Shown: positions 1-64,000 of the stretch, piece after piece
How positions within the stretch are numbered: position 1 is the first letter of the stretch
How the letters are laid out: every line of letters begins with the position of its first letter
Source: Cyanobacteria bacterium FACHB-DQ100
GTDB taxonomy: Bacteria; Cyanobacteriota; Cyanobacteriia; Leptolyngbyales; Leptolyngbyaceae
Reading direction: 5' to 3'
Length of the DNA stretch: 64,000 nucleotides
NCBI GenBank assembly: GCA_014695195.1
Contig: JACJNW010000041.1
Location: 62,001 to 126,000 of the forward strand
Notes under the pieces: model-generated
Seen by the model: only the letters and a program-made list of their open reading frames with translations
Database searches by the model: none
What the model was told of the DNA's origin: nothing
Program-made: the position numbers and the translations under genes

Positions 1-1344
1 GTAGAAGTCTCGCGAGAAACAAATCTCGATCGCTACCAGCAGCTTTTAACTCAGATTGTGTGGAATGCCCGTCAGAATTTGGAGCTTCCAACCATTTGGC
101 AGGCGACAGTAGACGGGTTAGGAGCAGCGCTTGATGTCAGCCGCTGCATTATTTGTCCGTATGATCCGAAGCGATCGGCGATTGAAGCTGTAGCGGAATT
201 TCGCCAAGATTGTCTGAGTTCGCTGAAAGGTACGGTGTTTCAGCTTCAAGACGATCCGCTGCTTCAGAAAGCTTTGGCGACTTTAAAGCCGATTCGAGCC
301 GTGCGGCAGGTTCCCGAAGAGGTGAATCCTGCTCCAGAAGCCGATGTTCCGCAAACGCGACTGTTGGTGGCAACGCACTATCAGGAGCAGCCGAACGGGG
401 TGATTATTCTTGATCAGTGCGATCGCGATCGCGTTTGGACGCAGGCGGAATTGGAGTTTGTTCAGGAATTGGCGGATCAGGTGGGTACTTCGATCGCTCA
501 TGCGGCTTTGCTGATCGAGCTTCAACGAGCGAACGATAGTTTGATGCAGAAGCACCGCGAATTAGAGGAAGCGCGACACCAAGCTGAAGAAGCATCTCGG
601 CGCAAAAGTGAGTTTTTGGCGAATACGTCGCATGAATTGAGAACGCCGCTGAACGGGATGATCGGCTTTTTGAAGCTCATTCTCGACGGGATGGCAGAAG
701 ATCCCCAAGAGCAGCGGGAATTTATTGAAGAAGCGCATCGATCGGCAATTCACCTGTTTAATGTCATCAACGACGTTTTAGATATCGCCAAAATCGAAGC
801 TGGAAAAATGCAGATTGAATGCAGTCCGGTGAGCTTGCAAGAGTTGCTAGATCAAGTGGAGAACATGACTCGCACTCAAATTCGCCAAAAGAATCTCAGC
901 TTTGAGGTGCAGAAACCTCAAACTCATGATGAAATTGTATTGTTTGGGAATTATCAGCGATTACTTCAGGTACTGCTCAATTTAATGGGTAATGCAATTA
1001 AGTTCACCAACGAAGGTGGCATTACCGTGAGTGCAGAAGTGATCAAAAAGCGGATTGTTGTTCAGGACGAAGAACTACCTGGACTGGTGAAGATTCGAGT
1101 TGCGGATACTGGCATTGGTGTATCGCTGGATAAGCAAGATAAGCTTTTTCAGTCATTTAGTCAGGTGGACGGCTCGTTGACGCGGCAGTATGGGGGCACT
1201 GGGCTAGGGCTAGCAATTTCCCAAAAGCTGGTCGAGGCTATGGGAGGCGTCGTAAATTTCTACAGCATGGGTGAGGGTCTGGGATCAACTGTTACTTTTA
1301 CCATTCCGCTCTATCAAGAGCCTGTGATGATTGCAGCGAATTGA
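1..1344 (+). CDS. GAF-domain sensor histidine kinase (5' end outside window)
   Basis: The reading frame is open from base 1 with no start in view, so this is the C-terminal part of a longer kinase. A GAF-like domain (about bases 60-500) is followed by a short coiled coil and a HisKA domain. The H-box [10 protein letters not shown] places the phospho-accepting His at bases 631-633. The ATPase domain follows, with N-box [10 protein letters not shown]1 box VADTGIGV and G2 box [10 protein letters not shown], so all catalytic motifs are present. It should autophosphorylate and signal to a response regulator that is not in view. No receiver domain follows the kinase core. The gene ends in VMIAAN. 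Ligand and partner are unknown. Confidence 0.9.
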
Positions 1345-1475
1345 ATTGACGATCGCTGACATGAAATTTTTGCCCTGCTCGATTCACGCATTGAAAAGAT
1401 GCAGTAACAGCCTGTACAAATGATTTAAAGAAACGTAGAAATTTACATCACCCAAGCTGCTTTGTTAGCCGATAA

Positions 1476-2030
1476 TCATCGTGGAGGGAATGGAGGTCGT
1501 TCACTCTGCCAGGTTTTTCCGCTATCGAAACTGGTAAATACAGCTTTAGGAAGATAATCTTTCCTTGCCCATCCTTCTGATACTTCAGCCCTTAAAGCGT
1601 TTTCTTGAAGAAAAAAGTTCACACAGACATCAGTTTCTGGCTTAAACAATTTTCTAGCAAAATCCCTAGTTTCCGTAAAACTGTTACCTCCATCAGAACT
1701 GTAAAGAGTGCCTGCAATCAAAACCTGTTGCCCTATTTGCTGAAATGATTGTTCACAGCTAGATCCACAACCTCCGATGCCGTCGCCCTCAACTACCAAG
1801 GTCGGAAATTTGAAAATTGGAGAGATCTTGAGTATTCGAGCATGGCACGCCCAGTGGTAATCTATGAAGCCAACTCTATATTCACGAGTCACCAGTCTCA
1901 AATGAAGACCTTGCAGGGTTCTGAAGTTGCAATGATTGCTGAAAGAGCCGTTGGTTGAGCAGAGGAAAATAATGCAGCCCACAAGAGCAAGAAGAATAGA
2001 CCAGCTAAATCTTTTTACATGCTCAAGCAT
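1476..2030 (-). CDS. Hypothetical membrane-anchored protein with Asp-box-like motifs
   Basis: 184 residues. An N-terminal hydrophobic stretch (about residues 9-27, ending near a Cys-Ser) suggests a signal anchor or export signal. The rest is polar, with several cysteines in pairs (GGCGSSC), and contains two BNR/Asp-box-like motifs, SSDGGNSF and SFDSGKTW, typical of beta-propeller blades. The protein is too short for a full propeller. It lies downstream of psaB on the same strand but beyond a strong terminator, so it is probably transcribed separately. I do not recognise the family. It could be an envelope protein or an immunity-type protein; neither is shown by the sequence. Confidence 0.55.
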   Translation of the reverse strand: MLEHVKRFSWSILLALVGCIIFLCSTNGSFSNHCNFRTLQGLHLRLVTREYRVGFIDYHWACHARILKISPIFKFPTLVVEGDGIGGCGSSCEQSFQQIGQQVLIAGTLYSSDGGNSFTETRDFARKLFKPETDVCVNFFLQENALRAEVSEGWARKDYLPKAVFTSFDSGKTWQSERPPFPPR

Positions 2031-2100
2031 TTGAAAGCCTAGTACAGGATGCTGTTTTAATAATACTTTTGAACTCCAGAATTAGATGATTTTTCCTGTA

Positions 2101-2130
2101 AAAATCCCCCACCCGAAGGCGAGGGATTTT
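2101..2130 (-). terminator. Intrinsic terminator of psaAB with UUCG tetraloop
   Basis: On the minus strand the 30 bases fold into a 13-bp stem (AAAATCCC...GGGATTTT, with two G-U pairs) closed by a C(UUCG)G tetraloop and followed by a short T run. It begins 28 bases after the psaB stop. Confidence 0.85.
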
Positions 2131-2157
2131 CTTATTTACCTACCACATTCAGTTCGA

Positions 2158-4359
2158 TCAACCGAACTTACCTGCGGTCGCTGCAATCACGAAGGCTGCA
2201 TACGTCAGTACGTAACCTGCGGTGAAGTGAACCAGACCGACTAACCGACCTTGAACGATCGACAGAGCAACTGGCTTATCCTTGAATCGAATCAAGTTTG
2301 CCAACGGAGTGCGCTCATGGGCCCACACCAAGGTCTCGATCAATTCTTGCCAGTAACCACGCCACGAGATCAAGAACATGAATCCGGTCGCCCAAACCAG
2401 GTGTCCTAAGAGGAACATCCAAGCCCAAACTGCCAGGTTATTCATGCCATACGGGTTGTAACCGTTGATTAGTGGAGCCGAATACTGCCACAGGTAGTCA
2501 CGCAGCCAACCCATCAGATAGGTCGAACTTTCGTTGAACTGAGCCACGTTACCAGACCAGATTGCGAGATGCTTCCAGTGCCAGTAGAACGTTACCCAAC
2601 CGATCGTATTCAACATCCAGAACATCGCCAGATAGAAGGAGTCCCATGCAGAGATATCGCAGGTACCGCCACGACCCGGACCATCGCAAGGGAATGCGTA
2701 GCCAAAGTCTTTCTTATCGGGCATCAGCTTCGATCCACGAGCATCCAACGCGCCCTTAACCAAGATCAAGGTGGTGGTGTGCAGACCGAGCGCGATCGCG
2801 TGGTGAACTAAGAAGTCACCAGGTCCAATGGTCAAGAACAGCGAGTTCACGCCGCTATTGATTCCATCCAACCAACCGGGCAGGTAAGCTGCACCAGTGT
2901 TAGACGCAATGCTATCCGCGTTCGACAGTAGGGTGTTGAAACCATACAGTGCCTTACCGTGGGAGGCTTGGATGAACTGAGCGAACACAGGCTCGATCAG
3001 GATCTGCTTCTCAGGAGTTCCGAAAGCAACTACCACATCGTTGTGGACATAAAGACCCAAGGTGTGGAAGCCAAGGAACAACGATACCCAGCTTAGGTGC
3101 GAGATAATCGCTTCCTTGTGACCCAGAATCCGTGCAAGCACGTTGTTCTTGTTTTGGTCTGGATCGTAGTCACGAACCCAGAAGATTGCGCCGTGTGCGA
3201 AAGCTCCAACCATCAGGAAGCCTGCAATGTACTGGTGATGGGTGTACAGCGCAGCTTGTGTGGTGAAGTCCTTCGACATGAAGGCATAGGGCGGCATCGA
3301 GTACATATGCTGTGCCACCACGGAAGTCACCGTACCCAAAGCACCCAGGGCAAGACCCAATTGGAAGTGCAGCGAGTTATTTACGGTGTCATACAGACCT
3401 CTGTGACCTTCGCCCAATCCACCAGCAGGGGGGATGTGCGCGTTCAAGATGTCTCTGATGCTGTGACCGATACCAAAGTTGGTGCGGTACATATGACCAG
3501 CCACGATGAAGATCACCGCGATCGCGAGGTGGTGATGAGCCATGTCGGTCAGCCACAGCGATTCGGTTTGCGGATGGAATCCACCGAGGAAAGTCAAGAT
3601 TGCAGAACCCGAACCTTGAGCCGTTCCGAAAATGTGGTTCGCAGTATCAGGGTTTTCTGCGTACACGCTCCAGTTGCCTGTGAAGAACGGTGCAAGACCT
3701 GCAGGGTGCGGCATCGTGGACAAGAAGTTGTTCCAGCCCACGTGCTGACCGCGAGATTCGGGAATTGCAACGTGAATCAAGTGACCTGCCCAAGCCAAGG
3801 AGCTAACTCCAAACAGACCCGCCAAGTGGTGGTTCAGACGCGATTCAGCGTTTTTGAACCAAGCCAAGCTTGGACGGAACTTCGGCTGGAGATGCAGCCA
3901 ACCTGCGAACAGGAGAACTGCGGACAGAATCAGCAAGAAGATCGAACCTTGGTATAAATCACCGTTGGTTCTCATACCGATCGTGTACCACCAGTGGTAC
4001 AGACCAGAGTAGGAAATATCAACCGGATAGTTCGCGCCGCCTTGCGTAAACGCTTCGACTGCGGGTTTACCGAATTGAGGATCCCAAATCGCGTGAGCGA
4101 TCGGGCGGACATTTAGAGGATCTTTGATCCACTGAGGGAAGTTGCCTTGCCAAGCAACGTGAAAGAGACTACCAGATGCCCAGAGGAAGATGATCGCCAG
4201 ATGTCCGAAGTGAGTTGCAAAAAGCTTTTGGTAAAGCTTTTCTTCTGTCATTCCGTCGTGGCTTTCAAAGTCGTGAGCAGTAGCGATTCCGTACCAAATC
4301 CGACGAGTTGTAGGATCTTGGGCAAGGTCTTGACTAAATTTTGGGAACTTAGTTGCCAT
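2158..4359 (-). CDS. psaB: Photosystem I P700 apoprotein A2 (PsaB)
   Basis: 733 residues, full length for the family. PsaB pairs with PsaA to form the photosystem I core that binds P700, the antenna chlorophylls and electron carriers A0, A1 and FX in the thylakoid membrane. The FX-cluster motif [12 protein letters not shown] sits at residues 556-567, supplying Cys558 and Cys567. His-rich transmembrane segments (for example [10 protein letters not shown] and THHQYIAG) supply chlorophyll ligands. The start MATKFPKF is canonical. The gene begins 26 bases after the psaA stop, so the two form an operon, and ends just before a UUCG terminator. Confidence 0.99.
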
Positions 4360-4385
4360 AGCTGTTTGTTAATCCTCGCTCATCG

Positions 4386-6641
4386 TCATCCGATGGAAAT
4401 TGACCGAGCTAGGAAGAATGCCCATGTGGTGACAATTCCGCCTAAGAGGTAGTGAGCAACGCCCACAGCCCGTCCTTGAATAATACTCAATGCACGCGGT
4501 TGGATAGAGGGTGCAACTTTGAGTTTGTTGTGCGCCCAAACGATCGACTCGATCAGTTCTTGCCAGTAGCCACGTCCGCTAAACAGGAACATCAAGCTGA
4601 ATGCCCAAACAAAGTGAGCGCCCAGGAAGAGAAGTCCGTAAGCCGACAGTGCTGAACCGTAGGATCCAATCACTTGCGCCGCTTGTGCCCACAAGAAGTC
4701 GCGCAACCAACCGTTGATTGTGATTGCACTTTGAGCGAAATTACCGCCCGTTACGTGATCAACTGTTCCATCCGGCGCAACTGTACCCCAGACATCGGAT
4801 TGCATTTTCCACGAGAAGTGGAAGATTGCGATCGACAGGGAGTTGTACATCCAGAACAGACCGAGGAACACGTGATCCCAACCAGACACTTGGCAGGTGC
4901 CGCCACGACCCGGGCCATCGCACGGGAAGCGGAAACCAAGGTTGGCTTTATCAGGAATCAAGCGTGAGCTACGTGCAAACAGTACGCCCTTCAAGAGGAT
5001 CAATACCGTGACGTGAATCGTGAAGGCGTGGATATGGTGAACCATGAAGTCCGCCGTACCCAGTGCGATCGGCATCATGGCAACTTTGCCACCGACCGCG
5101 ATTGTTCCACCACCAAACGCATAGCTAGCAGGAGCCAAAGCGTTGGGAGCGGTTCCACCCGGAGCCAGCGTGTGGAGGTTTTGAATCCACTGCGCAAACA
5201 CAGGTTGGAGTTGAATTGCGGTATCCGAGAACATATCTTGCGGACGACCCAAAGCGCGCATCGTGTCGTTGTGAACGTAAAGACCGAAGCTATGGAAGCC
5301 GAGGAAGATACAAACCCAGTTCAAGTGGGAAATGATGGCATCCCGGTGACGCAGAACGCGATCGAGGTTGTTGTTTTGGTTCACAACCGGATCGTAGTCG
5401 CGCACCATGAAGATTGCCGCGTGAGCCGCACCACCGACGATGAAGAATCCACCGATCCACATATGGTGCGTGAAGATCGACAACTGAGTTGCGTAGTCAG
5501 TTGCGAGGTAGGGGTAAGGCGGCATCGCATACATATGCTGTGCAACGATGATGCTCAAGGAGCCAACCATTGCCAGGTTGATTGCCAGTTGCGCGTGCCA
5601 GGAGGTCGTCAGGTTTTCATAAAGACCTTTGTGACCTTCTCCAGTAAACGGACCTTTGTGTGCCTCAAGGATTTCCTTGATGCTGTGACCGATACCCCAG
5701 TTCGTGCGGTACTGGTGTCCAGCAATCAGGAACAACACAGCGATCGCCAAGTGGTGATGTGCGCTATCCGTCAGCCAGAGTCCGCCTGTAACCGGATTCA
5801 GTCCACCTTTGAAGGTGAGGAAGTCTGCGTACTCGCCCCAGTTGAGGGTAAAGAAAGGAATTAGACCTTTAGCAAAGCTGGGGTAGATGTCTGCCATCAA
5901 TTGGGTGTTCAGGATGAACTCATGAGGCAGAGGGATCTTGTCCGCAGGAACTCCGCGATCGAGGAGTTCGTTAATCGGCAACGCCACGTGGATCTGGTGA
6001 CCCGCCCAAGCGAGTGAACCGAGTCCGAACAGACCCGACAAGTGGTGGTTCAGCATCGACTCCACATTCTGGAACCATTCCAGTTTGGGTGCGCGCTTGT
6101 GGTAGTGGAACCAACCTGCAAACAACATCAAACCAGCCATGACCAAACCGCCGATCGCGGTGACATAAAGCTGGAAGGTGTTTGTAAAGCCAGCCGCTCT
6201 CCACAGTTGGAAGAATCCAGAGGTGATCTGAATTCCGTGGAAGCCGCCGCCGACATCCGCGTTAAGAATTTCTTGACCGAAGATGTTCCACACAACCTGA
6301 GCACTGGGTTTAACTCCAGTGGGGTTGGCGAGCCATGCTTCGTAGTTTGAAAACTTAGCGCCGTGGAAGTACATTCCACTCAACCAAATGAACACAACGG
6401 CTAAGTGACCGAAGTGTGCGCTAAAAATTTTGCGAGAAACGTCTTCTAAGTCGCTTGTATGGCTATCGAAATCGTGAGCGTTAGCGTGGAGGTTCCAAAT
6501 CCAGGTGGTGGTTTTGGGCCCTTTAGCTAGGGTGCGATCGAAGTGTCCCGGCTGACCCCATCTCTCAAAAGAAGTGGGAACGGGATCTTTATCAACGACC
6601 ACCCGTGCCTTCGCCTCGCGCTCCGGTGGGCTAATTGTCAT
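4386..6641 (-). CDS. psaA: Photosystem I P700 apoprotein A1 (PsaA)
   Basis: 751 residues from the chosen start MTISPPERE, the usual length. The frame stays open 67 codons further upstream, but that extension is unlike PsaA. The chosen ATG at 6641 is preceded by a strong GAGGAGAG ribosome site. PsaA carries half of the FX ligands: [12 protein letters not shown] at residues 572-583 (Cys574, Cys583). It forms the photosystem I heterodimer with PsaB and is the promoter-proximal gene of the psaAB operon. A long untranslated leader (about 200 bases if the proposed promoter is right) is consistent with light-responsive control of psaAB in other cyanobacteria. Confidence 0.99.
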
Positions 6642-6848
6642 TGAGACTCTCCTCTCTCTAGACAAGGAACGAGTTATCCCTATCCGGCAACTGGTCTCAA
6701 ACCCTTCTGTTAAGCTCTGGCTGCGGAATGACTGAGGTTGATAAGACCTAGTTGCGTTGTCGCGGTTAATGCAGGCTTCGAGCTTGGCTTGAGGTTCCAG
6801 GATTCCCGTGAATTCGGGATGTGTGCCTTCGTGGGTTCTCAATGGGTC

Positions 6849-6854
6849 ATTATA
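6849..6854 (-). promoter_or_regulatory. psaA: Candidate psaA -10 element (TATAAT)
   Basis: A perfect TATAAT on the minus strand would start transcription near 6842, giving a leader of about 200 bases before the psaA ATG. There is no clear -35 hexamer. The rest of the 702-base gap (6642-7343) holds no convincing gene. A TATAGT at about 7255-7260 on the plus strand may be the -10 of the gene at 7344. Confidence 0.4.
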
Positions 6855-7343
6855 GGGCTTTCATGAAAACGTTTCCGAACGTAATTAACAATAATTCAAA
6901 GTTCTGGATTTCTTGACGGTGCTTGGGTCTCAGGCTCCGAGCAGAAATAAAAAGTCAAGAGTTTGTCGCTTAACTTTACATTGCTAAAGGATTGGAATTC
7001 GTAATCAAATTAATCGAGCACAATTGATATTTCCTGCTCTTTCTATTAATAAAACGTTGTAGAAGTTCGAGGTGGTGGACGATCGAGCCGTTGATCTCCG
7101 CGTTTTTACTCAAACTACTCAACACGGTACCCCAGCTTGAGGTAGAGCAATCACACGTACCTGTGGCAGCTTGGTGCTCTTCGTTGCGGGAAGCGTGCTG
7201 TATCCAAGTAATTAAAGAGATACTTCGATCGTCGCCTCTGTGCCTAAATTTTCCGCTATAGTGCCGTAGGAACAGCGATCGAGTTGTACGGCAATGTCCT
7301 GAAACCTCTAAGCTGTTGGCTGTTCGATTAGGAGAGATACCTG

Positions 7344-9338
7344 GTGTTTGGGATCATGCGCTGGCGCGGGACGGCTAGAACTCTTTCAGTCTCATTAGTA
7401 TTAGCAATGCTGCTCAATTTGGGTGGAGTTGCGCCGAGTTTGGCGGCTCCGAAAGGTTCGGCAAAATTGGCAGGGAGGATTTCAGAAGCATCGCCGCCAG
7501 AAGTCATTCAGCAATTAAAGCCCTTGCTGGACAAGTATCAGCCACAGGTGTCGATCGCTTCTCCACGCCCAAACGAGGTGGTAGACGACAATACTGTTTC
7601 TGTCAAATTTAATGTTAAAGATCTGCCCTTATACAAGGACGCAGAGCTGGGTTTAGGACCGCATCTTCATGTGTTTCTAGACGATCAACCGTATCAAGCG
7701 GTTTATGATGTGAGTCAGCCGCTTGTTCTTAAAGATTTAGCAGCAGGAACTCACACAATTCGTGCGTTTGCAGGTCGTCCTTGGCATGAAAGCTTTAAGA
7801 ATGATGGGGCATATGCTCAGACGACGTTTCATGTCTTTACAAAAACGCCAAGCAATAGTCCCGATCCAAAACTGCCGCTACTTACTTACAGCCGCCCACA
7901 GGCAACCTACGGGGCAGAACCTGTTCTATTAGATTTCTATTTGACGAATGCGCCGTTACACATTGTCGCGCAGGAGGATAGTAAAGATGAGGTTGCGGAT
8001 TGGCGCGTGAAAGTGACGGTGAATGGCGATAGTTTTACGCTTGATCGCTGGCAACCGATCTACTTAAAAGGCTTCAAACCGGGCAAAAACTGGGTGCAGC
8101 TTGAATACGTAGACGACAAGGGCAATCCGGTTCAAAACGTTTACAACAACGCCGCACGAATATTTAATTACGAGCTGAACGGACAAGATACGCTGTCGAG
8201 ATTAGTTCGAGGTGAAATTCCGTTTGATCAGGCGGTGTCGATCGTTGATCCCAATTACAAGCCGACTGCCGAACCCTCAGCGCCCGAACCGACTCCAGTT
8301 CCGGTTGCACCAGCCGTCGAAAAAGCTCCAACCGAGCCAGAGGTAAGAGAAACCCCGCAACCAATCGAAGAAGCTCCAAAACCTGCTGAAACTCCAAAAC
8401 CGCAAGGGGGATTCTTTAATCGCTTTAAGCGATCAGAACCGAAACCGAGCGTTGCCCCTAGCCCAGAGCCATCGCCTGAACCGGAAAAAGCGATCGCGCC
8501 TGAGCCAGAAAAAGTAATTGAGCTTCCTGCAAGTCCTGCACCTGAACCAGAAGCGCCTGAGATCGGCGCGCCTGTGGCTCCGGCAGAAAAACCTCAAGGT
8601 GGCTTCTTTAATCGCTTTAAGCGTCCGGCTGCACCTGTTATTGCGCCAAGCCCTGAACCTGAAGTAACAACGGAGCCAGAAAAGATTGAGCAACCTGAAG
8701 TATCTACACCTGAAACACCAGTCATAGAGCCAGAAGCGGAGAAAACACCAGAGTCAATTCAGCCTGCTCCAGAAGCAAAGGAAGCGCCAAAGGGTGGATT
8801 CTTCGATCGTTTCAAGCGTTCAGAATCAAAGCCTACAGTCGTTCTTCCGTCTCCAACTCCAGTTCCTGATGATCTGACTGCGCCGGAAGCTGCTGAACCT
8901 GTGGAAGCTGAAACTGTGGAAACGGAGCCTGCTGAACCAGAACAGATTGAAATCAAGCCTGCTCCAGTCGCTCCAGTGGTGAAGGAAGCACCGAAGGGCG
9001 GATTCTTTGACCGATTTAAGCGGTCAGAGTCGAAACCTGAGATTGTCTTACCTTCTCCTACCCCGATTCCCGATGATCTATCTGCCCCAGAGATGGCAGC
9101 ACCGATAGAGACAAAACCTACTGAAGCAGAGGGAAGACCCGAACCGCTCGGAACTCCGGTGCAAGAGGCAAAGCCGCCTGCCGTTCAAGAGCCTGTTAAA
9201 TCCGCTCCTGAAGCAACCTCCTCTGAGTTTGAGCCACAAACCGAACTCGAACGACGATTGGGAATGCCACTTAAACCCCGTATTTCTCAGCCTCCTGTTA
9301 ATCCACAGCCTGCGCTATCCCCGGAGAGCGCTGAGTAA
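7344..9338 (+). CDS. Secreted Pro/Glu-rich protein with four GGFF(N/D)RFKR motifs
   Basis: 664 residues with GTG start preceded by AGGAGA eight bases upstream. A signal peptide (residues about 1-35, ending SLAA) directs export. Residues 60-290 form a predicted all-beta region, possibly two Ig-like domains (PRPNEVV...VSVKFNVKD; VTVNGDSF...WVQLEYVDDKGNP). From residue 305 the chain is a long Pro/Glu/Ala linker carrying the basic-aromatic motif GGFFNRFKR at 355-363 and 419-427 and GGFFDRFKR at 484-492 and 552-560, spaced 64-68 residues apart. The last two copies share longer flanks (SESKP...LPSPTP). The N-terminal part resembles conserved cyanobacterial hypotheticals. The function is unknown; the repeats look like binding peptides for an anionic or membrane surface. 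Confidence 0.8.
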   Translation: MFGIMRWRGTARTLSVSLVLAMLLNLGGVAPSLAAPKGSAKLAGRISEASPPEVIQQLKPLLDKYQPQVSIASPRPNEVVDDNTVSVKFNVKDLPLYKDAELGLGPHLHVFLDDQPYQAVYDVSQPLVLKDLAAGTHTIRAFAGRPWHESFKNDGAYAQTTFHVFTKTPSNSPDPKLPLLTYSRPQATYGAEPVLLDFYLTNAPLHIVAQEDSKDEVADWRVKVTVNGDSFTLDRWQPIYLKGFKPGKNWVQLEYVDDKGNPVQNVYNNAARIFNYELNGQDTLSRLVRGEIPFDQAVSIVDPNYKPTAEPSAPEPTPVPVAPAVEKAPTEPEVRETPQPIEEAPKPAETPKPQGGFFNRFKRSEPKPSVAPSPEPSPEPEKAIAPEPEKVIELPASPAPEPEAPEIGAPVAPAEKPQGGFFNRFKRPAAPVIAPSPEPEVTTEPEKIEQPEVSTPETPVIEPEAEKTPESIQPAPEAKEAPKGGFFDRFKRSESKPTVVLPSPTPVPDDLTAPEAAEPVEAETVETEPAEPEQIEIKPAPVAPVVKEAPKGGFFDRFKRSESKPEIVLPSPTPIPDDLSAPEMAAPIETKPTEAEGRPEPLGTPVQEAKPPAVQEPVKSAPEATSSEFEPQTELERRLGMPLKPRISQPPVNPQPALSPESAE

Positions 9339-9347
9339 CAGAGTTTC

Positions 9348-10772
9348 ATGGTTCGCGCACCAGAGTTTCCAAAAGATTTAGCGTGGCTCAATGTTCATCG
9401 TCCCCTGTCTCTCAAAGAGTTTCGGGGACGCATTGTTTTGCTGGATTTCTGGACATACGGCTGTATCAATTGCGTTCACAGCTTGCCGGATTTGGGATAT
9501 TTGGAGCAGAAATATAAAGATCGCTTAACTGTTCTCAGCATTCATTCAGCAAAATTTGAGAATGAGGGCGCGATCGAGAACATTCGGCAAGCAATTCTTC
9601 GATACGAAATTACGCATCCTGTTTTAGTCGATCAAGACTTTAAAGTTTGGCAATCTTACGCAATTCGAGCTTATCCAACTTTTATTTTGATCAATCCGAA
9701 AGGATATATTGTGAAATTGATCGCAGGTGAAGGAAGGCGCGATCTCTTAGATCAAATAATTCAGGAATTAATCGAAAACAATGCGATCGAACCTCAGTCG
9801 ATCTCGTTTGCGCTTGAGGAATTTCCGATCTCTCCGCTTGCGTTTCCCGGTAAAGTCTTGGTTAAGGATTGCTTATTTATCTCAGATACCGGACATCATC
9901 GAATTGTAATGAGTTCGATCGAAGGCGAGGTTCTTCACATTATCGGAAGTGGAAATTCAGGATTACTTGATGGTGAATTCGATCAAGCTCAATTTTCAGC
10001 ACCGCAAGGAATGACATTCGATCGCACAAATCAATTACTTTATATTGCTGACACAGGAAATCATGCGATCCGCTGTGTTGACTTGAAGGCTAAAACAGTT
10101 AGCACGATCGCAGGAACCGGAAATCAAAGCAGAGTGATTTATCCCCACGGTGGGAAGGCTTTAGAAGTTGATTTAAATTCACCTTGGGATTTAGAAAAAA
10201 TTGGCGATCGTCTATTTATCGCCATGGCAGGCGCACATCAAATCTGGGAAATGCAAGCCGATAAGATCGAAACGTTTGCGGGAACTGGAGCCGAAGCAAG
10301 TTTCGATGGTGCCATTCAAGAAGCCGCATTTGCTCAACCCAGTGGGATTACAACAAACGGAAAAGAACTGTTTATTGCGGATAGCGAAACCAGTTCAATT
10401 CGATCGATTAATCTAGAAACAAATCAAGTAAAAACAATCTGTGGGGGTGGCGATTTGTATAATTTCGGCGATGTTGATGGAATTGGAGAAGCCGCACGAT
10501 TGCAGCATTGTTTGGGCGTTGAATTCAGTGAAAATCTTTGGATTGCGGATACTTACAATCACAAAATTAAGCGGATTGACGCGAATGGATTTTGCCAAAC
10601 GATCGCAGCAGATTCGCTCAATGAGCCTTCTGGAATTAGCGCAACAGCAACACATTTATTTATTGCTGATACAAACAATCACGTAATTCGGAAATTGAAT
10701 TTAACAACATTAGAAATGGCAACAATCAAATTTCCTAATCTTTGCGCTCCAAACGTCTGCCTACCCAACTAA
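9348..10772 (+). CDS. NHLRC2-like thioredoxin-fold / NHL-repeat protein
   Basis: 474 residues, beginning nine bases after the preceding stop, so probably co-transcribed with it. Residues about 20-140 are a TlpA/AhpC-type thioredoxin fold (LLDFWTYGCINC) with both redox Cys of the CINC motif (Cys39, Cys42) and a cis-Pro region (RAYPTFILI). The remainder is a beta-propeller of NHL repeats with recurring LYIADTGNHAIR-like blades (FISDTGHHR, LFIADSETSS, LWIADTYNHK, LFIADTNNH). The architecture matches NHLRC2-family proteins, which occur in bacteria and animals. A thiol redox or scaffold role is inferred. There is no signal peptide, so it is probably cytosolic. Confidence 0.85.
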   Translation: MVRAPEFPKDLAWLNVHRPLSLKEFRGRIVLLDFWTYGCINCVHSLPDLGYLEQKYKDRLTVLSIHSAKFENEGAIENIRQAILRYEITHPVLVDQDFKVWQSYAIRAYPTFILINPKGYIVKLIAGEGRRDLLDQIIQELIENNAIEPQSISFALEEFPISPLAFPGKVLVKDCLFISDTGHHRIVMSSIEGEVLHIIGSGNSGLLDGEFDQAQFSAPQGMTFDRTNQLLYIADTGNHAIRCVDLKAKTVSTIAGTGNQSRVIYPHGGKALEVDLNSPWDLEKIGDRLFIAMAGAHQIWEMQADKIETFAGTGAEASFDGAIQEAAFAQPSGITTNGKELFIADSETSSIRSINLETNQVKTICGGGDLYNFGDVDGIGEAARLQHCLGVEFSENLWIADTYNHKIKRIDANGFCQTIAADSLNEPSGISATATHLFIADTNNHVIRKLNLTTLEMATIKFPNLCAPNVCLPN

Positions 10773-10776
10773 AAAA

Positions 10777-10796
10777 GGGCATTCCGAAGAACGCCC
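10777..10796 (-). terminator. Intrinsic terminator with UUCG loop after fcl
   Basis: On the minus strand an 8-bp stem (GGGCGTTC/GAATGCCC) closed by TTCG is followed by TTTTTT. It lies 36 bases past the stop of the GDP-fucose synthase gene. It may also act on the converging plus-strand gene. Confidence 0.85.
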
Positions 10797-10831
10797 CTCA
10801 CACATTGAAGAAAGAACTTAAAGAAACAACT

Positions 10832-11791
<960 letters not shown>

Positions 11792-11805
11792 CTATGTAAG
11801 TTTTC

Positions 11806-12882
11806 CTAGAAGGACACCCCAATCAAGCTTTGACGAATGGTTGCGTAATCCTCGACCTTAGAGTGCCCATTCTCAGCGGAGCTAATTCCCAAGGCTTGTA
11901 GGTCAGCATCGACCATCAGGTGCACTAGCTCCTCAAACGTCACCGAAGGCTCCCATCCCAATTTCTCCTTAGCTTTTGCGGGATCGCCAATGAGCAGATC
12001 CACCTCAGCGGGACGGAGATAGCGCTCATCGAATTCCACATAGTCTTGCCAATCGAGATTTACCCGTCCAAAGGCAATATCGAGAAACTCGTGTACCGAA
12101 TGCGTTTCACCAGTTGCAACGACATAATCGTCGGGCTGATCCTGCTGCAACATCAGCCACATTGCGCGGACGTAATCCTTGGCATAGCCCCAGTCGCGCT
12201 TAGCATCGAGATTACCCATGTAAAGCTTCTTCTGCTGTCCGGCAACGATGCGAGCAATGGCACGGGTGATCTTGCGGGTGACAAAGGTTTCGCCGCGACG
12301 GGGAGATTCGTGATTAAACAGAATTCCGTTGCACGCGAACATATTGTAGGATTCGCGATAATTTACAGTTTGCCAGTGTGCGAACACCTTCGCGCAGGCG
12401 TAGGGACTGCGGGGATAGAAGGGAGTTTCTTCGGTTTGGGGCACCGCTTGAACCTTTCCATACATTTCAGAAGAACCCGCTTGATAATAGCGAATCTCGT
12501 TTCCGGTGCGTTGCTGATAGTCACGAGCAGCTTCGAGAATTCGCAGTGCCCCCATACCAACGGCATCGGCCGTGTATTCTGGCGCGTCGAAGCTGACGCG
12601 GACATGGGACTGAGCGCCTAAGTTGTAGATTTCTGCGGGCTGAACTTCTTCGAGAATCCGACGCAGCGTCGTCCCATCTGTAAGATCGCCGTAATGTAGA
12701 AATAACCGCGCACCTTCGACATGCGGGTCTTCATAAATGTGGTCAATGCGATCGGTATTGAAGGTCGAGGTTCGGCGAATGATGCCATGAACCTCATACC
12801 CTTGTTCTAGTAACAGTTCTCCTAAGTAAGAGCCGTCTTGACCCGTGATCCCCGTTAACAGTGCGCGTTTACGTTGCGTCAT
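11806..12882 (-). CDS. gmd: GDP-mannose 4,6-dehydratase
   Basis: 358 residues. Catalyses GDP-D-mannose to GDP-4-keto-6-deoxy-D-mannose, the first committed step to GDP-L-fucose or GDP-rhamnose. The Rossmann motif [10 protein letters not shown] and the catalytic YACAK (Tyr-x-x-x-Lys), with the upstream GSSEMYGK segment, are intact. HHPGD-type substrate residues are represented by [10 protein letters not shown]. It is the upstream gene of gmd-fcl. The promoter is presumably in the 375-base gap upstream (12883-13257), where I see no coding sequence or strong hairpin. Confidence 0.95.
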
Positions 12883-13257
12883 TCTTTGCTTTCCTCACCT
12901 GCAATTTACAACAGACGGTTGGACACTTTTTAGTGCTGAGTTGTTTCATTAAAGCCGGAGTTTGGTCATCCGAAACAAGCTGTACCTAGTTAACCCTAAG
13001 CTCAGCGCAAATAACACCCAACATTACCGCGAAAGAGCCGTCTGTGTATTAGAAAGCCGTGGATTTACAGAAAATTTGCTGGGTTTGTTCCGCAAAATTC
13101 TTCTCCTACAGCAGTCTTGAGCGTTTTATCACGCATGAAATCCATGTCTTGACCAATCGGGCAAGAAACGCGAAACAAATGTGACAACACTGCTAACCCT
13201 TACGACGACTATCGTGAGCATCCGGATCACTCACTGAATCTAAATATCTGTGTGAAT

Positions 13258-13968
13258 TTAATAAGCTCCGTTGTTTCTAGGGAAGATGACGACACCGATC
13301 GTTTTGACGATAATCCACAAATCTAGCCAGAAATTGCGGAAGCTGGCGTAGTACACATCAATTCGGATGCGCTGAGGATAGGGAATATCATTGCGCCCTG
13401 AAACTTGCCATAAGCCTGTGATTCCAGGACGGATTGTGAGCACCGTTTCGATATGGATTCCGTATTTAGGGAGTTCTTCAACGACAAGCGGACGTGGGCC
13501 AACGACGCTCATATCGCCAACTAAAACATTCCAAAATTGGGGAAACTCATCTAAGCTAGTAATTCGCAAAAAGCGACCGATCCAGGTAATGCGGGGATCG
13601 TACTTTAGCTTGAAGTTCGTTTCAAACTCTTGGCGCATTTGAGGCGAGGTACTGATTAGATCGCTCAGCATCTCGTCGGCGTTTCGTACCATCGTTCTAA
13701 ATTTGATACAGCCAAATCGTTTGAAGTTTTTTCCCACTCGTTCTTGAACGTAGAAAACTGGGCCTGGAGAACTCAGGGCGATCAGTAACGCCAAAATCAA
13801 ATACACAGGAGAAAAAAGAACGAGAACGGAGAGCGAAAACGCGATATCGAAAAGGCGTTTGACAAGATCGCTATCAAGCACGTCCCAGCTTTTGAAAATC
13901 AAAGGTTTGCGACGCTTGAAGATCGACCGAATCCGCTTGCCGGAAATCAATTGGCTATCGGCAGTCAT
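13258..13968 (-). CDS. Polyprenyl-phosphate sugar-1-phosphate transferase (exopolysaccharide initiation)
   Basis: 236 residues from the chosen ATG (MTADSQL), which has AAGGAG five bases upstream; an in-frame extension of nine residues lacks this. One hydrophobic hairpin (residues about 45-70) anchors the protein in the membrane. The catalytic domain carries the family motifs KFRTMVRNADE, DEFPQFWNVLVGDMSVVGPRP and PGITGLWQVSGR. These enzymes move a sugar phosphate from UDP-sugar to undecaprenyl phosphate to start polysaccharide repeat synthesis. It lies near a GT4 transferase and gmd-fcl. It has no STAS domain, unlike its paralogue at 58328-59308. Confidence 0.9.
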   Translation of the reverse strand: MTADSQLISGKRIRSIFKRRKPLIFKSWDVLDSDLVKRLFDIAFSLSVLVLFSPVYLILALLIALSSPGPVFYVQERVGKNFKRFGCIKFRTMVRNADEMLSDLISTSPQMRQEFETNFKLKYDPRITWIGRFLRITSLDEFPQFWNVLVGDMSVVGPRPLVVEELPKYGIHIETVLTIRPGITGLWQVSGRNDIPYPQRIRIDVYYASFRNFWLDLWIIVKTIGVVIFPRNNGAY

Positions 13969-14048
13969 CTTACTCCTTACTATTCCACACCACACACAGT
14001 CCTGATCATAAAGCCATCGACTCGTTTAACGTCAGTTTTGCTCCCTGT

Positions 14049-15221
14049 TCAGGAGGATTTTAGCGAATCGAGTCGGATTTGCAGTCGGGTTTGAAAGTCT
14101 TGATAAGCTCGATCGATAAAATTAAGATACCGTTCTTGAAACACTTCCGGGTGAAATTTGAGCGCGTGGAATCGAGCAATTTCGGGCTGAAAGAAAGATC
14201 GATATTGCTCGAAAGCGTGAACCGCTTCGACGATCGCGGCTTCTGTTTGCGCGGGAAATAGAATTCCAGTGCCCTGCGAGCCGGATGTCCGTAAGTCTCT
14301 CACAGTTTCGGATGTTCCGCCTGCGCCGTAGGCGATAACTGGGGTTCCACAGGCTTGTGCTTCGACCGGAGCGATACCGAAATCTTCATAGGCGGCATAG
14401 ATAAATGCCTTTGCTTGCTGCATATACTGCTCGACAACGTGATCCGGTTGCCATCCTAAAACCTGAATGTTTGGCTTAGCAATTTTTTGAATTTGCTTCA
14501 GTTCCGCGCCGCTGCCGATCACAACTAAGGGGAGATTCAGCTGATTGAATGCTTGAACAATTAACGATATTTTCTTATAGCCAACAAGCCGTGAAACGGT
14601 CAGGTAGAAGTCTTGTTTTTGGGATGCAAATGAGAAGCGATCGACATTCACAGGCGGATAAATTACTTCTGCTGATCGCCGATAACAGCGCCAAATTCTA
14701 CGAGCGGTGTGCTGAGAATTGGCAATAAAATAATCAACGCGATTCGATGAAATGACATCCCATTGTCTTAATTGATGCAGCAAATATCGAGTCAGAATTC
14801 CAGAAATTCCGCGGCCTGCGCGACTATCACGGAGGTAATCGAACGTCATATCCCATACATATCGCATCGGTGCATGACAATAGCAAATGTGGAGTTGTTG
14901 AGGTGAAGTAAGAACACCTTTAGCAACTGCGTGATAGGAAGAGAGAATGATGTCGTAATTCCGCAGGTCGAGTTGTTCGATCGCGATCGGCAAAAATGGC
15001 AAATATTTTTGTACTCCACTTCGCGCAAAAGGGAAATTTTGTAAAAACGTTGTGCCAATTTTCCGCTGATATAAGTAGCTTTTCGGGTTCACTGATTCAA
15101 AATCAATTAGCGCATACAAATCGGCATCAATATGCTTCAAAATCTCTTGAACCACGAGTTCTGATCCACCCGTTGCTTCTGGGGTGAGCCACTCATGTAC
15201 CAGCGCATACTTTAATTTCAC
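14049..15221 (-). CDS. GT4-type glycosyltransferase
   Basis: 390 residues, GT-B fold. The C-terminal half has the retaining family 4 signature EDFGIAPVEAQACGTPVIAYGAGG with the two conserved Glu residues spaced by eight. The N-terminal part begins KYALVHEWLTPEATGGSE, typical of exopolysaccharide mannosyl-type transferases. It is transcribed towards the initiating sugar transferase, 80 bases apart, so the two probably belong to one polysaccharide unit. Donor and acceptor sugars cannot be read from the sequence; GDP-mannose or GDP-fucose are plausible given the neighbouring gmd-fcl. Confidence 0.88.
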   Translation of the reverse strand: MKLKYALVHEWLTPEATGGSELVVQEILKHIDADLYALIDFESVNPKSYLYQRKIGTTFLQNFPFARSGVQKYLPFLPIAIEQLDLRNYDIILSSYHAVAKGVLTSPQQLHICYCHAPMRYVWDMTFDYLRDSRAGRGISGILTRYLLHQLRQWDVISSNRVDYFIANSQHTARRIWRCYRRSAEVIYPPVNVDRFSFASQKQDFYLTVSRLVGYKKISLIVQAFNQLNLPLVVIGSGAELKQIQKIAKPNIQVLGWQPDHVVEQYMQQAKAFIYAAYEDFGIAPVEAQACGTPVIAYGAGGTSETVRDLRTSGSQGTGILFPAQTEAAIVEAVHAFEQYRSFFQPEIARFHALKFHPEVFQERYLNFIDRAYQDFQTRLQIRLDSLKSS

Positions 15222-15260
15222 AGCAGAGCTTCTCTGATATCACGCACAAATTTTACCGTT

Positions 15261-16139
15261 TCAGGAGCGCTGATTTCTCAGATTGACTGAACCGAATCGG
15301 GCATACAGTTTTACGGCTATGAAGACAACAAGAAACAAGCAGAATTGAACTAAAACGATGCTTGGCCCTGACGGAAAATTCAGTGCGCCAGAAACAACCA
15401 TACCCGCGATGCTGCTCAATGCACCGATCGCTACCGACCATCCTAAATATGGCTTAAATTGATGACTTAATAATTTGGCGGTTGCGGCCGGAATGACCAA
15501 AAACGCATTCACTAAAAGAATACCGATCGCTTTAATTGCCACTGCTACCGTTAACGATAAAAGCACCACAAATAAGTAACGGTGAAACTGAATTGAGACT
15601 CCTTGAACCTTAGCAACCGCTTGATTGAGGGTGAGAAGAATTTGTTGGCGCAATGTTGCAAGCAGAATAGAGACGCTGATGATTAATAGCAAACCGGTCA
15701 GCGAAATATCTGTCCAAGTGACCGCAAGAATATCACCGAACAGAAGATTCATTAAATTTCCACGATACCCTTGAATAAACGTTGTCAGAATTACACCGAT
15801 CGCTAATGCGCCCGACAGCACAATATTAAGAACGCTGTCGCTCCAAAGATCAGTTTGATCAATCAAATAAAGTACCGCTACCCCAAAGATTAGCGTGAAC
15901 GGAAGCAGCGTCCAAGTTGGATCGACTTGAATCAGAACCCCGATCGCAGTCCCTACTAGCGCCGCATGTCCAACTGCATGAGAAAAAAACGACAACTGAC
16001 GCAGCGCTACAAAACTGCCTAAAAACCCACACAGCAATCCCATTAAAATTCCAGCAATGATCGCTCGCTGCATGAATGGATACTGCAATAAACTGACTAA
16101 GTTAGTGGTGATGTCGGTAGCGGCTAAAACCAGATCCAT
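15261..16139 (-). CDS. znuB: Zinc ABC transporter permease (ZnuB-like)
   Basis: 292 residues from ATG 16139; the frame extends 11 codons further to a TTG. About eight hydrophobic segments and the family pattern FLGSFVALRQLSFFSHAVGHAALVG identify an ABC-3 family metal permease. The start lies inside the ATPase gene (38-base overlap) without a clear ribosome site, suggesting translational coupling. It forms the membrane channel of the zinc importer with the ATPase and lipoprotein encoded just upstream. Manganese is a possible alternative substrate; the His-rich binding protein favours zinc. Confidence 0.9.
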   Translation of the reverse strand: MDLVLAATDITTNLVSLLQYPFMQRAIIAGILMGLLCGFLGSFVALRQLSFFSHAVGHAALVGTAIGVLIQVDPTWTLLPFTLIFGVAVLYLIDQTDLWSDSVLNIVLSGALAIGVILTTFIQGYRGNLMNLLFGDILAVTWTDISLTGLLLIISVSILLATLRQQILLTLNQAVAKVQGVSIQFHRYLFVVLLSLTVAVAIKAIGILLVNAFLVIPAATAKLLSHQFKPYLGWSVAIGALSSIAGMVVSGALNFPSGPSIVLVQFCLFLVVFIAVKLYARFGSVNLRNQRS

Positions 16140-16824
16140 AAGTTTGAAGCAAATTGTCACGGGACAGTGCAATCTCTGGTTTACCTGTGCAAATCAGCGA
16201 TCGATTAAGACATAAAACATAATCACAATGTCGATTTACCATATCGAGGTCGTGCGAAACCTGCAAGACCGTCCAATTCTCCTCGCGCTGGAGTTCATTT
16301 AATAAGCTGAAAAATTCTGCTTCACCTTGCACATCTACTTCTGCAAAGGCTTCGTCCAAAACCAATAACTTACGCGGTGTGACAAGACAATACGCCAGGA
16401 GAACGCGCTTCAGTTCACCACCGCTCAAGGTTCCGATCGCTTGATCGCGTAAATGTAGCGCATTCACTCGTCGTAATGCTTGAGCGATCGCTGCTTTTTG
16501 AGTTCGACCGCTCTGACCAAGTGCGACAAGTTCATTCACTGAGATCGGGAAGCTGCGATCGAAAATAAAATTCTGCGGCATATAACCGATTTGCGATTGT
16601 AAGCTTCCAAGACGGCGAATCGGACGACCGAAAAGCTCGACTGTGCCTGCCGCCTTGGGAATGAGATCCAGAACGGCTTGAACGAGGGTACTTTTTCCAG
16701 AGCCATTTGGACCGACGATCGCCGCAGAACTACCCGCCGGAATCTCAAACGAGACATTTTCTAGAGCGGTGTATCGTCCCCGCAGCACCGTTAATCCTTC
16801 AACTTTGAGAATGGAATTCATCAC
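16102..16824 (-). CDS. znuC: Zinc ABC transporter ATPase (ZnuC-like)
   Basis: 240 residues. All nucleotide-binding motifs are intact: Walker A GPNGSGKST, signature LSGGELKR and Walker B LLVLDEAF, with a switch His in VSHDLD. It powers metal import. Its start overlaps the stop of the binding-protein gene by four bases (ATGA), and the permease gene starts inside it, so the three genes form a tight operon read right to left. Confidence 0.95.
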   Translation of the reverse strand: MMNSILKVEGLTVLRGRYTALENVSFEIPAGSSAAIVGPNGSGKSTLVQAVLDLIPKAAGTVELFGRPIRRLGSLQSQIGYMPQNFIFDRSFPISVNELVALGQSGRTQKAAIAQALRRVNALHLRDQAIGTLSGGELKRVLLAYCLVTPRKLLVLDEAFAEVDVQGEAEFFSLLNELQREENWTVLQVSHDLDMVNRHCDYVLCLNRSLICTGKPEIALSRDNLLQTYGSGFSRYRHHH

Positions 16825-17801
16825 TTGAACGCGGCTTCTAAGGTTTGTAAATTTGATCGCATAGCGGTGAAGTAATGCTGAGGGTTCGTGTCTCCAGCTT
16901 CGAGGGAATCAAGGGGGCGCAATTTGAGGTTGAGATCTTTTGAAAGCCCGTCGAGGAGTTTGTTATCGACTCCGGGTTCGCTGAATAGAGCTTTGGCTTG
17001 AAATTGTTTTACGGCATCGATCGTTTCTTTGACATCTGCCGGAGACAGTTGATCTTCGGGAATTTTCACCACGGCAACTTGCCTTAAGTCGTAGCGCTTT
17101 GCCAGGTAGGGAAAGGCATCGTGAAAAGTAATGAAGGTGCGATCGCGAAACTTGCCTAAGCGTTGCTCAAACTCAGCGTTTAAAGCTGCCAACTGTTGTA
17201 GATAAGCGGTGGCGTTTGCTTCGTATTTGGCTTTGTTTTCTGGATCAGCAGCAATTAGTCCATCACGAATATTTTCAACTTGCTGTTTTGCTAGAACTGG
17301 ATCAAGCCAAACGTGAGGATTGCCAGCAGCGTGAGCGTGACTGTGTTCTTTTCCGGTTTCAACAACTTGAGAGAGCTGGTCGATCGATTGAATGCCTTGA
17401 CTGGCATCGACGATTTTCAGCTTTGAATTTTGTGCGCTTTTAATCGTACTTTCTAAAAATTCTTCGACTCCCAAGCCGTTTTTAACCACAACATCGGCTT
17501 GGGCTAAAGCTTGGACATCCGCAGGGGTGGATTGATACTCGTGGATTTCGGTTCCCGGCTTGATCAGGATATCTACTTGAGCCGCATCTCCCACGACCGC
17601 TTTCGTAAATAGGTAAACAGGCAGAAACGTTGCGATGACGCGCAGTTTTTCCTCTGTGTTTGCGGCGGGAGAGGGCTGTACGATTCCATTCGTTTGTGAT
17701 GACGGGGACTGAGTACAGCTACCCAGTAGTGCAGTTCCAGACAGGAGCAGCAAGGCAGCGAGGAGTTTAACTGATCGGGAGCAACTTGAGTTCCTGCTCA
17801 T
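16821..17801 (-). CDS. znuA: Zinc-binding lipoprotein of ABC transporter (ZnuA-like)
   Basis: 326 residues. A lipoprotein signal with lipobox LLGSC (Cys at about residue 29) tethers it to the membrane. The cluster A-1 solute-binding fold has metal-ligand His residues in IHEYQ, AAGNPHVWLDP and TFHDAFPYLAKRY. A short His-containing loop (KEHSHAHAAG) is typical of zinc-binding members. It is the first gene of the znuACB operon. A Zur-box-like palindrome lies 43-57 bases upstream of its ATG, so repression by zinc is likely. Confidence 0.95.
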   Translation of the reverse strand: MSRNSSCSRSVKLLAALLLLSGTALLGSCTQSPSSQTNGIVQPSPAANTEEKLRVIATFLPVYLFTKAVVGDAAQVDILIKPGTEIHEYQSTPADVQALAQADVVVKNGLGVEEFLESTIKSAQNSKLKIVDASQGIQSIDQLSQVVETGKEHSHAHAAGNPHVWLDPVLAKQQVENIRDGLIAADPENKAKYEANATAYLQQLAALNAEFEQRLGKFRDRTFITFHDAFPYLAKRYDLRQVAVVKIPEDQLSPADVKETIDAVKQFQAKALFSEPGVDNKLLDGLSKDLNLKLRPLDSLEAGDTNPQHYFTAMRSNLQTLEAAFK

Positions 17802-17843
17802 GGGGAAAACAAACCGAGTGAAAGGACTGTTTTCATCCTACAT

Positions 17844-17858
17844 TGAGAATGAGTCTCA
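17844..17858. promoter_or_regulatory. Zur-box-like palindrome upstream of znuA
   Basis: TGAGAATGAGTCTCA matches the cyanobacterial Zur pattern TGANAATNATTNTCA with one mismatch and has the 7-1-7 symmetry of Fur-family sites. It lies just upstream of the zinc-uptake operon, where Zur would act. Confidence 0.6.
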
Positions 17859-18029
17859 TTTTACGTGTTTACGATCGTCTTAAACAGGAGCAGCAAGTAG
17901 CATTATTAACCCTGTAAATCGGGTTAATTTAGTTGAGGGCTGGTATGAGGTCTTTTTATAGAGGAAGAATTCTCTTCTTTGTATGATGCGCTACAATCAG
18001 CACTAAGCAATACAAGTAAGAATAAATAA

Positions 18030-18148
18030 AAAAGCCAACTTCGCTAAAAGCTGGCTTCGGATTAACCTGTTGTCGTTTCACATTGGAGAAAACCCTTCTG
18101 CGCGTTTCCCAAACTTGCAGGGGTTTCATAGAGTAATAATCCCTATCT
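18030..18148 (-). ncRNA. Candidate Yfr2-like small RNA with terminator
   Basis: On the minus strand, GTGACA (18181-18186) and TACAAT (18156-18161) form a candidate promoter with 19-base spacing. The transcript would contain a 10-bp hairpin (AAACCCCTGC/GCAGaaGGGTTT, two-base bulge) whose loop carries TTTGGGAAAC, then an unpaired linker, then a terminator hairpin (AAGCCA.CTT...AAG.TGGCTT, 18032-18057) and TTTTTT. A GGAAAC-containing loop followed by a linker and terminator is the layout I recall for Yfr2 (Cyano-1) RNAs. The alternative is a plain terminator for the gene ending at 18246. The rest of the 444-base gap shows nothing beyond the Zur site. Confidence 0.45.
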
Positions 18149-18245
18149 GTTGAACATTGTAACAACATACACAAATCTTTTGTCACGAATCTTTATGACC
18201 TCCTGACATATTTCTAACTAATGGCAGATTTAGCTGAGCAAAAGA

Positions 18246-19988
18246 TTAACTGATGGGTTGAGCGATCGCCACAATTTCTCTACCTTGCTGTGGTTGTCCC
18301 CAAATGACCCGCTCCTGTTTGTAGATCACGGTTCCAGGCTTTGCGCCTTTGGGTTTGTAAACGTTTTTTGGCTCGGTGTAAACGACAGGAACTTGCTCAC
18401 TTTGACGGGCACGACTGTAGTAGGCGGCTAAATTTGCGGTGAACTGGAGATCTTTTTCGTCGGCGATCGCTCCTGGTTCCAGTCGCAGTAGAACATGACT
18501 GCCCGGAATCTCCTGAGTATGGAACCACAAATCATATTCGGTCGCGGTTCGGAACGTGAGCTGATCGTTCTGTCGGTTGTTGCGTCCGATCAGCAGTTCA
18601 AACCCGCTAGGCGTTGTGTAGCGGTGCGGCTGGATTTCGGAGTCTTGCTGGGCGACGGCTTTACGATATTCGGAGCCTTCGAGGTAGCCTTCTTGAACCA
18701 GTTCATCGCGGATTTCTTCCAGTCCTTTCAGGTCGTCTGGGGTTTCGTATTTTTCAAACTGAGCGATCGCGGTTTCGATCTCTTCTAAATAAGAGATTTC
18801 TGCTTGTACGGTTTCGAGTAGGGGTTCGATCGCGGCGCGAGTTCGCTTTAATTTCTGGTGCTGCTTGTAAAGGGCTTGAGCGTTGAGAACAGCGTTTTTC
18901 TCAGGATCGAGCGGAATGGTGACAGGCTCTTCTGTCTCGAAATCAGCAAGCTCGATCGATTTCATTCCCGGTTCCCACTGGTGCAGGTTTGCCATCAGGA
19001 GATCGGCTTGCTGCTTGGCTTGATCAGCGCGATCGGAGCGATCTAATCGACTTTCAAACCCTGCCGCTTTCGTTCGCAGTTTACCGAGAACGTTGTTTAA
19101 CTTTTGGGTGATTTGATGGCGAAGTTGAGTAAATTCCTGCTGGTTGAGTTGATCGCGGTAATAGCGATCGATCATTTGCTGCACGCCAATTTGATCGTGT
19201 CCCCAAACCACCGTGTAGCCCTGCGGTGTAAAGCCAGAATGGAATTGATCGGCGTCGATCGCTTTTAACCAAAACTGCCAGCACTCGAATAAGCGTTGCC
19301 ATTCTGGGCCTGTGAGAGTATCGGTCGATCGATCTGGATCAAGGTCTGCTGCTTGCAACATCGATAGAACGAGCGCAGAACTTAACCCGCGATAGGACTT
19401 CACTAGATTTTTGCGAATTGCGCCCGGAACAAGACTAATGCGCGAACGCCATCGATCGATTGCTTCTGCTGAGTTTGGAGCCGGATCGAGTCGAGGGGGG
19501 GGAAGTTCATACGGTTGACCCGTTTGAATTGGGCGCACACTTGACTGATTAGAACTGACCTGATGCGCTGCGGTGACGATCGCGTTGTCTTGATTGACTA
19601 AAATTGCGTTGCTATATTGCCCCATGACTTCGAGATACAGATGCCACAAGGCAGGCTCGCCCGGACGATGGGCAAACTGAAGATCAATCGCTCTTTCCCA
19701 GGGTGAGACAGGCTCGATCGCAACGAGTGCTAATCCGCCTAACTGATGGCGTAACTGCTGACTAAAGGTGAAGGTATCTGGATCGCGTGGGGGCGGATCG
19801 CTGGAGTGAATTCGGGCGGCTTGGGGATGCCAAGACAACGTGAGCCAGCCGCGTTTTTTTAGGGTTCGTAAGGCTAATAGAACGGTGTAGCGATCACGCT
19901 GATAGGCTTGCTCAAATCGGGCGGGGAGCCATTGCGATCGTAGTTCTGCACAAATCGCCATCAGCGTTGTGTAATCAACTGGCTGCAT
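18246..19988 (-). CDS. rqcH: NFACT-family ribosome quality-control protein (RqcH-like)
   Basis: 580 residues, full length. Domain order is NFACT-N (about 1-200, starting PVDYTTLMAICAEL), helix-hairpin-helix, a long coiled coil (about 280-420) and NFACT-R. The NFACT-R domain contains the diagnostic YDLWFHTQEIPGSHVLLRL near residue 500. RqcH proteins bind stalled 50S-peptidyl-tRNA complexes and add C-terminal Ala tails; older names are fibronectin-binding FbpA or DUF814. It is single and divergent from the GT39 gene. The coiled coil and signature are intact, so it is probably functional. Confidence 0.92.
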   Translation of the reverse strand: MQPVDYTTLMAICAELRSQWLPARFEQAYQRDRYTVLLALRTLKKRGWLTLSWHPQAARIHSSDPPPRDPDTFTFSQQLRHQLGGLALVAIEPVSPWERAIDLQFAHRPGEPALWHLYLEVMGQYSNAILVNQDNAIVTAAHQVSSNQSSVRPIQTGQPYELPPPRLDPAPNSAEAIDRWRSRISLVPGAIRKNLVKSYRGLSSALVLSMLQAADLDPDRSTDTLTGPEWQRLFECWQFWLKAIDADQFHSGFTPQGYTVVWGHDQIGVQQMIDRYYRDQLNQQEFTQLRHQITQKLNNVLGKLRTKAAGFESRLDRSDRADQAKQQADLLMANLHQWEPGMKSIELADFETEEPVTIPLDPEKNAVLNAQALYKQHQKLKRTRAAIEPLLETVQAEISYLEEIETAIAQFEKYETPDDLKGLEEIRDELVQEGYLEGSEYRKAVAQQDSEIQPHRYTTPSGFELLIGRNNRQNDQLTFRTATEYDLWFHTQEIPGSHVLLRLEPGAIADEKDLQFTANLAAYYSRARQSEQVPVVYTEPKNVYKPKGAKPGTVIYKQERVIWGQPQQGREIVAIAQPIS

Positions 19989-20080
19989 TCTTTCACCTCT
20001 TCACTTCTCTCTATATTCGCAACTCTGGAGTTGAATGCGGGGGTTTAGGCACAAATTAGAGGGCGCAATCATCGATAATC

Positions 20081-21526
20081 ATGAAATTGCGTGTTTGCCT
20101 CACTCGCTATCTAATGATTTTTTTCTTCCTGATTTTTCTGCTGCTGCGGCTTATCTTCTGGTTTACAGCGTTTCCAAATCCAGATGAGGCTTATTATTGG
20201 CTGTGGGGACAGCATTTAGATTGGTCTTATTATGATCATCCGCCTTTAGAAGCTTGGGTACAAGGCGTTTTTGCAACAATTTTTGGACGATCGACGTTTA
20301 CGCTCAGGTTGCCAAATCTGTTCAGCAGCATTGCCTTCTTCTACACTTACTATTTAATTGTACGGTATCTCCACAAAGATTTGGATATTCGAGCTGTGGT
20401 GCTGTTTGTATTGGCATCGCCGCTCTATTTTATATTTCTAGGGTTTGCGTGGCACGATCATCTACTGATTACGTTTTCGTTAATTTCGGCATACTTATTT
20501 ATCCGATTTCTCGATCGCTATCTTGCGGATGGACGCGGAGAAACTTGGCGATTGTATGGAAGCGCGATCGCGCTTTCGTTGGCGATACTTTCTAAATATA
20601 ATGCGGTGTTTGTTGCGGTTGGTTTTTTCGCGACGTTGATTACCAATGCTCGATTGCGTTCGCTGTTTCGCGATCGACGACTTTATATTGCAATTGCGAT
20701 CGCGTCAACTGCTCTGATTCCAATTTTGATTTGGAATTTTTCTAATGATTTTCAATCATTTCAATATTATGTTCAGCGTAGTGTAAATCCTGTTATTCCT
20801 GGAATTAAGATTGGTTCGTTTCTTGGATTTACTTTAGTTTCGTTTTTTGTAATTTCGCCTTTTTGCTGGATTGGGTTTTATCGCTTGTTGAAAACTCGCT
20901 TACCTGTTAATTCGATTTATCCGATCGTTGCATTTTGGGTATTTGCGATCTCATCGATCGTACTGACGATCATTTCTCTAATCTCAGCAGCATTGTATTA
21001 CTGGAACATTACAGCCTATTTACTGCTATTTCCTTTGCTGCCGTTTGTACTCAAGAGACCAAACGCTCACGCCATCTATGGATTGATTATTTCAACGTTG
21101 CTAGTCATTCACTATACGGTGTTACCGCTTTCGGCGTTGATTAGCAAAGACGTTGATCCAGATTCGCGAATGTTGTTTGGTTGGCGAGAAGTTGCAGCGA
21201 TCGTTCAGTCTGAATCTCAAGCGCTAAGCAATCCACTATTGATGACTTCTGACTATCGCTCTGCGTCAGCATTAGCTTATGAATTGAACAATCGGAATGT
21301 GATTGCAGTGAGCGATCGGATTGATCAGTTTGATTTTTGGTATCGCGACTCGAAACCTTTGCAGGGTAAAGATGCGGTGATTGTTTCGGATGATTGGTAT
21401 CCGGCGGAATTGATGGTACTCTCGAAGTTCGATCGAACCTCCGAACCTGTGACTGTTTCAGTGAAGCGCTTCGGAGTTTGGATTAAAAACTACTACGTTC
21501 GCAAAGGTTATAACTTTAAGCCCTGA
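20081..21526 (+). CDS. GT39-type membrane glycosyltransferase (ArnT/PMT-like)
   Basis: 481 residues with about ten to twelve hydrophobic segments. The first luminal loop has the acidic pair in PNPDEAYYWLWGQHLDWSYYDHPPLEAW, a hallmark of dolichyl- or polyprenyl-phosphate-sugar-using GT39/ArnT enzymes. These move a sugar from a lipid carrier to a protein or lipid A on the outer face of the membrane. A soluble C-terminal domain (about 370-481) follows the last helix. Its stop overlaps the folB start by one base, so the two are co-translated even though their roles seem unrelated. Acceptor unknown. Confidence 0.87.
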   Translation: MKLRVCLTRYLMIFFFLIFLLLRLIFWFTAFPNPDEAYYWLWGQHLDWSYYDHPPLEAWVQGVFATIFGRSTFTLRLPNLFSSIAFFYTYYLIVRYLHKDLDIRAVVLFVLASPLYFIFLGFAWHDHLLITFSLISAYLFIRFLDRYLADGRGETWRLYGSAIALSLAILSKYNAVFVAVGFFATLITNARLRSLFRDRRLYIAIAIASTALIPILIWNFSNDFQSFQYYVQRSVNPVIPGIKIGSFLGFTLVSFFVISPFCWIGFYRLLKTRLPVNSIYPIVAFWVFAISSIVLTIISLISAALYYWNITAYLLLFPLLPFVLKRPNAHAIYGLIISTLLVIHYTVLPLSALISKDVDPDSRMLFGWREVAAIVQSESQALSNPLLMTSDYRSASALAYELNNRNVIAVSDRIDQFDFWYRDSKPLQGKDAVIVSDDWYPAELMVLSKFDRTSEPVTVSVKRFGVWIKNYYVRKGYNFKP

Positions 21527-21885
21527 TGGATTGTATTCACTTAACTGAAATTCGCGGCTATGGCTACACGGGCGCACTGCCAGAAGAACAGGTTTTAGGG
21601 CAGTGGTTTGAGGTGGATTTAACGCTTTGGTTGGATTTGGCAACGGCGGGGGAGAGCGATCGACTAACCAATACTTTGAACTATTGCGATGCGATCGAAG
21701 TGACTCAGAGATTGATCAAAACATCGCGATTCAATTTGTTAGAGAAATTAGCCACTGAAATTGCACAAGCGGTCTTGCAATTTGATCAAGTCGCTCAAGT
21801 GCAAGTGAAGTTGACGAAACCTGCGGCTCCGATACCGGATTTTGGGGGGAAGATTACGATCGAGATTGTGAGAAAGAAGCGATGA
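21526..21885 (+). CDS. folB: Dihydroneopterin aldolase
   Basis: 119 residues, normal for FolB. It splits 7,8-dihydroneopterin to 6-hydroxymethyl-dihydropterin and glycolaldehyde in folate synthesis. The start DCIHLTEIRGYGYTGALPEEQ and the core NTLNYCDAIE with LLEKLATEIA are typical, and the substrate Glu and catalytic Lys (VKLTKPAAPI) are present. The ATG overlaps the stop of the preceding gene (TGATG). Confidence 0.93.
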   Translation: MDCIHLTEIRGYGYTGALPEEQVLGQWFEVDLTLWLDLATAGESDRLTNTLNYCDAIEVTQRLIKTSRFNLLEKLATEIAQAVLQFDQVAQVQVKLTKPAAPIPDFGGKITIEIVRKKR

Positions 21886-21925
21886 GGGATTAAGATCGGA
21901 CTGACCCCTAAGGCTTTCTCGTTCA

Positions 21926-22135
21926 ATGAGCATTCAAGCGAAAGACTATCCCTTTGCTCAGGAATTTATCACGGATGCAGAAGGGCAAATTCGTAAGGTA
22001 GTGATCGATATTGCAGATTATCAAAAGTTGCTTGAAGTGCTAGAAGACGAAGGATTGTATCGCGCCATGATAGAAGCACAGCAGGAAATTCCCTTAAGTT
22101 TAGAGGAAGCACGCAGGGAAATGGCAGCAGAGTGA
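21926..22135 (+). CDS. Small antitoxin-like protein
   Basis: 69 residues. The N-terminal half has an antitoxin-like beta-strand pattern (EGQIRKVVIDIADYQKLLEVL) and the C-terminal half is a charged helix, as in type II antitoxins that pair with RelE/ParE toxins. The toxin frame begins four bases before its stop (GTGA overlap), the usual antitoxin-toxin arrangement. The toxin is broken, so this gene is now an orphan antitoxin. Confidence 0.7.
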   Translation: MSIQAKDYPFAQEFITDAEGQIRKVVIDIADYQKLLEVLEDEGLYRAMIEAQQEIPLSLEEARREMAAE

Positions 22136-22399
22136 AGGTTGAATACTTGCCTAAGTTTCTGAAGGATTTGAAGGCGCTTAGAAGTAGTCCTGTGTTTGAG
22201 GCGATCGATTCTCTGGTGTTGGAGCAGATTCCGAATCTTGAAAGTTTTGATGAAATAGTAATCTGAGCAGACTCAAAGGATCTGACGATCGTTTCGGATT
22301 CGTGTCGGAGATTATCGCATCGGCTTATTTTTTGATGGGGAAACAGTGACGTTTGCGCGTGTATTGCATCGCAGCAACATTTACCGATATTTTCCTTAA
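22132..22399 (+). pseudogene. RelE/ParE-family toxin, frameshifted
   Basis: Starting at GTG 22132 the frame reads VKVEYLPKFLKDLKALR and stops at TGA after 44 codons. The missing parts occur in other frames: NLSRLKGSDDR about 22258-22290, then RIRVGDYRIG, DGETVTFARVLHRSNIYRYFP and stop TAA at 22397-22399. These are the recognisable core of a RelE-like mRNA interferase. Two separate single-base losses (near 22256 and at the GATCGTTTCGG segment near 22292) account for it. The protein cannot be made intact without frameshifting. Confidence 0.8.
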
Positions 22400-22579
22400 C
22401 CTAGCGCGATCGCATTTCAGGTTTTGGCAGGACTGCGATCGATTGCCCAAGCGCCAGCGATTTTTTCGCCACGCTTTTCTTTTTCGGCAAGTTCGAGGGT
22501 GATGCTTGACTGTTTTACCGCAAATCCTTCTACTTAACTCGCACTTCTAATCGCGATCGTGTTCCTGCTCTCCCAACTT

Positions 22580-22760
22580 AATTTCTCAATTCCAAAATTG
22601 ATTTTTCAACTCCAAAATTGATTTCTCTAAAACCAGGTTTATTTCTCTAAAACAAAGATTGATTTCTTGATTCCTAGATTGATTTCTTGATTCCTAGATT
22701 GATTGCTTGACTCCCAAACTGATTTCTCTAAAATCAGATTTGTTTCTCTAAAACAAAGAT
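22580..22760. repeat. Nine-copy 20-bp degenerate tandem repeat
   Basis: Nine units of 20 bases (one is 21) follow consensus GATTTCT(T/C)(T/G)A.TCC.A.ATT. Two subtypes are visible: GATTTCTTGATTCCTAGATT (two exact copies, 22661-22700) and GATTTCTCTAAAACAAAGAT-like units. The period is not a multiple of three. The block ends 85 bases before the gene at 22846. The rest of the 22400-22845 gap holds only a short minus-strand remnant frame around 22417-22536. Confidence 0.85.
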
Positions 22761-22845
22761 GGGAATTCGAGTTCCTGTACCAATTTTCGCTTTATCGGGA
22801 ATATTAAAGCTGCTATTCCAACCACACTAAAAAAGGAGAAAATGA

Positions 22846-23229
22846 ATGGCAGGTGTCGATACGAGTAAGCGTCTACGAGATGCTGTGATTCAAGACGACG
22901 TAAAAGCCCTTCAAGGAGCCAAAGGCTTTAAAGATTACATTGCACTTCGCCCCGAAGCGAAAATTTCAACGCTATGTGATCTCGAAGAAAAGATGCGACT
23001 AGCACAAGAAGCCGAAATTCAGGCAAAAGCCTTATACCGGAGCGCCAGTGATGCTGCCCAGAAGCTTGAATGGGAATTTCACAATGCAGTCCTCAGCATG
23101 AAGAAATCAGTCCTAGCTCAATATGGCGCAGATGCAAATGAAATCGAAGCCATCGGCTACACCAGAAAATCAGACCGCAAGCGCCCACAGCGTCAAACTG
23201 CGGCTACCGCTACGCTCAAAAGATCCTAA
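22846..23229 (+). CDS. Hypothetical helical protein
   Basis: 127 residues, ATG chosen because AAGGAG lies seven bases upstream; another ATG four bases earlier is out of frame. The middle part (LEEKMRLAQEAEIQAKALYRSASDAAQ) is predicted helical, perhaps a coiled-coil hairpin, and the tail is basic (RKSDRKRPQRQ). No signal peptide or membrane segment is seen. I do not recognise the family. It stands alone downstream of a tandem repeat array that may influence its transcription. Confidence 0.7.
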   Translation: MAGVDTSKRLRDAVIQDDVKALQGAKGFKDYIALRPEAKISTLCDLEEKMRLAQEAEIQAKALYRSASDAAQKLEWEFHNAVLSMKKSVLAQYGADANEIEAIGYTRKSDRKRPQRQTAATATLKRS

Positions 23230-23321
23230 TTGAAAAGCGCGATCGCGCCCCCCGATCGTTTCATCTTGCACAATTGCACTCTCTCACGCTTCAACCAGTA
23301 GAGTTCTTTGTCTTTCCAATC

Positions 23322-24266
23322 TCACAGCGCTGCACAAAACGCTTGAATTCGCGTCCAGATACGATCGACCAAATCCCCCGCATCCGAGTCAAACCATTCA
23401 ATCTCCGGCACTGCCCGAAACCAAGTTCGCTGCCGCTTTGCAAACTGCCGCGTATGCAACACTGTTAACTGCTCCGCCTCGCCGAGCGAAATCTCACCGC
23501 GTAAATACTGCCGCATCTCTGCATAACCCAAAGTATTTAACAGCGGCAACGCTTCACCATATTTTTTACACAACGTTTCGACTTCGGTGACAAATCCCAT
23601 TTCAATCATCTGTCCGGTGCGTTTCGCGATCCGTTGCTCCAATCGATCGCTCTCCAATCCAATCTGCAAAATCGGAAACTTCGGCGGCTCTTCCCCCTGC
23701 TGCTCAGAAATCGGGCGACCCGTCACATAAAAGACTTCCAACGCTCTCAACGTCCGCACCTGATCATTGGCATGAATTCGACTTGCCGCGATCGCATCGA
23801 CTTGCTGCAACATCGCATACAGCGTTTTTTGCCCTAACTGCTCAAGCTGCGATCGTAATTCTGGTTGCGGCGCAACTCTGGGAATTTTCATGCCGCGTGC
23901 GATCGCTTTAATATATAGACCCGTTCCACCAACGAGAAATTGCAGACCACCTCGATTCAAAATCTCTCGCGCCTGCATTTGATAATCCGCCACAGTGAGC
24001 GTCTCAATCGGATCGCAAATATCAATCAAATAATGTGGCACTCGATTTTGCTCTTGCAGCGTCGGTTTTGCCGTTCCAATGGTAAACTCTCGGTACACTT
24101 GCCGCGAATCTGCGCTGAGAACGATCGACTCTAAGCGTTCGGCAAGTTCGATCGCGACTCCTGATTTCCCCGTTGCCGTGGCTCCAGCAATTATAATAAG
24201 TACAGGCGTATTGTTAAATATTCTTGATTCATTCTGAAAATTTTGAGTCAAAATAGACCGATCCAT
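23322..24266 (-). CDS. miaA: tRNA dimethylallyltransferase
   Basis: 314 residues. MiaA transfers a dimethylallyl group to N6 of A37 in tRNAs reading UNN codons. The P-loop GATATGKS, the ADSRQVYREFTIGTAKP motif and GGTGLYIKA are intact. The start used (MDRSILTQNF) gives about 22 extra residues before the P-loop strand, so a slightly later start is possible. It is divergent from gyrB across 154 bases. Confidence 0.95.
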   Translation of the reverse strand: MDRSILTQNFQNESRIFNNTPVLIIIAGATATGKSGVAIELAERLESIVLSADSRQVYREFTIGTAKPTLQEQNRVPHYLIDICDPIETLTVADYQMQAREILNRGGLQFLVGGTGLYIKAIARGMKIPRVAPQPELRSQLEQLGQKTLYAMLQQVDAIAASRIHANDQVRTLRALEVFYVTGRPISEQQGEEPPKFPILQIGLESDRLEQRIAKRTGQMIEMGFVTEVETLCKKYGEALPLLNTLGYAEMRQYLRGEISLGEAEQLTVLHTRQFAKRQRTWFRAVPEIEWFDSDAGDLVDRIWTRIQAFCAAL

Positions 24267-24318
24267 CCCACTTTCAAAATTCGCCTGAAATCGCGCTCAA
24301 ACCGCTTATAAGGCTTTT

Positions 24319-24328
24319 GTGCTATAAT
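24319..24328 (+). promoter_or_regulatory. gyrB: Candidate extended -10 promoter of gyrB
   Basis: TGTGCTATAAT contains a TG-n-TATAAT extended -10 element about 90 bases before the gyrB ATG, in the gap shared with miaA. There is no obvious -35. Confidence 0.5.
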
Positions 24329-24408
24329 TTTGGAAGAATTTGCCTTCTCAAGTTCAGTTTGCTCTTCAGCTTGATTTTATCCCGCACTTCTGCTACACCT
24401 CGCCCTAA

Positions 24409-26343
<1,935 letters not shown>

Positions 26344-26357
26344 ACTCGATATCTAAA

Positions 26358-26410
26358 AAAACAGCAGACAGCAACTATCCTTACTGGCATCGGTTGCTGT
26401 CTGCTGTTTT
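26358..26410 (+). terminator. Terminator hairpin after gyrB
   Basis: A perfect 18-bp inverted repeat (26358-26375 with 26393-26410), beginning AAAACAGCAGAC and ending GTCTGCTGTTTT, with a 17-base loop. Flanking A and T runs allow it to work in both directions. Confidence 0.85.
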
Positions 26411-26470
26411 AAGGTAGTGCGCGTTATCCAGAAGCTTTCAAGCTAGTACCTAGAATTAATCCGACGGAAG

Positions 26471-27319
26471 TCATGCAAAGGGAGAAGACATCGCAACGCT
26501 CGTAGCCAAGCGTTCTAAGCGAACATCTGACTCAAACACCATCTCTTCGGGTTTGTAGCGCATTGTGATCTTGTTGCCGCTTACTTTTAATACAGTCGAA
26601 AACTTGACCGATCGCTGATCAGGAATGGTAAAAAGCCGATCTTTTCCTCTCGATAACTCTCGCATAAACACATCAAGTTCTTTTTCGCGATTAGATGGAC
26701 GTCGATAAAACGACTGCAACCGCCGCCACAGTTTAGGAAAGATCGGAGGCAATTCTGCAAGGTTAGGCGGAACATCAACTTGAAATCCCTCGGTTGAGCG
26801 ATCGGCAGACCAGAGTCCTCGCTTTGCGGCTCGTGCCTTCTGAGTTGCAGCTACCATCTCATCGCGCAACTCCTTATAAAGCGTGTCATAAAACATCGGG
26901 TAGACATGACCCTCTTGGAGCAATCGATAATTGACGCTTTGACGCAGCAAGTCCGCGTCAAGTTCATTCCCTCTGCCGTCGTTGTCCCAATCTGGCGGAT
27001 CGCCCGTAAAGACAAAACAAACAGGTCGTCCATTGCCATCCGCATTTCTAGATAGAATATATCCGGGCAATCCAGATTTATCGCCGCCGAGTAACTTGAT
27101 ATTCTGTTTCGTTGCGTCTGAAGAGAAGGGTCGAATCGCCGCTTTTTCGAGGGCATCAATTGCCTCGTATCGAAGCTGAACTTGCCCGCCACCCTTGAAT
27201 TCGACTCTCCCCTCTAGCTTGTCAAATAATGTATCGTCCTCTGCCTGAAACCGAACCGAGTCGCCATCAGGCTCGCCACTGGTCGGATCAAACGTTCCTC
27301 TAATTAATACAAATGGCAT
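26471..27319 (-). CDS. Staphylococcal-nuclease-like domain protein
   Basis: 282 residues from MPFVLIRG; this ATG has GAGG upstream, whereas a 16-residue in-frame extension does not. The sequence GEPDGDSVRF followed by LRYEAIDALE resembles the DGDTVR...IDAPE calcium-binding and catalytic pattern of SNase-fold nucleases, and ARAAKRGLW near residue 180 matches the family's conserved end. It is longer than a simple thermonuclease and has an extra C-terminal domain (about 190-282). No export signal is seen. Catalytic competence is uncertain because the usual Pro-Glu is replaced by Leu-Glu. Confidence 0.7.
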   Translation of the reverse strand: MPFVLIRGTFDPTSGEPDGDSVRFQAEDDTLFDKLEGRVEFKGGGQVQLRYEAIDALEKAAIRPFSSDATKQNIKLLGGDKSGLPGYILSRNADGNGRPVCFVFTGDPPDWDNDGRGNELDADLLRQSVNYRLLQEGHVYPMFYDTLYKELRDEMVAATQKARAAKRGLWSADRSTEGFQVDVPPNLAELPPIFPKLWRRLQSFYRRPSNREKELDVFMRELSRGKDRLFTIPDQRSVKFSTVLKVSGNKITMRYKPEEMVFESDVRLERLATSVAMSSPFA

Positions 27320-27461
27320 AATCTTGACCTCATTGTTGAAGGTTCGATCGTTCAAGAAGGAATACAATCAGAGCGCATCTGATTTCGTGTAAAAAGCTTG
27401 AATGAATTGCACATCAAAGCAGTCACTTCTCAAGGCATCGATCCTAACAAGATACAGGCTG

Positions 27462-27511
27462 TCTGCTAGATGCGATCGTCGTCTGCCTAACAGTAAATCG
27501 CATCTAGCAGA
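27462..27511. repeat. Perfect 15-bp hairpin after prfB
   Basis: TCTGCTAGATGCGAT (27462-27476) and its exact complement (27497-27511) flank a 20-base loop, five bases beyond the prfB stop. No T run follows on either strand, so it may be an mRNA 3' stabiliser or attenuating hairpin rather than a classical terminator. Confidence 0.5.
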
Positions 27512-27515
27512 GCAA

Positions 27516-28629
27516 CTACGCCTCGACTAATTGATTCTCCTGCCGCAAACAAGCCTCAATGAATGGATCAATCTCTCCATTCATCACATCTTGTACCGCA
27601 GTTGTTTCTACATTGGTTCGCAGATCTTTCACCATCTGATACGGATGGAACACATAGTTGCGAATCTGCATTCCCCAAGCTGCCTCGACCATATCGCCCC
27701 TGATTTCAGCAATTTCTTTGGCGCGTTGTTCCTCGGCAATAATTAACAACTTGGCTTTAAGAATAGCCAGGGCTTTTTCTTTGTTTTGAAGCTGCGATCG
27801 CTCCTCAGTACAGCGCACCGCTAAACCCGTCGGTTTATGCACAATTCGCACCGCCGTTTCCACTTTGTTGACGTTTTGCCCCCCTTTACCGCCAGCGCGT
27901 GAAGTGGTGATTTCCAAGTCTTTCTCCGGAATGTCCAGTTGCACCGACAAATCAATCATCGGCATCACTTCCACTCCAGCAAAGCTGGTTTGCCGTTTAT
28001 CGTTCGCGTTAAACGGGGAAATTCTCACTAAGCGGTGAGTGCCTTTCTCCATCTTGAGATAGCCGTAAGCATATCGCCCATCAATTTCAAGCGTCGCAGA
28101 TTTGATTCCAGCTTCGTCGCCTTCGGACATTTCCATCAGGTGAACTTTGTAGCCATGCGCTTCGCCCCAGCGGGTATACATTCGCAGCAGCATTTCTGCC
28201 CAATCCTGAGCATCCGTTCCACCTGCACCTGCATTGATCGTTAGAACTGCGCCCTTGGTGTCGTAAGTTCCAGACAGCATCTGCTGGAGTTCCCACTGAT
28301 CTAGATCGCGCTTTAGCTGATCGGTCTTGGCTTCGGCTTCTTCGAGCAGAGATTGATCAGATTCAAGTTCGAGAAGTTCGATCGTCGCTTCCGCATCTTC
28401 AAGATCTGATTTCCAGCGATCGAACTGTTCGAGGTGCGATTTGTATTCGTTTAATTCTTGTAGCGTGCTTTGGGCATTGGTTTGATCGTCCCAAAAATCA
28501 GGTTGAGACGCGACTTGTTCTAGGTCTTGAATTTTGGCGGTCAGGGCAGGAACGTCAAAGATAGTCCTGGGTTTTACCCAGGCGCGACGTGAGCAATTCG
28601 ACATCCCGTTTGAGCGAGGCAGTATCCAT
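27516..28629 (-). CDS. prfB: Peptide chain release factor 2, with programmed +1 frameshift
   Basis: Starts at ATG 28629 ([18 protein letters not shown]), reads 24 codons to CTT TGA C, shifts +1 at 28557, then continues [14 protein letters not shown] to 27516. The product is about 370 residues. It recognises UGA and UAA stop codons. The second part has the SPF tripeptide ([11 protein letters not shown]) that reads the stop codon and the catalytic GGQ loop ([11 protein letters not shown]). The in-frame UGA (28555-28557) lets RF2 level control its own synthesis, as in E. coli. The gene starts 11 bases after the large kinase gene. Confidence 0.97.
28554..28560 (-). promoter_or_regulatory. prfB: prfB +1 recoding site CTTTGAC
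   Basis: On the minus strand TATCTTTGAC follows AGGAC, a weaker copy of the Shine-Dalgarno-like spur used in E. coli. The ribosome slips from CTT onto TTT and skips one T past the UGA. Both flanking frames match RF2 exactly at this point. Confidence 0.95.
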
Positions 28630-28640
28630 ACCGTTTGACA

Positions 28641-31600
28641 CTAAGACAGCATTCTCGATTGTAGCGATTGGGGCGCAGATTCAACCGTCTTTCTCAGCAA
28701 AGTCGAGGCGATCGCTAACAATTGCTCTGGCTCGATCGGTTTCGCTAAATGTGCCTGAAAGCCTGCATTGATCGCGTGTTTCTGAGCAGTTTCACCCGCA
28801 TAAGCCGTCAGCGCGATCGCAGGCAGCGCCATTGAGTGCGATCGAACTCGTCTGAGCAATTCATATCCGTCTAGCTCTGGCATTCCAATATCGCTCACCA
28901 GGAGATCAATTTTCAGGCTGCTCAATTTCTGCAGCGCTTCGGTCGCAGAAGTGGCAACGAAAACTGAGGCTCCTGCTGTTTCTAGCACGAAGGCGGCTAA
29001 GGCGTTGGAATCGCGATCGTCATCCACAACCAGAATGCGATAACCTTGCAGCGATTGCCCGATCGGATCTAGGGATGGCTCTGCGGAATTGACCACGCGA
29101 TTGACGACAGGCAATTTCGCCGTAAAGGTTGCGCCTTGTCCTTCCCCTGCACTGTAAGCACTCACACTTCCACCATGTAATTCAGTCAAATACCGCACGA
29201 TCGCTAAGCCTAATCCCAAGCCCCCAAACGATCGAGTCGAGGAGCCATCTTCCTGACGGAAATAGTCAAACACATACGGCAGAAACCTCGACTGAATGCC
29301 TTTTCCAGTGTCGCGCACTTGAATCTGAGCAAAGCCTTCTGACTCGGTGAGCGAGACAACGATCAAACCTTCTGCCGGAGTGAACTTTACGGCATTTGAA
29401 AGCAGATTCCAGACAATTTGCTGAAGTCGTCTAGCATCGCCGATCACAGGTTTTGCCGCATCAATCCGAGTTTCAATCTTCAAAGATTTTGCATCGGCTG
29501 CCAGTTGAACCGTTTCGATCGCAGCAGAAATTATCTCGCTTAGATCGACGGGTTCTTGCGCTAGATGCAGTTTTCCTTGCAAAATGCGCGACACATCGAG
29601 CAGATCGCCGATTAATTGGGTTTGCAGTTTGGCGTTACGTTCGATCGTTTCGAGCGCCTTTTGCGTTTGCGTTGCGTTACATTTACCCGATCGCAGCAAA
29701 CTTACCCAGCCCAAAATCGGATTCAGGGGCGTTCGCAGTTCGTGAGATAACACCGCCAGAAATTCATCTTTGAGGCGATTCGCGCGGTCTGCTTCTTGGC
29801 GGGCAAGCTGTTCTTTCAGCAAAATTCGATCGCGCTCTTGTTCGAGCCGGACGCGCTTGGAAATATCCATCACCATGCCGCTCACTCGGGTCAATCTCCC
29901 GGACGCATCACCCTGAACCGTGCCTCGGTCTTCGACCCAAAGCATCCCTTGATTATCCGGACGAATTAACCGAAAGCGTGACACATAGTTTCCGCCATCC
30001 TGAGTGACAGCCGCTTTGAGAGCTGCAAGATGCTTGGGCAGATCTCCGGGATGAATCAGTGATCGCACCATTTGGCTTGTAGAAATCAAATTCTCAGGCG
30101 CAATGCCTAAAATCTCAGTGGCATTGTTCGATTGCACCACTTCATCGGTTTGAGCATCCCAAGACCACGCCACCATGCGACCCGCTGAAAGTGCACCTTT
30201 CAAGCGTTCTTCGCTTTGTCTCAGGGCAATCTCCGTTTGCTTTTGCTCAGTAATGTCTGAGATGAACGCCGAAATGCCTGCGGGGGTTGGATAAACCCGA
30301 TGTTGGAACCAGCGATTCCAAGCCGGGTAGAAAAACTCAAATTCTGCGACCTCCTGATCTCGCATCGCTTGGCGGTAGCAATGATACAGTTCACTCCCCA
30401 CCAGATCCGGGAACATCTCCCAAATACAGCGACCGAGAAAGGCATCTTGGGTCAAGCCAGTGAGATCCAGTGAGGCTTGGTTGTTGTACACATAGCGCCA
30501 GTCTTGATCGAGAACAATAAACCCATCTCGAATGCTTTGCAGAATGGTTTCAACTTGAGCCTGTGCAACTTCGGCTTGCGATCGCAGCAATCGTTCGCGA
30601 TCGGTCGTTTCTTGCCGTAAGCGCGACAGTCGCAGCGCGGATTCCACTCGCGCCATCAGTTCCCGCGCCGAAAAGGGTTTAACTAAATAATCATCGGCTC
30701 CGGCTCCCAAGCCTTCGACGCGAGCTTCTTCACCTGCCCGTGCCGACAGCAGAATGATTGGAATATCCTGCGTTTCGGGGTGCGATCGCAATTCTCGTAG
30801 CAGTCCGAAGCCGTCTAAGTTCGGCATCATCACGTCACTCAGAATCAGATCAGGTGCAGAGCGGCGAATCCGATTGAGCGCGTCTCTGCCATCGATCGCG
30901 GTTTCAACCGAATAAAACTGAGTCAGTAAGCCTTTTAGATAGTCTCTGAGATCCGCATTGTCATCGACAACGAGAACGCGAACAGAACAACTCGAAGCCT
31001 CAGATTCAGAAATCGCAAAGCCATCATCTTCAATCTCGGTTTCGATAGTCCAGCGCAATGCTTCCTGCACAAACGCATCAACTCGAACAGGGGTGGATTG
31101 GGGAGGTTGATCTTCAACTTGTTCTTTGGGTAAATGAGCATAACCCAATGGGATCTCCACCGTAAAGGTTGTCCCGATACCCACTTGACTCGCTACCGAG
31201 ATCGTCCCTCCATGCTGATCGACTAACTCTTTCACTAGCGCCAGTCCAATTCCTGAACCTTCATAACTGCGCGATCGCGTTCCACTCACCCGATGAAATC
31301 GCTCAAACAATTGTGGCAATGCTTCTGGGGAAATTCCTACACCCGTATCGCGAACGCTGAATACAATAGATTCACCCACGCGACGCAGCGACACTTCAAT
31401 CTCACCCTCAAACGTAAACTTGAATGCGTTTGAGATCAGATTGAGGACAATCTTTTCCCACATTTCCCGATCGACATACACCCGATCCTCACCTTCGCAA
31501 TTGATGGTAAACCGCAGTCCGCCGCGCTCGATCGTGGTGCGAAACACACTCGCTAATTCTGCGGTAAATGTGGAGAGTTCGATCGGTCGATACACCGCTT

Positions 31601-32858
31601 GCACTCGTCCTGCCTCAATGCGTGAGAAGTCAAGCAGTGTATTCACCAGTTTCAATAGTCTTAAGCCATTTCGATGCACCGTTTCTAATTGCGATCGATG
31701 TTCCCCTGAACTGGTGGTCAACACTTCCTCAAGCGGGTTCAACATCAAGGTCAAGGGGGTGCGAAACTCATGAGACACATTGCTGAAAAACTCGGTTTTG
31801 GCGCGATCGAGTTCGGCTAACGCTTCGGCTCGTTTTCGCTCCAATTCATACGAATCGGCATTGGCGATCGCGGTTTCGATATGCCCCGCTGCCATGCGGA
31901 AGAAATTACGGTAATCGTTATCGCATCGCCGCCCCGGATTAATTCCAACCACCAACAGCCCACTGAGAACTTTTTGCCCCGATGCCCACAGCGGTAAAAC
32001 GATCGCCTGCTGAAGCGGAGTGGCTAACACTCCCACCGGAATCGCTTCAAATTGTTCCGCTAAATTCTCAATCCATTGCGGCTGACGCTGATTGATTACC
32101 GTGTCTAGCTGCCAGAACGAATCAGACTGAGCATCGATCGGCAGCGGAGGGGCTGTTTCTGTCTGCGCTTGTAGCACGGCACCCCCAGCCTCGATCGTGT
32201 AAATCGCAGCAAAGGGAATGTCCGCTAGATTATTTCCCAAAGTGTCGATTGTCGCTTGGCAAGCTTGAGCGATCGTTCTTGCTTTTCCTGCTTGTGCTGC
32301 TAAATCTCGCAGTGTTGCCAGTCGGCGTTCCCCGATTACGCGCTCAGTCGTCTCTGCAACCGCCGTAAACACGCCTTCGACCGCGCCTGCTTCAGACAAA
32401 ATCGGGCTGTAAGAGTAGGTATAGTAAGCTTCTTCTAGATAGTCGGAGCGCAAAATTGGGATGAGCAAATCATCTGCCCAGGTTGCAATTCCCGTCTCTA
32501 ATACGCTGTATAACTGCGGCCCAACAATATGCCAATTCTCAGAAAAAATGTCTTCTCCTGGACTCCCCAACGCTTTCGGGTGTCGATTTCCCAGCACTGC
32601 TCGCCAAGCATCGTTGTAGAGCAAAATTAATTCTGTGCCCCACCAAATCACCATCGGGAAGCGGGAGTTTAAACAAATACTCACCGCTGTCCGTAGATTT
32701 GACGACCACTGCTCGATCTCACCTAATGGGGTTTCTGCCCAGTTGTGCGATCGCATCAACTGCGCCATCTGGGTTTTTCCCGGAAAAATTCGAGCAGACA
32801 ACTCAGAGCAAGATTCGGGGATCATCGTCGCTTTAACCTCTGTCCGCCTAGATCTCAT
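28641..32858 (-). CDS. Double hybrid sensor histidine kinase (PAS-GAF-HK-REC-PAS-PAS-HK-REC)
   Basis: 1405 residues. Order: PAS-like (about 50-175), GAF (about 180-340), HisKA with His363 (VSHEFRTP), ATPase (NLISNAFKFT; DTGVGIS; GSGIGLALV), receiver 1 with Asp675 (LSDVMMPNLDG), two PAS domains (about 765-870 and 885-1005), a second HisKA with His1039 (LSHELRTP), a second ATPase (NLLSNAVKFT; DTGKGIQ; GLGLGLAIV) and receiver 2 with Asp1323 (VSDIGMPELDG). No transmembrane segments, so a soluble sensor. Both kinase cores and both receivers keep their key residues. A start at Met12 is equally possible. Signal and output are unknown. Confidence 0.93.
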   Translation of the reverse strand: MRSRRTEVKATMIPESCSELSARIFPGKTQMAQLMRSHNWAETPLGEIEQWSSNLRTAVSICLNSRFPMVIWWGTELILLYNDAWRAVLGNRHPKALGSPGEDIFSENWHIVGPQLYSVLETGIATWADDLLIPILRSDYLEEAYYTYSYSPILSEAGAVEGVFTAVAETTERVIGERRLATLRDLAAQAGKARTIAQACQATIDTLGNNLADIPFAAIYTIEAGGAVLQAQTETAPPLPIDAQSDSFWQLDTVINQRQPQWIENLAEQFEAIPVGVLATPLQQAIVLPLWASGQKVLSGLLVVGINPGRRCDNDYRNFFRMAAGHIETAIANADSYELERKRAEALAELDRAKTEFFSNVSHEFRTPLTLMLNPLEEVLTTSSGEHRSQLETVHRNGLRLLKLVNTLLDFSRIEAGRVQAVYRPIELSTFTAELASVFRTTIERGGLRFTINCEGEDRVYVDREMWEKIVLNLISNAFKFTFEGEIEVSLRRVGESIVFSVRDTGVGISPEALPQLFERFHRVSGTRSRSYEGSGIGLALVKELVDQHGGTISVASQVGIGTTFTVEIPLGYAHLPKEQVEDQPPQSTPVRVDAFVQEALRWTIETEIEDDGFAISESEASSCSVRVLVVDDNADLRDYLKGLLTQFYSVETAIDGRDALNRIRRSAPDLILSDVMMPNLDGFGLLRELRSHPETQDIPIILLSARAGEEARVEGLGAGADDYLVKPFSARELMARVESALRLSRLRQETTDRERLLRSQAEVAQAQVETILQSIRDGFIVLDQDWRYVYNNQASLDLTGLTQDAFLGRCIWEMFPDLVGSELYHCYRQAMRDQEVAEFEFFYPAWNRWFQHRVYPTPAGISAFISDITEQKQTEIALRQSEERLKGALSAGRMVAWSWDAQTDEVVQSNNATEILGIAPENLISTSQMVRSLIHPGDLPKHLAALKAAVTQDGGNYVSRFRLIRPDNQGMLWVEDRGTVQGDASGRLTRVSGMVMDISKRVRLEQERDRILLKEQLARQEADRANRLKDEFLAVLSHELRTPLNPILGWVSLLRSGKCNATQTQKALETIERNAKLQTQLIGDLLDVSRILQGKLHLAQEPVDLSEIISAAIETVQLAADAKSLKIETRIDAAKPVIGDARRLQQIVWNLLSNAVKFTPAEGLIVVSLTESEGFAQIQVRDTGKGIQSRFLPYVFDYFRQEDGSSTRSFGGLGLGLAIVRYLTELHGGSVSAYSAGEGQGATFTAKLPVVNRVVNSAEPSLDPIGQSLQGYRILVVDDDRDSNALAAFVLETAGASVFVATSATEALQKLSSLKIDLLVSDIGMPELDGYELLRRVRSHSMALPAIALTAYAGETAQKHAINAGFQAHLAKPIEPEQLLAIASTLLRKTVESAPQSLQSRMLS

Positions 32859-33231
32859 GCTGACGATCCTCAGACGAATGATCGGCGGCGCGAATGTACC
32901 GGACTCTGATTATTATCCAAACAACGGTAGATCCCCCAAATCCGTCATAAGAGCGATTCTGAATTGAAAATAAAATTCGTAGAAAATACTTCTTGCCTGC
33001 TCTCCCGATTACAGAGTTTTTGGCTTAATCCCTCACACTGCAAATTTTTGCGATCGTCGCTCCGAAGTCATCCCCCGATCCCGTGTATTACCTCTGATAG
33101 CGCGATCGCCTGATTGCCGGTTTAATCAGGTTTCGGTGGAGCTAAATTCTAGCCCTGTCACGATCCCACTCTAGAAACCATAGAGATAGGATCAGGGATA
33201 GCTTGGAACCCTTCGAGTATGCGCTTCCGTC

Positions 33232-34005
33232 ATGAATAAAAAACTCTATTCTCTTATGCGCTCTCCCCTAAAGCTGATCTCCTCGATCGCCCTAATTAGC
33301 GCCCTGTCGTTGATGACTGGTATCCCCCTGCTACAAGCCTCTGCCGCCCCCATACGCGCCACCACTGAACTGCTTGATTATGCCTACCCCAAGTCGCTGA
33401 ATTGGCGAGTCCGGCGCGACCTCGCTCGACGCATCGGCATTCCAGCTAAAGATCTGCGCGTTACCGAAGCCCAGCGCCAAACCTGGAAAGATGGCTGTCT
33501 CGAACTGTCTGCCCCCGATGAGTTTTGTACTCAGCAATTAGTCGAAGGGTGGCGGATTGTGGTCGCGCATAGACAGCAACAATGGGTGTACCACACGGAT
33601 GCTCAAGGACAATCGCTACGGCTAGAGTCGGGCGATCGTCCCCTGCCGCGCAACGTCATTTTTCGATCGCAGTCTTCCGGGGGATTTGCCGGACAGAATT
33701 ATGAAACCGTGCTGTTCACAGATGGTAGGATGCAGCAGAAGATCACCTTCGTAGGGGGTAAAAATGCCCCTGTTCGTACTTGGCGCGTTTCGCCTGAGAA
33801 AGTTCAGCAGTTTCGTCAACTCCTAGAGCGCGAACAGTTTCAAAGCTTTAATCACAAAACTTATCCTGCCACCGCCGGAGCGGCTGACTTTTTTGTGGTG
33901 CGACTGAGTAGCCCGATGGGAACCGTCGAATACGCCGATGTCGCGCAAGACAAACTACCGCGATCGCTCAAAACCATCATTCAAGCCTGGAATTTATTAC
34001 GGTAG
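33232..34005 (+). CDS. Hypothetical exported protein
   Basis: 257 residues. A signal peptide (residues about 1-39, ending ASAAP) indicates export. The mature part has two regions: a helical, charged segment (RVRRDLARRIGIPAKDLRVTEA, about 50-130) with two Cys that could form a disulphide, and a predicted beta region (about 140-257, VIFRSQSSGGFAG, YETVLFTDGRM). I do not recognise the family with confidence. It precedes the phosphatase gene by 85 bases on the same strand. The 373-base gap upstream (32859-33231) shows no gene. Confidence 0.65.
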   Translation: MNKKLYSLMRSPLKLISSIALISALSLMTGIPLLQASAAPIRATTELLDYAYPKSLNWRVRRDLARRIGIPAKDLRVTEAQRQTWKDGCLELSAPDEFCTQQLVEGWRIVVAHRQQQWVYHTDAQGQSLRLESGDRPLPRNVIFRSQSSGGFAGQNYETVLFTDGRMQQKITFVGGKNAPVRTWRVSPEKVQQFRQLLEREQFQSFNHKTYPATAGAADFFVVRLSSPMGTVEYADVAQDKLPRSLKTIIQAWNLLR

Positions 34006-34090
34006 AAGGATAGATTGAGCTTTTGTTAGTTTTCCTGGGGCTTCCGGGTACGTTTCCTAAAGACTTTTACACGGGATTCCGAGGAGTTGC

Positions 34091-35740
34091 ATGAGGCGGG
34101 AATTGAACCCCAAGCTCAAGCTGTTAATCGTCGACGATGAGCCAGATAATCTCGACTTGCTTTACCGTACCTTCCGACGGAATTTCGAGGTGATTCGGGC
34201 AAAAAGCGCGATCGAGGCGCTCAAAGTTCTAGACCAGCAGGGCGAAGTCGCGATTATTATCTCAGATCAGCGAATGCCCGAAATGCTGGGGACTGAATTT
34301 CTCAGCCGTACCGCCGATCGCTTCCCCGATACGATCCGGATTGTACTGACAGGATATACCGATGTAGAGGATCTCGTTGATGCCATTAATTCGGGCAAAG
34401 TGTTCAAGTACATCACCAAGCCCTGGAAGCCTCAGCAACTTCAAGTCGTCGTCGAGCAAGCCGCAGAAACCTACCGCGTTCTCAAGCAGCGCACTGCCGA
34501 TCTGCGCCGCGCGCTCCGTCGAGAATCTTCGTTTAATGCCATCACTACCGCCATCCGCGAATCCCTTGACTATCAAAACATGCTGCAAACGATCGTCGAA
34601 ACGATCGGAATCACATTTGAAGCAACCTGCTGTATTTTGCATCCGGTTGAAGGCGATGTGTTTCGAGCGCACTCGGCAATGTACTGCACTGAGTATGTTG
34701 CCTATGACACCTGCCACGACGATCGCGGCTCCAAACTGGTGCAAGAGGTCTTTCGCGATCGAGCTGTACGGCTCGAAGACGAGAATTCGCCCCATCTCGT
34801 CTTACCGCTGGCTTATCAGCAGGAACTACTAGCGATTTTGTCGCTGCACCGAGCGATCGCAAAACCGATGTGGTCGAGCGAAGACATCGAACTGATTCAA
34901 GTCGTGGCAGAGCAAGCTGCCCTAGCGATTTCCCAAGCGCGGCTCTATCGCCGCACCCAACAGCAAGCTGAGCAAATTCGCGCCGAGTTAGCCGTTGCCC
35001 GTCAGATTCAAACGAACCTACTCCGGCAGACCTTACCAAGCTCAGACAAGCTAAAAGTGCAAGCCTGTTGCCACCCTGCCCGCGAGGTAGGAGGCGACTT
35101 TTTCGAGGTCTATCAGCATCCCCAAGGCGACCTGTGGTTAGCCGTGGGCGATGTTTCTGGCAAAGGCGTTCCTGCTGCTCTATTTATGGCAAGCGCCATT
35201 TCAGTGCTGCGGCGAGAACTGTCTCAGGAACCCCCCCCTGATCCTGATCAAGTGATGCGAAATTTGAATAGTATTCTTTCAGAAGATTTAATGGGAACAA
35301 ATTGTTTCATCACAATGGTTTTAGCCAGATACACGCCTGGTACTCATCAGCTTGTCTACGCCAATGCGGGACATATCTACCCCGTGGTTTGGTCAAAGCG
35401 GACGATCGCATCAAATTGCGATCCAACTTATCTCAAAGTGCGAGGTGTCCCTCTGGGAATTTTACCAGACTGGAAAGCCGCCGCAGGACAGTTAACGCTA
35501 ACGAGTGGCGAAGTGCTGTTGCTTACCAGTGACGGCATTACCGAAGCCACAATCCGATCGGACGATCCATCGAACCCCTCGATCGCGTCAGCCGGTGCAA
35601 TGCTGTGCCAAACCGGACTTTGGAAGTTACTCCAACAAGCCGGAGAGCGCCTGGATCTCAAGCAGCTTCTAGCCCAAGTTCAAGCTCACAACTCAATTCA
35701 AGAAGACGACCAAACGATTCTCTCCCTGGAGGTTTTGTGA
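34091..35740 (+). CDS. Response regulator with GAF and PP2C (SpoIIE/RsbU-type) phosphatase
   Basis: 549 residues. An N-terminal receiver (LLIVDDEPDN; phospho-Asp59 in IISDQRMP; Lys in YITKPWK) is followed by a GAF domain (about 150-290), a helical linker (EQIRAELAVARQIQTNLLRQTLP) and a PP2C domain with metal-binding AREVGGDFFEV and VGDVSGKGVPAALFM. Such proteins dephosphorylate STAS anti-anti-sigma proteins on a phosphorelay cue. An RsbW-like kinase starts three bases after its stop, so the opposing enzymes are co-made. No STAS gene lies next to them; the nearest ones are at 57-59 kb. Confidence 0.93.
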   Translation: MRRELNPKLKLLIVDDEPDNLDLLYRTFRRNFEVIRAKSAIEALKVLDQQGEVAIIISDQRMPEMLGTEFLSRTADRFPDTIRIVLTGYTDVEDLVDAINSGKVFKYITKPWKPQQLQVVVEQAAETYRVLKQRTADLRRALRRESSFNAITTAIRESLDYQNMLQTIVETIGITFEATCCILHPVEGDVFRAHSAMYCTEYVAYDTCHDDRGSKLVQEVFRDRAVRLEDENSPHLVLPLAYQQELLAILSLHRAIAKPMWSSEDIELIQVVAEQAALAISQARLYRRTQQQAEQIRAELAVARQIQTNLLRQTLPSSDKLKVQACCHPAREVGGDFFEVYQHPQGDLWLAVGDVSGKGVPAALFMASAISVLRRELSQEPPPDPDQVMRNLNSILSEDLMGTNCFITMVLARYTPGTHQLVYANAGHIYPVVWSKRTIASNCDPTYLKVRGVPLGILPDWKAAAGQLTLTSGEVLLLTSDGITEATIRSDDPSNPSIASAGAMLCQTGLWKLLQQAGERLDLKQLLAQVQAHNSIQEDDQTILSLEVL

Positions 35741-35742
35741 CC

Positions 35743-36189
35743 ATGCGAACTGAGCTTCATGTTCCAAGCGACTTAAAGTTTTTAGGGGTGGTTGAGCGGT
35801 GGCTGCTCGATACCTTGGAAGCTGAGATTGGCAATCAGGTAGATTGGTCGCGCCAGTCGAGTCGGCTTCGGTTGGCGCTCGTTGAAGCCTACTCGAACGT
35901 TGTGAGACACGCACACTACAACCGACCTGATCTGCCTGTGATTTTGCGTTTGGAGTTGAAGGGGCGGGATTTGGCGATCGAGATTTGGGATCACGGACAG
36001 GGGTATGACCTCTCGACTTATCTTGCACCCTCGCCCGAAGCGATGCAGGAGCATGGCTATGGCTGGCTGATTCTAAATCGGCTGATGGATCGAGTGGAAT
36101 ATCAGCTACAGGTGAATGGTCGCAACTGTTTGAGGCTGCAAGCAAATTTGATGGAAGACCATTCGACCCAGCACTCTCATTGTTCTTGA
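35743..36189 (+). CDS. RsbW-like anti-sigma / serine kinase (GHKL ATPase)
   Basis: 148 residues from ATG 35743, with GGAGG ten bases upstream; an in-frame GTG six bases earlier overlaps the previous stop (GTGA) and is possible. The N-box LVEAYSNVVRHAH has the Glu and Asn of the RsbW/SpoIIAB ATP site (Glu48, Asn52), and WDHGQGYDL is the G1 box. It should phosphorylate a STAS protein on serine and may hold a partner protein. It ends with NGRNCLRL, shared with its paralogue at 59330. Its 3' end overlaps the convergent MFS gene by 13 bases. Confidence 0.88.
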   Translation: MRTELHVPSDLKFLGVVERWLLDTLEAEIGNQVDWSRQSSRLRLALVEAYSNVVRHAHYNRPDLPVILRLELKGRDLAIEIWDHGQGYDLSTYLAPSPEAMQEHGYGWLILNRLMDRVEYQLQVNGRNCLRLQANLMEDHSTQHSHCS

Positions 36190-37631
36190 GGCAGTTGAAG
36201 GTCGATTTCTCCTTTGGTCGTAAACAGCGATTTCAGCACTTGGCGTACCGATCGGCTCCCCGCTTCATGCACCCAAATCAGCGGAATCAGTGCCGTAAAC
36301 CTGACAACCGTAGATAACGCAAACAGTCCAGGCAGCCCCCCATACTGTACCAACTGAGCCAGAAATCCGCCTGCGGTCGTTCCCAAGGCACCACTCACTC
36401 CGGCGATCGCGGCTGCGAGTGCAAAATAAGTCGATTGATTCCGAACCGGGGCAATGCCCAGTTGAATATTGTTGTTGCAGAGGTCGATCGCTGCCCAAGT
36501 GCCCCCGCCGAGGATGTGCAGCAGCGGCAGCCACACCCAGAGCGATAACGCATCGGTTCCCGTCCCCAGCCAGAAGATCGGGGTCAACGCTACCAAAACA
36601 CCAACGGTCAGCAGCAAAAATCGATTTCCCACACGATCGGCAAGTTTACCCCAGACGATCAGCATTAATAAGTTTGCTGCTGAAGAAAGACTGCTATAGA
36701 TCGTCACCCAACTGACATCTAGCCCCAAGTTATCAAGCAGGTACAGGTTGAAAAACGGCGCACTCAGATTGACCGCAAACATCCAGGCGCTGAAGTAAAT
36801 CAGAAATCGCACGAAGTTGGAGTCTTGCAGCACAGACGCGATCGGCGTTTCTGTGGATGTAGGTAAGGCTTTCTGCTGCTCTTGTGGATTCACGTCTTTC
36901 ATAAACCACTGAAATCCGAGACTGATTAATCCCGCCACGATCCCAATTAGCAGAACGATGCCATAACCAACGATCGAACCTGCGCCAAACCGTGACACCA
37001 CAAACCCTGCTAGCGGTACACAGAGCAAGCAGGTTAAATTCGCAGCACTATTCCGAATGCTGAAATACCGTCCGCGCAGCTTTTTCGGCACTAACGCCGC
37101 CAGCCAAGACACCCAAGCAGCACCGCCCAGCGCTCCCAGAAAGTGCGTAACCGTGAGAATTGCAAGCGTCCACAGCACCATTGCATCCTCAGTAATTTTG
37201 CCCCAGTGGAAGGCGGCGATCGCGACAAGCAAGAGCAGCCAAATCAGGCGCGATGGTGTATAGATGGCGAGACAGTAATGGTGGCGGCTGCGAGCGCGAT
37301 CGCCTAGAATTGCCCCGATCGGCTGAATCAAGTTCGCCATCATTGGAATCGAGGCTGAGAGTCCAATTTCAACCGGACTGGCGTGAAGTTCCACCAGAAA
37401 GTTACTTAACAGAACGCCGCCTGCAATGTTAGAGAAAATGGTCGCAAACACGCCATCGATCGTCGAAGCGCGGAGGCTCGTTCGGATTTCGGCTTTGGAG
37501 AACTTCGATTCGGGCTGAGCCGCAAGCGAAAACACAGGCTCACTGCCTGTAATTGGCTCAGGGGATTCGATAATGTGGGTAGGAGAAGGTGTAATTGGCG
37601 CTAAATCCACTGCTGACCTCGTACAATCCAT
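36177..37631 (-). CDS. MFS transporter
   Basis: 484 residues from ATG 37631; a seven-codon extension to TTG also exists. A soluble N-terminal tail of about 45 residues precedes roughly twelve hydrophobic segments. The first cytoplasmic loop carries GAILGDRARSRHHY, a variant of the MFS GxxxDRxGRR motif, and the sequence has further charged loops such as WGKLADRVGNR. The substrate is not evident. It is divergent from the amidase gene, separated by 159 bases. Confidence 0.88.
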   Translation of the reverse strand: MDCTRSAVDLAPITPSPTHIIESPEPITGSEPVFSLAAQPESKFSKAEIRTSLRASTIDGVFATIFSNIAGGVLLSNFLVELHASPVEIGLSASIPMMANLIQPIGAILGDRARSRHHYCLAIYTPSRLIWLLLLVAIAAFHWGKITEDAMVLWTLAILTVTHFLGALGGAAWVSWLAALVPKKLRGRYFSIRNSAANLTCLLCVPLAGFVVSRFGAGSIVGYGIVLLIGIVAGLISLGFQWFMKDVNPQEQQKALPTSTETPIASVLQDSNFVRFLIYFSAWMFAVNLSAPFFNLYLLDNLGLDVSWVTIYSSLSSAANLLMLIVWGKLADRVGNRFLLLTVGVLVALTPIFWLGTGTDALSLWVWLPLLHILGGGTWAAIDLCNNNIQLGIAPVRNQSTYFALAAAIAGVSGALGTTAGGFLAQLVQYGGLPGLFALSTVVRFTALIPLIWVHEAGSRSVRQVLKSLFTTKGEIDLQLPQEQ

Positions 37632-37790
37632 AACCTGCGTCGGGGCATACAAAACCTATCTCGACTATGATGTCACCTAATGTCTGATTGATCGTTCGAG
37701 AAAAATCGGGGGCGATCGTGTCAGAACATAACTTTCGTATAAGTATTTGTTACATCATCTAAAAAATACTCTGCCTCTAGGGACACATTT

Positions 37791-39191
37791 ATGAATCCTG
37801 TAGATTTAGCTTTTACATCAGCGCTCGAACAAGCGCGTCTGATTCGGACAAAAGAGATCTCTCCAGTTGAACTCACGCAGCTTTACCTCGATCGCATCGC
37901 ACAGCTTGATCCCCAGTTGGGCAGCTTCTACACCGTGACCGCAGAAGGCGCGATCGCCGATGCTCGATCCAAAGCTGAGCGCCTGTCAGAGCCAGAGTTA
38001 CCGCCTTTTTTCGGAGTGCCGATCGGCATTAAGGATCTCAATCCAGTCGAGGGAGTTCCGTGTTCATATGGCTTGAAAGTTGCGCGGAACCAGATTGCAA
38101 TGCAGGACGATCTCGTCGTCACCAGGCTCAAACAAGCAGGATTCATCATTCTAGGGAAGACTGCAACTTCTCAGCTTGCTTCCTTTCCTTACACTGAAGC
38201 GCCCGGATTTCCCCCCGCTCGCAATCCTTGGAATTTGGAGTATACGCCGGGTGGCTCAAGCGGTGGGTCGTCTGCGGCAGTTGCGGCGGGGCTTTGTGCG
38301 ATCGCTCAGGGCAGCGATGGGGGTGGCTCAGTGCGAGGCCCGGCGGCGTGTTGTGGATTAGTTGGACTCAAACCTTCACGGGGTCGAATTTCGATGGCTC
38401 CGATCGGTGAGGCGCTCGGTGGATTTGCGGTGAATGGAGCTTTAGCGCACACGGTTGCAGATGCTGCCGCATTTTTGGATGTGACAGCCGGGTATGTCAC
38501 AGGTGATCCATATTGGCTGCCTGATCCTGAGACTTCTTTTCTGGAGGCGACCCAGCGGCAACTTGAGCCGTTACGAATTGGATTAGTCGCTGAGATTGAG
38601 CCAATCGGTAAGGCTGATTCAACTTGTGTGCAAGCGGTCGAAAAAATCGCGCATCTGCTTGAAGCAATGGGGCATACGATCGAGCCTCTAACTCTCGATT
38701 TTGGCGAAATGATTGAGCCGTTTACGCTGATTTGGCGGACTCAGACGGATGTTGGAGTTCCGCCATTTCTATTAGAGAAGGTCAATCGCTGGCTGTGGTG
38801 GCGGGCGAAGTTCACGTCTGCGGGACGGTATGCGAAATCGCGCCAACAGCTTCAAATTTTTGCTCGTAAAGTGGTGGAATTGTGCGATCGCTTTGATGTA
38901 CTACTGACTCCAACTTATATGTACCCGACCATCCGAGTTGGAGAATGGGCAAAGTTGAGTCCGGCAAGCACAATCGATCAAATCATCCGGTGGATTGCGC
39001 CTTGTCCCGCGTTTAACGTCACGGGTCAACCGGGCATTAGTATTCCAGCTGGATTTGATTCAAATGGAGTACCGATCGGGGTTCAGCTTGTGGGACGACC
39101 CGCAGATGAGGCGACAATTTTAGCCTTAGCTGCACAAATCGAGCAGGTACAGCCTTGGATCGGAATTCGACCTGCAATGGCGCAAATGTAA
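37791..39191 (+). CDS. Amidase (amidase-signature family)
   Basis: 466 residues. The Ser-cisSer-Lys triad can be placed: Lys in GVPIGIKDLN, cis-Ser in GGSSGGSSAAVAAG and the nucleophilic Ser in GSDGGGSVRGPAACCG. It hydrolyses amide bonds. It is GatA-like in sequence, but neither gatB nor gatC is nearby and the length and C-terminus (GVPIGVQLVGRPADEATIL) fit a stand-alone amidase. ATG with AGGGA upstream. Its stop TAA uses the first base of a MITE-like element. Confidence 0.9.
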   Translation: MNPVDLAFTSALEQARLIRTKEISPVELTQLYLDRIAQLDPQLGSFYTVTAEGAIADARSKAERLSEPELPPFFGVPIGIKDLNPVEGVPCSYGLKVARNQIAMQDDLVVTRLKQAGFIILGKTATSQLASFPYTEAPGFPPARNPWNLEYTPGGSSGGSSAAVAAGLCAIAQGSDGGGSVRGPAACCGLVGLKPSRGRISMAPIGEALGGFAVNGALAHTVADAAAFLDVTAGYVTGDPYWLPDPETSFLEATQRQLEPLRIGLVAEIEPIGKADSTCVQAVEKIAHLLEAMGHTIEPLTLDFGEMIEPFTLIWRTQTDVGVPPFLLEKVNRWLWWRAKFTSAGRYAKSRQQLQIFARKVVELCDRFDVLLTPTYMYPTIRVGEWAKLSPASTIDQIIRWIAPCPAFNVTGQPGISIPAGFDSNGVPIGVQLVGRPADEATILALAAQIEQVQPWIGIRPAMAQM

Positions 39192-39320
39192 TACCAATTT
39201 GATTCGTGATTGTTTTGATTCGTGATTGCTGCGTGTTATTGATCATCGCGTCTCCACCATTCACAAATGGAACGAATCGGTGATTTGCCCCTTTGTTTTT
39301 TAAGTTCTTTAAATTGGTAT
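39191..39320. mobile_element. MITE-like element with 10-bp terminal inverted repeats
   Basis: ATACCAATTT (39191-39200) and AAATTGGTAT (39311-39320) are perfect inverted termini of a 130-bp non-coding segment. Inside, TTGATTCGTGATTG occurs twice and ACGAATC (39273-39279) is complementary to part of it, so the element can fold on itself. No clear target duplication is visible. It fills the space between the amidase stop and the converging response regulator. Confidence 0.5.
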
Positions 39321-39325
39321 CATTC

Positions 39326-40027
39326 TCAACCCCTAACTAACCCCATTTTCAAAGCACGAATAATTGCCTGGGTGCGGCTCGTTACTTCCAATTTATGGAA
39401 AATTGCCGTTAAATGCGCCTTCACGGTTGCGATCGAAATGTATAGTTGAGATGCAATTTCATCATTAGAAGCCCCCTGCACTAACCAATACAGCACCTCT
39501 TGTTCGCGATCGGTTAAATGCAATTTTGCTTTGTTCTCTAGTGCTTTCCCGTTGTAAAACCAGAACATCTGAAAAAACCGAGTCGCCAACGCCGGAGAAA
39601 GATAAATCTGATCGTTCAAGACAGTTGTAATTGCACTAAACAATTCCGTTGCCAGTCCATCTTTAACCACATAGCCATTTGCGCCTGCTTGCATTGCTCG
39701 AAACACCCATTCCTCTTCCTGGTGTCCCGAAACGACTAGGATCTTCGATCGGTGTTCTAGCTTCGAGAGTTCCGTGAGCGTCGAAATTCCATTGCCCTGT
39801 GCTAATTCCATGTCGAGAAGAATCAAGCTTGGACGCTGCTCGGCTGCGAGTTGTACCGCCTGATCCGAGGAGGTCGCTTCAGCCACGACCGTAAATGTGC
39901 GGCCACCTTCAGGTGTGCCAGAGGCAGCGCAATGGCTGCTGTAAAACTGAAGCAGCGTTTGCAGCCCTTGACGGAATTTAGAGTCGTCGTCAACCAGTAA
40001 CACAGGAACTTGAGCAGAAGAAAGCAT
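39326..40027 (-). CDS. LuxR/NarL-family response regulator
   Basis: 233 residues. Receiver domain with LLVDDDSKF acidic pocket, phospho-Asp in LILLDMELAQG and Lys in GYVVKDG. The LuxR-type HTH at the C-terminus is LTDREQEVLYWLVQGASNDEIASQLYIS with VKAHLTAIF. It is a DNA-binding transcription factor activated by phosphorylation. Its gene follows the kinase at 40050 by 22 bases, so the two are a cognate pair. Target genes are unknown. Confidence 0.95.
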   Translation of the reverse strand: MLSSAQVPVLLVDDDSKFRQGLQTLLQFYSSHCAASGTPEGGRTFTVVAEATSSDQAVQLAAEQRPSLILLDMELAQGNGISTLTELSKLEHRSKILVVSGHQEEEWVFRAMQAGANGYVVKDGLATELFSAITTVLNDQIYLSPALATRFFQMFWFYNGKALENKAKLHLTDREQEVLYWLVQGASNDEIASQLYISIATVKAHLTAIFHKLEVTSRTQAIIRALKMGLVRG

Positions 40028-40049
40028 GATGAACTCAAAAAATCAAATT

Positions 40050-41195
40050 CTAAAGGGCTGGGACGATCGAGAGCCTGGGTTGCTGGCGGGGTAAGGTCAA
40101 CGAGAATTTCGCACCTCCGCTCGGTAAGTTGCTAGCCCAGATGCGCCCTTGATGCGCCTGAATGATTTTTTGAGCGATCGAGAGTCCTAGTCCAGTTCCT
40201 TCGGGGCGACGAGAATAAAACGGCGTGAAGACCTGCTCTAAATCAGCCTCAGAAAGTCCTGCACCTTGGTCTGAGACCTCAATCAGAATCTCCTGCTGCA
40301 CGATCTGCCAGGTGCAGTGAATGGTGCTGCGATCGGGACTGAAGTAGATAGCGTTTGTGATCAGGTTATCGAACACTTGTTTAAGCTGCCACGCGTCTAC
40401 ATCGAGCAGCATTGGAGAGCGGGAATAGTGAACTGTAATTTGTTTTTCCGTTAACCAAGGCTGGAGCTGATTGATACTCCGGGTCAGAATTTGGCTTAAG
40501 TCGTGCGGCTCGATTCGTAGAGGTTTTTGCTGAGCCGATAGCTGCTTTAAGTGGCGATGAATGTCTTGAATCGAAGATTGAATTGACTCAAGATACGATC
40601 GCGCCTGCCGCTCCGGGACAGTCGATAACAGCATCTCCGTGTAGATCTGGATCAGTGCGATCGGGCTTTTAACTTGATGTTCGATTTGATGATTGTTGTG
40701 TTCAATTTGCTGTTGAGTTTGGCGTTGTCTATGCAATTCTCTTACGGTTGAAAGATGATGATTTAGAAGCGTTGCTGTGTTCTCAATAAACCGCTTTTGA
40801 TCGGTTGTAAGCAGCTTTGTGGTTGCAATCAGAAGATATTCTGGTTTAGTTTGGCTCAGAGAACAGACATAAAATCGTCCCGGTGATTTGACCCGCACTT
40901 TTTTGAGACAGCCGATCGGGTTTTTTGTCCACCAAGCCTCTGAAGCCAGATAAGTCCGTGATTCAGCATCTAAAATCGACCAGCGCTCCCGCCCAAACAC
41001 AAAAGATTGGCGCTTTGATTGATCCGGAGATTGGTAAACGAGGCGGATTCCAGCATCCGGCAGTTGTGAAAGCACTTGTCCGACTTGGAGCCGACAGAAT
41101 ACCTGGAGTGGAGAATCAGCAGAAATAGGTTCGATCGTCTGTGCGGAGGACATCGCGATCGCACGAGTAGAAACAGGGGGAACAACAGCTCGCAT
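40050..41195 (-). CDS. Histidine kinase paired with the LuxR-type regulator
   Basis: 381 residues from ATG 41195. A TTG 13 codons upstream and an ATG 14 codons downstream are alternatives, and none has a good ribosome site. The N-terminal 150 residues are an uncharacterised sensor region resembling GAF or PAS folds. A helical stretch rich in Gln and His leads to the H-box IEHQVKSPIALIQIYTE, a variant of HELRTP in which the acidic residue after His is Gln. The ATPase domain is complete (NLITNAIYFS; DQGAGLS; GTGLGLSIAQ). No transmembrane segments. The 425-base gap upstream (41235-41659) shows no gene. Confidence 0.88.
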   Translation of the reverse strand: MRAVVPPVSTRAIAMSSAQTIEPISADSPLQVFCRLQVGQVLSQLPDAGIRLVYQSPDQSKRQSFVFGRERWSILDAESRTYLASEAWWTKNPIGCLKKVRVKSPGRFYVCSLSQTKPEYLLIATTKLLTTDQKRFIENTATLLNHHLSTVRELHRQRQTQQQIEHNNHQIEHQVKSPIALIQIYTEMLLSTVPERQARSYLESIQSSIQDIHRHLKQLSAQQKPLRIEPHDLSQILTRSINQLQPWLTEKQITVHYSRSPMLLDVDAWQLKQVFDNLITNAIYFSPDRSTIHCTWQIVQQEILIEVSDQGAGLSEADLEQVFTPFYSRRPEGTGLGLSIAQKIIQAHQGRIWASNLPSGGAKFSLTLPRQQPRLSIVPAL

Positions 41196-41659
41196 AACAC
41201 TACACACACCAAAGGACCAGGAAAACACAAGCAAAAACGCGCCTGTTCAGGAAAGAAAACTGAATCAGTTGCAGCTTAAGCACATTGATAAAAAACCATA
41301 CTTTCAGCCAATCTGATCACCGGAAATTCCTTAAACTTCCCTAAAATCTCCTGTACTATCTCAGTAGTTTCTCGGAGGGAGGGTGTGAGTTCCCACTCTA
41401 TTTTGCAAAGACTAAATTTTGTCAGCGCATTTTCCTGGGGCTTCTGCCGTTTTCTATAGCGCTTCCGTTTAAGTTTCAACCGATGCCGTGTTTCAACTCC
41501 GACTAACGGCTAAGGCAAATTCTGTGGGACGATCGACTCGAAGTAGGGAAATCCGCACTCGCTGAGCGGCAAGCCTCACTGAACAAAATAGAGACGCAAA
41601 GCGCGATCGTCGCGCACAATAAAGAGCATTCCATCTTCTAAGAACACTGGACGAGGCTT

Positions 41660-43654
41660 ATGACGACGATCTTAGAGCAGGGAAATATTTCAATTCATAC
41701 TGAGAATATTTTCCCGATCATCAAAAAGTGGCTGTACTCGGATCACGAGATTTTCTTACGTGAATTAGTTTCTAACGCAGTGGATGCGCTTCAGAAGCTC
41801 AGCATGGTGTCTCGCTCTGGTGAGTTTTCTGGGGAGTTGGGGGAGTCGGAGATTGTAATTACGATCGACAAGCCCAACAAAGCGCTGTCGATTTCAGATA
41901 CTGGGATCGGGATGACTGCGGATGAGGTGAAGAAGTACATCAACCAAGTTGCGTTCTCCAGCGCAGAAGAGTTTGTCGAGAAGTACAAAGCCAGCAGTGA
42001 TCAGCAAATTATCGGTCACTTTGGTCTTGGCTTTTATTCGTCGTTCATGGTGGCGCAACAGGTTGAAATCGATACGCTGTCGTACAAAGAAGGAGCGCAG
42101 GCGGTTCATTGGAAATGTGATGGTTCCACTGAATTTAGTCTTTCAGATTCACAGCGCACAGCGCGAGGTACAACAGTTAAGCTAACGCTACAGGATGAGG
42201 AATTAGAATACCTGGAGCCGCATCGGATTCGTCAGTTAGTGAAGACCTACTGCGATTTTCTACCATTTCCGATTAAGTTAGAAGTTCTGGCAGCCGAAGG
42301 TCAAGAAATGACCGCGCCAGAGCAAATCAACCGTCAGAAAGCACCCTGGAAAGAATCCCCCAGCAATCTAACGAAAGAGGACTATTTAGAGTTTTACCGC
42401 TATCTCTATCCGTTCCAAGAAGATCCACTGCTTTGGGTACATCTCAACACGGATTATCCATTTGTGGTGAATGGCATTCTCTACTTCCCCAAGCTCAAGC
42501 CGGATGTTGATGTGACCAAAGGACAGATCAAGCTGTTCTGTAATCAGGTGTTTGTCAGTGATAACTGTGAGGAAGTTGTCCCGCGATTTTTGCTGCCGTT
42601 GCAAGGGGTGATTGATAGTGTTGACATTCCGCTGAATGTGTCTCGTAGCTTTTTGCAGAACGATCGCACGGTTCGTCGCATTGCAGACTACATTGCCAAG
42701 AAAGTGGGCGATCGGCTGAAGGAACTGTATCGCGACGATCGAGAAGCTTACATTCGTAGTTGGCAAGATTTAGGTACGTTTGTTAAGTTCGGCTCTCTCA
42801 ACGATGACAAGTTCAAAAAGCAAGTTGAGGACACTCTGATCTATCGCACAACATTCAGCGGTGATGATCAACCGAAAGTTGAAGTGCAAACGCAGGAAGG
42901 GGATGTTTGGCAAGAGACTGCATCTAGCAACGCGGTAGACGGAAAAACCTACACGACATTGAAGGAGTATCTGGAGCGCAACAAAGAGCGGCATGAGAAT
43001 CGAGTGTTCTACTGTACTGATGAAGTGACACAAGCAACATATGTTCAGTTGCACACTAGTCAGGGCTTAGAAGTGCTGTTCATGGATTCATTCATCGATA
43101 GTCACTTTGTCAGCTTCTTAGAACGGGAATACTCGCACATCAAGTTCTCGCGGGTTGATGCGGAACTTGATGAGACGCTGATTGACAAAGACAAGTCCGA
43201 GATTGTTGATCCGAACACGAATCAGACGCGTAGTGAACAGATTAAAACGCTGTTCCAGACCGCATTAGGCAAGCCGAAGCTAACGATTCGCACGGAAGCA
43301 CTCAAAGGAGATGCAGCCGCTCCTCCTGCAATGGTTCTGTTACCAGAGCATCTACGCCGAATGCAGGAAATGAGCGCATTGTTGCAGCAACAAGCGATCG
43401 AGTTCCCCGAAGAACATATTCTGCTGGTGAACACTTCGCACCCAATGATTCAGAATTTGATCGGTCTGAGCCAAGGTGCGATTGTTACGGGGTCTTCGAG
43501 TTCTCCATCGGCTGAGCTTGCAAACATGATTTGTCACCATGTGTATGACTTAGCATTGATGGCACAAAAGGGCTTTAATGCTGATGGAATGAAAGCGTTT
43601 GTTGAGCGATCGAATCAAGTGCTGACGAAGTTAACCGATCGTGCTCTAAGCTAG
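41660..43654 (+). CDS. htpG: HSP90-family chaperone HtpG
   Basis: 664 residues. ATP-dependent homodimeric chaperone. The GHKL ATPase starts near residue 1 with ELVSNAVDALQKL, DTGIGMT and GHFGLGFYSSFMVA; the middle domain has NVSRSFLQNDRTV and the C-terminal dimerisation domain is present (about 540-664). ATG has GAGG four bases upstream. No CIRCE element was recognised in the long upstream gap. A shared hairpin terminator lies between it and hisC. Confidence 0.97.
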   Translation: MTTILEQGNISIHTENIFPIIKKWLYSDHEIFLRELVSNAVDALQKLSMVSRSGEFSGELGESEIVITIDKPNKALSISDTGIGMTADEVKKYINQVAFSSAEEFVEKYKASSDQQIIGHFGLGFYSSFMVAQQVEIDTLSYKEGAQAVHWKCDGSTEFSLSDSQRTARGTTVKLTLQDEELEYLEPHRIRQLVKTYCDFLPFPIKLEVLAAEGQEMTAPEQINRQKAPWKESPSNLTKEDYLEFYRYLYPFQEDPLLWVHLNTDYPFVVNGILYFPKLKPDVDVTKGQIKLFCNQVFVSDNCEEVVPRFLLPLQGVIDSVDIPLNVSRSFLQNDRTVRRIADYIAKKVGDRLKELYRDDREAYIRSWQDLGTFVKFGSLNDDKFKKQVEDTLIYRTTFSGDDQPKVEVQTQEGDVWQETASSNAVDGKTYTTLKEYLERNKERHENRVFYCTDEVTQATYVQLHTSQGLEVLFMDSFIDSHFVSFLEREYSHIKFSRVDAELDETLIDKDKSEIVDPNTNQTRSEQIKTLFQTALGKPKLTIRTEALKGDAAAPPAMVLLPEHLRRMQEMSALLQQQAIEFPEEHILLVNTSHPMIQNLIGLSQGAIVTGSSSSPSAELANMICHHVYDLALMAQKGFNADGMKAFVERSNQVLTKLTDRALS

Positions 43655-43667
43655 TGACTGTTCGTTA

Positions 43668-43711
43668 AACAAAGCCCACTGAGGAGATTATTCTTCTCAG
43701 TGGGCTTTGTT
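43668..43711. terminator. Bidirectional terminator between htpG and hisC
   Basis: A 20-bp stem (AACAAAGCCCACTGAGGAGA, 43668-43687, with 43692-43711; one G-T pair) with a four-base loop separates the two convergent genes. It ends two bases before the hisC stop. A-rich and T-rich ends suit both directions. Confidence 0.85.
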
Positions 43712-43712
43712 A

Positions 43713-44780
43713 TTAGGTAATGCTCATCAATACCTCAATCAAGGTTTGATTCTGTTCATCGGTTCCAACTGTAATTCTAAGCTTGTCATCTAATCCAGGT
43801 TGTTTGAAGTACCGAACTAAGATTCCACGCTCTTTTAATGCTAGATAAATCTGTTCTGCATTGTTCTGCGGTTGAGTGAGAAGAAAGTTCGTTTGAGAGT
43901 TACAGACCTTCCAGCCAAGGTTTTTAAGATCGATCGCTAACTTCGCTCTAGATTGTTTCACCTTCTCTGCACATTCATTTTTATAGTTCTGATCGCGCAT
44001 TGCAGCAGTTCCGACCAATGTTGCGATCGCATCAATGTTGTAACTATCTTTGATCTTGAACAATCCGCTTAATAGATGAGGTTGTGCGATCGCAAATCCA
44101 AGCCGCAATCCTGCAAGAGAATACCCTTTCGAGAGCGTCCGCAGAATCAATACATTCTCAAACTCACGCACTAACGGTAAAGCGGTTTCTTCAGCGAAAT
44201 CAACATACGCTTCATCAACCACTAAGACACCTGTTAATTGTGCGGCAAGCTGTCTTAGATCGGATAGTGCAACACTATGACCTGAAGGGCTGTTCGGTGA
44301 TGCAATGAAGGTAATTGCACCTTGAGCCGCGATTAGTTCATCTATCGGGAATTCGTAGCGATCGCCATACGGAATCTCAACGCGATCGGCAACCTGCATC
44401 TCAACCAAAGCCCGATACAGAACATAAGTTGGCATTGGATAAACTACTTTGCGTCCAGGTTCCGCACAAGCCCGCACAATCACATTCAAAAGATCATCAC
44501 TTCCGTTGCCAACCATGATCCAATCTTTCGGAATGCCTAATGCTTCGCTGGTCGCTTGTCTAAAATCGTTAGCATACGGGTCTGGATAGCGTCTGAGCCA
44601 TTCGGGATCGAGAGAGCGCAGAACTGCGATCGTATCTGGTGATGGTGGATAAGGATTCTCGTTCGTATTGAGCTTAATGATCGGAGTTCCAGGTTTGGGT
44701 TGCTCGCCGGGAATATATCCGGTCATGGCATCAACGCTAGCTCGAAAGAAAGAAGGCATAATGATTTGCGCGATCGACAT
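43713..44780 (-). CDS. hisC: Histidinol-phosphate aminotransferase
   Basis: 355 residues. PLP enzyme of histidine synthesis that converts imidazole-acetol phosphate to histidinol phosphate. Fold-type I aminotransferase features are all present: GNGSDDLLN, SPNSPSG, VVDEAYVDFA and the PLP Lys in TLSKGYSLAGLRLGFA. No other his genes are adjacent, as usual in cyanobacteria. Met8 is an alternative start. Confidence 0.95.
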   Translation of the reverse strand: MSIAQIIMPSFFRASVDAMTGYIPGEQPKPGTPIIKLNTNENPYPPSPDTIAVLRSLDPEWLRRYPDPYANDFRQATSEALGIPKDWIMVGNGSDDLLNVIVRACAEPGRKVVYPMPTYVLYRALVEMQVADRVEIPYGDRYEFPIDELIAAQGAITFIASPNSPSGHSVALSDLRQLAAQLTGVLVVDEAYVDFAEETALPLVREFENVLILRTLSKGYSLAGLRLGFAIAQPHLLSGLFKIKDSYNIDAIATLVGTAAMRDQNYKNECAEKVKQSRAKLAIDLKNLGWKVCNSQTNFLLTQPQNNAEQIYLALKERGILVRYFKQPGLDDKLRITVGTDEQNQTLIEVLMSIT

Positions 44781-44983
44781 TTCTCAGCTTAGCGGTTTAA
44801 GTCGCTGGAGCAGACCATTCGCAGAAGACATCAATGCCAATGTGGAGGATGTAGAGCGCGATCGCGGTTGCAATGGCGGAATCGATCGGCAGGGGAACAC
44901 CGGAAAGATTGACGAGGATAGTAATGATTTGTGAGGAGACAAAGTTAAATTAGAGTTGCCAGTATAAAAATCTGCTTGAACGC

Positions 44984-46036
44984 ATGACTAAAGTTATCAA
45001 TCAACACTATGTTCCTCAGTCGTATCTGAAAAATTTTAGTTCTGATAGAACTCAGATTTTTGTTTTCGACAAGTTCAAACAGCACAGCTTCATTAGCAAT
45101 GTTAGAAATGTTGCCAGTGAGCGATTTTTCTATGATTTTCCGCAAAGGGTAACTCAGCCGGAAGATGTACAAGTAATTGAACGATTCTTTTCAGAATTGG
45201 AAGCAAGGCAGGACAGGTTTTTGCGCCATCTTCAACGTAAGATCAATGGTATTTTTGCTCTTCGGCTTAATCCCGTCACAATCGGCAAGACTTATACATT
45301 TAATGTGCTCACGCTTGATCAGAAAGAGGATTTAGCTCTCATAGCTGCAATTCAACTTCTTAGAACCAAAGAGTTTAGGAAGTTTATTGTTGAGATGCAT
45401 CAAGCAACACAAGATTTAAGAGATCACGTTTTAGAAAAAGGCGTTCTTGATCATCTTGATCAGTTTAAGGAACTGCACGCAGTTCAGATTTCCGAAGAGT
45501 TTGCAGAAGCATTTAAGTCTCTAGTTCTGGAAGAGTGTGCTGCAAATTTAGCCAATCTGTATAGCGAGGGTCTAGCTGTACTACATGCTAAAGCTATTCT
45601 TGATTACGCTAAAGCTATTCTAGAAATTCTACGTAACCATATTTTTATTATTGGTATAAACGATACAACACAGCCATTATTTACATCAGATCATCCGGTT
45701 GTTCGCCGTCCTTATCTTGCCTCTAGCGGTCTTGATTCCGAAGGAATTGAAGTCAATTTTCCTATCAATAGCAAGGCAATTGTAATTATGAGAGACAAGA
45801 AGTATTTTCATAGGTATGCAGATAGGGAAAGTAAACTTTTTCCACTTACTTTGGAAGATATCGAGCACTACAATATGATGCAAGTCTGTGAGAGTAATCG
45901 ATTTGTTTTCTGCGGTGAAGATAAGTTTGAGTTAATTAGAGCAATTTGTAGAGATCGACCAGAAGTATGCTCAGAGAGTAGAAATCGAATCCAAGTTAGA
46001 AGAGTTGAATCAACTTTCAATACAAGAGAGTTTTAA
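44984..46036 (+). CDS. DUF4238-family protein, possible gene cassette
   Basis: 350 residues. The N-terminus VINQHYVPQSYLKNFS is the hallmark of DUF4238, a family of unknown function often found in accessory DNA; this start follows the family pattern. The C-terminal half includes a conserved FTSDHPVVRRP segment. Base composition is visibly more AT-rich than the genes on either side, suggesting transfer. An attC-like palindrome lies about 40 bases after the stop. The 203 bases before it hold GTTAAAT (44944-44950), which fits a cassette boundary. A stand-alone toxin-like or defence role is conceivable but not shown. Confidence 0.8.
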   Translation: MTKVINQHYVPQSYLKNFSSDRTQIFVFDKFKQHSFISNVRNVASERFFYDFPQRVTQPEDVQVIERFFSELEARQDRFLRHLQRKINGIFALRLNPVTIGKTYTFNVLTLDQKEDLALIAAIQLLRTKEFRKFIVEMHQATQDLRDHVLEKGVLDHLDQFKELHAVQISEEFAEAFKSLVLEECAANLANLYSEGLAVLHAKAILDYAKAILEILRNHIFIIGINDTTQPLFTSDHPVVRRPYLASSGLDSEGIEVNFPINSKAIVIMRDKKYFHRYADRESKLFPLTLEDIEHYNMMQVCESNRFVFCGEDKFELIRAICRDRPEVCSESRNRIQVRRVESTFNTREF

Positions 46037-46077
46037 CATATTGTAGTTGAATAGCAGAGCGGTGGCACTAAACCGCA

Positions 46078-46165
46078 GGCTAACAACGCCCGTGAACCCG
46101 ACTGTTGAGAGGTTATTGGTTGAGTCCGAAAGTCTATTCGCGACGGGTTACGGGCATCGTTGGGC
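46078..46165 (+). repeat. attC-like imperfect palindrome (integron-type recombination site candidate)
   Basis: R''-like GGCTAAC (46078-46084), L'' CCCGTGAACCCG (46089-46100), L' CGGGTTACGGG (46144-46154) and R' GTTGGGC (46159-46165, fits GTTRRRY). L'' has one extra base relative to L', as attC sites do for strand choice. It follows an orphan AT-rich gene, the order seen in gene cassettes. R'' matches RYYYAAC at six of seven positions. An unrelated dispersed palindrome is the alternative. Confidence 0.5.
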
Positions 46166-46184
46166 AGAGTCGCCGAAAAACTGA

Positions 46185-46412
46185 GAGAGCTTAAACAGCC
46201 CGGAACACTACCAGCAAGTCCTGCAAATCAAATTCAACGATCGCTACTCCCAAGCCCGCACCTATCACTGCTTAGGATCACTTGCAGAAGCAGAAGAACA
46301 GTATGCAGAGGCAAGAGCAAATTATCAGTAGGCGCTAGAGAGATACATCGAGTTTGGCGATGACTATTGGGGGAATATCGTCCGTGAAGTAATTGATCGC
46401 TTATCAGATTGA
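46185..46412 (+). pseudogene. TPR-protein fragment with internal stop
   Basis: The frame reads EHYQQVLQIKFNDRYSQART, then YHCLGSLAEAEEQYAEARANYQ, then TAG (46329-46331), then ALERYIEFGDDYWGN...VIDRLSD and TGA. These are tetratricopeptide repeats of the type seen in large cyanobacterial TPR proteins. No start or N-terminal part is present, so it is a decayed 3' end. Its last 44 bases and following sequence recur at 48345-48388. Confidence 0.75.
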
Positions 46413-46444
46413 ATGCGATCAGAGGGTTGAGAACTGCGATCGCC
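46401..46444. repeat. 44-bp direct repeat, copy 1
   Basis: Identical to 48345-48388: begins TTATCAGATTGAATG and ends GAACTGCGATCGCC. The two copies flank the glycine-zipper protein gene and lie in the same TPR-tail context. Confidence 0.9.
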
Positions 46445-46472
46445 CCCTACTCATGAGTAGCAATTTCTGAAA

Positions 46473-46596
46473 TCAAACCGACCAGTCTTCAGCTTGTAGT
46501 TCAGTGATTCGTTCAAAATCTGAGAGATTGCGAGTTAGAACGATCGCCTTCTGACTAATTGCGATCGCTGCAATCATTGTTGCTGAATGTCCCTCA
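46473..46596 (-). pseudogene. VapC (PIN-domain) toxin C-terminal remnant
   Basis: On the minus strand the frame reads HSATMIAAIAISQKAIVLTRN, then LSDFERITELQAEDWSV and stop. This is the C-terminal third of a PIN-domain ribonuclease, including the conserved TRN-D-F motif. The 5' part is absent, replaced by a hairpin repeat, and no antitoxin is visible. Confidence 0.65.
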
Positions 46597-46599
46597 CCC

Positions 46600-46665
46600 A
46601 AAATCCCGCTCTTTGGGGAGCGGGATTTTTGATCTAACTCCCTTCCCCCACAGGAGAAGGGTTAG
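46600..46665. repeat. Dispersed hairpin repeats
   Basis: AAAATCCCGCTC (46600-46611) pairs perfectly with 46618-46629 and is followed by TTTTT on the plus strand, so it can act as a terminator. Next to it, CTAACTCCCTTC (46634-46645) pairs with GAAGGGTTAG (46656-46665) apart from a two-base bulge. Both are of the kind scattered through cyanobacterial genomes. GGTTAGAGATGAG (46660-46672) recurs at about 48212. A CGCTTCGCGTAGCG hairpin occurs near 46733. No gene is seen in 46600-46770. Confidence 0.7.
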
Positions 46666-46770
46666 AGATGAGGGCGGTTCGGGAGATCAGGTCAAACATT
46701 ACCGGGTTAATCGCTTTTAACCTGCTCGCTTGCGCTTCGCGTAGCGAACCAATTCAGAGCAAAAGGGAAT

Positions 46771-48111
46771 TTACAACCCCTGCAAGCTAGTGGATTCCAT
46801 CTGCTGTAGGATAGCGTCAAGATTTGCTACTGCAGCAAGATCGCCACGAGTGCGCGCGAGATCCCGTGCTTGGCGAATATAATCTCTGCTTTCCATCTTC
46901 CGTCCTTGCTGGAATAGCACAATACCCATGTTGAAGTATGCCTCAGGAGCGTCTGGCATAACACGAATCACTTCAGCAAATGCAGCCTTTGCTCCATCCA
47001 GATCACCCTGTTCAGTCAGGAATACGCCGCGATCGAACTCATTTTGAATTGCCACAATATCGTTCGCATCACTGATTGCTCCAAACCCTGAGGTCGTGCT
47101 TTGATGCATCTGATCAATTGACTCTATACCCGTTTGGTCAGGTGCAAGGGTAGAACCAAGGTTTGTTGACGTTCCCGCTGTCATTGTGGGATAGGTGTCT
47201 TCAATAATTCCCGCCTGACCATAGGGTTGGTCGGGCATCACATCCTGTCCCATGTTTGAAGTTGTGCCAATATTGCTGGTTGAGCTAGCGGTATCTTGAG
47301 TTGCCCGTTGAACAGAATCTGCCACATTAGAAGCCGATGACTGAACACTCTCAGACACGCCTTCCATAGCCTGTGTCATTTTAGGTTGAGCATCTTGCGC
47401 TGCACCCTTAACCGATTGAGCCGCTTCCTGAACACTCTCAGACACGCTGTCCATAGCCTGTGTCATTTTGGGTTGAGCATCTTGCGCTGCACCCTTAACC
47501 GATTGAGCGACTCCTTGCACTGAATCTGCAACACTGGCAGCAGATGATTGAATGCTCTCAGCCGTTTTGTGAACAGCCTGCTTAACCTCAGGTCGAACAT
47601 CTTCGATCGTCCCTCGGACTGAATCAACTGTCTCAATCACTGAAGGACGGCTCTCCTCGATCGTTTCTGTCACCGCATGAATCGTTTCGGTTACAGCAGG
47701 ACGAGCCTCATCAATTGTTTCTCGAACTGAGTCGATCGCGCCTACAACCGAAGGCTGTGCTGCTTCAATGTTGTGTCGCACTGCATCGACTGTACCGATC
47801 ACAGAGGGTTTGATATCCTCGACCGTCTGTTTTACTTCATTGACCACTTCACCGATCGTGGCATCAACACCTGATGCTGCTTCCCGTCCAACATTAGCAC
47901 CCGCAACACCACCAACCACTGCACCAACAGCAGCCCCTAAGCGTCCGCCAACTAAGCGACCAATGATGGCTCCAGCTAACCCTCCACTTACAGTTCCCAG
48001 ACCCGTTGCCACTGTTTGAACTGGGTCTCGTGCTTGTGGCACCTCATTCACCTCATTCAAAGAGGATTGATTTTCATTCTGCTGATTGAACTCTATGCTG
48101 CTATCCGACAT
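46771..48111 (-). CDS. Glycine-zipper protein with 18-residue amphipathic repeats and TPR tail
   Basis: 446 residues; ATG with GGGAGAA eight bases upstream. Residues 33-80 are a glycine-zipper (GGLAGAIIGRLVGGRLG), probably membrane-embedded. Residues 98-187 are five exact-length 18-residue repeats of the form EEARPSVIETVDSVRETI. Residues 202-259 hold two 29-residue repeats (AQSVKGAAQDAQPKMTQAM) that are nearly identical at DNA level too. After a Ser/Thr/Gly linker, residues about 353-435 form TPR-like helices (GVFLTEQGDLDGAKAAFAEV). The repeats resemble LEA or apolipoprotein-like amphipathic helices that coat membranes. A stress-protective or membrane-remodelling role is inferred. Confidence 0.8.
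   Translation of the reverse strand: MSDSSIEFNQQNENQSSLNEVNEVPQARDPVQTVATGLGTVSGGLAGAIIGRLVGGRLGAAVGAVVGGVAGANVGREAASGVDATIGEVVNEVKQTVEDIKPSVIGTVDAVRHNIEAAQPSVVGAIDSVRETIDEARPAVTETIHAVTETIEESRPSVIETVDSVRGTIEDVRPEVKQAVHKTAESIQSSAASVADSVQGVAQSVKGAAQDAQPKMTQAMDSVSESVQEAAQSVKGAAQDAQPKMTQAMEGVSESVQSSASNVADSVQRATQDTASSTSNIGTTSNMGQDVMPDQPYGQAGIIEDTYPTMTAGTSTNLGSTLAPDQTGIESIDQMHQSTTSGFGAISDANDIVAIQNEFDRGVFLTEQGDLDGAKAAFAEVIRVMPDAPEAYFNMGIVLFQQGRKMESRDYIRQARDLARTRGDLAAVANLDAILQQMESTSLQGL
47344..47517. repeat. Two-copy 87-bp in-gene tandem repeat
   Basis: 47344-47430 and 47431-47517 are near-identical, each beginning AACACTCTCAGACACGC. They encode the two 29-residue repeats of the glycine-zipper protein. 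The high DNA identity points to a recent duplication. Confidence 0.85.
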
Positions 48112-48344
48112 ATTCTTTCTCCCTCGACTGATTTGTTAAAACTTCTTCTAATCGTTGCTATATCACAACCATAGCGACTGTTCTAAGGTTTTTACTCGAC
48201 TTAAAGGGAGAGGTTAGAGATGAGTTTTTAACGAATTGAATTGCACTTGAGCAGGGGACTTTATTACCTAAAGCAGAATTTTTTACAGCCTTCACATTCT
48301 GCAAAGGATGGTTATGGGAATATTGCCGTGAAGCAATCAATCGA

Positions 48345-48388
48345 TTATCAGATTGAATGCGATCAGAGGGTTGAGAACTGCGATCGCC
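48345..48388. repeat. 44-bp direct repeat, copy 2
   Basis: Identical to 46401-46444. The bases before it, in frame with its stop, read WEYCREAINRLSD, matching the TPR-tail remnant YWGN.VREVIDRLSD at the other copy. Confidence 0.9.
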
Positions 48389-48450
48389 TAATTTATCTTT
48401 GCGATCGTGGAACCGACACCAGCGATCGCGGAATCGAGCAAGGCTCCGTT

Positions 48451-48639
48451 TCAGTGTTCTACGCAGTGCGATCCAAGATCAGATCAATCAGATCAATCCG
48501 CAAAAGCGTCCGCTCAGTATTCTACGCAGTCAGATCAACCCGCTTATCGATTGAAGCCTTGATCTGGGGCATCGTTTCTGTGTTTCCCGCAGTAAGATTT
48601 ACGATCAATGTGATCGTAACAACACTCCAAAGATCAAAA
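48451..48639 (+). repeat. Three-copy 63-bp repeat
   Basis: Units start at 48451, 48514 and 48577, exactly 63 bases apart, with TCAGTGTTCTACGCAGTGCG, TCAGTATTCTACGCAGTCAG and TCTGTGTTTCCCGCAGTAAG. Only the first 23 or so bases are well conserved. The period is 21 codons and one frame reads SVFYAVRS, SVFYAVRS, SVFPAVRF, so a decayed or doubtful coding repeat is possible. The region 48112-48698 otherwise shows only the TPR remnant. Confidence 0.7.
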
Positions 48640-48698
48640 GGCTTGTTCCATACAACTGCTGAATCGTTTACGATCGAAGAAGACACCCACTCTGACCT

Positions 48699-48920
48699 AT
48701 GAAATTCCTGTTAATAGCCTTAGTCAAAGGCTACCGAGTCGCCATCTCTCCACTCATGATGCCGACTTGTCGATTTCATCCCACTTGTTCTCGATATGCG
48801 ATCGAAGCCCTCGAAACTCACGGCGCACTCAAAGGCACTTGGCTAGCAGCGGGGCGAATTTGTCGCTGTCATCCGTTCAATCCTGGCGGGTATGATCCTG
48901 TTCCGAAAAAAGACGCATGA
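48699..48920 (+). CDS. yidD: Membrane protein insertion efficiency factor YidD
   Basis: 73 residues. Small peripheral membrane protein that assists YidC-dependent insertion. The Cys-rich core [15 protein letters not shown] followed by [15 protein letters not shown] is diagnostic. It overlaps the next gene by four bases (ATGA), so the two are co-translated. None of its usual partners (rpmH, rnpA, yidC) is adjacent. Confidence 0.95.
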
Positions 48921-49606
48921 AAGCTTATCAGACTGTTGCGATCGCAGAATGCAATGAGCCCTTAGTCGAAATTCCTGACCAGTTTGCGCGGGTCACGCCA
49001 CATCCCTACGCAAAGTTGGGCGCACCGTATGGGGAGAAATCACCGTTCTTTGTTAGAGAGGAAATTCTCGATCGCTTACTTATTGCCGATGCTCACCTTC
49101 AGCATCTTCAACCCGGATGGAAGATTCAGATTTTTGATGCGTATCGTCCGGTCGCAGTCCAGCAATTTATGGTGGATCACACGCTGAAAGAACTGGTCAA
49201 CGCAAACGGATTGAGTTTAGAAACGCTATCCACAACACAGCGAGAAGAATTTCAGCAACAGGTCTATCAATTCTGGGCAATGCCAAATTTAGATCCGGCA
49301 ACTCCGCCGCCGCATAGTACCGGAGCCGCGATCGATGTCACTTTAATCGATGAAGCCGGAAGCGCGATCGACATGGGATCAGAAATTGATGAAATCTCAG
49401 AGCGATCGTTTCCGAATCACTTTGCAAACTCTGATTTACCGTATCATCGACATCGAGAAATTTTGGCAAATAGCATGATCTCCGCAGGATTTAAGCGCCA
49501 CTGGAATGAATGGTGGCACTTTTCCTACGGAGATCAGATTTGGGCATGGCTCACGAATCAAGACAATCCGGGAGCCAATGCGATCGCCAAATACGGCAGG
49601 ATTTAA
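48917..49606 (+). CDS. D-alanyl-D-alanine dipeptidase (VanX/DdpX-like)
   Basis: 229 residues, M15D family. Zinc ligands and catalytic residues can be placed: [11 protein letters not shown] (HxxGxAxD) and the base Glu with the third zinc His in [11 protein letters not shown]; substrate Arg is in [10 protein letters not shown]. It splits D-Ala-D-Ala, most likely for cell-wall amino-acid turnover rather than vancomycin resistance, as no vanH or vanA is nearby. There is no signal peptide, so cytosolic. It overlaps yidD upstream by four bases and the convergent cyclophilin gene by four. Confidence 0.92.
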
Positions 49607-50043
49607 GCCTCGATTTTCACCGAGAGAATGCGATCGTTGCCGCGAATCGCATTGACAATATCCATATCGCTCGTCTTACCAAACACCGTATGAACGCCGT
49701 CTAAATGCGACTGCGGTGAATGGCAGATGAAAAATTGACTACCGCCTGTGTTCCGTCCTGCATGAGCCATCGATAAGCTTCCAGCTTCATGCTTATTCGG
49801 ATTAATTTCGCAGTTAATTTTGTAGCCGGGGCCTCCGGTTCCGGGCATTCCTGATGCTCCGTCACGGGTGTTCGGACAGCCGCCCTGAATCATAAAATTC
49901 GGAATCACCCGATGAAATTTCAAGCCATCGTAAAATCCTTTGTTTGCTAAATCAACAAAATTCTTTACGGTATTCGGCGCATCTTGATCAAACAACTCAA
50001 GATGAATGGTGCCTTTGTCCGTTTCCATGATTGCGCGTGTCAT
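49603..50043 (-). CDS. Cyclophilin-type peptidyl-prolyl isomerase
   Basis: 146 residues, cytosolic short form. The active-site segments [32 protein letters not shown] and [10 protein letters not shown] are intact (catalytic Arg in FHR). It speeds proline cis-trans isomerisation in folding proteins. GGGAG lies seven bases before the ATG. The 3' end overlaps the convergent dipeptidase gene by four bases. Confidence 0.95.
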
Positions 50044-50124
50044 GATTGCGCTCCCTTATATTTTCAGCTTTTCCATCCTATCAAGGTCTTCACAATTGCA
50101 TCACTGATGTTTGATGCGATCGTC

Positions 50125-51333
50125 CTAACTCTGAGGCGCACGCACCATTCCCGCCCCCACATCAAACGGGTCGAAATCCGCAGCAATTCCCTCTGAGGTG
50201 GCATTCCCAACAACACGCGCCATTAATTCCAGTGAGTTCAGCCGCCCGCTCCGCTTGAGTTTTTCTGCCCACAGTGCAGCCACCCCTGCCACATGCGGAG
50301 CCGCCATACTCGTACCATTCATCGCCACCAATCCACCGCCCGCTTTTGCCGACAGCACTTGTACACCAGGCCCTGAAAGATTGGCTCCGGTGTTTGAGAA
50401 GGGAGCGATCGTCAACCCAGACGTACCACGACCCAGCGCCGCGACCGAAATAATTCCCTCAGCAACCGCTGGAGGTGCAACCGCAATTTCCCAGTCTTTA
50501 TTGACTTGGCGACGGCTTTCATTCCCGGCAGCAGCAACCAAAACCGCAGCCTGGGAAAACGAAGCGCGAGCACTGGCAAGCGCAGCTAAGCTTTGGAACA
50601 ATTGAACATTAGCGCGGTAGCCTTCTAAGGCACGCGAGGTCGCCAGTTCTGTCGGTAAGCCTTGCTTGACAAAGTATTGTACAAAGCCAGGAAAATCAAT
50701 GCCGAGCGACATCGAAATCACGTTCGCACCATTATCGAGTGCCCATAAAACTGCATCCGCAATTTGATCACTAGAGCCACCTTGCTCACCGATCACTTTT
50801 CCAATTAACGCTTTGTTGACTCCGGGTGCAACGCCAATCCGAATATCATCAACAGTGCGACCAAAGATCGTTCCGGCGCAGTGGGTTCCATGGCCGTCTT
50901 TATCGCCATCTCCCTCCCCGGTAAAGTCTTGTTGAATAATCTCAACACCCGCAAATGCAGCATGAGTCGCATCGATGCCGCTATCGAGAACGGCAACAAC
51001 AATGCCATCTCCAGTAAAAGGTGAGGTGTCTGCTCCCACTGCCTGAACCCCCCAGGTTAATTGGGATGCAGTGGTCTCTGCTGAGCCTTCTGCTAGCCCT
51101 TCGACTTCTACAGGGCGAATTAGCTTCATTGGCATCGCAGGCGCGATCGCAACGACATCGGGATCGCGATTGAGCGAAGCGATTTCACTGCGTTCGATAT
51201 CATACGTGCTAATTTGTGCGCTGGGAAAAGCAGCTTCTGCCGGATTGGATTGACCGGGGAACGCGGCGGGGCCTGCAAACAAATCACGGGTGGTCGATCG
51301 CAGGTTTCTTAGAACAATGTGTTTCGTTTTCAT
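50125..51333 (-). CDS. Subtilisin-family (S8) serine peptidase
   Basis: 402 residues from ATG 51333. The catalytic triad is intact: Asp in VAVLDSGIDATH, His in GHGTHCAGTIFG, Ser in NGTSMAAPHVAGVAAL, with oxyanion Asn in AAAGNESRR. Residues about 15-80 resemble an I9-type propeptide. No Sec signal peptide is seen, so it may be intracellular or exported by another route. An insertion around residues 215-260 (FPGFVQYFVKQGLPTELATS) separates the His and Asn motifs. No RiPP precursor or cyclase genes are nearby, so a role in peptide maturation is not supported. Confidence 0.9.
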   Translation of the reverse strand: MKTKHIVLRNLRSTTRDLFAGPAAFPGQSNPAEAAFPSAQISTYDIERSEIASLNRDPDVVAIAPAMPMKLIRPVEVEGLAEGSAETTASQLTWGVQAVGADTSPFTGDGIVVAVLDSGIDATHAAFAGVEIIQQDFTGEGDGDKDGHGTHCAGTIFGRTVDDIRIGVAPGVNKALIGKVIGEQGGSSDQIADAVLWALDNGANVISMSLGIDFPGFVQYFVKQGLPTELATSRALEGYRANVQLFQSLAALASARASFSQAAVLVAAAGNESRRQVNKDWEIAVAPPAVAEGIISVAALGRGTSGLTIAPFSNTGANLSGPGVQVLSAKAGGGLVAMNGTSMAAPHVAGVAALWAEKLKRSGRLNSLELMARVVGNATSEGIAADFDPFDVGAGMVRAPQS

Positions 51334-51477
51334 GAGTTGCAAGTAATAACGGACGAAGATGATTGCAATGGCTTTATTTCAAGCCAAAGCCTTAAAACAC
51401 TATCCTCGACAAATCTAGATAGAAGTTTCTTGCATAATATTTCTTCGTCCGGCGATGAAGCACAAAACTTTAAAACT

Positions 51478-52608
51478 CTAAAAATCCACACCACGCTTCA
51501 GGTCAACTCCTCTCTCGGCATAGTGTTTGTGACACACCATTTCTGAGTGAACGGTTGCGAGGTCAAAATAAGCAGGCGGATTTTTACAGCGACCTGTGAT
51601 CACAATCTCCGTATCGCGAGGTTTTCGTAACAAGGCTTGAACGATCGGTTCTTCCGGCAGCAGTTCTAAATCCACAGTCGGATTAAGTTCATCGAGAATA
51701 ATCGTTTTGTACAATCCCGACGCGATCGCAGCTCGCGCAATCTCCCAAGCCCGTTCGGCTTCGACATAATCGAGTTCTTGTTGTTGACCGCGCCAGACGA
51801 TCGCATCTCGCCCCGATCGCTGATGATCGACTAAGTTCGGATAACTCTGACGCAGTGCGTTAATGGCTGCATCTTCGGTATAACCCGCTCCACCTTTGAG
51901 CCACTGCATGATCAGGACTCGATGCGATTTATCTTGGCTGATTCCTTTACCGATCGCTTGCAGAGCTTTACCGAGTGCGCTGGTAGATTTACCTTTTCCT
52001 GCCCCGGTGTAGATTTCGATTCCTGCAATTCCTTCTTCTTTGGCAACGTGGTAATGCGGCTTCATTTCGGAGTGCAAATCCGCAATATCAATCAAAGCTT
52101 GGGGCGCAGCGCGACCCGTGACAATCACTTCCATGTGATCCGGTTTGTGCTTCAGCGTTCGCACCACTTCATCCACCGGAAGCAATCCTAAATCTAAAAC
52201 CGGATTCAGTTCATCCATCACCACGACCGAGTAAAGCCCGGATGCGATCGCGCCCTTTGCCACGTCCCAGCCGCGCTGAGCTTCCTGTCGATCGAACTTG
52301 GTAATCTCGTCGGCTCCAAAAAATTCTCCGCGTCCGGTACGAACCTGGTCGATTAGATGTGGGAAAGCGCGTTGCAAAGCTTGAATCGAAGCATCTTCGT
52401 CATAAGTGCGTCCCGGCCCCTTGAGAAATCGCAGCAGTAAAACGCGAGTTTGGGACGCATATTGAATGCCCAACCCAATCGATCGCAGCACCACACCGAG
52501 CGCTGCTTGAGATTTCCCTTTACCCGCCCCATCGTAGATGTGAATCTGTCCGGTCATGCGTTCTGATCGCGCTTGTGCGGTGCGGATACCAACGCCTGCT
52601 CTAGTCAT
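51478..52608 (-). CDS. Tandem two-domain CobO/CobA-like corrinoid adenosyltransferase
   Basis: 376 residues from ATG 52608; the frame extends 41 codons upstream and a later ATG at 52557 also fits. Two copies of the CobO-type P-loop domain lie in tandem. Each has its own Walker A (GAGKGKSQ and GAGKGKST), a conserved central motif (VVMDELNPVLDLGLLP and IILDELNPTVDLELLP) and VTGR segment. CobO-type enzymes transfer adenosyl from ATP to Co(I) corrinoids. Typical CobO has one domain and works as a dimer, so this is a covalent pseudo-dimer. No cobalamin genes or riboswitch are adjacent, and the actual substrate is uncertain. Confidence 0.82.
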   Translation of the reverse strand: MTRAGVGIRTAQARSERMTGQIHIYDGAGKGKSQAALGVVLRSIGLGIQYASQTRVLLLRFLKGPGRTYDEDASIQALQRAFPHLIDQVRTGRGEFFGADEITKFDRQEAQRGWDVAKGAIASGLYSVVVMDELNPVLDLGLLPVDEVVRTLKHKPDHMEVIVTGRAAPQALIDIADLHSEMKPHYHVAKEEGIAGIEIYTGAGKGKSTSALGKALQAIGKGISQDKSHRVLIMQWLKGGAGYTEDAAINALRQSYPNLVDHQRSGRDAIVWRGQQQELDYVEAERAWEIARAAIASGLYKTIILDELNPTVDLELLPEEPIVQALLRKPRDTEIVITGRCKNPPAYFDLATVHSEMVCHKHYAERGVDLKRGVDF

Positions 52609-52770
52609 ATCAATCGCCGTTTCTAAATGCAGATTTACTCTAACAGGTTTATCGAGGATGAAACATCGATCGTTGATGAGATTGATAAAGCACTCTGATG
52701 CAAAGTGGCTTGAAATATAAACTTCGCTCAACTTAAAGTGGGAGCAGTCTCAAATTCAAGGAGCACCAGA

Positions 52771-53307
52771 ATGCAGGATTCGGTTAAGCCCTCGTTTACC
52801 CCATTAAATGAAACTGATCGCTGGTTTACCAATTTCAGCCGAAGCCATGTTGTGAAGGCATTGGAAACGGTTCAAGATTTGATTGTGGTTTCGCTGTGCC
52901 TCGGATTGTTCTGCGTGATGGTGATTCAGTTAAGAGCAATGTTCATTTCATTGCTGCCACCGTTGAACTTTCATGATGTTACTGCTGACATTTTGTTTTT
53001 GCTGATTCTGGTCGAATTGTTTCGATTATTAATTATCTATTTGCAAGAGCAACGGATTTCGATCGGGGTTGCGGTCGAGGTGGCGATCGTCTCTGTTCTA
53101 CGAGAAGTGCTGGTGCGAGGAATTCTAGAAGTACATTGGACTCAAGTTCTTGCCACCTGTTCGTTTTTGATGGCGTTGGCATTCTTATTAATCGTGCGAG
53201 TTTGGTTGCCGCCAACCTTTAAGGGAATTGACCCTGAGAAGCGGTTCTCTGCACATCATCAAGAATTGGAAACTATCTCGTTGAATGGCAACGGACATCA
53301 TCACTAG
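52771..53307 (+). CDS. PsiE-like membrane protein
   Basis: 178 residues; ATG chosen because AAGGAG lies upstream, ignoring an 11-codon extension. Four hydrophobic segments and the loop IGVAVEVAIVSVLREVLVRGI match the phosphate-starvation-inducible PsiE family. Function is not known beyond the family's association with phosphate stress. It starts near the CobO-like gene in the divergent direction. A polar, acidic C-terminus ends in GNGHHH. Confidence 0.8.
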   Translation: MQDSVKPSFTPLNETDRWFTNFSRSHVVKALETVQDLIVVSLCLGLFCVMVIQLRAMFISLLPPLNFHDVTADILFLLILVELFRLLIIYLQEQRISIGVAVEVAIVSVLREVLVRGILEVHWTQVLATCSFLMALAFLLIVRVWLPPTFKGIDPEKRFSAHHQELETISLNGNGHHH

Positions 53308-53378
53308 AAATGCTCAGCAGGCTCAGCAGAGGTTTGAAAGGCGATATGCTATGGAAGCTTTCAGACCCCTGCAAAACT

Positions 53379-54134
53379 ATGACTGAAACGCCTCCCCTTC
53401 ATACACTCGATCCGTTAAATCGGTTTTCCGATCGCGCTACCGATTACCAAAAATATCGTCCGAGTTATCCCACAGCTGCGATCGACAAAATTCTCTCCAA
53501 CCTTGGTGATCCAACTCAACTGATCGCCGCAGATATCGGTGCAGGAACCGGAATTTCAGCAAGATTACTCAGCGATCGTGGTTTATTCGTCTGGGGAATT
53601 GAACCCAATACCGCAATGAGCGCTCAGACAGAACCCTACCCACGAGTAGAATTTCGCCAAGCCACCGCAGAAAACACTGGACTACCCGATCAATCGGTCA
53701 ATTTAGTCACTTGCTTTCAATCGTTCCATTGGTTTGAACCAGAGCGAACCTTTCAGGAATTTCGCCGCATTCTTAAACCAAGTGGGCGACTGGCATTAGT
53801 TTGGAATACACGCGATCGTAGCGATCCATTTACTCAGGAATACGGCGAATTATTACGGCAAGCCTCGAACAAGCATCCGGCGATTGATCGTATGGAAACG
53901 CTTCCAGAGAATTCAGATTTCTCCGCTTTCGAGGAACATCGTTTTACGTTAGAACACGCACTCGATTTGCCTGCATTAATTGGTAACGCAAAAAGCCGAT
54001 CGTATGTTCCAAGTTCAGGAGAACTGCTCGAGCGACTGTTACAAAATCTCGAAGCGTTGTATCACCGCAATGCAGATGCTCAGGGCCTAGTCTATGTGAA
54101 GTATCAAACAAAAGTCTTCATTGCAGGAGCGTAA
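53379..54134 (+). CDS. SAM-dependent methyltransferase (class I)
   Basis: 251 residues from MTETPPLHT; the frame extends 23 codons upstream without a good ribosome site. SAM-binding motif I is AADIGAGTGISARLL; motif II region FRQATAENTGLPDQS and FQSFHWFEPERTFQEF resemble UbiE-type and YcgJ-like methyltransferases. Substrate unknown. It is followed after three bases by another methyltransferase-like gene, so they are probably co-transcribed. Confidence 0.88.
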   Translation: MTETPPLHTLDPLNRFSDRATDYQKYRPSYPTAAIDKILSNLGDPTQLIAADIGAGTGISARLLSDRGLFVWGIEPNTAMSAQTEPYPRVEFRQATAENTGLPDQSVNLVTCFQSFHWFEPERTFQEFRRILKPSGRLALVWNTRDRSDPFTQEYGELLRQASNKHPAIDRMETLPENSDFSAFEEHRFTLEHALDLPALIGNAKSRSYVPSSGELLERLLQNLEALYHRNADAQGLVYVKYQTKVFIAGA

Positions 54135-54137
54135 CAG

Positions 54138-54824
54138 ATGGGATTGCGGTTAGAACAAATTGTGCCTTGGGGTCGATCGCGCTCCGAGTACATTCAAATG
54201 TTTGACCTTACTGAAGCTGATCTTCAGGACAAAATTCTCGACTGCGGTAGTGGGCCTGCAAGCTTTAATGCTGAGATGACAGCATTGGGCTATTCCGTAA
54301 CGTCGTGCGATCCGATTTATCAATTCTCAGCCGAGCAGATTCAACAACGAATTGATGAGACCTACGAAACTATTCTCGGTAAAGTCCAAGCAACACGGGA
54401 AAAATTCATCTGGACAACCTTCCGCTCGCCTCAAGAAATGGTACAGACCCGTATGACTTCAATGCGGCACTTTCTAGCCGATTTTCCCCTTGGATTACAG
54501 CAGGAGCGATATCAAACTCATGAACTTCCTAATCTTCCCTTTGAAAATAACCAATTCAATTTAGCGTTGTGTTCTCACTTGCTATTTCTATACTCCGATC
54601 AATTAAACTTAGAATTTCATTTAGCATCGATTCTCGAAATGTGTCGCGTGTCGCCCGAAGTGAGAGTTTTTCCATTGCTGCTCAACATGACAGGTGAAAC
54701 TTCTCCATTTCTCGAACCCGTCATGCAAGCGTTGAAAGAGCAAGGTTATACCGTTAATTTACGGCAGGTTCCCTATGAGTTCCAGCGTGGCGGTAATCAG
54801 ATGCTTCAAATTAAAACGTCGTAG
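54138..54824 (+). CDS. SAM-dependent methyltransferase-like protein
   Basis: 228 residues. Motif I ILDCGSGPASFNAEM and a later LALCSHLLFLYSD segment indicate the class I methyltransferase fold, as in a family of conserved bacterial proteins of unknown substrate. Begins three bases after the preceding methyltransferase stop. Its 3' end overlaps the convergent NIL-ferredoxin gene by 14 bases. Confidence 0.82.
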   Translation: MGLRLEQIVPWGRSRSEYIQMFDLTEADLQDKILDCGSGPASFNAEMTALGYSVTSCDPIYQFSAEQIQQRIDETYETILGKVQATREKFIWTTFRSPQEMVQTRMTSMRHFLADFPLGLQQERYQTHELPNLPFENNQFNLALCSHLLFLYSDQLNLEFHLASILEMCRVSPEVRVFPLLLNMTGETSPFLEPVMQALKEQGYTVNLRQVPYEFQRGGNQMLQIKTS

Positions 54825-55215
54825 AAATCGCTTGCACCGGACAGGTCGGAATACACTGTTCGCAAACAATACAGCGCGATCGCGTGAACGATAACCGAAA
54901 CGATTGCGGATCAAGCGTGAGCGCCTCGGTCGGACACACGCCCGTACACAAGCCGCAATCAACGCAAACATCCTCATCGATCGTAATTTCGCGGCTGGCG
55001 AACGAAACATGAATATCCTGCGATCGCATCCAATCGATCGACGCATCAAGCTGATCAATATCGCCTGACAATTCCACGACCAATTTACCCACCTGATTTG
55101 GAGCAACCTGAGCGCGAATGATATTGGCTGCGACATTGAAATCTTTTGCTAGTCGGTAGGTGACTGGCATCTGAACAGAGCGCTTGGGAAAGGTGAGTGT
55201 AACTCGTTTTTTCAC
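54811..55215 (-). CDS. NIL-domain ferredoxin
   Basis: 134 residues. Residues about 1-75 form a NIL domain (KLVVELSGDIDQLDASIDWM), the ligand-binding type found at the end of methionine transporter ATPases. Residues 78-134 form a two-cluster ferredoxin with CVDCGLCTGVCP and CIVCEQCIPTCP, which would bind two 4Fe-4S clusters. Such proteins occur in cyanobacteria and methanogens and have been linked to methionine or sulphur metabolism. Redox partner unknown. Confidence 0.9.
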   Translation of the reverse strand: MKKRVTLTFPKRSVQMPVTYRLAKDFNVAANIIRAQVAPNQVGKLVVELSGDIDQLDASIDWMRSQDIHVSFASREITIDEDVCVDCGLCTGVCPTEALTLDPQSFRLSFTRSRCIVCEQCIPTCPVQAISTTF

Positions 55216-55307
55216 GGCTTAAAGGCTGACTTTCCTCCATTCTATAGATGAAATTTCTGATCAGGCTGCCTCTCATCAATCAACACCGCAGTATTACGGA
55301 TGAGTTC

Positions 55308-55325
55308 CATGAAGATTTCATGAAG
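55308..55325. promoter_or_regulatory. CATGAAG direct repeat
   Basis: CATGAAG at 55308-55314 and 55319-55325, period 11, as in sites bound by OmpR-family regulators. Lies 133 bases before the CTERM gene. No matching regulator is known from the sequence. Confidence 0.25.
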
Positions 55326-55457
55326 TCTTTTGCGAACTCTCCGTAATTCCGACAGAATGATCGAGGCATCGAACACACAGCATTTACCTAAACTCTAAAC
55401 GACTGAATCGCTCAATCAGGGACAACTGCCGCTTCACCTGAATTGGAGTAAGTTTGC

Positions 55458-56183
55458 ATGACTACATCCGCACAAATGACCCGACTCACGATCGCCCTTG
55501 TCGCCGCGAGTCTGACCACGATCACGGCTTCAAAGTCCAACGCTGCGATCGTAACGATCGACAATTCTGGCTCCTGGATCAACGGCGCGAACACCTTAGA
55601 GAATCAAGGCTTTAATCTCATTCAAGTTCCGAATGGTAATGAAGGTTTAGGCAGCGACTTATCGACCCTGAGTTCACCCTTGGGCAACATTGAGTTCAGC
55701 CCCAGCGTTAACAAACGGCAAGTTGGCAACCCTGAGCCTGAAAAAAGATGGCGGACTTGGAGTAATAACTATCAAGGCGAAGTGTATTTTACAAATGGCG
55801 CACTGACGCTTGACCTCAAATTGCCGAACCTCGTTGCATTCGACTTCTATGCTCAACCGGACACGTTCTTCCTTGAGCCACAGTTCCAAAGACCCTACAG
55901 GATTTCCGCGATCGCTCAAAGTGGCGAAACTTCTGATGTGCTGAGTCAACTGGTCAACGGCAACAGCGGTGCCCAGTATTTTGGCTTCTATTCAGACGAT
56001 CCGCTTGATCCGATTCAGTCGATTCAGATTACCTCAGAGCAGGGATCAGGCGGATTCGCGATCGGTCAACTCCGTGGCGCGAGCGCTACCGCTACCGTCC
56101 CCACTCCCTTACTTTTACCGGGAATCATCGGACTCGGCTTAGGGTTATGGCGAAAGGCGCGGAGCCAGAATCAGCAGAATTAA
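55458..56183 (+). CDS. Exported protein with PTPA-type CTERM sorting tail
   Basis: 241 residues; ATG with GGAG ten bases upstream. A signal peptide (ends SKSNAA, about residue 30) and a predicted beta-rich body (about 35-210) are followed by the tail VPTPLLLPGIIGLGLGLWRKAR: a VPTP motif, one hydrophobic helix and a basic end. This is the PEP-CTERM variant called PTPA-CTERM, common in Leptolyngbya-like genomes. It marks proteins sorted by an exosortase and often linked with exopolysaccharide. The body has no recognised function. Confidence 0.87.
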   Translation: MTTSAQMTRLTIALVAASLTTITASKSNAAIVTIDNSGSWINGANTLENQGFNLIQVPNGNEGLGSDLSTLSSPLGNIEFSPSVNKRQVGNPEPEKRWRTWSNNYQGEVYFTNGALTLDLKLPNLVAFDFYAQPDTFFLEPQFQRPYRISAIAQSGETSDVLSQLVNGNSGAQYFGFYSDDPLDPIQSIQITSEQGSGGFAIGQLRGASATATVPTPLLLPGIIGLGLGLWRKARSQNQQN

Positions 56184-56270
56184 GCGATCAACCGCAACGG
56201 CTCAGTAACTTCAGGGTCAGTCTGGGAACTCTGAGAAAGACGATTGCACCACGGTTGCCTTTCTCCTTGT

Positions 56271-57449
56271 ATGCTCCCAGTCCTGATTATTGAAGACGAT
56301 CGATTAATGCGTAAGCTGCTGAAAAAACTGCTTCAGCCGGAAGGGTTTGAAGTGGTTGAAGCCACTACCGGAGAAGAAGGATTAGCCCTGATTTCAGCCG
56401 TTCGCCCTGCTTTGATCCTCTGTGACTGGCGCTTACCGGGAATTGATGGACTGTCTATTTGTCGCACGTTGAAGTCAAGACCAGAATGGGCAGACATCTA
56501 CTTCATTTTGCTAACTGCTCATAGTACCCCTGAATCCCACGTCAAAGCGCTCGATAGTGGAGCCGATGATTTTCTCGCCAAGCCAATTCAGCTTAAAGAA
56601 CTCAGTGCTAGACTTCGAGCAGGTTTAAGAGTCTATCGAGCCTTTCAGGAGCAGCGTAGACTCGCTCAAGAATTATCGCTTCAGCAACAACAACTAGAAT
56701 CAGAAATTGCAGAGGCAGCCGAATATGTCCGATCGCTGCTCCCCGCTCCAATGGATGAACGAGTGATCGCACGATCACAGTTTCTTCCTTCTCGACAGTT
56801 AGGTGGCGATTGTTTCGACTATCACTGGCTAGATTCTGACTTTCTCGCCATGTACTTGCTGGATGTGTCTGGACATGGGTTAGGTGCTGCTTTAGTCTCT
56901 GTTTCGATTCAAAACATTCTCCGCGCTCAGATTCTTCCTGGAATTAATTTTTATCAGCCTGGACTGGTGCTAACTGCGCTGAATGAAGCGTTTGCATTAG
57001 AGCAACAAACAAACTGGTTGACCGAAACCTCCAGCGATCGCTACTTTACAATTTGGTATGGAGTTTACAGCTATTCCAAGCGCCTCTTGATGTATTCTTG
57101 CGCTGGACATCCTCCTGCTGTGGTGTTATCGGGTTGCTCTCCAAATCATCGGATCGATCGCCTTCGGACTCCCGGAACACCGATCGGGATGTTTCCAGAC
57201 GCAAAATACAAAACTCACTTTTTCAAAGTTGAGCCAGAGAGTACACTTTATTTGTTTAGCGATGGCATCTATGAAGTCCGGCAACCAGACGGAGCAATGT
57301 GGACTTTAAATGAATTTATTGATTTACTCGATCGCTGCCACCATTCTGAAGACTTAGATAACCCCAAGAAAATCATTCAAGCCGTGAGATGCTTGAATCA
57401 AAATCACGACTTTGAGGATGATTGTTCTCTTTTGCAAATTAAGCTTTGA
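56271..57449 (+). CDS. Response-regulator PP2C phosphatase (RsbU/SpoIIE-type)
   Basis: 392 residues from ATG 56271 (MLPVLIIEDD); the frame opens nine codons earlier with TTG. Receiver domain with phospho-Asp52 in LCDWRLPG and Lys in FLAKPIQLKE, then a coiled linker (about 125-165), then PP2C with RQLGGDCFDYHW, LDVSGHGLGAAL, CAGHPPAV and LFSDGIYEV. It should remove phosphate from STAS-domain serine residues when its receiver is activated. It is the first of four genes up to 59.8 kb that look like one partner-switching circuit. Distinct from the GAF-containing phosphatase at 34.1 kb. Confidence 0.93.
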   Translation: MLPVLIIEDDRLMRKLLKKLLQPEGFEVVEATTGEEGLALISAVRPALILCDWRLPGIDGLSICRTLKSRPEWADIYFILLTAHSTPESHVKALDSGADDFLAKPIQLKELSARLRAGLRVYRAFQEQRRLAQELSLQQQQLESEIAEAAEYVRSLLPAPMDERVIARSQFLPSRQLGGDCFDYHWLDSDFLAMYLLDVSGHGLGAALVSVSIQNILRAQILPGINFYQPGLVLTALNEAFALEQQTNWLTETSSDRYFTIWYGVYSYSKRLLMYSCAGHPPAVVLSGCSPNHRIDRLRTPGTPIGMFPDAKYKTHFFKVEPESTLYLFSDGIYEVRQPDGAMWTLNEFIDLLDRCHHSEDLDNPKKIIQAVRCLNQNHDFEDDCSLLQIKL

Positions 57450-57525
57450 TAGCTTAGTAAAGCAAGAATTTTATTGATCCAGACTATTGCACAAGCGATG
57501 ATGCACCGGGAAAATTATTCAAAAA

Positions 57526-57852
57526 TTATTCAGCTGTATGCTTCTGCTGATAGAACTCGGATTGACTAGAGAAAATGGGGAAAAACTGAATCACATCTGC
57601 AAGTTCTAGCAGCATTCTAATTTCCTGCTTGACTGCACAGAGCGACAGCCGACCATGCGCCGCTCTTACGGCTTTTAACGCACTAATTAACGCACCCAAA
57701 CCAGAACTATCCATAAATGCAGCTTGCTCAAAATCGATTAAAACGTCACTCGTTCCGGCTGCAATCAAATCAAGAATCTCTTGTCTAAACTGCTTGGCTT
57801 GAGAGTGACCTAGAATGCCACAAACTTTAATCACTTTCACAGGATGATACAT
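57526..57852 (-). CDS. STAS-domain anti-anti-sigma-like protein
   Basis: 108 residues, a single STAS domain. The phospho-acceptor loop is FMDSSGLGALISALKAV with Ser49 or Ser50 as the likely site, by analogy with SpoIIAA (DSSGLG). It would be dephosphorylated by the PP2C protein encoded upstream and phosphorylated by an RsbW-like kinase. It is on the opposite strand to its neighbours. Its sequence closely resembles the STAS domain fused to the sugar transferase at 58328 (both DSS..GAL..CLKA). The 475-base gap to that gene (57853-58327) shows no convincing gene. Confidence 0.9.
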   Translation of the reverse strand: MYHPVKVIKVCGILGHSQAKQFRQEILDLIAAGTSDVLIDFEQAAFMDSSGLGALISALKAVRAAHGRLSLCAVKQEIRMLLELADVIQFFPIFSSQSEFYQQKHTAE

Positions 57853-58327
57853 CGCGGCTCACCTAAGTAATCGATAAATGGATAAAGCGCTGCTTAATTA
57901 AATCAGCACCCTACACCATAAAGCCCTGATAATCCCAAAATTTCTTTACGTGAAATTTCAGATCTTTCGTGCTTGTGTCTAATTAGAAGCGGGGGAATTC
58001 CGTATTTTCAACCTGTCTGAATTGGCGAATTGATCATTTTCGTATTCGTTAATTTCTATCAATATCATTGCTAAAGATTGACTATTTTGTTGTATTTCGC
58101 TGTGAACAGGGGAATTTTTTAGAAGGACATCAGGGCATTGATCGTAAGCCAATTATCGCGGAGCATTCGGTTTACCATGACGATCGAATTGAGCAAAAGC
58201 AGAATATTACCGATCGCAGCGACATTACCACTCTGCTATCAGTTAAGGATTGATTTAGACAGAGCCTAAGCGATTTCGTCTAAACAGCTTTCAAACTTCA
58301 TTGCCTAATGTTTTATTTGAGGTCAAC

Positions 58328-59308
58328 ATGATCCAGCATTCTCCGACCCACTTCTCAACAGTACAAACGGAAGAAGCTTGCATAATGAAATTGCCTCCTC
58401 TGTTAACTGTCGTCGAAGCGGTTGCATTCCGCGCTCTTTGTCGAGAATTAATCGAGGCAGAGCCTGCACCCAAAAAAATCGTTCTTGACTTCGCTGAAAC
58501 AATGTTTATCGATAGTAGTGCGATCGGTGCATTAGTGAGGTGTCTCAAAGCTTGCCAAGCTCATCAAATTGAGCTAGTTTTGCACAGTGTAAAGCCTGAG
58601 ATTCTATCAGTTTTGGTGCTTGCAGACCTTGATCGACATTTCACCATTGAGGCTAAAGCTGTCGAATTAGAACCCCCTGCTAGCCCCACGATCGCGCCAA
58701 CGCATCCCTCGATTCAGTCGAGGACAAAGCGTGCGCTCGACATTGTTGGCGCGATCGTGGGGCTAGGAATTACGGCGCTAGTGTTTGTTCCGATTGCGAT
58801 CGCGATTAAACTGGATAGTCCAGGTTCAATTTTGTTTTCTCAAACGCGCTGTGGTCATTTAGGTAGACGCTTTCAGGTGTGGAAGTTTCGATCGATGGTT
58901 AGCGATGCAGAACAATTAAAAGCTCAGGTCGAAAATCAAAATGAAGGGGCATTCTTTAAAAATGCAAATGATCCACGGATTACTAGAGTCGGACGATTTC
59001 TTCGTAAGACTAGCCTGGATGAACTGCCACAGTTTTGGAATGTTTTACACGGCGAAATGAGTTTAGTCGGAACTCGTCCACCCTTACCCGAAGAAGTGGA
59101 ACACTATGAAATTCCGAGCTGGCAACGCCTAGATGTGAAGCCCGGAATTACCGGAGAGTGGCAAGTGCATGGTCGATCGAAGATTCGCAATTTTGAGGAA
59201 GTGATTGAACTCGATTTGCGCTATCAACAACGCTGGAGTTTGAAGTATGATCTACAGCTATTGCTCAAAACGATCGTTGTATTGTTGAACAAAGATAGCG
59301 CATTTTAA
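58328..59308 (+). CDS. STAS domain fused to polysaccharide-initiating sugar transferase
   Basis: 326 residues from ATG 58328, which has GAGG six bases upstream; a TTG nine codons earlier is open but weak. Residues 1-112 are a STAS domain with intact phospho-loop [16 protein letters not shown] (Ser63/Ser64). Residues 113-130 are a Pro-rich linker. A membrane segment (138-160) leads to the catalytic domain with [33 protein letters not shown] and [13 protein letters not shown], all typical of undecaprenyl-phosphate sugar phosphotransferases. A STAS switch joined to this enzyme suggests the first step of exopolysaccharide synthesis is gated by serine phosphorylation. The RsbW-like kinase gene begins 21 bases downstream. 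Confidence 0.9.
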
Positions 59309-59329
59309 CGACTTTAGGAGCGATCGGAG

Positions 59330-59788
59330 ATGAGCGGTCTTACAGAAATAGAAGATGTGATTCACTTCGATCGATTGGTCGTTCAGACAGATTTAAGAGC
59401 GATCGCCCAGATCTTAACGTGGTTTGAAGCATTTCAGAAAGCTCCTGTCTCTCAGGCAGTTTGGTTACAGGGGCAAATTGCTTTAGTCGAAGCCTTTACC
59501 AACGCAGTTCGCCACGCTCATGAACTGTTACCAAGACAGACTCCGATCACTCTAGAAGCAGGAATTTGTGTTGATCGACTGGAAATTAGAGTTTGGGATC
59601 AAGGAGCGCCGTTTAATTTAGCACAGTTAATCGATCGAGTTGAGCAAGACTATCCTGAGCCGCTAGAACATGAGGCACATTGGGGTGCAGCTTTGTTTAA
59701 GAAGCTCCAAGACCAGCATCGCTGGAACATTGAATATCACTGTCTGAACGAAGGTCGCAATTGTTTACGCTTGGTCAAGTTTTGCTAG
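59330..59788 (+). CDS. RsbW-like serine kinase / anti-sigma-type GHKL protein
   Basis: 152 residues. The ATP site is recognisable: N-box ALVEAFTNAVRHAHE (Glu54, Asn58) and G1 box VWDQGAPFNL. The G2 region (HWGAALFKKLQD) is divergent but comparable with that of its paralogue at 35743. It would phosphorylate a STAS serine, most simply in the fused sugar transferase encoded just upstream or in the free STAS protein. It shares EGRNCLRL at its end with the 35743 protein. Confidence 0.88.
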   Translation: MSGLTEIEDVIHFDRLVVQTDLRAIAQILTWFEAFQKAPVSQAVWLQGQIALVEAFTNAVRHAHELLPRQTPITLEAGICVDRLEIRVWDQGAPFNLAQLIDRVEQDYPEPLEHEAHWGAALFKKLQDQHRWNIEYHCLNEGRNCLRLVKFC

Positions 59789-59799
59789 CAGAATTCGGT

Positions 59800-60510
59800 T
59801 TAAAGCGCTTCTGGATCAATGCCGAGCGATCGTAGCCGTTCCGCCATTTGGTGCGCCCGTTGTTCTGCTTGCTCTGCCCGTTGGCGCTCTTGTGCTAATT
59901 GCTGCTCCGCCTGTTCTGCTCGTTGGCGCTCTTGATCAAGCAGTTGATTAATTTCAGCAAACGAGAAAAAGGAGATTCCGTCAGGTCGAAACAGGTGCAG
60001 TTCTGCACCTAATTCAAACCGGATTCCCAATCGAGGGCTAACCCAGCCCAACATCGATTCAATCCGATCGAGCATTCCATCTTCCGACCGTATCCATCCT
60101 TCTAATCGGATGCGATCAGGATCATAGACATAGTATTCCTCAACACCATAGCTGTGATAAAACAGCAGCTTTCGCTCCATTTCGCGTTGCGTGTTGCCCG
60201 GAGATAATACTTCAAAGACAACTTGAGGCGGAATGTTATTTTCTTTCCATTGTTGATAAGAGCCGCGATCGCCCTTTGGTCTACCAAACACAACCATTGC
60301 ATCAGGGGCGGTACTCAGCCTATTGTTGCCTTCAACCGGATACCACAATAAATCGCCTGCAACAAATACATCAGCATTATCTGCAAACAACCATTCTAGA
60401 TTCTGCTCAATCACTACAATCCAGCGAAATTGTTTGGTGTTGTCTGCCATTGGTTTGCCGTCAGTTTCCGGGTAAAACACATCGCTCTTGTTCGACTGCT
60501 GAGTCACCAT
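59800..60510 (-). CDS. Uma2-family (DUF820) endonuclease-like protein
   Basis: 236 residues. The PD-(D/E)xK-like core spans residues about 30-190, with APDAMVVFG and VVFEVLSPGNTQREMERK, typical of the greatly expanded cyanobacterial Uma2 family. Residues about 190-236 form a charged coiled coil with two copies of ERQRAEQAEQ. Nuclease activity has been proposed for the fold; the cellular role is unknown. Confidence 0.88.
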   Translation of the reverse strand: MVTQQSNKSDVFYPETDGKPMADNTKQFRWIVVIEQNLEWLFADNADVFVAGDLLWYPVEGNNRLSTAPDAMVVFGRPKGDRGSYQQWKENNIPPQVVFEVLSPGNTQREMERKLLFYHSYGVEEYYVYDPDRIRLEGWIRSEDGMLDRIESMLGWVSPRLGIRFELGAELHLFRPDGISFFSFAEINQLLDQERQRAEQAEQQLAQERQRAEQAEQRAHQMAERLRSLGIDPEAL

Positions 60511-60627
60511 AAAGCGGAATTTCCTGCAATGCTGAACGTTTTCTTAACTATAGTACAGTTGATTCATTTTTTCAGTGAGCCTTGAGAAATGCCAAAATAG
60601 ATCGCACTGAATGGAAGACGAAACAGT

Positions 60628-61224
60628 ATGGTAAGTGAAGTTAAAGCGATCGCAGGTTGCGGAATTCCCGTGGTTGGAAACGACATTGACACCGATCGCA
60701 TTATTCCAGCTCGATTTTTGCGTTGCGTCACGTTCGATGGATTAGGCGAACAAGTATTTGCGGACGATCGCGCTCAGCTTAAAGGAGAGCATCCTTTTGA
60801 TTTGCCACAATATCAAGCAGCCACGATTCTGATTGTGAATGGAAATTTTGGCTGTGGATCGAGTCGGGAACACGCGCCGCAAGCGATCGCAAAATGGGGC
60901 ATTCAAGCGATCGTCGGTGAGAGTTTTGCAGAAATCTTTTTTGGCAACTGTGTTGCGATTGGAATTCCCTGCGTGACTGCTGATCCTAGTGTGACAAGCC
61001 AGCTTCAAACGCTAGTAGCAAATGATCCACAGGCTGAGGTGACGATCGATCTAGATCAAATGCAAGTGCGGTGTGGATCATTTATGGCTGCAATTTCGAT
61101 GCCTACAGGCGCACATCAAATGCTGACTTCGGGTACATGGGATGCTTGCGGTCAATTAGTCGCACAAGCAGAACAAGTCCGCGCCACCGCAGCAAAGTTA
61201 CCTTATGTTGCTTGGAGCCGCTAG
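60628..61224 (+). CDS. leuD: 3-isopropylmalate dehydratase small subunit
   Basis: 198 residues. With LeuC it isomerises 2-isopropylmalate to 3-isopropylmalate in leucine synthesis. The N-terminus [18 protein letters not shown] and the signature [15 protein letters not shown] are diagnostic of the LeuD swivelling domain. LeuC is not adjacent. It is convergent with the CYTH gene, four bases apart. Confidence 0.94.
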
Positions 61225-61228
61225 TCCT

Positions 61229-61690
61229 CTACCAAGTTGTGAAGGGATGCTTTGTGAGATTGGAATTGTAGTAGCGCGGATCATGTGAAACATCTTCCCC
61301 GATCCAGTCTGGAAGGTCGATCGCTTGATCCGCATTTCTCAGTTCAACTTCTGCAATGATTAATCCGTGATTTTCTCCTAAAAATTCATCGACTTCCCAA
61401 ATCAAGCCGTTTAGCTCAATTTTGTGGCGGTACTTTTCGATGAGAGGAGCCTTGCACAAAGTATCTAACATTTGTGCCGCATCGCTCACAGGAATCTCAT
61501 ACTCAAACTCAGCGCGAGAGATGCCTTGACTCATTCCTTTAATCGTGATGAAACCCCGATCGTTCACCACACGAATTCTCACCGTACTTTCGACAGTGGG
61601 AATGTAGCCTTGTCGGTACAGTTCACCCGGAGCGAGATCTCGCCATCGATCGCCTTTAACTAAAAACTTGCGCTCAATTTCAACACCCAT
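61229..61690 (-). CDS. CYTH-domain phosphohydrolase (TTM family)
   Basis: 153 residues from MGVEIERKFLV; a 20-residue in-frame extension is not conserved-looking. The EIERKFL start is the CYTH signature and the charged tunnel strands follow (TVRIRVVNDRGFITIKG; FEYEIPV; IEKYRHKIEL; WEVDEFLGENHGLIIAEVEL). Members cleave triphosphates, often inorganic tripolyphosphate. Four bases separate it from the upstream sugar-kinase gene, so they are probably co-transcribed. Confidence 0.92.
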   Translation of the reverse strand: MGVEIERKFLVKGDRWRDLAPGELYRQGYIPTVESTVRIRVVNDRGFITIKGMSQGISRAEFEYEIPVSDAAQMLDTLCKAPLIEKYRHKIELNGLIWEVDEFLGENHGLIIAEVELRNADQAIDLPDWIGEDVSHDPRYYNSNLTKHPFTTW

Positions 61691-61694
61691 AGCC

Positions 61695-62660
61695 TTATTC
61701 CTCTTGCTGCAAAAATGCATCGACTTCTGCACCTGTCGGCTGAGCATCAATCGCCCCTGCCCGTGTTGTGGTTAATGCTCCTGCTGCACTCGCATATCGC
61801 ACAATGCGATCGGCATCTTGATTTACTTCCGTAAGTTGATGTTGACAAAGTTGATGAACAAATCCAGCTAAGAAGCTATCGCCTGCTCCGGTTGTATCTT
61901 CAACGGCGATCGAAAATGCTGGAACCTTGCCTTCTTTCTGGCTCAAACCGTAAGCACAACCTTTCTCGCCTGCTGTGACTAGCACTCCTTCTAAGCTTTC
62001 AACTCGATGAGCAATCACACCCGGATCGGTAGTCTCAAACAACCATTCTGCTTCTTCTTCTGCAAGCTTTAGATAGTCTGCTCGCTTGATTAATTCATGA
62101 ATCATTCTAGGTGCGATCGTCTGATCATTCCAGAACACAGGCCGCCAGTTTACATCAAGTACAACTTTGACAAAGAACTGTTCAGATAGTTGAAGTGCGC
62201 GTTCGATCGCGGCTCGGCTCTCCGGATAAGCTAGTAGTAAAGTTCCAATCACCAAGTAATCTGCGTGCTGAAATAGCTCCGTTGGAATTTGATTGGCTTG
62301 TAGATGAGTGTCTGCAAATTCAGTTGTGTCTCGCTGCTCTCCAAAGGCAACGAAGCTACGATCGCCCGTTTCTGATCTTAAAACTAAAACGGTGCGTGTC
62401 GGTGCGGAATGCGTTTGAATTCCGGTGGTATCGACTCCGATCGTATGAAGCAATTCGACCAGCGATCGACCCTGTTCATCCTCGCCCACGCAGCCTACAA
62501 AGGCGCTGGATGTGCCCAATTTGGTCAACGCGCAGGCAACATTCGCGGGAGCGCCACCAGGGTAAGAAGTCCAGGAAGTAACCGATTCAAGCGGCAGTCC
62601 AGGTTGATTAGAAATGCAGTCGAATAGAATTTCGCCTAAGCAAATCACGCGAGGGTGCAT
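61695..62660 (-). CDS. PfkB-family sugar kinase, probable fructokinase
   Basis: 321 residues. The ribokinase fold has PGGAPANVACALTKLG at the sugar-binding site and DTTGAGDSFLAGFVHQL with the catalytic Asp and the anion hole. FILFDC and WTSYPGGAPANV are typical of bacterial fructokinases. It would phosphorylate fructose using ATP. Other PfkB substrates are possible. Confidence 0.9.
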   Translation of the reverse strand: MHPRVICLGEILFDCISNQPGLPLESVTSWTSYPGGAPANVACALTKLGTSSAFVGCVGEDEQGRSLVELLHTIGVDTTGIQTHSAPTRTVLVLRSETGDRSFVAFGEQRDTTEFADTHLQANQIPTELFQHADYLVIGTLLLAYPESRAAIERALQLSEQFFVKVVLDVNWRPVFWNDQTIAPRMIHELIKRADYLKLAEEEAEWLFETTDPGVIAHRVESLEGVLVTAGEKGCAYGLSQKEGKVPAFSIAVEDTTGAGDSFLAGFVHQLCQHQLTEVNQDADRIVRYASAAGALTTTRAGAIDAQPTGAEVDAFLQQEE

Positions 62661-62732
62661 TACAGTTTTACTGGTAGTGTGTCTTCTATTAGTGTATTTG
62701 CCCCTGCTGTCTCGAAACCTAAAGAAATCACG

Positions 62733-64000
62733 ATGTCTTTACCTCCCGGAAATTTTGGATTGCCCGTCATCGGTGAAACGCTGTCGTTCCTCTTTGATCC
62801 GCAGTTTGTTGAGAAACGCTACCGCAAGTATGGCGTGGTATTCAAATCGCATATTCTTGGTAAGCCTGCTGTATTTATGATGGGAGCGGAAGCGGTCGAG
62901 TTTCTGCTTTCAACGGGATTTGAAAACTTCTCTTGGCGGGATGGCTATCCGGAGACGTTTCATAAATTGCTGGGTCGATCGCTGTTTGCCCAAGAGGGTG
63001 AAGAACATCGGAGAAATCGTCGGTTGATCATGCCTGCGTTTCATGGTGCAGCCCTAGCGCGGTATTTTGAAACAATGGATAAACTGATCTGTAAATACTT
63101 AGTCAAATGGGAGCAAAAACAAGAATTCAAATGGTTTGAGGAATTCAAGCAGTTAACGTTTGAGATTGCAAGTCAAATCTTCTTAGGCATTGATTCGAGC
63201 GATGAAGCAAAACGCTTTAGTGATCTGTTTGCCACACTCACTGATGGCTTTTTCTCCTTTCCAAGCTTGCCAGGAAGCCGATTCCACAAATCAGTGAAAG
63301 CGCGTGATCAAATTTTGGTGCATTTGGATCAGGTGATCGATCGCCGCCGCCAGCACCCAACCGATGATGCTTTAAGCTTGCTGATCCAGGCAGAAGATGA
63401 GAGTGGCGATCGTCTCAGCACCGAAGAAATCCGGGTTCAGGCTTTGCTGCTTTTATTTGCTGGACATGAAACCACAACCGCAATGTTAACTTGGTTAGTT
63501 CTAGAACTTGCGCGACATCCTGAAGTGTTAGAAAAAGCACGATCGGAGCAACAACACTTCGATTCTTCGATCACTTTAGACCAACTCAGCAAAATGCCTT
63601 ACCTAGATCAAGTCCTGAATGAAGTAGAGCGATTACATCCTCCGATCGCGGGTGGCTTTCGTGGTGTAATCAAACCATTTGAATTTGCAGGTTATCAAAT
63701 TCCTCAAGGCTGGATGGCGCAGTATTCGATTTTGTTCACGCATCGATTACCGGAACTGTATCCGAATCCAGAGAAGTTTGATGTCGATCGCTGGAAAGAT
63801 ACGAAGCAAAAGCCTTTTAGTTTAATCGGTTTCGGTGGCGGTTCTCGCATCTGCATCGGCCTTGCCTTTGCCAAACTCGAAATGAAGTTGATCGCGGCTC
63901 ATCTCTTGCGAAGCTACGCTTGGGATCTCTTACCCAATCAAAGCCTTAAGCCTGTGATTATTCCAACTCGCCGCCCCAAAGACGGCTTGAAGGTCAGGTT
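62733..64000 (+). CDS. Cytochrome P450, CYP120-like (3' end outside window)
   Basis: Open to the right edge: 422 codons from ATG 62733 (MSLPPGNFGLPVIGETLSF), so the last residues are missing. The I-helix AGHETTTAM, ERLHPP (K-helix region) and heme-binding FGGGSRICIG with Cys ligand are intact. The sequence pattern (PAFHGAALARYF, GFGGGSRICIG) resembles cyanobacterial CYP120, whose Synechocystis member hydroxylates retinoic acid. No redox partner gene is in view. There is no N-terminal membrane anchor, so it should be soluble. Confidence 0.9.
   Translation, partial: MSLPPGNFGLPVIGETLSFLFDPQFVEKRYRKYGVVFKSHILGKPAVFMMGAEAVEFLLSTGFENFSWRDGYPETFHKLLGRSLFAQEGEEHRRNRRLIMPAFHGAALARYFETMDKLICKYLVKWEQKQEFKWFEEFKQLTFEIASQIFLGIDSSDEAKRFSDLFATLTDGFFSFPSLPGSRFHKSVKARDQILVHLDQVIDRRRQHPTDDALSLLIQAEDESGDRLSTEEIRVQALLLLFAGHETTTAMLTWLVLELARHPEVLEKARSEQQHFDSSITLDQLSKMPYLDQVLNEVERLHPPIAGGFRGVIKPFEFAGYQIPQGWMAQYSILFTHRLPELYPNPEKFDVDRWKDTKQKPFSLIGFGGGSRICIGLAFAKLEMKLIAAHLLRSYAWDLLPNQSLKPVIIPTRRPKDGLKVR

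What the first reader, a model, noticed from the sequence alone, without database searches (positions are those of the whole stretch)
56271..59788. Partner-switch module whose output is a sugar transferase, not a sigma factor
Within 3.5 kb lie a receiver-PP2C phosphatase, a free STAS protein, a STAS domain fused to a polysaccharide-initiating phosphotransferase, and an RsbW-like kinase. The fused STAS keeps the phospho-acceptor loop (IDSSAIGAL), nearly the same as in the free STAS protein (MDSSGLGAL). The catalytic motifs of the transferase are intact. I infer that kinase and phosphatase set the phosphorylation state of the transferase and thereby gate the first step of exopolysaccharide synthesis. 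A STAS-less paralogue at 13258-13968 offers a built-in comparison.
Basis: partly seen in the sequence, partly recalled or inferred. Interest (0 to 1): 0.88.

Follow-up and report, generated by a model that had tools for sequence, protein, structure and literature searches.

The report
Switch module wired to sugar transferase
In many cyanobacteria the enzyme that starts building a slimy outer sugar coat carries a built-in on/off switch domain, and here it sits beside the kinase and phosphatase that normally flip such switches for gene regulators, so coat production could be turned on and off directly at its first step (predicted, not yet tested).

Summary
Between 56271 and 59788 lie a receiver-SpoIIE phosphatase, a free STAS protein (minus strand), a STAS-Bac_transf fusion and an RsbW-type kinase. 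The fusion is real: 148 of 291 sampled Cyanobacteriia genomes encode it. Across 133 distinct fusion loci the STAS half averages only 42% identity, yet the Ser equivalent to the SpoIIAA phospho-acceptor (Ser63) is kept in 131. A kinase with intact catalytic residues lies directly downstream in 31 of 133, across at least 11 families. Kinase, free STAS and phosphatase all cluster with the fusion in at least four family-level groups. No sigma-factor match lies on the window's contig. The best reading is a partner-switch module whose output is the polysaccharide-priming transferase. The fusion itself is not new: Anabaena All4160 is described as STAS plus glycosyltransferase, and Synechocystis XssP, the priming transferase of synechan, proves to be one (its paper does not mention STAS). 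New here are the linked module, its breadth and the conserved phospho-site. Phosphorylation, binding and the active state are inferred. Verdict: new variant of a known kind; interpretation partly supported.

The parts
56271..57449 (+). Receiver-SpoIIE (PP2C) phosphatase, RsbU-like; GGDCFD, DVSGHG, FSDGIYE and FEDDCS motifs intact, receiver Asp in LILCDWRLP
   Evidence: Pfam; motifs and orthologues in other modules
57526..57852 (-). Free single-domain STAS protein with phospho-acceptor loop FMDSSGLGAL, opposite strand between phosphatase and fusion
   Evidence: Pfam, NCBIfam ant_ant_sig above cut-off; free STAS in other modules
58328..59308 (+). STAS-Bac_transf fusion: polyprenyl-phosphate sugar-1-phosphate transferase with N-terminal STAS domain
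   Evidence: Pfam; open frame in 148 of 291 class genomes; AlphaFold model matching SpoIIAA/RsbV-type folds and PglC/WbaP
58355..58657 (+). STAS domain of the fusion (residues 10-110)
58514..58516 (+). Ser63 codon, equivalent to the SpoIIAA phospho-acceptor Ser; kept in 131 of 133 distinct fusions
58727..59287 (+). Bac_transf (monotopic phosphoglycosyl transferase) domain, residues 134-320
59018..59023 (+). Asp231-Glu232 catalytic pair (SLDE motif)
59330..59788 (+). RsbW/SpoIIAB-type HATPase_c_2 kinase, 21 nt after the fusion stop codon; Glu54, Asn58, Gly92 and Gly119 invariant in 30 of 30 linked kinases, Asp90 in 29

Best explanation
This is an RsbU-RsbV-RsbW-like partner-switch module whose effector is not a sigma factor but a membrane sugar-1-phosphate transferase that carries its own RsbV-like STAS domain. 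The kinase (59330-59788) binds the unphosphorylated fused STAS and phosphorylates Ser63. The receiver-PP2C (56271-57449), controlled through its receiver domain by an unidentified histidine kinase, removes the phosphate. The free STAS protein (57526-57852) is a second, competing substrate that sets how much kinase is left for the transferase. The state of the STAS domain (kinase-bound, free or phosphorylated) controls whether the transferase loads the first sugar phosphate onto polyprenyl phosphate, and so gates one extracellular polysaccharide. Shown here: the gene set, intact catalytic residues, wide conservation and linkage, and conservation of the phospho-site. Inferred: phosphorylation, binding, effect on activity, and identity of the polysaccharide. 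My guess, little better than even, is that the unphosphorylated, kinase-free form is the active one.
For: Domains. Fusion in 148/291 class genomes. Kinase directly downstream on the same strand in 31 of 133 distinct fusion loci, 11 or more families, mostly within 80 nt stop-to-stop. Kinase, free STAS and SpoIIE phosphatase together with the fusion in the window's genus, family f24, Nostocales f32 (incl. Nostoc sp. FACHB-280, Richelia sinica) and Laspinema. All fusion-linked kinases but one fall in one group of their tree. Among 58 relatives the 11 genomes with this kinase (E<1e-50) all carry the fusion: 9 have the two genes adjacent, the other 2 have them on separate contigs of fragmented assemblies. 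STAS halves average 42% identity while Ser63 is kept in 131/133, Asp62 in all, and Lys/Arg74, at a kinase-contact position of Ssr1600, in nearly all (PMC12329169). Kinase Glu54/Asn58 30/30. Phosphatase motifs intact. No sigma-factor match on contig C41. In one Nostocales genome two glycosyltransferases and a flippase lie just upstream of the module. XssP, 52% identical with a STAS domain, is required for synechan (PMC8205485).
Against: No biochemical data. About three quarters of fusions have no linked kinase although they keep Ser63, so any control there must work in trans or Ser63 is kept for another reason. The conserved contact Asp of Ssr1600 (D25) is mostly Thr/Ser in the fusions. Distance correlation ties the kinase to the STAS half no more than to the transferase half (partial rho 0.39 vs 0.38). 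In the icfG cluster the phosphatase acts on only one of two STAS proteins (PMC12329169), so the PP2C here may not act on the fusion. The window's module is not next to polysaccharide genes.
Confidence: 0.62

Rival explanations
1. Docking model: the fused STAS is the bound target, taking the place of the sigma factor. The kinase sequesters the transferase by holding its STAS domain, and the dephosphorylated free STAS protein releases it. Phosphorylation of Ser63 is minor or absent.
For: A separate free STAS with a canonical loop sits in the same module, as expected if it is the antagonist.
Against: Ser63 is almost invariant (131/133) in a domain that otherwise averages 42% identity, more than docking alone would need; about 19 of 31 linked loci show no free STAS within the stretch read.
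Confidence: 0.18
2. The kinase, phosphatase and free STAS control a sigma factor or another target encoded elsewhere; the fused STAS is a localisation or scaffold domain and the genes are only neighbours.
For: The genome has 14 Sigma70 region 2 matches; the cyanobacterial RsbW-type kinase Slr1861 binds SigC (PMC12329169).
Against: Kinase-fusion adjacency recurs in 11 or more families with short or overlapping junctions; the kinase group occurs only in genomes with the fusion among 58 relatives.
Confidence: 0.13
3. The fused STAS is a nucleotide- or lipid-sensing or dimerisation domain, analogous to the regulatory DUF of WbaP, and is not regulated by phosphorylation.
For: It occupies the place, N-terminal to the catalytic domain, that the nucleotide-sensing DUF has in large monoPGTs (PMC10942596); most fusions lack a linked kinase.
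Against: Does not explain the conserved DSS loop with Ser63 or the recurrent kinase and phosphatase.
Confidence: 0.07

Closest known systems
icfG cluster of Synechocystis PCC 6803 (Slr1861 kinase, IcfG phosphatase, Slr1856 and Slr1859 STAS proteins)
   Same: One RsbW-type kinase, one PP2C and two STAS substrates encoded together; the kinase phosphorylates both STAS proteins (PMC12329169, citing Shi 1999).
   Different: Neither STAS protein is described as fused to an enzyme; the cluster holds an isoamylase and the kinase also binds SigC. Here one of the two STAS domains is part of a sugar transferase.
HmpU-HmpV-HmpW of Nostoc punctiforme
   Same: Cyanobacterial partner switch affecting hormogonium motility, with the STAS protein HmpV as output rather than a known sigma factor (PMC8256260, PMC6495340).
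   Different: HmpV is a single domain with unknown target. The window holds a separate phosphatase-kinase pair at 34091-36189 that better fits the HmpU/HmpW arrangement.
XssP (Synechocystis PCC 6803) and All4160 (Anabaena PCC 7120)
   Same: XssP is 52% identical over the full length with STAS + Bac_transf and required for synechan (PMC8205485); All4160 is described as N-terminal STAS plus glycosyltransferase (PMC8256260) and HEP synthesis depends on it (PMC4390870).
   Different: No kinase or phosphatase of this type next to xssP; XssP has DSA in place of DSS; no control through STAS has been reported for either in the papers read.
EpsW-EpsZ of Myxococcus xanthus
   Same: Post-translational control of the priming phosphoglycosyl transferase by a signalling protein (PMC12802240).
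   Different: [quoted passage not shown] no STAS, RsbW kinase or PP2C.

Membership tests
Rsb/Spo partner-switching system | HATPase_c_2 (GHKL) serine kinase with conserved Glu, Asn and Gly residues | tested here: met
   Pfam 63 bits, cut-off 27.4; Glu54, Asn58, Gly92, Gly119 30/30, Asp90 29/30; B. subtilis RsbW is the only PDB sequence hit
Rsb/Spo partner-switching system | STAS antagonist with phospho-acceptor Ser after Asp | tested here: met
   Free STAS MDSSGLGAL; fusion Ser63 kept in 131/133
Rsb/Spo partner-switching system | SpoIIE-type PP2C phosphatase | tested here: met
   Pfam SpoIIE 1.2e-40, motifs intact
Rsb/Spo partner-switching system | Sigma factor as output | tested here: not met
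   No Sigma70_r2 match on the window's contig C41; 14 elsewhere in the genome. Action in trans cannot be excluded
Rsb/Spo partner-switching system | Kinase binds and phosphorylates the STAS partner | not testable with these tools
   Needs biochemistry
Monotopic phosphoglycosyl transferase (Bac_transf, PF02397) | Bac_transf domain with Asp-Glu catalytic pair | tested here: met
   221.6 bits; D231 in 134 and E232 in 133 of 135 fusion loci; fold match to PglC and WbaP
Large monoPGT (WbaP/WcaJ type) | Four-helix membrane bundle and CoA_binding_3 (DUF) domain N-terminal to the catalytic core | tested here: not met
   326 aa with STAS in their place; no PF13727 match; below the TIGR03025/03023/03022 cut-offs
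HmpUVW | Orthology to HmpU, HmpV, HmpW | tested here: inconclusive
   Hmp reference sequences were not compared; the kinase at 35743-36186 falls outside the module-kinase group

The most novel reading that the evidence does not exclude
Partner switching directly controls an enzyme of polysaccharide initiation throughout cyanobacteria: STAS-fused priming transferases, including XssP and All4160, are phospho-switched at the Ser63 position, by a linked kinase where present and by trans-acting RsbW-type kinases elsewhere, so carbon or light signals gate extracellular polysaccharide synthesis without transcription.
Probability: 0.35. Interest if true: 0.82.

Novelty: new variant of a known kind. 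Interest (0 to 1): 0.64.

Why it matters
Priming transferases draw on a scarce shared lipid carrier, and how their flux is controlled is largely open (PMC10942596, PMC12802240). HmpV-type cyanobacterial partner switches have had no known target. This family offers a concrete enzyme target found in about half of sampled Cyanobacteriia, including a member (XssP) in a genetically tractable model strain, so the question can be tested directly. It could also help explain how cyanobacteria set slime, sheath or bloom-forming polysaccharide.

Tried and rejected
Assembly or frameshift artefact: rejected, same open frame in 148 genomes. Coincident neighbours: rejected by recurrent linkage. Sigma factor nearby as hidden output: none on the contig. 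The 13258-13968 paralogue as comparator: weak, only 43% identical and RfbP type. Stronger STAS-kinase than transferase-kinase distance correlation: not found. Promoter/terminator scan 56150-59900: not above shuffles. Fusions outside Cyanobacteriota: no STAS in the non-cyanobacterial Bac_transf loci returned, but only the best 80 were kept, so absence is not shown. Literature: no held paper found that describes partner-switch control of a sugar transferase; Wang 2007 and O'Toole 2021 are not held, and Riley 2018 did not turn up. AlphaFold of a kinase-transferase read-through chain was considered and dropped, because coordinates and interface scores are not returned.

Full report
What is there. 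The four genes are confirmed. 56271-57449 (+) is a receiver-SpoIIE phosphatase; 57526-57852 (-) a free STAS protein; 58328-59308 (+) a STAS-Bac_transf fusion in a single frame; 59330-59788 (+) an HATPase_c_2 kinase that starts 21 nt after the fusion's stop codon. The window lies in a 5.5-Mb cyanobacterial genome (contig C41). That genome has 5 SpoIIE, about 6 strong HATPase_c_2 and 11 STAS matches, and 14 Sigma70 region 2 matches of which none is on C41, so the cluster is not expected by chance.

The fusion is a real and common cyanobacterial protein. With the STAS-plus-linker part as query, 35 of 58 relatives and 148 of 291 class members have it, with open frames of mostly 310-400 aa. The AlphaFold model (mean pLDDT 75.6, pTM 0.57) has an N-terminal STAS fold matching SpoIIAA/RsbV-type structures and a C-terminal domain matching PglC and WbaP. 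A sequence profile finds the same relatives in the PDB.

Selection on the switch site. In an alignment of 135 fusion loci (133 distinct), STAS halves average 42% identity and transferase halves 70%. Asp62 is invariant and Ser63, equivalent to the SpoIIAA phospho-acceptor (assignment of SpoIIAA Ser58 from established knowledge), is kept in 131 of 133. One of the two exceptions (L074) has also lost transferase motifs. Ser63 is kept whether or not a kinase gene is adjacent. Lys/Arg at position 74, corresponding to a kinase-contact residue of Ssr1600 (K70, PMC12329169; correspondence by offset from the DSS loop), is also conserved, while the contact Asp (D25) is mostly Thr/Ser.

Linkage. A same-strand HATPase_c_2 kinase gene lies directly downstream (under 600 nt) in 33 of 135 loci (31 of 133 distinct), in at least 11 family codes; 27 of the 33 are within 80 nt stop-to-stop or overlap. 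Kinase plus free STAS plus SpoIIE phosphatase occur with the fusion in the window's genus, in f24, in Nostocales f32 (with Richelia sinica FACHB-800 and Nostoc sp. FACHB-280 among the named loci) and in Laspinema palackyanum. On the fusion tree the linked state needs 7 changes (shuffled mean about 28), at least 4 forced by well supported branches. Fusion-linked kinases, except one divergent copy (L240), form one group apart from the genome's other kinases, though support is moderate (84) and the tree is a quick one. Among 58 relatives, kinases of this group (E<1e-50) occur in 11 genomes, all with the fusion; in 9 the genes are adjacent and in 2 they lie on separate contigs of fragmented assemblies. 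Kinase Glu54, Asn58, Gly92 and Gly119 are invariant in 30 of 30 and Asp90 in 29; phosphatase motifs are intact. Distance matrices of kinase and fusion correlate, but no more with the STAS half than with the transferase half, so this is evidence for co-inheritance, not for a STAS-specific contact.

What the transferase does. A plasmid search found that XssP of Synechocystis PCC 6803 (pSYSM) is a member: 52% identical over the full length, Pfam STAS 37.9 bits and Bac_transf 225 bits (the gene was matched to xssP by its place in the cluster between the NACHT protein XssQ and a glycosyltransferase). Maeda et al. (PMC8205485) call XssP the priming glycosyltransferase of synechan; deletion abolished bloom formation and suppressed the polysaccharide. 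The word STAS does not occur in the main text. All4160 of Anabaena is described as a glycosyltransferase with an N-terminal STAS domain (PMC8256260, citing Wang 2007) and as needed for heterocyst envelope polysaccharide (PMC4390870). In one Nostocales genome the linked module follows two glycosyltransferases and a flippase. So the enzyme role is supported for the family; the polymer made in the window's organism is unknown.

Mechanism. Closest logic: the icfG cluster, where one RsbW-type kinase phosphorylates two STAS proteins and the phosphatase acts on one of them (PMC12329169). Here one of the two STAS domains is part of the transferase. I favour direct phospho-control of the transferase through Ser63 (0.62), then a docking model in which the free STAS is the switched partner (0.18), then unrelated targets (0.13) and a non-phospho sensory role (0.07). 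No step of phosphorylation, binding or activity change is shown. Precedents that priming transferases are regulated after translation exist: EpsW on EpsZ, and CapM activated by phosphorylation (PMC12802240, PMC10942596).

Novelty. The domain fusion is known from annotation and one review sentence. I found no held paper linking it to a partner switch, but Wang 2007 and O'Toole 2021 are not held and Riley 2018 could not be read, so prior mention cannot be excluded. Rated a new variant of a known kind.

Noticed in passing
34091-36189: Second phosphatase-kinase pair (receiver-GAF-SpoIIE plus HATPase_c_2). The adjacent arrangement resembles hmpU/hmpW of Nostoc and Leptolyngbya (locus tags in PMC10581220); orthology not tested.
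   Followed up: partly
L290:9995-10948 (Synechocystis pSYSM): XssP, the synechan priming transferase, has an N-terminal STAS domain not mentioned in its published description; loop is LDSAA instead of DSSG.
   Followed up: yes
L063:5481-7502, L072:5227-7386, L091:4825-7092, L098:5023-7155: Longer fusions of about 670-760 aa. In L063 and L072 an extra N-terminal region that looks like a two-part glycosyltransferase precedes STAS + Bac_transf (domain call by eye, no profile run); these four sit together in one fork of the tree.
   Followed up: partly
L074:5261-7156: Degenerate long fusion that has lost both the STAS Ser and the transferase motifs, as if switch and enzyme decay together.
   Followed up: no
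L086:7506-8189: Module STAS gene with two STAS stretches in tandem (Nostoc sp. FACHB-280), both with DSAG loops.
   Followed up: no
L240 (G129:C135): Module with two kinase genes on opposite strands next to the fusion, plus phosphatase and free STAS.
   Followed up: no
55458-56183: Predicted secreted protein whose C-terminus (PTPLLLPGIIGLGLGLWRKARS) looks like a PEP/PTPA-CTERM sorting signal; judged by eye.
   Followed up: no
G000:C41:38476-39102 and G000:C16:64121-64747 (outside the window): STAS-less paralogues 62% and 60% identical to the transferase half, better comparators than 13258-13968.
   Followed up: partly
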